From positions 1 through 32,744 of the forward strand of contig CAIMDB010000025.1 in NCBI GenBank assembly GCA_903839675.1: 32,744 bases of DNA, given 5' to 3'. The stretch comes from an uncultured Sphingomonadales bacterium. Its GTDB lineage: Bacteria > Pseudomonadota > Alphaproteobacteria > Sphingomonadales > Sphingomonadaceae. Each line of letters opens with the position of its first letter. The first letter of the stretch is position 1. A program made the translations under genes and the position numbers. Of this stretch, positions 1 through 32,744 are shown piece after piece. Below the pieces are notes generated by a model, which did not search any database, was not told the origin of the DNA, and saw only the letters and a program-made list of their open reading frames with translations.

Positions 1-234
1 GCCGCGCCACCAGGACCGCCCCGCATGCCAGGCGCGATGGGCTTCATCGACCATGCGAACGACTTGCCCGTCTTCGGCCACAACATAATGCGCAGAGACC
101 TTCGCCTCCGGGTCGGCAAGGCGGGCAATCGCCGAGGCGCCGTCAATCATGCCGGTATAATGGAGGACCACCATCGACACAGGGAGCGCACGCGCATCAA
201 AGTTGGGCGAGGGCGTGTCGATGAAGTCCATCAT
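1..234 (-). CDS. N-acetylmuramoyl-L-alanine amidase, AmiD/AmpD-like (partial, 3' end off window)
   Basis: The first 78 residues of an Amidase_2 domain protein are visible; the gene runs off the left edge. Such enzymes are zinc amidases that cleave the bond between MurNAc and L-alanine in peptidoglycan or muropeptides during cell wall recycling. The zinc-ligand context HYT (His25) is seen, followed by SAHYVV (His49) and the AWHAG...WRG block (69-77), which resembles E. coli AmiD more than AmpD. No signal peptide is seen at the N terminus, so a cytoplasmic recycling role is possible. Two adjacent ATG codons (234 and 231) are available. The first shares its A with the stop codon of the upstream transporter gene (TGATG), so translation is probably coupled. 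The family assignment is firm; the exact substrate is not. Confidence 0.85.
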   Translation of the reverse strand, partial: MMDFIDTPSPNFDARALPVSMVVLHYTGMIDGASAIARLADPEAKVSAHYVVAEDGQVVRMVDEAHRAWHAGRSWWRG

Positions 235-1130
235 CAATCCTGTCGCTGCTCAGCGGCGCGCGCCGTGCGCAAGGTGACAATGGCAACGCCGATCAACACC
301 ACCACACCGCCTACGATCATCATTGGCGTCATCTTTGTGCCGAACCAATAAGACGCCGCCACCACCGAAATGACGGGGGTCGGCAGGGTCAGCGGCACGA
401 CCGTGCTGACAGGGTGGCGTTGCAACAAGATGCTCATGGCTCCCTGACCGATAACAGTAGAGCCCAGCGCGGAAAAGAGGATCCAGCCAAAGGTCGACAA
501 AGGCAGGTCCGGAATGCTGGAGAAGGCCGCCGGTTCCGCCACAAAAGCAATCGGGCCCAGCACGACCGCGCCAACCAGCCCGACCCATGCGTAAATCGTG
601 AGCACAGGCACCCCGATCAGCCGACGCTGGATGAGCGAGCAGATCGCCCAGACAAGGCTGGCCACCGCGGTGAGCGCGAGGCCAAGCCGTTCATCAACGG
701 CATGCGGATCAAAGACCACCAGCACGACGCCTGAAAAGGCGAGCGTCATGCCCGCAATCCGGTATTTGTGGATGCGCTCTCCCAGAAAGATCACCGCAAG
801 GATGAGCGAGAAAGGCGCACCAAGCTGCCCCGCGATGGCGAGTGCGCTAACATTGGTGGACACCGCCATCGAGATATTGACAATGATGTAGAACAGCGCC
901 CCCGACAACAGGCCAAGCGTCACCAATTCGCGCATCCGGCCTTCAATGAGCCGAAGCGCAGGCAGGCAGATGAGGAGCACCATCACCTGCCGCAACCATG
1001 CGGCGGTCAAAGGCTGAACAAGATCAACGCCTACCTTCACTGCGATCAGATTCAGACCCCACATCACGTTCATCGCGATGGCGACAAGGATGTCATAGCC
1101 TCCGAACTTGTATTGGGGTTGCGCGGTCAT
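234..1130 (-). CDS. EamA-family (drug/metabolite superfamily) inner-membrane transporter
   Basis: A 298-residue hydrophobic protein with about ten predicted membrane segments arranged as two EamA repeats, the usual length and layout of the drug/metabolite transporter superfamily. The first repeat opens with the typical MWGLNLIAVKVGV segment near residue 23. The second half carries the family pattern of a short cytoplasmic loop followed by the GSTVIGQGAMSILLQRHPV region. The substrate cannot be read from the sequence; EamA proteins export amino acids, nucleosides or other metabolites. It sits 21 nt downstream of a CheY-like gene and overlaps the amidase gene by 1 nt, so it is probably in the same transcript. 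A link to export of wall-recycling or amino acid products is only a guess from that neighbour. Confidence 0.85.
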   Translation of the reverse strand: MTAQPQYKFGGYDILVAIAMNVMWGLNLIAVKVGVDLVQPLTAAWLRQVMVLLICLPALRLIEGRMRELVTLGLLSGALFYIIVNISMAVSTNVSALAIAGQLGAPFSLILAVIFLGERIHKYRIAGMTLAFSGVVLVVFDPHAVDERLGLALTAVASLVWAICSLIQRRLIGVPVLTIYAWVGLVGAVVLGPIAFVAEPAAFSSIPDLPLSTFGWILFSALGSTVIGQGAMSILLQRHPVSTVVPLTLPTPVISVVAASYWFGTKMTPMMIVGGVVVLIGVAIVTLRTARAAEQRQD

Positions 1131-1151
1131 GCATCGGCCATAGAGCGACCG

Positions 1152-1520
1152 TCAGAGGAAGCCAAATCTTTGCAGCCGATGTGCCATTTTATCCTTGTCG
1201 AACGGCTTCAGCAGATAGGAATCTGCCCCTGCCCGCATCGCCCGGCGGATCTCGCGCAGGCGCGTTTCGGTAGAGCATAAAAGAATGCGGGGCTGCGGGG
1301 CGTCTTTGCGCGCGCGGATCGCCGTGGCGACCTCCGGCCCGTTCATATCTTCCATCCACCAATCAAGGACAATCAGCGCGGGCGATTTGGCGTCGCATTG
1401 CAGCAACGCCTCCCGTCCCGAGGCCGCTTCAGACACATCAAAGCCGAGCGGCTCCAGCATGTTGCGCACAATCGCGCGGATGAGCCGACTGTCATCAACG
1501 ATCAAGGCACTACGCGGCAT
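1152..1520 (-). CDS. CheY-like single-domain response regulator
   Basis: A stand-alone receiver domain of 122 residues with no output domain. Key residues are in place: acidic pair Asp9-Asp10, phosphoacceptor Asp53 in VLDWW, Ser/Thr in LLCST (83-84) and Lys105 in LLKPF. It should be phosphorylated by a histidine kinase and act by protein-protein contact, as CheY or DivK do. Its start codon lies inside the last 11 bases of the CheA-like kinase gene upstream, which makes that kinase the obvious phosphodonor. The nearby ChpT could be an alternative partner. No flagellar or chemoreceptor genes are in the window, so a flagellar-motor role is not supported here. Confidence 0.88.
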   Translation of the reverse strand: MPRSALIVDDSRLIRAIVRNMLEPLGFDVSEAASGREALLQCDAKSPALIVLDWWMEDMNGPEVATAIRARKDAPQPRILLCSTETRLREIRRAMRAGADSYLLKPFDKDKMAHRLQRFGFL

Positions 1521-2673
1521 GGACGACCTTTCGACGCGATGGCGCGCGCAGCGTGACCGTCAGCCCCTGCCCCGCCCTGCTGTCGTAAGCGACCTGGCCA
1601 CCCAAAAGATCGAGCCTTTGCGCCACCGCATCCAAACCGACGCCGCGGCCCGAAAGCGCTGTCACCTCCTGCGCGGTGCTAATCCCTGGAGACTGAAGAA
1701 TGGCTTCAATCGGAAGGCCGATCAGCCCGTTGGCATGGCCCACCGTGCGCAGGGCGGCTTCATCAACGCCGGCCCCGTCATCCGAAATGGCGAGGACCAG
1801 GTGGCCGCCCACCAACGCCGCGGACACATGGATTGTGCCCGCCTCTGGCTTGCCCAATTGTTGCCGCTCCGCAGGCGTTTCAATGCCATGGGACAGCGCA
1901 TTGCGGACGACATGAAGCAGCGGATCGCGCAGGCCATCCACCACTTCACGGTCGAACATGATGTGGCCGCCATCGATCACCAGTTCGACCTGCTTGCCGC
2001 AGCGCGCCGCCGTTTGGGCAACGATGGCGCCAAGCCCCGCGAAGATGCGGTCAACCGGCTGCTGGCTGCTCGCCGTCAGCGCACGGGCCATGGAGGCGAT
2101 ACGGGTCGACAATTCGGTAATGGCGGGCAGCATCGGGCTGTTTGGTTCAACGAACGACAGCAACTCCAGCAGTTCGCGCTGCCCGGCCTCCACCTCTTCC
2201 ATGCTGGTCGTGAGCAGCTCAAACTGTTCGGTCGGTATGCGGACCGTGCGGGTGCGCCGCTGGACAGGCCCTTGGCCCGGCTTTTCGTCCCGCCGCCTAT
2301 CAATGGGTTCAAAGCCAATGGCGCGGACCATGTCCGGCTCATCCGCATCGGACAACCCGACCCCGGCTTCCACCGCATCGGCCAAATCACCGAGTCGTTC
2401 AACCAGAGCGGCGACACCGGCCACAAAGTCTGGCGTGACCGGACACCGCCCGTCGCGCGCCTGCGCCAACCCACGCTCTGCGCCGTCGCAAAGCCGTTCA
2501 AAGCGTTCAAGATCAAGGAAACCGGCGTTGCCGCGCACGGTATGGACGAAGCGAAAAACGGCATCGAGCGCCGCGCGATCCTGTGGGCAGTCGACCCATC
2601 GAGCAAGCGACGGCCCCGCGCGCTCAAAGCCCTCGCGCAGGTCGGCTATGAATTCACCAAAGAGGTCCGTCAT
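1510..2673 (-). CDS. CheA-like histidine kinase without CheW domain
   Basis: 387 residues. An N-terminal HPt domain (about 1-105) carries the phosphorylatable His44 in FRFVHTVRGNAGF. A linker and dimerisation-like helical segment (about 145-215) follows. Then comes a CheA-type ATPase domain with N-box HVVRNALSHGIE (254-265), G1 box SDDGAGVD (297-304) and G2 box GRGVGLDAV (342-350). The protein ends about 30 residues after the G2 box, so the P5/CheW-like domain that couples CheA to receptors is missing, as is a recognisable P2 domain. E. coli CheA is about 650 residues. It overlaps the downstream CheY-like gene by 11 nt and follows chpT after 87 nt. The kinase call is firm; the input signal is unknown. 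Confidence 0.85.
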   Translation of the reverse strand: MTDLFGEFIADLREGFERAGPSLARWVDCPQDRAALDAVFRFVHTVRGNAGFLDLERFERLCDGAERGLAQARDGRCPVTPDFVAGVAALVERLGDLADAVEAGVGLSDADEPDMVRAIGFEPIDRRRDEKPGQGPVQRRTRTVRIPTEQFELLTTSMEEVEAGQRELLELLSFVEPNSPMLPAITELSTRIASMARALTASSQQPVDRIFAGLGAIVAQTAARCGKQVELVIDGGHIMFDREVVDGLRDPLLHVVRNALSHGIETPAERQQLGKPEAGTIHVSAALVGGHLVLAISDDGAGVDEAALRTVGHANGLIGLPIEAILQSPGISTAQEVTALSGRGVGLDAVAQRLDLLGGQVAYDSRAGQGLTVTLRAPSRRKVVHAA

Positions 2674-2760
2674 TCGAGATGCCCAAGTTACTCGGCACCC
2701 TCTAGGCGAAGACGGTTAATTTCGGCCAAAGACATAGCCGAAAGCGCTGACGTGTCCGCT

Positions 2761-3402
2761 TCAGCCGATCAGCGTCGCGCCAAACAGCAGAAACGGTTGA
2801 TCGGGTTCCGACACCTGAATTTCCCCGCCTGATTGCGTCGCGATCTGGTGCGCCATCCAGGCAGCTGCAACGCGCGGGGTCAATTCTGACTCCGCCAAAT
2901 CCCCGGTCAGCGCCTTGCGGATATTGTCATCAAGGATCAGCCGGTCACTCGTCGCCCGGACCGCGATTTCTGTGCGGTCGAGATGGATTTCAGCGCCCAC
3001 ATCCAGCTTGCCGCCGCGCACAAGCGTGTCACCTGCAATCATGGCGAGGTTCAGGAGAACCTTGATCGCCGGCTTGGCAAGCATCGGTTCGGCGACCATC
3101 CAGCCCAGTTCAAGCCGCTTGTTGTTGGAGAACAAACCTTCGATGGCTTGTTGTGCCTCGCGCACATCGACCTTGTCCCCAAAACCGCCGGCAGCGCCAA
3201 AGGCGAGGCGGAAGAATTTCAGCTTATTGGCCGATGTCCGCGCGCTATCCGCCAGCAGATCAAGGCATTGCTGGCGCATATCCTCATCGGTTTCGATGGC
3301 GAGAAGCTCGATGCCATTGTTGATTGACCCAACCGGGCTCAACAAATCGTGGCACAGCCGCGAACAGAGCAGGCTGGCAAATTCGACGGCATCGACCTTC
3401 AT
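2761..3402 (-). CDS. chpT: Histidine phosphotransferase ChpT
   Basis: 213 residues. ChpT relays phosphate from the hybrid kinase CckA to the cell-cycle regulators CtrA and CpdR in alphaproteobacteria. The N-terminal helix carries the phospho-accepting His18 in LCSRLCHDLLSPVGSINNG. The C-terminal half is a degenerate kinase-like fold without ATP-binding boxes, as known for this family. The chosen ATG has a GAGGA ribosome site about 8 nt upstream; a longer in-frame start at 3501 would run through the upstream gene and lacks family support. It is followed by a CheA-like/CheY-like pair, so phosphate exchange among these proteins is an attractive inference. Neither ctrA nor cckA is in the window. 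Confidence 0.88.
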   Translation of the reverse strand: MKVDAVEFASLLCSRLCHDLLSPVGSINNGIELLAIETDEDMRQQCLDLLADSARTSANKLKFFRLAFGAAGGFGDKVDVREAQQAIEGLFSNNKRLELGWMVAEPMLAKPAIKVLLNLAMIAGDTLVRGGKLDVGAEIHLDRTEIAVRATSDRLILDDNIRKALTGDLAESELTPRVAAAWMAHQIATQSGGEIQVSEPDQPFLLFGATLIG

Positions 3403-3439
3403 TCTTATGTCCTCAAAATGGCCGCAAACCGGCGCGCGG

Positions 3440-3862
3440 TCACCTTTGGCCCACGGAGTCCGGTGAGGCAAGTGCAACCGGAATGAACCTGTCGTGCACA
3501 TCGCCCTGCGCCACCGCCTGCCACGCCGTCACGCCGTCGGCACCGAGGATGATCCAATATTGGCCATCCGGTGCCGCCAGCCGTGCATCTTCGGCAGAAG
3601 GCTGTGCACGACCGCCGGGGTGCGAATGATAGCATCCGGTGACCTGCAGCCCACCGGACCGAGCATCGCGATGCGCAGCAATCAGGACGGCGGGATCAAT
3701 TTCAAAGCGGGTCTCCGGCCGTGCGGCGACATTGGCCGCTGGCCGAATGTCGGCAACCACCGCGCCTGCGCCCAAGAGCAACCCGCACACTTCCCGCCCC
3801 CGATCTGCATCGGCAAGCACCTGAAGGCGCGACAGCAATTCGCTTGATATCCGCAGCGTCAT
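3440..3862 (-). CDS. M67/JAB (JAMM) family metallopeptidase
   Basis: 140 residues, a minimal prokaryotic JAB domain. The complete JAMM zinc motif is visible: Glu24 in REVCGLLLG, then His79-Ser-His81 in GCYHSHPGG, ten residues, and Asp92 in PSAED. JAMM enzymes hydrolyse isopeptide or C-terminal peptide bonds, for example trimming ubiquitin-like sulfur carriers such as ThiS or CysO in bacteria. No sulfur-carrier gene is adjacent, so the substrate is open. The start chosen (MTLRISSELL) begins the domain; an in-frame ATG further upstream would overlap divergent rluD. It lies 37 nt upstream of chpT in the same direction. Only 17 bp separate its start from that of rluD. Confidence 0.87.
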   Translation of the reverse strand: MTLRISSELLSRLQVLADADRGREVCGLLLGAGAVVADIRPAANVAARPETRFEIDPAVLIAAHRDARSGGLQVTGCYHSHPGGRAQPSAEDARLAAPDGQYWIILGADGVTAWQAVAQGDVHDRFIPVALASPDSVGQR

Positions 3863-3879
3863 GGGCGCAAGGCTATTGC

Positions 3880-4836
3880 ATGAGCGATGGCACAATCCAA
3901 GAACAGGTGACAATCCCGGCTGAAATGGCAGGCTGGCGGCTTGACCGCGCACTCGCGGCCCTGCTGCCAACCTATTCGCGCGAACGGCTGAAGGCGCTCA
4001 TTTCGTCGGGTCAGGTGACCAGTGGCGGGCAGCTCTCCCGAGACCCTTCTGCCAAAGCCAAGGAAGGCGCGTCGTTCAGCATATCCGTGCCGCCGCCTGC
4101 CGTTGCGCACAATGAAGCACAGGACATCCCCATTGAGATCGTGTTCGAGGATGATCATCTGCTCGTCGTCGATAAACCCGCCGGAATGGTCGTCCATCCG
4201 GCCGCCGGTAATTACGATGGAACGATGGTCAACGCCTTGCTCCATCATTGCCACGGCCGACTCTCCGGCATTGGCGGGGTCGCGCGACCCGGCATTGTTC
4301 ACCGAATCGACAAGGATACTTCGGGGCTGCTGGTCGTCGCCAAAACTGATCCCGCGCATGAAGGCCTCGCCGCTCAATTTGCCAAACACAGCATCGAACG
4401 GCGCTATGCAGCGATTGTCGCAGGGCTGCCCAAGACCGGATCAGGCACGGTAGACGCCAATCTTGCCCGATCGTCGACCGACCGGAAGAAGATCGCCATT
4501 GTCAGCGTCGGGCGCGGCAAACGTGCCGTCACCCATTGGCGGCTGGTGGAAACACTGAAGCAGGCGGCGCTCATGGAATGCCAGCTTGAAACCGGGCGCA
4601 CGCATCAGGTGCGCGTCCACATGGCGTCCATCGGCCACCCTCTTTTGGGTGATCCCGTTTATGGTCGCTCCCGCTCGGAACATCGCGAGGTTCTGAAGCG
4701 TTTGGACTTCAATAGACAGGCGCTTCACGCGGCAAGATTAGGATTTGTTCATCCGATCACCGGGGGGACTTTAACTTTCGACAGTCCCATCCCATCTGAT
4801 ATGCAGCAACTGTTAAGCTACCTACGGGTATCATGA
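3880..4836 (+). CDS. rluD: Ribosomal large subunit pseudouridine synthase RluD (RluA family)
   Basis: 318 residues, close to the usual length of about 325. RluD converts uridines of 23S rRNA helix 69 to pseudouridine. An N-terminal S4 RNA-binding domain (about 15-75) is followed by the RluA catalytic domain with HRIDKDTSGLL (141-151), whose Asp144 is the catalytic residue. Later conserved blocks are LETGRTHQVRVHMASIGHPLLGD. The ATG at 3880 is preceded by an AAGG ribosome site at about 7 nt. Longer in-frame starts run through the divergent metallopeptidase gene. It is followed after 53 nt by rpoH, an arrangement I recall from other alphaproteobacteria. Confidence 0.92.
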   Translation: MSDGTIQEQVTIPAEMAGWRLDRALAALLPTYSRERLKALISSGQVTSGGQLSRDPSAKAKEGASFSISVPPPAVAHNEAQDIPIEIVFEDDHLLVVDKPAGMVVHPAAGNYDGTMVNALLHHCHGRLSGIGGVARPGIVHRIDKDTSGLLVVAKTDPAHEGLAAQFAKHSIERRYAAIVAGLPKTGSGTVDANLARSSTDRKKIAIVSVGRGKRAVTHWRLVETLKQAALMECQLETGRTHQVRVHMASIGHPLLGDPVYGRSRSEHREVLKRLDFNRQALHAARLGFVHPITGGTLTFDSPIPSDMQQLLSYLRVS

Positions 4837-4889
4837 CAAAGTCTGATGCAGTTCCACCGATTAAGGGAACTGCGGACAGGGAGATTAAA

Positions 4890-5813
4890 ATGACCGGCAA
4901 AGCGCTGGCTGTGAAACGTAAAAGTGCGAGCACCATTCCTGCGCTCAACAGCGAGGATGGACTCAACCGCTATTTGGCTGAGATCAAGAAGTTCCCGATT
5001 CTGACCGCAGAAGAGGAATATATGCTCGCCAAGCGGTTTGAGGAGCATCAGGATCCGGAGGCGGCCGCCAAGCTGGTGACGTCGCATCTGCGCCTCGTGG
5101 CGAAAATCGCCATGGGCTATCGCGGCTATGGCCTGCCCGTCAGTGAACTGATCGCGGAAGGCAATATCGGCCTGATACAGGGCGTAAAGAAGTTTGAGGC
5201 AGATCGCGGTTTCCGCGTCGCCACTTACGCCATGTGGTGGATCAAGGCGTCGATCCAGGAATTCATCCTGCGGTCGTGGAGCCTTGTGAAGCTTGGCACG
5301 ACGGCAGCGCAAAAGAAGCTGTTCTTCAACCTGCGCCGGATGAAGAAAAACCTCGAAGCCTATGAGGATGGCGATCTTCGCCCGGAAGACGTGCGCAAAA
5401 TCGCGACCGACCTTGGCGTGACGGAAGACGAAGTCATCAGCATGAACCGCCGTATGCTCGGCGGCGGCGATACCTCGCTCAATGTTTCGCTCAACGAAGA
5501 TGGCGAAGGCCAGTGGCAGGACACGTTGGTCGATGGCGGTCCGTTGCAGGATGAGATCGTGGCCGACGCGGAAGAGCGTATTCAACGACACGCGCTCCTC
5601 ATCGAGGCGATGCAGAATCTGACCGATCGTGAAAAGCAGATCCTGACCGACCGCCGTCTGGTCGATGAACCCCGCACACTGGAAGAATTGAGCCAGGAAT
5701 TTGGCGTCTCCCGCGAACGCGTCCGCCAGATTGAGGTGCGCGCCTTTGAAAAGCTGCAAAAGGCGATGATGCGGATCGCGGGTGAACGGCACCTTCTGCC
5801 CGCAGCGGCCTGA
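4890..5813 (+). CDS. rpoH: RNA polymerase sigma-32 factor RpoH (heat shock)
   Basis: 307 residues, the usual size for an alphaproteobacterial RpoH. Region 2 includes LRLVAKIAMGYRGYG and the -10-recognising block ATYAMWWIKASIQEFI. The RpoH box QKKLFFNLR (141-149) distinguishes it from RpoD. Region 4.2 carries the helix-turn-helix ELSQEFGVSRERVRQIE near the C terminus. It directs transcription of chaperone and protease genes. The ATG chosen has GGGAG seven nt upstream; an in-frame ATG at 4833 overlaps the end of rluD and has no such site. A strong terminator follows 30 nt after the stop, so rluD-rpoH ends there. I see no convincing heat-shock promoter in the 53 nt before it. Confidence 0.95.
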   Translation: MTGKALAVKRKSASTIPALNSEDGLNRYLAEIKKFPILTAEEEYMLAKRFEEHQDPEAAAKLVTSHLRLVAKIAMGYRGYGLPVSELIAEGNIGLIQGVKKFEADRGFRVATYAMWWIKASIQEFILRSWSLVKLGTTAAQKKLFFNLRRMKKNLEAYEDGDLRPEDVRKIATDLGVTEDEVISMNRRMLGGGDTSLNVSLNEDGEGQWQDTLVDGGPLQDEIVADAEERIQRHALLIEAMQNLTDREKQILTDRRLVDEPRTLEELSQEFGVSRERVRQIEVRAFEKLQKAMMRIAGERHLLPAAA

Positions 5814-5843
5814 TTTAAACCAAGGCCCTGATTTAAAAAGTTA

Positions 5844-5885
5844 AGCGGGCGGGGATCATCACCGATCCCCGCCCGCTCTTTTTTT
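5844..5885 (+). terminator. Rho-independent terminator after rpoH
   Basis: A perfect 14-bp GC-rich stem (5844-5857 with 5864-5877, core CGGGCGGGGATC) encloses a 6-nt loop and is followed by C and seven T (5878-5885). The T-run overlaps the stop codon of the convergent monooxygenase gene. On the minus strand the stem is followed by a shorter T-rich stretch (TAACTTTTTAAA), so it may serve both convergent genes. Confidence 0.95.
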
Positions 5886-7392
5886 AGTTATAGACGAACT
5901 CTGCACCATCAAGGTTGATCGCCGGGATTTCATCCTTCTCGATCCAATAATCCTGATTGTGTCGCCATTCAGGCTTATCGCCGCGACGAGGCATTTTGTG
6001 GATGTCGCGCGCCAGATAGCCGGGGTTGAAATTGTCTTCCTCAATCCATGGCAAGAGCGGCATATTGTGGTCTTCCGGTCGCAGCTGGACCTCGACCCGC
6101 TTTGCACCTTGCCCCGACATCTTGTTCAGCAGCTTCGTTACGAAATCGCCGAGAATGTCCACGCGCAGCGTCCAGCTCGCGCGGAAATAGCCGAACACCC
6201 AAAGCATATTGGGCACGCCTGTGAACATCATGCCGCGATAGTTGACTGTTTCCGACCAATCGACCGACTTGCCATCCACTTCAAACGGGATGTCGCCGAG
6301 CACCGAGAGCTTAAAGCCCGTCGCCGCCATGATGATGTCGGCTTCCAGCTCTTCGCCGGATTTGAGCAGGATGCCCTTTTCGGTGAAGCGCTCGATATGG
6401 TCTGTGACCACACTGACCTGACCCTTGGCGGCCGCCTGGAAAATATCGCCGTCCGGGCAGAAGGCCAGACGCTGCTGCCAGGGCCGATATTTGGGCGTGA
6501 AGTGCGGTTCAAACGGGAAGTCTTCCCCGCCATACATGCGGATCAGCCCGCGCAATTCTTCGACGACCGCGTCCGGCTCTGCAAGGCAGCGCTTGGTGAG
6601 GACATCCTGATCAAAAAGGATCTGCTGGCGCACGACGCGGTGGATGGTCGGTTCATCAATCCCAATCTCGCGCAGCCGGTCTGCCAGTTCATTCTGGTTC
6701 GGGCTGCAGAAGAAATAGGTGGGGGACCGCTGGAGCATCGTCACATGCGCAGCCTTGCCGGCCATCGCGGGGATCACCGTGGCCGCGGTCGCGCCGGAGC
6801 CAATGACGACCACCTTCTTGCCCGTCACATCAATGTCCGGTGACCACTTCATCGCATGGATGAAGAGGCCCTTATAGTCAGACATGCCCTGCCAGTCCGG
6901 GATGTAGGGGTCGTGGTGGTTATAATAGCCTTGGCACATCCACAGGAAGTTGCAGGTAAAGCTGTGGGTTTTCCCGTCGGCCTTGCTGAGCGCGTCAACG
7001 GTCCACAGGTTGGTTGCGCGCGAAAAGCTGCAATGCGTGATGGTATGGCCATAGCGGATGTGCGGGTTGAGATCGTTCTCCTCAATCACCTCGCCCATAT
7101 ATTTCAGGATCTCTTCGGCGGACGCGATCGGGGCGCCCACCCAGGGCTTGAACCGATAGCCGAAGGTGTAGAGATCTGAGTCGGAGCGGACGCCGGGGTA
7201 TTTGTGCGTGTCCCACGTGCCGCCAAATGTGTCCTTCGAGTCGAGAATCGCAAAGGTTTTGCCGGGGGACTGCTCCAGAAGATGGACGGCCGATCCGATG
7301 CCGGAAATTCCGGCTCCTGCAATCAAAACGTCGAAATGCGTAACGTCATTCGTGCCTTCCGCTTCGCGCGGCCGTTCGACTGTGTCGAGCAT
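5884..7392 (-). CDS. Flavin-containing / Baeyer-Villiger monooxygenase, EthA type
   Basis: 502 residues. It has an FAD-binding Rossmann motif GAGISG (26-31) and a following FGGTWDTHKYPGVRSDSD block typical of Baeyer-Villiger enzymes. A CQGYYNHHDPYIPDW segment (153-167) stands at the position of the family fingerprint in the EthA variant form. The NADPH-binding Rossmann motif GSGATA (198-203) and a C-terminal MAATGF motif are also present. EthA-like enzymes insert oxygen beside a ketone to give an ester, or oxidise sulfur compounds; the natural substrate here is unknown. A GAGGGTAGAGG stretch directly before the ATG supplies the ribosome site. It diverges from a thiolase gene across 218 nt. 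That spacer contains a TTGA-N6-TCAA half-palindrome (7450-7463) but no regulator gene. Confidence 0.9.
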   Translation of the reverse strand: MLDTVERPREAEGTNDVTHFDVLIAGAGISGIGSAVHLLEQSPGKTFAILDSKDTFGGTWDTHKYPGVRSDSDLYTFGYRFKPWVGAPIASAEEILKYMGEVIEENDLNPHIRYGHTITHCSFSRATNLWTVDALSKADGKTHSFTCNFLWMCQGYYNHHDPYIPDWQGMSDYKGLFIHAMKWSPDIDVTGKKVVVIGSGATAATVIPAMAGKAAHVTMLQRSPTYFFCSPNQNELADRLREIGIDEPTIHRVVRQQILFDQDVLTKRCLAEPDAVVEELRGLIRMYGGEDFPFEPHFTPKYRPWQQRLAFCPDGDIFQAAAKGQVSVVTDHIERFTEKGILLKSGEELEADIIMAATGFKLSVLGDIPFEVDGKSVDWSETVNYRGMMFTGVPNMLWVFGYFRASWTLRVDILGDFVTKLLNKMSGQGAKRVEVQLRPEDHNMPLLPWIEEDNFNPGYLARDIHKMPRRGDKPEWRHNQDYWIEKDEIPAINLDGAEFVYN

Positions 7393-7610
7393 CCTCTACC
7401 CTCTCTCACTGTTGTTTTTGTATTTTCAGATAAGATGATGACGGGCACATTGACTGAAATCAACCTTGTCACATGCACCAGTATCAACGGGTGAAAAGCT
7501 GTGCGGTCAGGCCATGTTGCGCTGCAAAAACTTCTGCTTGAATTCGCAGCCGCGTTGCGGGACAGCGGCGCCAACATTGCAGCTTGAGTCGTTTGGAAAG
7601 GATTGCCGAA

Positions 7611-8795
7611 ATGACCATCGATCCCGTCGTTATCGCCGCGTACGCCCGCACCCCAATGGGGGGCATGCAGGGTGCCTTGTCGTCCGTTCCCGCGACCAAG
7701 CTCGGCTCCATCGCCATCAAGGCCGCTGTCGAGCGCGCCGGTGTTTCGTTGGATGCCATCGATCAGGTGATCATGGGCTGTGTGTTGCCCGGCGCATTGG
7801 GTCAGGCCCCGGCTCGGCAAGCCTCCATCGGCGCGGGTCTTCCGCTGTCCACAGGGGCGACGACCATCAACAAGGTCTGCGGGTCCGGCATGAAGGCAAC
7901 GATGATGGCTGCCGAAGCGATCATCGCGGGCACATCCGATATTGTCGTGGCCGGCGGCATGGAGAGCATGACCAATGCGCCCTATATGCTCACCAAGCAC
8001 CGTTCCGGCGCGCGCCTCGGCCATGACAGCCTGAAGGACTCGATGTTCCTCGACGGGCTCGAAGACGCCTATGAGCCCGGCCGCGCCATGGGCAGCTTTG
8101 CCGAAGAAACCTGCACCGAATATCAGTTCACCCGCGAACAGCAGGATGATTATGCGCTCCGCTCACTCTCCCGCGCCAAGGACGCCATCGCTTCGGGCGC
8201 TTTCACGCGTGAGATCGTGGCCGTCGAAGTTGCCGGCCGGAGCGGCGTGACCGTTGTCGACACCGACGAACAGCCCGGCAATGCCAAGCCGGAGAAAATC
8301 CCGACATTGAAGCCTGCCTTTGCCAAGGACGGCACGATCACCGCCGCCAACGCCTCCTCCATCTCAGACGGTGCCGCCGCCCTCGTTGTGACCAAGGAAA
8401 GCGTGGCAAAGGCACAGGGCCTGCCCATTGCCGCGCGCATCATCGCTTGGGCGACCAACAGTCAGGAACCGGCCAAGTTCACCTCTGCCCCCGTGCCTGC
8501 CATCCGCAAGGTGCTGGAAAAGGCCGGTTGGTCGGTGGACGATGTCGACCTGTTCGAAATCAACGAAGCCTTTGCGATGGTCCCGATGATTGCCATGAAG
8601 GAACTGGGCATCCCTGTTGAAAAGCTCAACGTCAACGGCGGCGCGACGGCGCTTGGCCATCCCATCGGCGCGTCCGGCGCCCGCATTATTGCAACGCTGA
8701 TCGCAGCGCTCCAGAACCGTGGCCTGAAGAAGGGTGTCGCCTCGCTCTGCATCGGCGGCGGTGAAGGCACCGCAATCGCTGTCGAACTGGTCTGA
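7611..8795 (+). CDS. Acetyl-CoA acetyltransferase (thiolase II)
   Basis: 394 residues, the usual thiolase length. The nucleophilic Cys90 lies in NKVCGSGMKA, the catalytic His350 in NGGATALGHPIGASG, and the second Cys380 in ASLCIGGGEG. Enzymes of this type reversibly condense two acetyl-CoA to acetoacetyl-CoA. They serve short-chain degradation, polyhydroxybutyrate or isoprenoid precursor supply. The ATG at 7611 has AAGGA 8 nt upstream and gives the normal family N terminus; an in-frame ATG at 7584 would add nine residues and has no comparable site. No partner reductase or polymerase is adjacent, so the pathway cannot be fixed. It is divergent from the monooxygenase gene. Confidence 0.92.
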   Translation: MTIDPVVIAAYARTPMGGMQGALSSVPATKLGSIAIKAAVERAGVSLDAIDQVIMGCVLPGALGQAPARQASIGAGLPLSTGATTINKVCGSGMKATMMAAEAIIAGTSDIVVAGGMESMTNAPYMLTKHRSGARLGHDSLKDSMFLDGLEDAYEPGRAMGSFAEETCTEYQFTREQQDDYALRSLSRAKDAIASGAFTREIVAVEVAGRSGVTVVDTDEQPGNAKPEKIPTLKPAFAKDGTITAANASSISDGAAALVVTKESVAKAQGLPIAARIIAWATNSQEPAKFTSAPVPAIRKVLEKAGWSVDDVDLFEINEAFAMVPMIAMKELGIPVEKLNVNGGATALGHPIGASGARIIATLIAALQNRGLKKGVASLCIGGGEGTAIAVELV

Positions 8796-8810
8796 AACGC
8801 ACTCGACATT

Positions 8811-8836
8811 GGCGGGCGCAGTTGGCAAGGCCCGCC
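8811..8836 (+). promoter_or_regulatory. Hairpin over the ribosome site of the Mur-ligase gene
   Basis: GGCGGGC (8811-8817) and GCCCGCC (8830-8836) form a perfect 7-bp stem with a 12-nt loop that ends one base before the ATG at 8838. The only Shine-Dalgarno-like AAGG (8827-8830) sits in the loop and stem foot. No T-run follows, so it is not a typical intrinsic terminator. It may limit translation of the downstream gene; that role is inferred. Confidence 0.5.
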
Positions 8837-8837
8837 G

Positions 8838-10208
8838 ATGGTAGTGAAAGACTATTTCTTCTGTGGCATCGGCGGGTCCGGCATGATGCCGCTCGCATTG
8901 ATTGTCGCTGGGCAAGGCCACCGCGTCGCGGGGTCGGACCGTGCGCTCGACCAAGGCCGCACAGCGCCGAAGTTTGACTGGCTGCGCAGCAAGGGCATCG
9001 ACCTTTTTGCGCAGGATGGCAGCGGCATCACGCGGGCCGAACAGATCGTTGTTGCGTCCGCCGCCGTCGAAGACACGGTGCCTGACATCATCGCTGCCAC
9101 CACCGTCGGCGCGCAGCGGATGCGCCGTGCGGATTTGCTCGCTGATCTGTTTAACGGGGCCAAACAGGGTATCGCTGTGGGCGGCACCAGCGGCAAATCC
9201 ACCGTCACTGGCATGATCGGCTGGATCTTCCATGCGCTGGACCGTGACCCGACCGTCATGAACGGCGCCGTAATGAAGAACTTCGCGACACCTGATGCGC
9301 CCTTCGCCAGCGCCCTTGTGGGCGCGGGGGATGCCTTTATCAGCGAAGTCGATGAAAGCGATGGCTCCATCGCGCTCTACACGCCCGATATCGCTGTTCT
9401 GAACAACATCGCGCTCGACCACAAATCGATGGACGAACTGCGCGCGCTCTTTGGTGATTTCATCGGGAAGGCCCGTGTGGCCGTCCTCAATCTCGATAAT
9501 GAAGAGGTCGCCCGTCTACCGCGCGGCAATGCCGTCACCTACTCGCTCGGCGGAACCCCAGCGGACCTGTTGGCCAGCGACGTGACGGAACGCCCGGATG
9601 GCATCGACTTTCTTGTGAATGGCGTGCCCGTTTCGCTCAAAGTCCCCGGACGGCATAATGCGTCCAATGCTTTGGCAGCGCTGGCCGCCGCGACGGCGGC
9701 CGGAATTCCATTGGAAGACGCCGCCCGCGCCCTTGGCAACTTTACCGGCCTCAAGCGCCGCATGGACATTGTCGGCACGGCCAATGGTGTAACGGTGATC
9801 GACGATTTCGGCCACAACCCGGACAAGATTTCAGCGACACTCAACACGTTGCACGCCTTTCCCGGACGGTTTCTGATTTTCTTCCAGCCGCATGGCTATG
9901 GCCCACTCAAACAGATGGGCCGCGAACTGACGACGAGCTTTGCCAATCTCATGTCGGAGGACGACATCCTTATCCTGTGTGACCCCGTCTATTTCGGTGG
10001 AACGGTCGACCGCTCGGTCGGGAGTGAGACGATCGTCGACGGGGTGTCGGCCATGGGCAAGCGCGCGGAGCATTTCGCGAGCCGTGAGGCCTGCGGCGAC
10101 CGGCTGGCCGTTCTTGCCAAGCCCGGCGACCGCATCGTCGTGATGGGCGCGCGAGACGATACGCTGTCCGCCTTTGCCCAATCGATTGCCGAAAGGCTGG
10201 ACCGCTAG
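8838..10208 (+). CDS. Mur ligase family protein (MurC/Mpl-like)
   Basis: 456 residues in the three-domain Mur ligase order: N-terminal UDP-binding GIGGSGM (10-16), central ATP loop GGTSGKST (115-122) with ENDE-like ISEVDESDGS, and a C-terminal ligase domain. MurC adds L-alanine to UDP-MurNAc, whereas Mpl recycles a tripeptide. The usual DDYGHHP or DDFAHHP motif is DDFGHNP here (322-328), so the second His is Asn. MurC is normally in the dcw cluster, which is absent here, so this is probably a paralogue with an altered or recycling substrate. Start ATG follows a hairpin; three bases separate its stop from the lipid kinase gene. Family sure, reaction not. Confidence 0.82.
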   Translation: MVVKDYFFCGIGGSGMMPLALIVAGQGHRVAGSDRALDQGRTAPKFDWLRSKGIDLFAQDGSGITRAEQIVVASAAVEDTVPDIIAATTVGAQRMRRADLLADLFNGAKQGIAVGGTSGKSTVTGMIGWIFHALDRDPTVMNGAVMKNFATPDAPFASALVGAGDAFISEVDESDGSIALYTPDIAVLNNIALDHKSMDELRALFGDFIGKARVAVLNLDNEEVARLPRGNAVTYSLGGTPADLLASDVTERPDGIDFLVNGVPVSLKVPGRHNASNALAALAAATAAGIPLEDAARALGNFTGLKRRMDIVGTANGVTVIDDFGHNPDKISATLNTLHAFPGRFLIFFQPHGYGPLKQMGRELTTSFANLMSEDDILILCDPVYFGGTVDRSVGSETIVDGVSAMGKRAEHFASREACGDRLAVLAKPGDRIVVMGARDDTLSAFAQSIAERLDR

Positions 10209-10211
10209 ACC

Positions 10212-11069
10212 ATGACCGCACGCGTGCAACTTGTCGTCAATCCCGAAGCCGGCGGCTATAGTATCGCCCGCGTGCTGGACCTCCGTGAAGCCTTCCGTCG
10301 ACAGGGCGCCCGTGTGACGCTGGCGCATGTCGGACCGGGGCGTCAGTTGCGGATTGAGGATGACGCCAATCTGCTGGTTGTGGCCGGAGGCGATGGGACG
10401 TTACGCCACGCCGCAATGGCGCTGCTCGCCAGCGGGCGGGAACTGCCGGTCGCTTGTTTTCCGATGGGAACAGTCAATCTGCTGCACCTCGAAATAGGTG
10501 GCCCGACCAATCCTGACGACTTCGCCTATGCCGCCCTCAACCAGGTCAAGGCGCAGGTCCATGTGCCGGCCACCATCAATGGCGAGATGTTTTTCGGCTG
10601 CGCCAGTGTCGGCCCGGATTCGCATGCTGTGGCGGGCGTCTCGCTCAAGCTAAAGGACCGGATCGGGCGCTACGCCTATGTTGTTGCTATGCTGCAGTTT
10701 TTACGCCGGTGGAAACGCCCGCAGCTCACAATCAGGGCGGACGGCAAATCCTATACGTGCGAGGCGGTCTATATCGCCAAGGGCATTTATTATGCCGGGC
10801 CATATACCTTCGCACCCGAAGCCCGGCGGACGGGTGCCAAGCTCCATGTGCTTGCGCTCAAGTCCGCGACCCGAAAGGATTTCTGGCGCTTCATCCGCGG
10901 CGTCATGGCCGGCCGGCCGCTGGAAGACCGCGCGAACCTCATCCCCCTGACCTGCACCGAGCTGGAAATCACCAGCGAAGAGTCTTGGCCCGTACAGGCC
11001 GATGGGGACGATTTGGGGACCTTACCCGTCAAGATCAGCATTTCGGACAAAAGGCTGCGGCTGCACTGA
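10212..11069 (+). CDS. Diacylglycerol/lipid kinase family protein (DAGK catalytic domain)
   Basis: 285 residues. The N-terminal DAGK catalytic domain has VNPEAGG (9-15) and the ATP-binding GGDGTL (59-64). An MGTVNLLH motif (85-92) stands where most relatives have GTxNDFA. The C-terminal half has the beta-sandwich end pattern VQADGDDLG. Family members phosphorylate diacylglycerol, phosphatidylglycerol or sphingoid lipids at the inner membrane. In a sphingolipid-making bacterium a sphingoid substrate is conceivable, but nothing in the sequence proves it. It begins 3 nt after the Mur ligase gene, so the two are probably co-translated. That pairing hints at an envelope role. Confidence 0.85.
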   Translation: MTARVQLVVNPEAGGYSIARVLDLREAFRRQGARVTLAHVGPGRQLRIEDDANLLVVAGGDGTLRHAAMALLASGRELPVACFPMGTVNLLHLEIGGPTNPDDFAYAALNQVKAQVHVPATINGEMFFGCASVGPDSHAVAGVSLKLKDRIGRYAYVVAMLQFLRRWKRPQLTIRADGKSYTCEAVYIAKGIYYAGPYTFAPEARRTGAKLHVLALKSATRKDFWRFIRGVMAGRPLEDRANLIPLTCTELEITSEESWPVQADGDDLGTLPVKISISDKRLRLH

Positions 11070-11153
11070 TCTTCTCGCACTTGGTGGGCCTTGACGCGGG
11101 CGCCGCAATCGCGTCCATTACAAACATATAAAATCCCAGGGAGCGCGAAATTT

Positions 11154-12473
11154 ATGGCCAAGCGTCTGACGCTGTATATCGGCATTGCCTTGGTGCTCGG
11201 CATCATTGTGGGCACCATCGTCAATGCGACTGCCTCGCCCGAGACGATTGAAAGCCTCGTCAAATATCTGGGTCTCGTCACCTTTGCCTTCCTGCGTCTG
11301 ATCAAGATGATCATTGCCCCGCTGGTCTTCGGCACGCTCGTCGCCGGGATCTCACATATGGGGGATACAGCGGCGCTTGGCCGCGTCGGGCTACGCTCCA
11401 TCCTTTGGTTTTTGGGGGCCAGCCTTGTGTCGCTCTCGCTCGGCCTCATCCTTGTGAACCTGTTCCAGCCGGGCGTCGGCATAGGGCTGGAGCTGCCGCC
11501 GGCAAGCGCCGATGCGGGTGTCACGCAAGCCACATTCGATGCCAAGAAGTTCGTCGGCGACATCATTCCGATGTCGATTGTTGACGCGATGGCGACCAAC
11601 ACCATCCTGCAGATCGTCGTCTTCTCCGTCTTCTTCGGCGTTGCGATGACCGCCATTGGAGAGAAGGCCGCTCCCTTGCAAAAAGGCATCGACGCGCTGG
11701 TCGACGTCATGCTGGTGCTGACGGGATATGTGATGCGCTTTGCGCCCTTTGCCGTTTTCGCAGCCGTCTGCGCCGTCGTGTCAGAAGAAGGCCTGTCGAT
11801 CCTTGTCGATTATGCCCGCTTCATCGGCACCTTCTATTTGGGCCTCGCCATCCTGTGGGCGCTGCTCTTGGGCGCAGGCTTCCTCGTTACGGGACCGCGC
11901 ATCCTGCAACTGCCGCGCTATATCAAGGAACCGTTGCTGGTCGCCTTTTCCACGGCCTCGTCCGAAGCGGCCTTCCCGCGCACCTTGGACGCGCTCGACC
12001 GGTTCGGCGTGCCGCGCCGCATCGGCAGCTTCGTCCTGCCGCTCGGCTATTCGTTCAATCTCGACGGCTCAATGATGTACATGACCTTCGCGACGATCTT
12101 CATCGCGCAGGCCTATGGCATTAATCTCACGCTCGGTCAGGAAATCCTGATGCTGCTGACGTTGATGCTGACGTCCAAGGGCATGGCCGCTGTCCCGCGC
12201 GCCAGCCTTGTCGTCATCTCCGCCACGCTTGCCATGTTCGGCATCCCAGAGGCGGGGCTGCTGCTCATCCTCGGGGTCGACCACTTCCTTGATATGGGCC
12301 GCACCGCAACCAACGTCGTCGGCAACACTGTCGCCAGCGTTGTGATCGCCAAATGGGAAGGCGGACTGGATGATCCACAGGCGCCGGAGCTCGACCCGCC
12401 GCACGCCCCGTCTTCAACCCTTGGCACCGCTCATCCGGCCCCACGTGAAGGCGAACCCGGCGGGGTGAGCTGA
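11154..12473 (+). CDS. Dicarboxylate/amino acid:cation symporter (DAACS family)
   Basis: 439 residues from the ATG at 11154, which has a GGGAG stretch about 11 nt upstream; an in-frame ATG at 11091 adds 21 non-homologous residues. Eight membrane segments and two re-entrant loops are expected. Family signatures are the serine-rich FSTASSEAAFPRTL hairpin, LGYSFNLDGSMMYM, and DHFLDMGRTATNVVGNTVASVV near the C terminus. These cover the substrate- and Na+/H+-binding core of GltP/DctA-like carriers. They import glutamate, aspartate or C4-dicarboxylates; which one cannot be told. The 84-nt gap from the lipid kinase gene suggests its own promoter. The last 35 residues are a proline-rich tail of no clear function. 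Confidence 0.9.
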   Translation: MAKRLTLYIGIALVLGIIVGTIVNATASPETIESLVKYLGLVTFAFLRLIKMIIAPLVFGTLVAGISHMGDTAALGRVGLRSILWFLGASLVSLSLGLILVNLFQPGVGIGLELPPASADAGVTQATFDAKKFVGDIIPMSIVDAMATNTILQIVVFSVFFGVAMTAIGEKAAPLQKGIDALVDVMLVLTGYVMRFAPFAVFAAVCAVVSEEGLSILVDYARFIGTFYLGLAILWALLLGAGFLVTGPRILQLPRYIKEPLLVAFSTASSEAAFPRTLDALDRFGVPRRIGSFVLPLGYSFNLDGSMMYMTFATIFIAQAYGINLTLGQEILMLLTLMLTSKGMAAVPRASLVVISATLAMFGIPEAGLLLILGVDHFLDMGRTATNVVGNTVASVVIAKWEGGLDDPQAPELDPPHAPSSTLGTAHPAPREGEPGGVS

Positions 12474-12541
12474 CCGCCCAAGGCTTGACTTGATCCGATC
12501 TGCGTGGGAGCCTTTGACCAATGTCGGGGGGAGTAGCGTAA

Positions 12542-13726
12542 ATGGGTGTCGGCAATCAGGACCAGACGGCGTTTGAATTTCGCGGGGACTGGAAAGAGTT
12601 TTTTCCAATTGCCGCGAGCAATTTGTTGCTCACCTTGGTGACTTTGGGGATCTATCGTTTCTGGGCGACCACGCGGGAGCGACGCTACTTCTGGAGCCAG
12701 ACGCGTTTCATTGACGATACGCTGGAATGGACAGGGACCGGCAAGGAACTGTTCCTAGGTTTCCTGATGGCCATCGTTGCGCTCATTCTTCCCGTCATCG
12801 GGCTGCAGTTCCTTATTCAGGCGTTGATCCTGCAGGGGCAAACCGCGCTTGCGGGTGCGCTGGGCCTTGGCTTTTACGTCGTCCTTCTTTTCCTCGCCGG
12901 CTTTGCGACTTTCCGTGCGCTGCGGTATCGGCTGAGCCGGACGCACTGGCACGGCATTCGCGGTGGCAGCGAAGATCCCGGCTTTCGCTATGGCCTGTCC
13001 TATATCTGGAAAACGCTGGTCGGCGGCCTCGCGCTCGGTCTGCTCATCCCATGGTCGATGACATCGCTTTGGGCCGACCGGTGGAACCAGATGAGTTTTG
13101 GCCCGCACCGCTTTGAAAGCGCACCCGAATGGGGCGGGCTGATGAAGCGGTTTTTGCTGCTGTATCTCGTGCCTGTGGCCGCCGTCATTCTCGGTGTCGT
13201 CGCGGCTGTCTCAAGCGGGGGAGATCCCGGCGGCCTCGGCGCGATGGTCGGGCTGCTGGTCTTGGCTTTCTATGTTGTGCTGCCCTTGCTCGCGCTTGGC
13301 TATTACGCGGCCTTCTTCCGCGAAGTCGTCGACACGCTCAGCCTGACCACGATCAACTTCCAGTTTACCGCGCGCACCAAGGAATGGTTTCTGCTCTTCC
13401 TCGGCAATGCGGGATTGTTCATCCTTGCATTGATAGCAGCGCTCATCCCGATTTCGGCGCTCGGCCTGTTCTCCGGATTTACAGACCTGCAACCAGGGCA
13501 AGACCCGTTTGCACAGAATCCCGGCCTCATCGCAGGCATGGTGCTGGCGCTGATCATTCCTATGAGCCTCGTCGGCCCGTTCATCCGCTATCGCAACTGG
13601 CGCTTCTTCATCCGCAATCTGGAAGCGACCGGCGTGATTGATCTCGATCTGCTCACCCAGTCGCAGACCAAGGTGGGGAGCCACGGCGAAGGATTGTTCG
13701 ACGCGCTCGACATGGGTGCTATGTAA
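12542..13726 (+). CDS. DUF898 (YjgN-like) multi-pass membrane protein
   Basis: 394 residues. The N terminus FEFRGDWKEFFPIAASNLLLTLVTLGIYRFWATTR matches in style the DUF898 opening (F.G...EYF.I...N..L..LTLGIY..W), recurring in a second copy around INFQFTARTKEWFLLFLGN (near 275). About eight membrane segments are predicted. The molecular role of DUF898 is unknown. A strong GGGGGGAG ribosome site precedes the ATG. The M48 protease gene starts 6 nt downstream, and I recall DUF898 and M48 genes being neighbours in many proteobacteria, which suggests a joint membrane quality-control function. That is inference. It heads a four-gene run of overlapping or abutting genes. Confidence 0.85.
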   Translation: MGVGNQDQTAFEFRGDWKEFFPIAASNLLLTLVTLGIYRFWATTRERRYFWSQTRFIDDTLEWTGTGKELFLGFLMAIVALILPVIGLQFLIQALILQGQTALAGALGLGFYVVLLFLAGFATFRALRYRLSRTHWHGIRGGSEDPGFRYGLSYIWKTLVGGLALGLLIPWSMTSLWADRWNQMSFGPHRFESAPEWGGLMKRFLLLYLVPVAAVILGVVAAVSSGGDPGGLGAMVGLLVLAFYVVLPLLALGYYAAFFREVVDTLSLTTINFQFTARTKEWFLLFLGNAGLFILALIAALIPISALGLFSGFTDLQPGQDPFAQNPGLIAGMVLALIIPMSLVGPFIRYRNWRFFIRNLEATGVIDLDLLTQSQTKVGSHGEGLFDALDMGAM

Positions 13727-13732
13727 CCCCGC

Positions 13733-14794
13733 ATGATCCCTGCTTGGCATTATGACGGACAGACGGCGACCCGCTATGAGGTTTACGTCGTGGCACAGGA
13801 CGACGGCCTTCGCCTTGACCTTGGGGAGGGGCGGAGTGACGTCGCGCCTTGGGGTGATCTGTTCTGGATCGACAAGCGCGATGGGGCCTCGGTCTTTGGG
13901 CGCAAGGGCGCAGACGGCTGGCGCGTCGGCATTCCCCTGCCGATGACCGACCTGCTCGTCCGCCGCCTGCCCCCGCAATCACGCTATGGCGGGCTGGTCG
14001 ATAAATTCGGCATCTGGCCTGCCGTCGCCGGATTTACCGCCCTGTCTGCCGCTGTCGTCCTTGTCCTGTGGAAAGCTCCGGACGTCGTCGCCCCCTTGGT
14101 CCCTATGTCATGGGAACAGAAGATGGGCGACGCCATGGTCGGTGATCTGGGCGGGCGCATCTGTGATGGGGCGGAAGGCCAGAAGGCGCTCGACGCGCTC
14201 GTCCGGCGCATTGATCCGGATGCGGCAAACCTGCGCGTCCGCATCGTCAATGTCGATATGGTCAATGCCGCCGCCTTGCCCGGCGGGCAGATCCTGATCT
14301 TCCGTGGCCTGTTGCAGGAAGCGAAGAACCCCGATGAACTGGCGGGCGTGCTCGGTCATGAAATCGGCCATGTCCGCAACCGTGATGTGATGCAGGCGCT
14401 GCTGCGGCAGATGGGGTTGAGCCTGCTGCTTGGTGGCGTTGGCGGCGATGTGGGCGGTGCCCTCAACTCCGCCATCTCAGCCAGCTATTCGCGCGCGGCA
14501 GAATCGCGGGCGGATGACTATGCGATCAACCTGATGCGCACGGCCAATGTCTCCCCCCTGCCCACCGCCGGCTTCTTTGACCGGTTGGCCGCAGATGAAC
14601 GCAAGCTCGGCAAAGGCGCTGTCGCCATGAGCTATATGTCGAGCCACCCCCTCTCGGATGAGCGGCGCAAAGTCTTCCTCGCCAGCGCGCGCAAGGGGGC
14701 TGCTTATGCGCCCGCTGTCACGCCGCAACAATGGCGCGCCATCGTCGATGCCTGCGCCAATGACCCGGATGTGAAAGAAGGCGACCTGTTTTGA
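13733..14794 (+). CDS. M48 family membrane-associated metalloprotease
   Basis: 353 residues. An N-terminal beta-rich soluble segment (1-85) is followed by one membrane helix (about 95-115) and a peptidase domain. The zinc-binding HEIGH motif is at 209-213 (His209, Glu210, His213), with the third ligand Glu257 in ESRADDYA. These are hallmarks of M48 (HtpX/Oma1/BepA-like) gluzincins that degrade misfolded envelope proteins. The position of the single helix suggests a protease domain exposed on one membrane side. The gene follows DUF898 by 6 nt without a clear ribosome site and overlaps the next gene by 4 nt, so translation is likely coupled. Confidence 0.88.
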   Translation: MIPAWHYDGQTATRYEVYVVAQDDGLRLDLGEGRSDVAPWGDLFWIDKRDGASVFGRKGADGWRVGIPLPMTDLLVRRLPPQSRYGGLVDKFGIWPAVAGFTALSAAVVLVLWKAPDVVAPLVPMSWEQKMGDAMVGDLGGRICDGAEGQKALDALVRRIDPDAANLRVRIVNVDMVNAAALPGGQILIFRGLLQEAKNPDELAGVLGHEIGHVRNRDVMQALLRQMGLSLLLGGVGGDVGGALNSAISASYSRAAESRADDYAINLMRTANVSPLPTAGFFDRLAADERKLGKGAVAMSYMSSHPLSDERRKVFLASARKGAAYAPAVTPQQWRAIVDACANDPDVKEGDLF

Positions 14795-15546
14795 GTGACG
14801 AACAAGCGCCGCAATGGCTCCCCCGTGCAAACGGGCTGAAGCTCGCTGTCCGCCATCGCGCCGGCCGGCTGGACAAGCCGACGATCGTCTTCCTACCCGG
14901 CTATGCGTCGGACATGTTGGGCAGCAAGGCCATCGCGCTTGATGCTTGGGCGGCGGACCAAGGCTATGCCATGCTGCGGATCGACTACTCGGGTTGCGGG
15001 GAAAGCGAAGGCGCCTTTGCAGACGGCACGCTGGCCATCTGGCGCAACGATGCGCTGTTCGCGATTGCGCAATTGGTCAAAGGCCCTGTCCTGCTCGTCG
15101 GCTCCTCCATGGGCGGCTGGATTGCGCTGCTGATGGCACAAGCCTTGGGCGCGCCGGCCGCAGCCTTGGTCGGTATCGCTGCCGCGCCGGACTTCACCAT
15201 CTGGGGCTTTACGGATACCGAGAAAGCGACGCTCCAGTCCGATGGAAAGCTGCTGCGCCCGTCCGACTATGGGCCCGAACCGATGTTGACGACGCGCGGC
15301 TTCTGGCAATCGGGGCAGGACAATCTGCTGCTCGACAAGGGCATCGACTATGCGGGGCCGGTCCGGCTGTTGCAGGGACAAAGCGACGACGTGGTGCCTT
15401 GGAACATCGCCCTGCGCACCGCCGAGGCGCTTCGTTCAGACGATGTGCAGGTGACGCTGATCAAAGATGGCGACCACCGCCTCTCGCGCGCGGGAGACAT
15501 TGATCTGCTGATTGGAACTGTGGCGACGTTGATGGAGAGTTTGTGA
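14791..15546 (+). CDS. Alpha/beta hydrolase, ABHD10-like
   Basis: 251 residues. An FLPGYASDMLGSKA block is followed by RIDYSGCGES, the nucleophile elbow GSSMGGW (Ser in the centre), an acid in QSDDVVPW and His in DGDHRLS. The pattern of conserved blocks is strikingly like mitochondrial ABHD10, an acyl-protein thioesterase/glucuronide esterase. The natural substrate in bacteria is not known to me. Translation most likely begins at a TTG (14791) overlapping the TGA of the M48 gene (TTGA), since no ATG or GTG gives the conserved N terminus. It is the third gene of the DUF898-M48 run and overlaps the next by 4 nt. Confidence 0.82.
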   Translation: MSDEQAPQWLPRANGLKLAVRHRAGRLDKPTIVFLPGYASDMLGSKAIALDAWAADQGYAMLRIDYSGCGESEGAFADGTLAIWRNDALFAIAQLVKGPVLLVGSSMGGWIALLMAQALGAPAAALVGIAAAPDFTIWGFTDTEKATLQSDGKLLRPSDYGPEPMLTTRGFWQSGQDNLLLDKGIDYAGPVRLLQGQSDDVVPWNIALRTAEALRSDDVQVTLIKDGDHRLSRAGDIDLLIGTVATLMESL

Positions 15547-16313
15547 TCCTTTTACCCCTGCTCGTTGCTGCCGCTGCGACCACCGCCCCTGCCGCGGACC
15601 AAGCGCGCTTCAAAACCTGTGTGGAGCTGGTCGATACCGACCCGCAGGCCGCGCTCGATTCTGCCGAGAAGTGGCGGATTGAGGGCGGCAATGTGCTCGC
15701 CCGCCAATGCCAGGGGCTAGCTTATGCCGCCCAAGCCCGCTGGCTGTCGGCGATGACCTCCTTCCAACAGGCCGCCGAAGCCGCGCAACAGGCCAAAGAC
15801 AACCGCGCCGCCACGCTCTGGGTGCAGGCCGCAAATTCCGCGCTGGCGGGCGGCGAATTTGTGAAGGCGCGCAGTTTCATTGATGCAGCGCTCATCGAAG
15901 GGACGCTCAAAGGCCCCGAAGCCGGTGAAGCGCATCTCGACCGCGCCCGCGCGCTTGTGGCTGTGGGAGATTTGACCAAGGCCCGCAGCGATCTCGACGC
16001 CGCAGCCAAGCTGGTGCCGCAAGACCCGCTCATCTGGTTGCTTTCGGCGTCCCTCGCGCGGCGTACCGGTGATCTGGACCGCGCCCGCACCGACATTGCG
16101 GAGGCTGCCCGCCTCTCCCCCGATGATGCCTCCGTCGCGCTGGAGGCCGGCAACATCGCCGCCATGATGGGCAATGATGCCGCCGCCCGCACCGCTTGGG
16201 AGGCCGCCGTCAAGATCGCGCCGGAAGGCCCGCAGGGCAAGGCCGCTGCGAAGGCGCTGGAGCAATTTGGTGGGCCTGCGCCCGTGACACTGGAGCCTGC
16301 TGCTCCACGTTGA
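15543..16313 (+). CDS. Secreted TPR-repeat protein
   Basis: 256 residues. A short hydrophobic N terminus (ILLPLLVAAAATTAPA) looks like a signal peptide with cleavage near residue 18. The rest is alanine-rich helical pairs spaced about 34 residues apart with TPR-like features, for example WLSAMTSFQQAAEAA, FVKARSFIDAA, LTKARSDLDAAAKL and LDRARTDIAEAARLSPDDA. It is probably a periplasmic scaffold that binds a partner protein. It starts at GTG within GTGA, overlapping the hydrolase stop by 4 nt. The M48 protease two genes upstream is a natural candidate partner, since some M48 proteins (BepA) carry their own TPR domain; this is inference. Confidence 0.75.
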   Translation: MILLPLLVAAAATTAPAADQARFKTCVELVDTDPQAALDSAEKWRIEGGNVLARQCQGLAYAAQARWLSAMTSFQQAAEAAQQAKDNRAATLWVQAANSALAGGEFVKARSFIDAALIEGTLKGPEAGEAHLDRARALVAVGDLTKARSDLDAAAKLVPQDPLIWLLSASLARRTGDLDRARTDIAEAARLSPDDASVALEAGNIAAMMGNDAAARTAWEAAVKIAPEGPQGKAAAKALEQFGGPAPVTLEPAAPR

Positions 16314-16330
16314 CGCTAAACGTTGTTACC

Positions 16331-16420
16331 CCGCTTGTGCTGAGCTTGTCGAAGCACCGTCCTTCTGTTCACCGAAGCAACAAGAAAAGGACGGCCCTTC
16401 GACAAGCTCAGGGCGAACGG
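16331..16420. repeat. Inverted pair of REP-like palindromic units between convergent genes
   Basis: Two 34-nt arms (16331-16364 and 16387-16420) are inverted copies around a 22-nt loop. They share a perfect 15-bp core CTGAGCTTGTCGAAG (16340-16354, inverse 16397-16411) and a perfect 8-bp CCGTCCTT (16357-16364, inverse 16387-16394). Each unit is also a hairpin by itself: GTGCT/AGCAC in the left unit and GCCCT/AGGGC in the right. The differing bases keep pairing in both, which is covariation. It lies between the TPR gene and the convergent SIMPL gene and could stop or protect both transcripts. No T-run follows. The core is one I recall as common in sphingomonad spacers. Confidence 0.85.
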
Positions 16421-16455
16421 AGCGTGGCTTCAGGCCATCTGCGAACGGATTTGCC

Positions 16456-17181
16456 TCAATCCAGATAAAAGTCGATCGTCGTGACGACGCGGACCTTTTT
16501 ATAGGGTGAGTCCGCGACGCCATAGCCCGGCTGTTCACCATCACGCGCGTCGATAGAGAAATAGCCCTGGCTCGCGGATTTGATGCCGCCGACGCCCGTG
16601 CCGCTGTCGCTGGCGAATTGCTCTGCAGATTTGCGCGCATCCTTGGTCGCCTCCGCCACCATCGCGGGCTTGATGTCATTGAGCTTGGTGAAGCTGAAGG
16701 CGATGCCCGACCCTTCATCAAGCTGCACGCCGCTGCGAACGAGATCAAACTGGCGGGCAACGGCGGCCTGCGCCTTCTTGATGTCGCCCGTGCGCAGCTG
16801 GAGCCGCTGGCGGATCGTCACTGTATCCATGCCGTTGTTGTTGAACTGGTTGACGCTCACGCCGCTCGGTTTCAGGTCCGCATCCGCAAAACCTGCGCTT
16901 TTGAAGAAGGCGCGGATGGCCGCCATGTCGGAATCAATGTCCGCCCGGGCGGCATCCAGCGTCGGCGCCTGCGCGGAATAGGCAATGGTCCACACCGCAA
17001 GGTCTGCTGTCACATTCTTCTCTGCCAGACCGCGCACCGTGACCGACCGGTCCGCATTCTTTGCGCGCTTCAGGCCATCGCCCAGCAGATAGCCGCCGAG
17101 GATCACCCCCACCGCCAAAATGCCCGCGGCGATCACGACAGGCTTACGGAGAATTTCGCGTGGTGCTTCAATGTCTGACAT
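16456..17181 (-). CDS. SIMPL-domain (DUF541/YggE-like) membrane-anchored protein
   Basis: 241 residues. A short cytoplasmic N terminus and one membrane helix (about 14-34) precede a SIMPL domain starting with RSVTVRGLAEKNVTADLAVWTI. The end KKVRVVTTIDFYLD matches the family's closing strand. SIMPL proteins are periplasmic, often oligomeric, and of poorly defined function; YggE has been linked to oxidative stress. The ATG lies 97 nt from the divergent gloA start, so the two share a promoter region that contains three phased CGATGAA repeats. Its 3' end faces the TPR gene across the REP-like repeat. Confidence 0.85.
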   Translation of the reverse strand: MSDIEAPREILRKPVVIAAGILAVGVILGGYLLGDGLKRAKNADRSVTVRGLAEKNVTADLAVWTIAYSAQAPTLDAARADIDSDMAAIRAFFKSAGFADADLKPSGVSVNQFNNNGMDTVTIRQRLQLRTGDIKKAQAAVARQFDLVRSGVQLDEGSGIAFSFTKLNDIKPAMVAEATKDARKSAEQFASDSGTGVGGIKSASQGYFSIDARDGEQPGYGVADSPYKKVRVVTTIDFYLD

Positions 17182-17228
17182 AAGTGCTTTCCCAGCTTTG
17201 AGTGTCGGCCTATTTTGTGACGACCTTT

Positions 17229-17267
17229 CGATGAACGCCCGATGAAGCGTTTCTTTTTATCGATGAA
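17229..17267 (+). promoter_or_regulatory. Three helically phased CGATGAA direct repeats before gloA
   Basis: CGATGAA occurs at 17229-17235, 17240-17246 and 17261-17267, start-to-start spacings of 11 and 21 bp, or one and two helical turns. The array sits in the 97-bp spacer between SIMPL and gloA, ending 11 nt before the gloA GTG. Such phased direct repeats often bind a response regulator or similar activator. No binding protein can be named. Confidence 0.35.
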
Positions 17268-17278
17268 CGGAGTTTTAG

Positions 17279-17698
17279 GTGATCAAGTACCTTCACACGA
17301 TGATCCGCGTTTCTGATCCGGATGCAACGATCAAATTCTTTGAGTTGCTCGGCCTCAAGGAATTGAAGCGCATGTCGAACGACGCGGGCAAGTTCACGCT
17401 CATCTTCCTCGCTGCCCCCGGTGATGAGGAAGCGCAGGTGGAACTGACGCACAATTGGGGTGAGGCGGGCTATGATGAAGGCCGCAATTTCGGCCATCTC
17501 GCTTATGCCGTGTCCGACATTTATGAGACCTGCCAGCGTCTGGCCGATGCCGGTGTCACCATCAACCGCCCGCCCCGCGATGGGCGCATGGCCTTTGTCC
17601 GCTCCCCCGACAACATCTCGGTCGAACTGCTCCAGCACGGCGACGCCCTGCCTGTGGCCGAACCTTGGGCCTCGATGCCCAACACGGGCAAGTGGTAA
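17279..17698 (+). CDS. gloA: Lactoylglutathione lyase (glyoxalase I)
   Basis: 139 residues. GloA isomerises the hemithioacetal of methylglyoxal and glutathione to S-lactoylglutathione. The four metal ligands fit the E. coli pattern: His6 in YLHTMIRV, Glu55 in QVELTHNWG, His73 in FGHLAYAV and Glu116 in SVELLQ. The start is a GTG at 17279 with GGAG about 9 nt upstream; no ATG allows the complete first strand with His6. The gloB gene begins 4 nt after the stop, giving a compact methylglyoxal detoxification operon. Confidence 0.93.
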   Translation: MIKYLHTMIRVSDPDATIKFFELLGLKELKRMSNDAGKFTLIFLAAPGDEEAQVELTHNWGEAGYDEGRNFGHLAYAVSDIYETCQRLADAGVTINRPPRDGRMAFVRSPDNISVELLQHGDALPVAEPWASMPNTGKW

Positions 17699-17702
17699 GG
17701 CC

Positions 17703-18431
17703 ATGACGATCGACGTCGCCCGCATCCCGGTCCTCTCCGACAATTATGTCTGGCTGGCCCATGACGCCGCCTCAGGCGAAACAGCGGTGATCGACCCCGC
17801 TGTCGCCGAGCCGGTGCTGGCCGCCGCTGCCGAACGCGGCTGGACGATCACGCAGATCTGGAACACCCACTGGCACCCCGACCACACGGGCGGCAATGCG
17901 GAGATCAAGGCCGCGACCGGCTGCACGATCACCGGCCCTGCGGCAGAGGCCGAACGCATCCCCACGCTCGACGTGCAGGTGACCGGCGGCGATGTCGTGA
18001 CGCTGGGCGCCATCACGGCGCAGGTCATCGACGTCCCCGCGCACACCGCAGGCCATATCGCGCTGCATTTGCCCACGGAGCAGGTCGTCTTCGTCGGCGA
18101 CACCTTGTTCGCCATGGGTTGTGGCCGCCTTTTTGAAGGCACGGCGGAGCAGATGTTCACCAACATGCAGACGCTCGGCGCGCTGCCGCCGGAGACGGTC
18201 GTGTACTGCGCGCATGAGTATACGCAGTCGAACGGCCGCTATGCGCTCGTCGCCGAGCCTGACAATGCCGATATCGCGGCGCGCATGGCGCAGGTGGATG
18301 CAGCGCGCACCAAAGGGGAACCAACGGTGCCGACAACGATTGCCCTTGAACGCGCAACCAACCCGTTCATGCGCGCCAGGGATGCCGCCCAACTCGCCGA
18401 GCGCCGCGCGGCTAAGGATGCGTTCAGGTAG
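17703..18431 (+). CDS. gloB: Hydroxyacylglutathione hydrolase (glyoxalase II)
   Basis: 242 residues. GloB hydrolyses S-lactoylglutathione to D-lactate and glutathione, completing the pathway begun by GloA. The metallo-beta-lactamase motif NTHWHPDHTGG (54-64) holds the binuclear metal ligands. Further ligand motifs are PAHTAGHIALH, FVGDTLFAMGCGRLFEG and YCAHEYTQSNGRYAL, all specific for GloB rather than for other metallo-hydrolases. The ATG at 17703 is 4 nt after gloA, whose end supplies an AAGG ribosome site. An in-frame ATG at 17460 lies inside gloA and is rejected. Substrate assignment is strong because of the gloA neighbour. Confidence 0.93.
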   Translation: MTIDVARIPVLSDNYVWLAHDAASGETAVIDPAVAEPVLAAAAERGWTITQIWNTHWHPDHTGGNAEIKAATGCTITGPAAEAERIPTLDVQVTGGDVVTLGAITAQVIDVPAHTAGHIALHLPTEQVVFVGDTLFAMGCGRLFEGTAEQMFTNMQTLGALPPETVVYCAHEYTQSNGRYALVAEPDNADIAARMAQVDAARTKGEPTVPTTIALERATNPFMRARDAAQLAERRAAKDAFR

Positions 18432-18475
18432 ACAGGGGCAGTTTCACGCCACCAACTGCCATCAGGAGAAGACCC

Positions 18476-18895
18476 ATGTCGAAAATGCTGATTGCGCTCC
18501 CGCTCCTCGCACCGGCCCTCCTTCTGGCTGCTGGATGCGCGGACACGCCCCCCACCCAGTCCCAACTCCGCGCCCAGGCCCGCGACGCGGCGAAGCTGGA
18601 AGAGACGCTGGCGGGCTACACCGCCGGCAAGCCCGTCAACTGCGTCGAAAACCGCGATTTGCGCGGGCCGGAAGCATATGGCGAGAACACGTTGATCTTC
18701 CGTGCCAGCCGCAAACTGATCTGGCGGACCAAAACCAGCGGTTCCTGCGACGACATCAAACGCGGCGACGCCCTCATCACCCACCAATACTCCAGCCGCC
18801 TCTGCCAAGGCGACATCGCGCGCACGGCGGATTTGCGGGCGGGCTTCCAGACGGGCTCGTGCGTAATTGGGGAGTTTGTGCCGTATCGGAAATGA
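18476..18895 (+). CDS. Small lipoprotein of unknown function
   Basis: 139 residues. The signal peptide MSKMLIALPLLAPALLLAAGC ends in a lipobox (LAAGC), with lipidation expected at Cys21. The mature part contains four further cysteines (NCVE, GSCDD, RLCQG, GSCVI) that could form two disulfides. The layout of Cys...L..ILF...W...C...L...C.GD resembles DUF6491-type lipoproteins, but I am not certain of that family. A GGAG ribosome site stands 8 nt before the ATG. It lies 44 nt after gloB in the same direction; a role in methylglyoxal metabolism is not implied by its sequence. Confidence 0.75.
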   Translation: MSKMLIALPLLAPALLLAAGCADTPPTQSQLRAQARDAAKLEETLAGYTAGKPVNCVENRDLRGPEAYGENTLIFRASRKLIWRTKTSGSCDDIKRGDALITHQYSSRLCQGDIARTADLRAGFQTGSCVIGEFVPYRK

Positions 18896-18924
18896 GGGAG
18901 GGGCAACGCAACACAAAAGCCTCT

Positions 18925-19083
18925 ACGTCGCCCCGTGCCTGACACGGGGCTTGGCTTTCCGTGCACTTTGTCATTGGGCAAGATACCCGAATGGCTGAAC
19001 CTTCGGGAGCAGTCGTAACTGGCAACCACAGGGCGGAAGCTGACGGAGGTTAGCCCAGCCCCGTGTCAAGCACGGGGCGACGT
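18925..19083. repeat. Inverted pair of 30-bp palindromic repeats (CCCCGTG...CACGGGG units)
   Basis: The 30-nt segment 18925-18954 recurs in inverse orientation at 19054-19083 with 28 of 30 identical bases. Each unit contains its own hairpin, CCCCGTG and CACGGGG around a 5-nt loop. The 99 nt between them have no gene, and no clear target-site duplication flanks the pair. The block fills the 228-bp spacer between the convergent lipoprotein and acyl-CoA ligase genes. It may act as a bidirectional stop or be a small non-autonomous element. The same unit family occurs inside sufS at 29235-29316. Confidence 0.85.
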
Positions 19084-19123
19084 GCCGGGTCTCTGCGGCC
19101 TCTGCGTCTCCGCGCGAGACGCC

Positions 19124-20911
19124 CTACCCCTTATACAACCCGTCGATCCGCTCGCCATAAACCTGCCGGATGACATGGCGCCTAATCTTCAAACTCGGCG
19201 TCAGCATTTCATTGTCGGTCGTAAACGCATCGGGTGTCAGGGTGATTTTGCGGACCTTCTCGGTGGTCGCGACCTGCGTGTTCACCCGGTCCACCGCCGC
19301 CATGATGGCGGTGCGGAAGGCAGGAAGATCACACAGCGCCTTTAGGTCATAAGGTTCGCCATTGGTCTGCGCCCATTCAATCGCCCATTCAGGATCGGGG
19401 ATGATCAGGCCGACAAGGTGCGGGCGCTTATCGCCAGAGACCATCGCCTGGAAAATCTCGGGCTGGAGCGTGAGCATGCCTTCCACCTTTTGCGGAGAGA
19501 CATTTTCGCCCTTGTCGTTGACGATGATGTCCTTCTTGCGGTCGGTGATCTTGATGCGGCCCTTCTCATCAATCTCGCCAATATCGCCGGTGTGGAGCCA
19601 GCCATTTTGGATGGCGCGCGCGGTTTCAGCATCGTTGCGCCAATAGCCGTGCATGACGAGTTCCCCGCGCACGAGGATTTCACCATCGTCGGCAATTTTC
19701 ACTTCGACATTTTTGAGAGGCGGGCCGACGGTGTCCATCTTCAGCCCGACCTTGGGCCGGTTGCAGGAGATGACCGGCGCGGCCTCGGTCTGGCCATAGC
19801 CTTGCAGCATGGTGAGGCCGACGGCGTGGAAGAACACGCCAATTTCCGGATTGAGCGGCGCACCGCCCGAGACCATCGCCTTCAGCCGTCCGCCAAAGCG
19901 TTGCTGGATTTTGGGACGCAGCGTGCGGTTGAGCAGCGCGTTCATCGGCCGGTCCCAAATGGGCATGCCGCCCGCCAGATCCTTCGCCCCAAGGCTGAGC
20001 GCGCGGTTGAGGAGAAGCTGGACGACCTTGCCCTGCTTTTCCATCTGCTTGAGAATGCGGGCGCGCAGCACCTCAAACAGGCGCGGCACGACAACCATCA
20101 GGGTCGGTCGCACTTCCTCAATATTGGAGGCAAGTTTTTCGATACCTTCGGAATAATAGATTTGCGCGCCCAGCCCGACGGGGAAGTGCTGACCGCCGCT
20201 ATGTTCATACGCATGGGAGAGCGGCAGGAAGGAGAGGAAGATTTCCTCATCCCAGCCAAAGTCTTCGGTGATGACTTCCACACAGCCTTCGACATTGCAC
20301 AGGATGGCGCCGTGGTGCTGCTGTACGCCGCGCGGCGCGCCGCCGGTGCCGCTGGTGTAGATGAGGCAGGCAAGGTCTTCGCGCTTGAAGGTCGCAGCGG
20401 CGGCGCAGGCGTCCACATCGGCAGCTTTGCCGACCATCGCATCCCAGCTGTGGATGGCAACGCCGGTCGACTGGCCGACGCGCAGCTCTTCAATGCCAAT
20501 CAGGTGCTGCGCGCGTGTGGCGCGAAGTGCTGCGGGCATCACAGACTGGGCGAGCTTGTTCGTCGAAACAACAATCGCGCTGGCGCCGGCATCCTCAATG
20601 ATGTGCTGGTGATCGCGCTCAGTATTGGTCGTATAGGTCGGCACGGTGACGCAGCCTGCAGCCATGATGCCCAGATCTGCGATGAACCATTCGGGCCGAT
20701 TTTCGGACACGAGCATCACGCGGTCGCCGGGTTCCAGCCCAATATCTTTCAACGACTGCGCAAAGGAGGCGACTTGCTGCGCTGTTTGCGCCCAGCTGAT
20801 CGACTGCCAGCTGCCACCCTTCTTCGCCCAAAGGAAGGGGGCATCGCCCTGTTCCTTTGCGCGCGTGAAAAACATCGTCACCAAATTCGGGAAATGCTCA
20901 AATTCGCGCAT
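19124..20911 (-). CDS. Long-chain fatty acyl-CoA ligase (AMP-forming, FadD15-like)
   Basis: 595 residues from the ATG at 20911, which has AGGAG 9 nt upstream; in-frame ATGs at 20920 and 20935 overlap or precede that site. It activates fatty acids to acyl-CoA through an acyl-adenylate. Motifs: ATP loop LIYTSGTGGAPRG (usual SGTTG is SGTGG), adenine motif GYGQTEAAP, GWLHTGDIG, hinge DRKKDIIVNDKGENVSP and the late lysine in TPSLKIRRHVI. The layout with a long insertion and NRPEWFIADLGIMAAG fits the FadD15/eukaryotic long-chain subgroup. It is the last gene of a pyrD-ggt-ligase run, 48 nt after ggt, and faces a repeat-filled convergent spacer. Confidence 0.9.
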   Translation of the reverse strand: MREFEHFPNLVTMFFTRAKEQGDAPFLWAKKGGSWQSISWAQTAQQVASFAQSLKDIGLEPGDRVMLVSENRPEWFIADLGIMAAGCVTVPTYTTNTERDHQHIIEDAGASAIVVSTNKLAQSVMPAALRATRAQHLIGIEELRVGQSTGVAIHSWDAMVGKAADVDACAAAATFKREDLACLIYTSGTGGAPRGVQQHHGAILCNVEGCVEVITEDFGWDEEIFLSFLPLSHAYEHSGGQHFPVGLGAQIYYSEGIEKLASNIEEVRPTLMVVVPRLFEVLRARILKQMEKQGKVVQLLLNRALSLGAKDLAGGMPIWDRPMNALLNRTLRPKIQQRFGGRLKAMVSGGAPLNPEIGVFFHAVGLTMLQGYGQTEAAPVISCNRPKVGLKMDTVGPPLKNVEVKIADDGEILVRGELVMHGYWRNDAETARAIQNGWLHTGDIGEIDEKGRIKITDRKKDIIVNDKGENVSPQKVEGMLTLQPEIFQAMVSGDKRPHLVGLIIPDPEWAIEWAQTNGEPYDLKALCDLPAFRTAIMAAVDRVNTQVATTEKVRKITLTPDAFTTDNEMLTPSLKIRRHVIRQVYGERIDGLYKG

Positions 20912-20959
20912 GTGCCCCATCTCCTGCAAACCCAAATGCGAGGCCGGGTCTAACGCCCA

Positions 20960-22633
20960 TCACTCGCTTATTCCGACACCTTCGCTTCTTGGGTCGCCCG
21001 CGGCAACCCATCCGTCCTTAGTTTTTTGAGCCGCATTGGCTTTTGATGACATCCGTCCATTGGTCACAACCATCCGGCCATAGGCCGCAAGCTCATTGGA
21101 CTTGGCGGCCAGCGGCGTGTTCGCCTCGACGATGATGGCTTCGCCGCCGAAGAAAATATTGGGTTCGGCAATCGCCTCCTGCGCGCCCAAACCCCAATCG
21201 AGATGCGCGATCAGCGTCTTGGCAACCTGCATGATGATGGTCTTGCCGCCCGCTGCACCGACCGCGAAGATCGGCTTGCCATCCGCATCATAAACGAGGG
21301 TGGGCGACATCGAGGACAAAGGCCGCTTGCCCGGCTGCGGACGGTTGGCGACAGGCGCGCCGTCCTTTGTCGGGGCAAAGGTAAAGTCGGTCAGTTCATT
21401 GTTGAGGACGTAGCCATTGGCGACCAACTGGCTACCAAATGGTCCTTCAACAGTGGACGTCATCGTCGCCACGCCGCCGAACCGGTCAGCCGCGACAAAG
21501 TGCGTCGTGCCGGCGACTTCGCTCGAAATGGCGGCGGTGCGCGGCTCCGCCCCCGGAGGTGTTCCGGCGGCATAGCTGGGCAGAGATGTCGTTTCGGAAA
21601 TGAGCGCGGAGCGGCTGGCGATATACCCCTTGTCGATCAGGCCCGCGACGGGGACCGACACGAAATCAGGGTCACCCAGATATTTCTCCCGGTCGGCATA
21701 AGCCAGCAACATGGCTTCCGCGATCAGATGCCAAGCCTTGGGGTCATCCTTGCCCAGCGCCTTCATGTCGAAACGTTCCAGCATGCCGAGCACCTGAAAC
21801 ACAGTCGTCGCACCGGATGAGGGCGGCCCCATGCCGCAGAGTTTGTAGACACGGTAGGTGGTGCACACCGCCGCACGGTCCTTCGCCTGATAGGAGGAGA
21901 TGTCCTTCAGCGTCATCGGTGCCGCATTCTTGGGCGCATTGCTGACCGCCGCGGCAATCGCGCGCGCATTCTGCCCCTTATAGAAAGCAGACGGCCCCTT
22001 CTTTGCGACAGCACGGAGGAGCTTTGCGAGGTCCGGATTGCGGATTGTATCGCCTGCCTGCTTGGGGCGGCCATCCTGAAAATAGATCGCCTTGGTCGCG
22101 TCCAGCCCGTCCCAGAGCGGAGAGACCTGCTTGATCACACCGGCCAGACGCGGGGTGACGACATAGCCGTCCTCCGCCAACTTGATCGCGGGATCAAAGA
22201 GCTTGGCCCATTTGAGCTTACCCCATTTCTTATGGGCCTTGGCCGCAAGCGCAATGTTGCCTGGCACACCGACCGAATGGCCGCCGAGGAACGCGTCGCG
22301 ATACCCAAGCGGCTTTCCATCTGGCCCCATGAAGCGGTCTTCGCGGGTCGCGGCAGGCGCCGTCTCCCGTCCGTCAATCGTCGCGGGCAAGCCCGTCTTT
22401 GGATCGTTGTAGATGAAGAAGCCACCACCCCCGATGCCGGAGGATTGCGGCTCGACCACCGAGAGCGCCACCATCATGGCGAGCGCGGCATCGGCGGCGC
22501 TCCCGCCTTGCCGCAGCATGGCAATACCCGCTTCTGCCGCGCGCGGATCGGCAGCGGACACCGCCCCCCTTTCGGCGAGGACAGCATTGGGAAGAAGGAG
22601 GAAAATGAAGAAGTTGAGGATGATTTTTTTCAT
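20960..22633 (-). CDS. ggt: Gamma-glutamyltransferase
   Basis: 557 residues. GGT is a periplasmic Ntn-hydrolase that cleaves glutathione and other gamma-glutamyl compounds. A signal peptide (MKKIILNFFIFLLLPNAVLA) should be cut after residue 20. The large-subunit core contains SSGIGGGGFFIY (64-75). Self-cleavage is expected before Thr366 in AGTTHFV, the new N-terminal nucleophile of the small subunit. Downstream blocks SSMSPTLV and GAAGGKTI match the gamma-glutamyl-binding sites. The gene lies 38 nt downstream of pyrD and 48 nt upstream of the acyl-CoA ligase. The first few codons are AT-rich (AAAAAGATTATTTTG), which favours translation start. Confidence 0.93.
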   Translation of the reverse strand: MKKIILNFFIFLLLPNAVLAERGAVSAADPRAAEAGIAMLRQGGSAADAALAMMVALSVVEPQSSGIGGGGFFIYNDPKTGLPATIDGRETAPAATREDRFMGPDGKPLGYRDAFLGGHSVGVPGNIALAAKAHKKWGKLKWAKLFDPAIKLAEDGYVVTPRLAGVIKQVSPLWDGLDATKAIYFQDGRPKQAGDTIRNPDLAKLLRAVAKKGPSAFYKGQNARAIAAAVSNAPKNAAPMTLKDISSYQAKDRAAVCTTYRVYKLCGMGPPSSGATTVFQVLGMLERFDMKALGKDDPKAWHLIAEAMLLAYADREKYLGDPDFVSVPVAGLIDKGYIASRSALISETTSLPSYAAGTPPGAEPRTAAISSEVAGTTHFVAADRFGGVATMTSTVEGPFGSQLVANGYVLNNELTDFTFAPTKDGAPVANRPQPGKRPLSSMSPTLVYDADGKPIFAVGAAGGKTIIMQVAKTLIAHLDWGLGAQEAIAEPNIFFGGEAIIVEANTPLAAKSNELAAYGRMVVTNGRMSSKANAAQKTKDGWVAAGDPRSEGVGISE

Positions 22634-22671
22634 GACAATTAACCTAGCCCCCTTTGCCGGTCGGACAACCC

Positions 22672-23706
22672 CTATCGGACGTCGACGCCCACAGCCTGTG
22701 CAACATTTGTGAAACCATCGCGCACCAGCAGCTCTTCCAGCCCCTTATTGATGCGCCGCGCCAAGCCCGGCCCTTCATAAACGAGCGCCGAATAAATCTG
22801 GATGAGCGACGCCCCGGCGCGGATGCGGGCATAAGCATCTTCGGCGCTGGCAATCCCACCGGCCCCAATCAACGGCAGCGCGCCGCCCGTTGCCTTTGCA
22901 AAATCGCGCATCCGTTGCTGGGCGAGATCCCGCAAAGGTGCGCCGGAAAGGCCGCCACCTTCCGCCGCATGGCCCGACGCTAAATCTGGCCGCGAAATCG
23001 TTGTGTTCGAAACGATCAGCCCGTCGACCATGCCGACCGAGAGGCGGGCAATTGCATCGATGTCGGCGGGCTCCAGATCAGGCGCGACCTTCAGGAAAAC
23101 CGGCGGGCCATTTGCCGGTCGCGCATCGCGTACGGCGCAGAGCAACTCGGTCAGGGCGGCTTCGTCCTGCAAGGCACGCAAGCCCGGGGTGTTGGGCGAG
23201 CTGATATTGACGGTCAGGTAGGAGGCAACCGGCGCCATCTGCCGCACGCCCGTCGCGTAATCGGCGATGCGATCCACGGCATCTTTGTTCGCTCCAATGT
23301 TGACGCCAATGAGGCCCCGCCCGAGCGCAGCCTGCACGCGCGGCAAGGCCGCCGCCTGCCCGCCATTGTTGAAGCCCATACGATTGATGACCGCCTTGTC
23401 CTCAACCAGCCGAAACAGGCGCGGCTGCGGATTGCCCGCCTGCGGCAGCGGCGTCAGCGTGCCGACTTCGACAAAGCCGAAACCGGTCCCCAGCATTTCA
23501 ACCGCAACCTCGGCATCCTTGTCATAGCCTGCGGCCAAACCGACCGGATTGGGAAACTGCAACCCGACCACCTGCGAGGACAGGATGGCACGCGTCAAAG
23601 GCGGACGATGGGCCCCGAACAGCTTAAGGGCAGCAAGGCTAAGGCGGTGGGCGCGTTCGGCATCAAAAGCGAAAACGAACGGACGGACGAAAGGATAAAG
23701 CGACAT
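22672..23706 (-). CDS. pyrD: Dihydroorotate dehydrogenase (quinone), class 2
   Basis: 344 residues, the usual length. PyrD oxidises dihydroorotate to orotate in pyrimidine synthesis and passes electrons to quinone at the inner membrane. An amphipathic N terminus (MSLYPFVRPFVFAFDAERAHRLS) gives membrane contact. FMN and substrate motifs: GLAAGYDKDAE, VGTLTPLPQAGNPQPRLFR, NRMGFNN, NISSPNTPGLR with the class 2 catalytic Ser, KVAPDL and GGI..A near the C terminus. The ATG at 23706 gives the family N terminus; a longer in-frame start at 23787 would add 27 unrelated residues. There is no strong ribosome site. A promoter candidate lies about 125 nt upstream. Confidence 0.94.
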   Translation of the reverse strand: MSLYPFVRPFVFAFDAERAHRLSLAALKLFGAHRPPLTRAILSSQVVGLQFPNPVGLAAGYDKDAEVAVEMLGTGFGFVEVGTLTPLPQAGNPQPRLFRLVEDKAVINRMGFNNGGQAAALPRVQAALGRGLIGVNIGANKDAVDRIADYATGVRQMAPVASYLTVNISSPNTPGLRALQDEAALTELLCAVRDARPANGPPVFLKVAPDLEPADIDAIARLSVGMVDGLIVSNTTISRPDLASGHAAEGGGLSGAPLRDLAQQRMRDFAKATGGALPLIGAGGIASAEDAYARIRAGASLIQIYSALVYEGPGLARRINKGLEELLVRDGFTNVAQAVGVDVR

Positions 23707-23767
23707 GCGACTCGGCTTAGCGGCTTCGAGTCGCGAGGGAAACAGGGGGTCAAATTGAACCGCATCG

Positions 23768-23785
23768 GCACGAATCGTTTCGTGC
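23768..23785. promoter_or_regulatory. 18-bp palindrome in the pyrD leader
   Basis: GCACGAA (23768-23774) and TTCGTGC (23779-23785) are perfect inverted repeats around TCGT; 16 of 18 bases are symmetrical. It lies 62-79 nt upstream of pyrD, downstream of the proposed pyrD promoter, so it would be in the transcribed leader as a hairpin or act as an operator. No cognate regulator is visible. Confidence 0.45.
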
Positions 23786-23828
23786 AACCGGTTTCCAAAA
23801 CGAGAAGCAATGTAAGTTAATGCTCTTT

Positions 23829-23857
23829 ATTGTCGGATTATCACGCAAAAATGTCGA
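23829..23857 (-). promoter_or_regulatory. Candidate sigma-70 promoter of the pyrD operon
   Basis: On the minus strand TCGACA (23857-23852, 5 of 6 to TTGACA) and GACAAT (23834-23829, 4 of 6 to TATAAT) are 17 bp apart. Transcription would start near 23822 and give a leader of about 115 nt containing the 18-bp palindrome. TGTCG(G)ATT direct repeats at 23831, 23852 and 23871 overlap it. Confidence 0.4.
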
Positions 23858-23904
23858 TTTTTTTCAATTTTGTCGATTTCCTCCAATTCGGCATCATTGC
23901 CTAG
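23851..23904 (+). CDS. Possible Phe-rich leader peptide (17 codons)
   Basis: ATG at 23851 to TAG at 23902 encodes MSIFFNFVDFLQFGIIA, with Phe at positions 4, 5, 7, 10 and 13. It precedes a UUCG-capped intrinsic terminator whose hairpin competes with an upstream pairing. This is the architecture of amino-acid attenuation leaders such as that of E. coli pheST. Against it: the stretch is simply T-rich, which favours Phe codons by chance, the ribosome site is weak (GGA 13 nt upstream), and the best promoter I find (TTTCCA-N18-GTTAAT, 23792-23821) is poor. The downstream genes are regulators, not Phe enzymes. Confidence 0.3.
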   Translation: MSIFFNFVDFLQFGIIA

Positions 23905-23989
23905 GCGTATCAGGACGTTGCGACCCGAAGGACTCCTTCTTGAGGATCCTTTATTCAACTTCATCGGCCGATGCCTTCGGGTGTCGGCC
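23883..23989 (+). promoter_or_regulatory. Candidate attenuator: competing pairings before the AraC pair
   Basis: Segment A (CC-aa-TTCGG, 23883-23891, overlapping the last Phe codon of the leader frame) can pair with segment B (ACCCGAAGG, 23923-23931). B is also perfectly complementary over 9 bp to segment C (CCTTCGGGT, 23974-23982). C lies in the terminator hairpin 23966-23989, so B:C pairing would abolish the terminator. A:B, B:C and the terminator are therefore mutually exclusive in the classic attenuation order. Alternatively a small RNA starts near 23904 (TTGTCG-N16-CATCAT, 23870-23897) and ends at the terminator. It exposes CUCCUU, complementary to Shine-Dalgarno sites. Confidence 0.4.
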
Positions 23990-23997
23990 TTTTTTTT
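23966..23997 (+). terminator. Intrinsic terminator with UUCG tetraloop
   Basis: GGCCGATGCC (23966-23975) pairs with GGGTGTCGGCC (stem bases 23980-23989) over ten pairs, two of them G-U. The loop is TTCG closed by C-G, an exceptionally stable tetraloop, and eight T follow directly (23990-23997). No plus-strand protein gene ends upstream, since pyrD runs the other way. It must therefore end a leader or small RNA. It lies 86 nt before the first AraC-type gene. Confidence 0.88.
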
Positions 23998-24083
23998 AAG
24001 CTTCGTTGCGCTATCGTGCGGACGATCGCTTTTGGATCCTGTTTTGTTTGCGTTGCGCGTTTCGTGAAACGGGGTCCATCTGC

Positions 24084-24923
24084 TTGCTCAATCTGGTCTA
24101 CGCGGCGCCCTCTCCGGCCTTGGCGGACTATATTTCCGCCTTCTACCTGTTCGACACCGATGAGCCGAGCTTCTCGGACATTGAGCGCGCGGACATTGCC
24201 CAGTTGCGCTTCAGCCTCAGCGGCAGTGGGGACATCAGTTTTGGGCCCAATGATACGCAGCCGTTTTCAGCGGTCACGCTCATTGGGCCGCGCATGAAGG
24301 CATCGACATTGCGGGTGACGGGACCGGCCATCTGCTTTGGCATGGGGTTGCTCCCGGCCGGTTGGTGCGCCCTGACAGGGCTTCCGGCCAACCAATATGC
24401 CAACCGGGTTGTCAATGCGCAGGACCGTATCAACGGCGATGTCATCACGCTGAGAGAGGCTATGGCGGCCTCGGGCTGCTTTGAGGACATGGTGGCCGCA
24501 AGCGAACGCTTTGTCGCAGAGGTCCTGGCAAAGGCGGAAACACCACCTTTCCGCCTGATCCGCGCCGTCGATGGCTGGCTGGAAGCCAATATGGACCCGG
24601 ACATTGGGGACCTCGCGGAGAAAACCGGCCTGTCCGCGGCACAGCTTCAGCGGCAGCTCAAATCTGTTTATGGCGCCAGCCCGAAACTACTCGCCCGCAA
24701 GTACCGCGCCCTAAAAACGGCGGTCCGCATCGCCAATGGTGACGGGGTCTGGCAGGACTATGTGGGGGACACCTATTATGATCAGTCGCACTGCATCCGC
24801 GAGATCAAGGCCTTCACCGGCGTCACACCGGAAGCCATCCGCAAAACGCCGCGATTAACGAAGGCCACGTTTGAGCGGCATAAACTCAAGGGCAAGATTT
24901 CGACGCTGGCCACTGAAATCTGA
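24084..24923 (+). CDS. AraC-type transcriptional regulator, first of a tandem pair
   Basis: 279 residues. The N-terminal half (about 1-150) is a sensor domain without recognised family. The C-terminal half has the double helix-turn-helix pattern of AraC proteins: DPDIGDLAEKTGLSAAQLQRQLKSVYGASPKLLARKYR and YYDQSHCIREIKAFTGVTPEAIRK. The start is uncertain. A TTG at 24084, with GGGG 9 nt upstream, gives an N terminus that aligns with the paralogous next gene; the open frame extends upstream to 24006 but without similarity. Its stop overlaps the ATG of the second regulator by one base (TGATG). The leader carries a terminator/antiterminator arrangement. The target genes and ligand are unknown. Confidence 0.8.
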   Translation: MLNLVYAAPSPALADYISAFYLFDTDEPSFSDIERADIAQLRFSLSGSGDISFGPNDTQPFSAVTLIGPRMKASTLRVTGPAICFGMGLLPAGWCALTGLPANQYANRVVNAQDRINGDVITLREAMAASGCFEDMVAASERFVAEVLAKAETPPFRLIRAVDGWLEANMDPDIGDLAEKTGLSAAQLQRQLKSVYGASPKLLARKYRALKTAVRIANGDGVWQDYVGDTYYDQSHCIREIKAFTGVTPEAIRKTPRLTKATFERHKLKGKISTLATEI

Positions 24924-25759
24924 TGGAGTGGCAGTTCGCCTCTCCCGCGCCCGCACTCGCCCCGTTCCTTGGCTCCTATTACCTCGCCACGACCCACCAT
25001 CTGACCGTGGATGACCTGCAACGGGCAGACACCGGGCACCTGCACTTCTTCTTGGAAGGCAGCGGCTATAAGGACTTTCCCGGCATCCGCCGCCAGGCCA
25101 ATCTCGTGAGCCTTAGCGGCCCTTCCTCGCTCTATCAGGGCTATGCGCTGAACGGCCCGGCCCGCCTGTTCGGCATCAGCCTGTTGCCGCGCGCTTGGGA
25201 CGGCATGGTCCCCTGCTCTGGCGATAGCCTGACCGATCGGGGGTGCAATGCCGTCGAACTCTTCGGTCCATCCGTGATCGACCTGCATGACAAGCTTCGC
25301 GGTTGTGAAACACTGGCAGAGATGGCGCCCATGGCCGATGCCTTCTTTCAAACACGCCGCCCAAGCATCTCCGAGAAGCACGACCGCGTCATCGAGGGCA
25401 TCCGGGCTTGGTTGACAGAGGCATTGGCGCCGGACCTTGCCGATCTGCAGGATCGCTTTGACCTGTCTGACCGGCAGCTTGCACGAATCGCCAATCGCTA
25501 TTGGGGCGCGCCGCCCAAGTCCCTCGCGCGGAAATATACAGCGCTGCGCACAGCCTCGCTGATCATCGCGCAGGACGGTGCCACTCCGAACGAGGCGCTG
25601 CGCCATTATGCTGACCAATCGCACCTCATCCGCGAGGTCAAGCGCGTCACCGGGCAGACACCCCGACAGCTGCGAACACAGGCCAGCCCAATCCTGCGGA
25701 CGGCGCTGCACCCTGCCAATTTGTGGGAATTACAGGACCGGACTTGTAATTCAGACTAA
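24923..25759 (+). CDS. AraC-type transcriptional regulator, second of a tandem pair
   Basis: 278 residues. It is a clear paralogue of the preceding gene along its full length: PALAPFLGSYYLA against PALADYISAFYLF, GISLLPRAW against GMGLLPAGW, PKSLARKYTALRTA against PKLLARKYRALKTA, and DQSHLIREVKRVTGQTPRQLR against DQSHCIREIKAFTGVTPEAIR. The latter is the second recognition region of the AraC domain. The ATG overlaps the upstream stop by one base, so equal synthesis and hetero-oligomer formation are plausible. The end of the gene contains the predicted rrf2/suf promoter. The function is unknown. Confidence 0.85.
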   Translation: MEWQFASPAPALAPFLGSYYLATTHHLTVDDLQRADTGHLHFFLEGSGYKDFPGIRRQANLVSLSGPSSLYQGYALNGPARLFGISLLPRAWDGMVPCSGDSLTDRGCNAVELFGPSVIDLHDKLRGCETLAEMAPMADAFFQTRRPSISEKHDRVIEGIRAWLTEALAPDLADLQDRFDLSDRQLARIANRYWGAPPKSLARKYTALRTASLIIAQDGATPNEALRHYADQSHLIREVKRVTGQTPRQLRTQASPILRTALHPANLWELQDRTCNSD

Positions 25760-25767
25760 TGCGGTCC
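25721..25767 (+). promoter_or_regulatory. Candidate suf operon promoter with inverted-repeat operator
   Basis: TTGTGG (25721-25726) and TGTAAT (25745-25750, 5 of 6 to TATAAT) are spaced by 18 bp, giving a start near 25757. A perfect 6-bp inverted repeat, GGACCG (25735-25740) and CGGTCC (25762-25767), brackets the -10 element. That is where the Rrf2 regulator encoded 12 bp further on could repress its own operon. The half-site does not match the E. coli IscR consensus, so the operator is a proposal only. Confidence 0.4.
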
Positions 25768-25778
25768 AATTAGCCCGC

Positions 25779-26185
25779 ATGCGCCTTTCGAGTCTTGCCG
25801 ATTATGCGGTTGTCATGATGTCCGCCTGCGCCCGCCATTGCGGGGGCACGCGCACGAATGCCGGTCAACTTGCTGAAGAAACAGGGATTCCTCTGCCCAC
25901 TGTGCAAAAGCTGGTGAGCAAATTGTCGTCTGCCGGACTGCTGCGATCGGTGCGAGGCGCCGGCGGCGGGTTCAAGCTCGCGCGCCCGGCGGCCGCCATT
26001 AGCGTTGCCGAAATCGTCGAAGCCATTGAAGGACCCATCGCCATGACCGCCTGTGTTGACCATGACCGGCAGGAATGCGCGTTGGAAAAAGACTGCGCCG
26101 TCCGCCCGCACTGGCAGGTGATCAATGCGACTGTCCGCGACGCACTGGCGGGTGTTCCGCTGACCCGCCTTGTGGAGGCCCGGGC

Positions 26186-26189
<4 letters not shown>
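25779..26189 (+). CDS. Rrf2-family regulator of the SUF operon (IscR-like)
   Basis: 136 residues. A winged helix-turn-helix begins at [14 protein letters not shown], with recognition region [36 protein letters not shown] wing helix follows, then three cysteines (92, 100, 106) in [15 protein letters not shown]. These fit the Fe-S ligands of Rrf2 proteins; the spacing is 8 and 6, where E. coli IscR has 6 and 6. It probably senses Fe-S cluster status and represses the suf genes when clusters are plentiful. The ATG at 25779 gives the full family N terminus. Its stop overlaps the sufB start (ATGA), so regulator and targets are one operon. Confidence 0.9.
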
Positions 26190-27664
<1,475 letters not shown>

Positions 27665-27685
27665 CGAACCTAATCACGATCACCT

Positions 27686-27700
27686 TCGCAGGCCCTGCGA
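27686..27700. repeat. Short palindrome in the sufB-sufC spacer
   Basis: TCGCAGG, a central C and CCTGCGA form a perfect 15-nt palindrome. It lies in the 75-bp gap 27665-27739, which has no other gene. It could be an mRNA hairpin that sets stability between sufB and sufC, or a degenerate repeat unit. No T-run follows, so termination is unlikely. Confidence 0.4.
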
Positions 27701-27739
27701 CGTCCATGGCTCGACCGCGTTCCTAGAATTCAGAAGAAA

Positions 27740-28485
<746 letters not shown>

Positions 28486-28489
<4 letters not shown>

Positions 28490-29214
28490 GCCAGGCCCTT
28501 CCCACCCGTCGCGATGAAGCCTGGCGCTATGCCGATCTGGACGCGATCGCCAAGCTGTGGCCGCTGCCGGAGGCGGAGCATATTGTCGTGCCTGCAGGCG
28601 GCCAGTGGTCGCGCTCCATCGTGCAGGATGCAGGCGGCGTCCATCAGATCAAGATGAGCCTTGGCAAGGGCGCTGTCGCCGCCTTGTACGTCCTCAACAT
28701 CGGCGGCGAATATGGGCGAATTGAGCTCGACGTCACGTTGCACGATGGCGCTGACTTTACGCTCGGCGCGGCGCAAATTGGTGGCGGCACGCAGACGCTG
28801 GAAATCGTGACCACAGTCACCCACGCCGAACCGAACGCCACCAGCCAGCAGACGGTGCGCACCGTGCTCGCAGGTCATGCAACCGGCACCTATCTTGGCA
28901 AGGTGGCGGTCGCGCGCGATGCCCAGCAAACGGACAGCACGCAATCGGTCAAGGCCATGTTGCTCGACCGCACGGCGACGGCCAATGCCAAGCCCGAGCT
29001 CGAAATCTTCGCCGATGATGTGAAGTGTGCCCATGGCTGCGCCATTGGGGAGCTTGACCCCGTCGCACTTTTCTATCTGGAATCCCGCGGCCTTTCTCCC
29101 GCCGATGCGCAGACGCTGCTGTTGCAGGCGTTTGTTTCGGGCGTGTTTGATGGGGCTGAGGATGCCGACACGTTGCAGGCACTGGCGCTTGCAAAACTGG
29201 GGGCATTGGCGTGA
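28486..29214 (+). CDS. sufD: Fe-S cluster assembly protein SufD (short form)
   Basis: 242 residues, much shorter than E. coli SufD (about 420) but with both ends recognisable. The start is PTRRDEAWRYADL, the family N-terminal block. The C-terminal half carries ASATANAKPELEIFADDVKCAHGCAIG in family form, with the conserved His, followed by LDPVALFYLESRGLSPADAQTLLLQAF. The middle beta-helix region is reduced. Short SufD proteins are, to my knowledge, normal in sphingomonads, so I do not call it broken. It starts at TTG in the TTGA overlap with sufC and its TGA overlaps the GTG of sufS. Confidence 0.88.
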
Positions 29215-30512
29215 GCGACCACGCATCCTCCACCCGTCACCCCGCGCTTGATACGGGGTTGGGCTTGTCTGGCGGCGCGGAAGGAAGCCAAGCCCCGCAT
29301 CAAGTGCGCGGCGACGCCTCTCTGTTTCCCAATCTGCGATCCGACTTCCCCGGCCTCGCAAACAACTGGCGCTATCTCGACACCGGCGCGACGGCACAAA
29401 AGCCGCAAGTGGTGATCGACGCGATGGCGCGGGCGATGGGGGCGGAGTACGCCACCGTCCACCGCGGCGTTTACGCGCGTTCCGCCAATATGACGCTGGC
29501 CTTTGAGGCCGCCCGCCGCAAGGTCGCCAAGTTCATCGGCGCGATGGACGAGCGGGAGATTGTCTTTACCCGTGGTGCGACCGAGGCGATCAACCTTGTC
29601 GCGCACAGCTGGGGCAACCAGTTGAAAGCGGGCGACCGCATATTGCTGTCAGTGCTGGAGCATCATTCCAACATCGTGCCTTGGCAGCTTTTGCGCGATC
29701 GGACGGGTGTGGAGATTGATGTCTGCCCGCTGACCGAGGATGGCCGGATCGATCTGGATGCCGCCGAAAAGATGCTGACGCCGGCGCATAAGCTCGTCGC
29801 ATTTGCCCATATTTCCAACGTGTTGGGCTCGGTGCTCGACGCCAAGCGGGCCGCGAAGATGGCGCATGCGGTGGGCGCGAAGCTGCTGCTCGATGGCTGT
29901 CAGGCGGTGCCGCATATGGCCGTTGATGTTGCCGCGCTGGATTGTGATTTTTACGTTTTTTCCTCGCACAAGCTTTATGGCCCGACCGGCATCGGCGCAT
30001 TGTGGGCGCGCTACGACATCCTTGATGCCATGCCGCCGTGGCACGGGGGTGGCGCGATGATCGACCGGGTGTCGTTCGAGCGTACAACCTATGCCCCGCC
30101 GCCGGCGCGGTTTGAGGCGGGGACTCCTGCCATTGTCGAAGTGATCGCGCTGGCCGCTGCCATCGACTATGTTGAGGCTATCGGGCTGGACGTCATTTAT
30201 GCGCATGAACAGGCGCTCGTCCAAGAAACGCGCGCGGCGTTGCGCGGGATGAATAGCATCCGCCTGTTCGGGCCGGAGGATGCCGCAGGCATTATCTCTT
30301 TTGAGGTCGAAGGGGTGCATCCGCATGATGTGGGCACCATATTGGACGAAGAAAATGTGGCGATCCGCGCGGGGCATCATTGTGCTCAGCCGCTGATGGA
30401 CCATTTGGGGGTGGCGGCCACTGCGCGCGCCAGCTTTGGCATTTACAATGACGTGGATGACGTCGCCGCGCTGGTGCGCGGTCTGGAACGAGTGAAGAGG
30501 ATTTTCGGATGA
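29211..30512 (+). CDS. sufS: Cysteine desulfurase SufS with repeat-derived N-terminal extension
   Basis: 433 residues. SufS removes sulfur from cysteine for Fe-S assembly. PLP-binding Lys254 lies in SSHKLYGPTG and the catalytic Cys391 in RAGHHCAQPLM; class II features such as the short active-site loop are present. The family N terminus (LRSDFPGLANNWRYLDTGATAQKP) begins only at residue 42. The first 38 or so residues, including TRHPALDTGLG and SQAPHQVRGD, are translated from a palindromic repeat pair (29235-29316). The GTG at 29211 overlaps the sufD stop and has GGGGG 9 nt upstream. An in-frame GTG at 29304 would remove most of the extension but has no clear ribosome site. Confidence 0.92.
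   Translation: MSDHASSTRHPALDTGLGLSGGAEGSQAPHQVRGDASLFPNLRSDFPGLANNWRYLDTGATAQKPQVVIDAMARAMGAEYATVHRGVYARSANMTLAFEAARRKVAKFIGAMDEREIVFTRGATEAINLVAHSWGNQLKAGDRILLSVLEHHSNIVPWQLLRDRTGVEIDVCPLTEDGRIDLDAAEKMLTPAHKLVAFAHISNVLGSVLDAKRAAKMAHAVGAKLLLDGCQAVPHMAVDVAALDCDFYVFSSHKLYGPTGIGALWARYDILDAMPPWHGGGAMIDRVSFERTTYAPPPARFEAGTPAIVEVIALAAAIDYVEAIGLDVIYAHEQALVQETRAALRGMNSIRLFGPEDAAGIISFEVEGVHPHDVGTILDEENVAIRAGHHCAQPLMDHLGVAATARASFGIYNDVDDVAALVRGLERVKRIFG
29235..29316. repeat. Inverted palindromic repeat pair inside the sufS 5' coding region
   Basis: The 32-nt unit 29235-29266 recurs inverted at 29285-29316 with 26 of 32 identical bases and an 18-nt loop. Both contain the core CTTGAT and a CCCCG/CGGGG-type hairpin, and both align with the units at 18925-18954 and 19054-19083 (consensus CGTCGCCCCGTGCTTGACA). 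The pair is read in frame in sufS. In mRNA it would form a long hairpin right after the sufS start. It resembles in principle the coding-region palindromes of Rickettsia, although the sequence family differs. Confidence 0.85.
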
Positions 30513-30973
30513 GTGATGAGATCCGGATTGAGGAAGTCGACAGCGTCCCCCCGCCGCCCAAGGCGCGCGTTGCGGATGTGGAAGCACCTGCTGAAAAGCT
30601 GGAGCGCAAGAAGGATTATCTGGAAGGGTTCCTGGCGCAAAAACCTGCAGCCGTTCCCGCAGGCGAGCCGGGTGGAGACCTTCACGATGAAGTCGTCGCC
30701 GCGCTTAAGGAAATCTTTGATCCGGAAATTCCGGTCAACATTTACGACCTTGGCCTCATCTACAATGTCGAGGTTAATGGCGGCCATGTGAACGTCACGA
30801 TGACGCTGACGACCCCGCATTGCCCGGTTGCGGAATCGATGCCGGGTGAAGTTGAACTGCGCGTCGGCGCGGTTCCGGGCGTTGGCGATTGTGAGGTCCA
30901 CCTTGTTTGGGATCCACCATGGTCGCCCGCCAATATGACCGATGAAGCCCGTTTGGAGTTGGGAATGCTATGA
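30509..30973 (+). CDS. sufT: SUF system protein SufT (MIP18/DUF59 family)
   Basis: 154 residues. A flexible, proline- and charge-rich N terminus (1-55) precedes a MIP18 domain. Its signature is DPEIPVNIYDLGLIYNVEV (71-89), with the conserved Cys105 in TTPHCPVAESMPGEVE and the closing WDPPWSPANMTDEARLELGML. SufT proteins assist Fe-S cluster maturation or transfer to clients. The ATG overlaps the sufS stop (ATGA) and its own stop overlaps the sufA start in the same way, which supports membership in the operon. Confidence 0.92.
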   Translation: MSDEIRIEEVDSVPPPPKARVADVEAPAEKLERKKDYLEGFLAQKPAAVPAGEPGGDLHDEVVAALKEIFDPEIPVNIYDLGLIYNVEVNGGHVNVTMTLTTPHCPVAESMPGEVELRVGAVPGVGDCEVHLVWDPPWSPANMTDEARLELGML

Positions 30974-31329
30974 GCACCGAAACCAAAATCCGCGCCCGTC
31001 CCGCCGCTGTTTTGCTGACGCCGTCGGCAGAAGCGCGCATTGCCGATCTCATGTCCAAGGCCCCCGAGGGCACCATTGGCGTTAAGCTGTCCACGCCGCG
31101 CCGGGGCTGTTCAGGCCTTGCCTATTCGGTCGATTATGTGAACGAATCCAACAGCTTCGATGAACGTATCGAAACGCCGGGCGGCGTGCTTTTTATCGAC
31201 GGCGCGTCGGTTCTATACCTTGTCGGCTCGACGATGGACTGGCAGGAAGATGACTTCACCGCAGGGTTTGTATTCAACAATCCCAATGCCAAAGGCAGCT
31301 GCGGGTGTGGGGAGAGTTTCACGATATGA
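30970..31329 (+). CDS. sufA: A-type Fe-S carrier protein (SufA/IscA-like)
   Basis: 119 residues. The HesB/IscA fold begins with LTPSAEARIADLM and carries the three cluster-binding cysteines, Cys47 in RRGCSGL and Cys111/Cys113 in GSCGCGESF. It carries Fe-S clusters from the SufBCD scaffold to recipient proteins. The context makes SufA the best name, but sequence alone cannot separate SufA, IscA and ErpA. It overlaps both neighbours by 4 nt; the next gene is a metallo-hydrolase rather than a known Fe-S gene. Confidence 0.93.
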   Translation: MSTETKIRARPAAVLLTPSAEARIADLMSKAPEGTIGVKLSTPRRGCSGLAYSVDYVNESNSFDERIETPGGVLFIDGASVLYLVGSTMDWQEDDFTAGFVFNNPNAKGSCGCGESFTI

Positions 31330-32390
31330 AGACAACAGGCCGGATCGCACTCACTCTCTCCGGCCTCTTGGTCCTCGCGGGCGGCATCGCCTTCGCCAAT
31401 CGGGATGCCATCATGATGCGCGTCTTTGAACGTGCGCTCGATAAAGCCATGGCGCGCGACGTGATGGCCACGCTCGATCCAAAGGCGCTTCATGTCGGCT
31501 TTTGTGGCACCGGATCGCCGCTTCCCAGCCGGGACCGGGCTTCTGCCTGCACCGTCATTGTCGCGGGCGGCAAATTGTTCATTTTTGATGCCGGTGAAGG
31601 CGCGGGCGAAACGCTCTCGCAGATGGGCCTCCCGCTCGGCAAAGTACAAGGCGTGTTCCTGACGCACCTCCATTCCGATCATTTTGAAGGGCTTGGCCCG
31701 CTCGCGCTGCAGCGCTGGGCAGGGACGAGTGCCGCAACGGCGCTTCCAATCATCGGACCCGAAGGCACGCAGAAAATCGCTGAAGGGCTGAACATCGCTT
31801 ACGGGCCGGATGGCGGCTTTCGCATCGCGCATCACGGTTCGGCCGTGGTCCCGCCTTCGGGCTTCGGCTTTGCATCCACGGTGATCAATCCCGGTGTCGT
31901 CTACGACAAGGACGGCGTGAAGATCACGGCCTTCCCGGTTAGCCATGGCCCAATCTCCCCCGCCTTCGGCTATCGGCTCGACTGGCAGGGCAAGAGTGTG
32001 ACGATCAGCGGAGACACAACCACCGACCCGTCCATCGCCAAGATCGCCAAAGGCAGCGACGTGCTGGTCTATGAAGTCCTCCAGCCGCGCCTTGTTGAAG
32101 AAATGGCCAAGGCCGCAGAGCGGAACGGACAACCGGGCCGCGCCAAGATTTTCCGCGATATCCAGAATTACCATGTGACGCCCGAGGCCGCAGCCGACAG
32201 CGCGACAGCGGCGGGCGCGAAGATGCTGGCCTTCACGCATATCGTTCCGTCTCTACCAAAGCCGCTGATGCGGCTGGTGACGCTGGGTGCGGATAAGCAT
32301 TATGCAGGACCCATCCGCACGATGCGCGATGGTGATCTGCTAAGCATCACCGGCAAGGGCGAGCCGGACCATCGGAATCTGCTGGACTAG
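31326..32390 (+). CDS. Membrane-anchored metallo-beta-lactamase-fold hydrolase (RNase Z/arylsulfatase-like)
   Basis: 354 residues. An N-terminal hydrophobic helix (7-24) suggests an inner-membrane anchor or signal peptide, with the enzyme on the periplasmic side. The fold begins at VGFCGTGSPLPSRDRASACTVI, followed by the metal motif THLHSDH (113-119), a VSHG segment and the SGDTTTD ligand motif. The final His is in AFTHIVPS. This arrangement is typical of the RNase Z-like branch that includes secreted hydrolases of unknown substrate. The ATG overlaps the sufA stop (ATGA), so it is translationally coupled to the suf operon. A direct role in Fe-S assembly is not known. Confidence 0.85.
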   Translation: MKTTGRIALTLSGLLVLAGGIAFANRDAIMMRVFERALDKAMARDVMATLDPKALHVGFCGTGSPLPSRDRASACTVIVAGGKLFIFDAGEGAGETLSQMGLPLGKVQGVFLTHLHSDHFEGLGPLALQRWAGTSAATALPIIGPEGTQKIAEGLNIAYGPDGGFRIAHHGSAVVPPSGFGFASTVINPGVVYDKDGVKITAFPVSHGPISPAFGYRLDWQGKSVTISGDTTTDPSIAKIAKGSDVLVYEVLQPRLVEEMAKAAERNGQPGRAKIFRDIQNYHVTPEAAADSATAAGAKMLAFTHIVPSLPKPLMRLVTLGADKHYAGPIRTMRDGDLLSITGKGEPDHRNLLD

Positions 32391-32419
32391 ACCCGCGCCT
32401 TTCGCGCAAGAAAGCCCTT

Positions 32420-32744
32420 ATGTCTGCCAAACCACCGCTCCAAGCCGCCATCATTCCCGTCACGCCGTTGCAGCAGAATTGCTGCCTCATTTGGTGCACG
32501 GAAACGATGCGTGGCGCCTTCACCGATCCGGGTGGAGATCTGGCGCTGCTCAAGGGTGCTGCGGCCAAGCAGGGCGTGACGATTGAAAAGCTGCTCATCA
32601 CCCACGGTCATCTCGACCATTGTGGGCAGGCGGGCATCCTTGCCAAAGAACTCGGCGTGCCAATCGAAGGCCCGCATGAGGATGACCGCTTCTGGATCGC
32701 GCAGCTGGATGATGACGGCAAGCGCTGGGGCATGGACGCCCGGA
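32420..32744 (+). CDS. GloC/YcbL-like glyoxalase II (partial, cut by right edge)
   Basis: The first 108 residues are present. The opening IIPVTPLQQNCCLIWC, the DPGGD block, the metal motif ITHGHLDHCGQAG (60-72) and GPHEDDRFWIAQL all match E. coli YcbL/GloC. That is a compact type of hydroxyacylglutathione hydrolase distinct from GloB. It starts 29 nt after the preceding metallo-hydrolase gene, without a strong ribosome site. Together with gloB at 17.7 kb the window holds two glyoxalase II-type enzymes. The remaining half of the protein is outside the window, so intactness cannot be judged. Confidence 0.85.
   Translation, partial: MSAKPPLQAAIIPVTPLQQNCCLIWCTETMRGAFTDPGGDLALLKGAAAKQGVTIEKLLITHGHLDHCGQAGILAKELGVPIEGPHEDDRFWIAQLDDDGKRWGMDAR

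Follow-up and report, generated by a model that had tools for sequence, protein, structure and literature searches.

A probable small RNA gene beside pyrD, with copies across the Sphingomonadaceae

We analysed the spacer between pyrD and a tandem pair of AraC-type regulator genes in a 32,744-nucleotide stretch of DNA (the window) from an uncultured Sphingomonadales bacterium. From the fold of the spacer and its comparison with related genomes we conclude, with a probability of about 0.8, that the spacer holds a gene for a stand-alone small RNA, with a terminator and a probable promoter of its own. A preliminary description had favored a phenylalanine attenuator of the AraC pair and offered a stand-alone RNA of ∼90 nt as the alternative; it is the alternative that found support, with the length now put at ∼80 nt and with conservation across the family. 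In kind the locus is an unexceptional small RNA gene, and within the limits of our searches its family is new. Its parts are as follows.

23870-23887, plus strand: conserved block TTGTCGATTTCCTCCAAT, a probable promoter or operator; its form in the family is TTGTCGnTTnCATACAAT, and it lies 50 bases upstream of the RNA core
23908-23913, plus strand: likely -10 element TATCAG, placed from the -12/-11 position, where TA is the commonest pair in the 54 named loci defined below
23918-23997, plus strand: small RNA gene, ∼80 nt (covariance models R1 and R2, fold and conservation; start placed to within a few bases)
23918-23926, plus strand: mostly unpaired 5′ end UUGCGACCC, the proposed seed (GCGACCC conservation, low pairing probabilities)
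23927-23952, plus strand: hairpin 1 (predicted fold, pairing counts in the alignment)
23966-23997, plus strand: intrinsic terminator with 8 U (stem-loop 23966-23989, 10 pairs, UUCG loop)

The predicted fold of the RNA (23918-23997) had an energy of −30.2 kcal/mol (z −3.91), and none of 200 shuffled sequences folded as low. Copies in the family usually fold with the 5′ end unpaired, followed by a single hairpin, a linker and then the terminator; some single sequences differ in the 5′ part. Terminator-like sites as such were not in excess between positions 22000 and 27000 (4 observed vs 5.3 in shuffles); the only one of the four to combine a 10-pair stem with a tail of eight T was the site at 23966-23997. 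The UUCG-capped terminator followed by eight T, pointed out in the preliminary description, is thus as described, with the T run ending at 23997.

Conservation is strongest at the 5′ end. In A7, an alignment of 101 copies (99 distinct rows, duplicates retained), the heptamer GCGACCC was present in 101 of 101, a count made after removal of one match that had no GCGACCC (L060); among the copies not selected by pattern it was present in 51 of 51. The U-run after the terminator stem was seen in 100 of the 101. The preliminary description had drawn attention to an anti-Shine-Dalgarno CUCCUU (23933-23938), which turned out to lie mostly within a hairpin stem; invariance is seen instead at the 5′ GCGACCC.

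On the stored structure 93.6% of the A7 cells were paired, vs 73.5% in shuffles, and 308 cells were changed on both sides, vs 92.1; neither value was reached in 500 shuffles, and sliding the partners by one to three columns gave at most 63.3% paired cells and 89 double changes. As A7 was fitted to the structure, these pairing counts are biased in the structure's favor. Double changes fell mainly in the terminator (293 of 308), where 98% of cells were paired and all 10 pairs showed changes on both sides. The covariation that had been proposed as a check on the terminator is therefore present, while the same would be expected from any conserved terminator. The other 15 double changes were in hairpin 1, a 9-pair helix with 88% of cells paired, both-side changes in five pairs, and one pair usually open.

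When 60 relatives were searched at the DNA level, nine genomes had matches, among them 6 of the 13 from the same genus. Three matches came from other genera: G033 carries this element, and the remaining two, once read, proved to be something else. Within the genus alignments TGCGACCCGAAGG was invariant and the terminator loop varied. A first covariance model, R1, was built from the seven sequences of this comparison and matched 169 of 298 family genomes at an E-value of 0.01; GCGACCC was present in 27 of the 28 R1 matches that were aligned. A pattern scan of named genomes gave at least 80 loci, at least 54 of them Sphingomonadales copies (the named loci). Excluded were 26 of the 80, namely 25 not labelled Sphingomonadales and one from an Alphaproteobacteria MAG (L117); read as sequences, these appeared to be chance matches, mostly coding.

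The second model, R2, was built from 80 sequences and used at an E-value of 0.001 or better. It matched 182 of 298 family genomes, representing 65 of 96 genera, and recovered two genomes of the genus that the DNA search had missed (G003 and G010); at this threshold no match was found in 116 of the 298, another genome of the genus (G007) included. In the order sample 76 of 196 genomes were matched, those listed all belonging to the same family. In the class sample 7 of 385 were matched, four within the family and three outside it; the latter were weak (33-35 bits) and lacked GCGACCC, and one of them carried UUUCCUCCCU, a 10-mer of the suhB family considered below. L060, which turned out to be suhB, had been in an early model set and was left out of later models. 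L105, L135, L147 and L152 were never in the models, L069 and L095 were omitted as duplicates, and L239-L241 were left out of A7. A match at window position 5795 (18.3 bits) fell below the E limit of the later model search.

Up to four R2 matches were observed per genome. The RNA core was present in 15 of 15 regions fetched for further matches. Four of the further copies were read: the upstream block was recognisable in L246, L247 and L257, and L254 was without it. G003 has the RNA gene twice in tandem between pyrD and AraC (L061, 1280-1590), and both units come with a block and a terminator. Searches of a plasmid collection yielded two chance-level matches of ∼25 bases for the window's own copy (E 0.4) and, for L098, one weak match to a Novosphingobium record (E 0.4).

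The block upstream of the RNA accompanies it through the family. In 53 of the 54 named loci listed, the best match to TTGTCGnTTnCATACAAT was located at −50/−51 from the RNA core and agreed in 10-16 of 16 letters, the exception being L132, an additional copy from Tsuneonella troitsensis. The exact block GTCGNTTNCATACAAT was found 24 times, spread over 21 of the 119 family genomes searched, and the reversed control gave no match. Seventeen of the 24 were at listed model matches and three more were read as RNA copies (L202, L209 and L212); of the remainder, L205 is not a copy of the RNA and three others were not read. Since the exact block is found mostly at RNA copies, it belongs with the RNA gene. 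A sigma-70 scan of this region predicted minus-strand promoters only and none on the plus strand.

In the genus of the window a direct repeat TGTCGATTT is present at 23852-23860 and 23871-23879, with a 19-base step, and only the downstream copy (23871) aligns with the block of other genera. The idea that AraC is a necessary regulator, acting through TGTCG repeats, is for this reason not supported; the block is also kept in nine Novosphingobium loci with no AraC match in the fetched flank, which counts against it as well. As a separate observation, the region upstream of suhB (L193 and 14 suhB loci of the family) has TTTCGCACTTGCACAAA at a place resembling that of the TGTCGCTTGCATACAAT block, with a GTTGCA...TGCAAC palindrome further up. 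To judge from these motifs, a common regulator of both small RNAs is possible.

The attenuator proposed earlier for this spacer makes use of three further features.

23851-23904, plus strand: ATG frame of 17 codons, five of them Phe, reading MSIFFNFVDFLQFGIIA and then a stop
23923-23931, plus strand: segment B, ACCCGAAGG
23974-23982, plus strand: segment C, CCTTCGGGT

Proteobacterial amino-acid attenuators have a short leader frame followed by a terminator, and the likeness of the window element to them lies in this order. In the proposed scheme a ribosome stalled in the 17-codon frame would leave B free to pair with C, thereby breaking the terminator and allowing transcription of AraC. The frame with its five Phe codons, the perfect B:C complementarity over 9 nt and the terminator are all present in the window. 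Of the claim that three segments pair in a mutually exclusive manner, the B:C part with its nine pairs stood; the A:B part did not stand as nine consecutive pairs, as A (23883-23891) can pair with B only through CC and UUCGG, seven pairs in all, interrupted by a bulge of two bases. Neither pairing formed in the minimum-energy fold of 23830-24010, in which B was partly in the hairpin at 23927-23952 and C was kept within the terminator. In our reading, the B:C match is largely to be expected from a C(UUCG)G terminator loop opposite a CCGAAG core.

The preliminary description itself made this scheme depend on conservation of the leader frame and of B:C complementarity in relatives; we examined both, and neither result supported the scheme. 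All nine B:C pairs could be formed in 3 of the 101 aligned copies, eight in one copy and seven or fewer in 97. The sole relatives to retain the Phe codons are four close ones: G005 (17 codons, five Phe), G002 (a later stop, 30 codons, five Phe), G009 (five Phe and no stop within 50 codons) and G012 (19 codons, four Phe). G006 has no ATG at the position of the leader frame, and G033 keeps the ATG with no Phe among the first 17 codons. The first 13 codons showed three changes (one in G009, two in G012) and all three alter the amino acid, which, few as these changes are, suggests that it is the DNA of the leader that is conserved and not an encoded peptide. At the corresponding place none of the 54 named loci had an ATG frame with at least four Phe in the first 17 codons: 21 had no ATG frame there, and in the best frame of the other 33 we counted no Phe in 13 loci, one in 15, two in four and three in one. 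The frame also overlaps the promoter-like block, which lies inside it and thus puts the frame upstream of the likely start site. Even with AraC as the next gene in many loci (see below), we rejected Phe attenuation, the leader frame and B:C not being conserved, and consider it extremely improbable. Unlike amino-acid attenuators, whose layout it resembles, the window element has no conserved leader frame or alternative pairing and is tied to no biosynthetic gene and no constant downstream gene. The terminator of a small RNA of this type can pass for an attenuator, as it did in the first reading.

The small RNA gene that we favor has the following neighbors.

22672-23706, minus strand: pyrD, divergent neighbor (NCBIfam dihydroorotate dehydrogenase (quinone), over the cut-off)
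24084-24923, plus strand: AraC-type regulator 1 (DUF6597 and HTH_18 by Pfam on the longer frame 24006-24923; TTG start proposed from homologues)
24923-25759, plus strand: AraC-type regulator 2 (HTH_18 by Pfam; DUF6597 below its cut-off)
25779-26189, plus strand: Rrf2-type suf regulator (NCBIfam TIGR02944, over the cut-off)
26186-27664, plus strand: sufB (NCBIfam SufB, over the cut-off)

The tandem AraC pair had been recognised before, and Pfam confirmed both genes as AraC-type. Their presence leads to another explanation, in which the RNA would mainly be the stopped front of an araC transcript, a terminated 5′ leader with read-through regulated by some other signal. In 27 of 45 named loci an AraC gene starts no more than 500 bases downstream of the RNA, and in G033, too, the RNA precedes an AraC/DUF6597-like gene, as such a leader should. 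The RNA is retained, however, in the 18 loci of the 45 that have no AraC within that distance. Rrf2 or sufB is downstream in 12 of these 18; an AraC match is seen ∼2 kb further on in three of them (L127, L146 and L150), and in the rest no AraC match was found in the fetched flank. Two full tandem units ahead of AraC in G003 and the copies of the RNA at other genomic sites also argue against a leader, which we regard as distinctly unlikely. It is pyrD, on the other side, that is found as the divergent neighbor in 45 of the 52 loci whose upstream sequence is long enough to tell. A palindrome, CGTTTCGTGAAACG (24058-24071), immediately precedes the likely TTG start of the first AraC gene and is also present in G005 and G002; it is possibly an operator.

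With gathering cut-offs applied, Rfam 15 matched nothing in the window; in 13 other loci it recognised tRNAs alone. The nearest family was suhB/alpha-r8 (RF00519), with 30.5 bits vs a gathering cut-off of 41 (E 1.6e-4), which raises the question of whether the RNA is a divergent member of that family. Besides being the best Rfam match, suhB/alpha-r8 likewise consists of a hairpin, an ACUU-containing linker and a terminator, and the suhB upstream region contains a loosely similar TCGC..TTGCA..ACAA stretch. Like suhB, MmgR and SisA-D of RF00519, the RNA of the window is short, ends in an intrinsic terminator, is encoded by a separate gene and occurs in multiple copies in the genomes of some species. 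Against membership are the score below the cut-off and a separate suhB in the same genome, with 47.2 bits. The conserved cores differ as well: the suhB block GCCTTTCAGGCATCCTCTCC, found in 15 of 15 rows (14 fetched family loci and the genome's own copy), is absent from the window RNA. According to the passages on this family in PMC12559287, suhB/alpha-r8 RNAs have a weak hairpin and then an internal 10-mer, UUUCCUCCCU, that is single-stranded, and usually neighbor an N-formyl glutamate amidohydrolase gene. We found UUUCCUCCCU in none of the 101 aligned copies, a strict test given that the genome's own suhB locus also lacks the exact 10-mer. The conserved pairing part is thus the 5′ GCGACCC in the window RNA and internal in the suhB type (UUUCCUCCCU, or AUCCUCUCC in the suhB of this family), and the neighbor is pyrD, here as in most of the loci counted above. 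Many copies of the window RNA share the promoter-like block, in contrast to SisA-D, for which section 7 of PMC12559287 gives no common promoter motif. On the sub-threshold score, the separate suhB and the different core we rejected membership as very improbable.

The RNA of the window, taken as a separate family, may be compared, in layout only, with the siblings OmrA and OmrB, which share a 5′ seed in the account given in section 12 of PMC12559287; the likeness consists in tandem or multiple copies and in a conserved 5′ end as the proposed pairing site. Published studies of small RNAs include those of SuhB in Sphingopyxis granuli (PMC6563040), of Zymomonas small RNAs (PMC7064620, PMC6970203) and of SisA-D and CrfA (PMC12559287). 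By title or abstract we found no description of the window RNA, which may still have an entry in a transcriptome table.

Most likely, on the evidence of conservation and fold, the gene encodes a trans-acting small RNA pairing via its 5′ end: this end is invariant and mostly unpaired, which suggests base pairing with targets. Transcription would start near 23918, perhaps assisted by an activator bound around −42, and the polymerase would stop near 23997, giving an RNA of ∼80 nt. Hfq perhaps holds this RNA at its 3′ end, while UUGCGACCC at the 5′ end would pair with mRNAs. The downstream AraC genes would then be separate genes that may receive some read-through. The presence of the RNA in 65 of the 96 sampled genera, with an unvarying 5′ end, suggests that it should control something common to the family. 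As Rfam 15 did not see the RNA at its cut-offs, either in the window or in the 13 other loci, annotation that depends on Rfam will probably overlook it. Targets and the regulator can be sought directly with the covariance model, the seed and the promoter block.

Searches for complements of the seed gave no general enrichment. The heptamer GGGTCGC was found 11 times within −25/+15 of the candidate starts of 1209 ORFs in the fetched loci, vs 4 to 36 times for 40 shuffled motifs, and the 10-mer TTCGGGTCGC had 16 matches in the window's own genome vs 21 in the reversed control. Among the 15 matches besides the RNA gene two were outside sense ORFs of at least 80 aa, and one of these two is in the 3′ UTR of eipA, the gene for envelope integrity protein A.

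L261, 1488-1557 (contig C6 of the same genome, ∼12327): eipA 3′ UTR block UUCGGGUCGCACCAAACU with terminator

In this genome UUCGGGUCGCACCAAACU precedes the terminator of eipA, which is convergent with pyrC, and it is the exact 11-nt antisense of the seed end UGCGACCCGAA. A search for the block in the genus matched 7 of 13 genomes; the two weakest matches were read and are unrelated, and in all five genomes with a real match the block is identical. It scored 26.3 bits against the Rfam family BjrC68, whose cut-off is 39. The 16-nt 5′ end of the RNA was predicted to pair with the block at −22.3 kcal/mol, a value reached in 1 of 1000 shuffles; for the whole RNA 19 of 500 shuffles were as low. By our estimate, an 11-base complement is expected by chance about once per genome; given this and the lack of enrichment of the 10-mer, we treat the eipA complement as a lead only. 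It is conceivable, though we hold it to be unlikely, that a multicopy small RNA family of the Sphingomonadaceae, with its widely shared promoter block and invariant seed, is countered by another conserved RNA, namely the eipA 3′ UTR. Were it so, the eipA 3′ UTR would be either a target or a 3′-UTR-derived sponge, and would tie the RNA to envelope upkeep.
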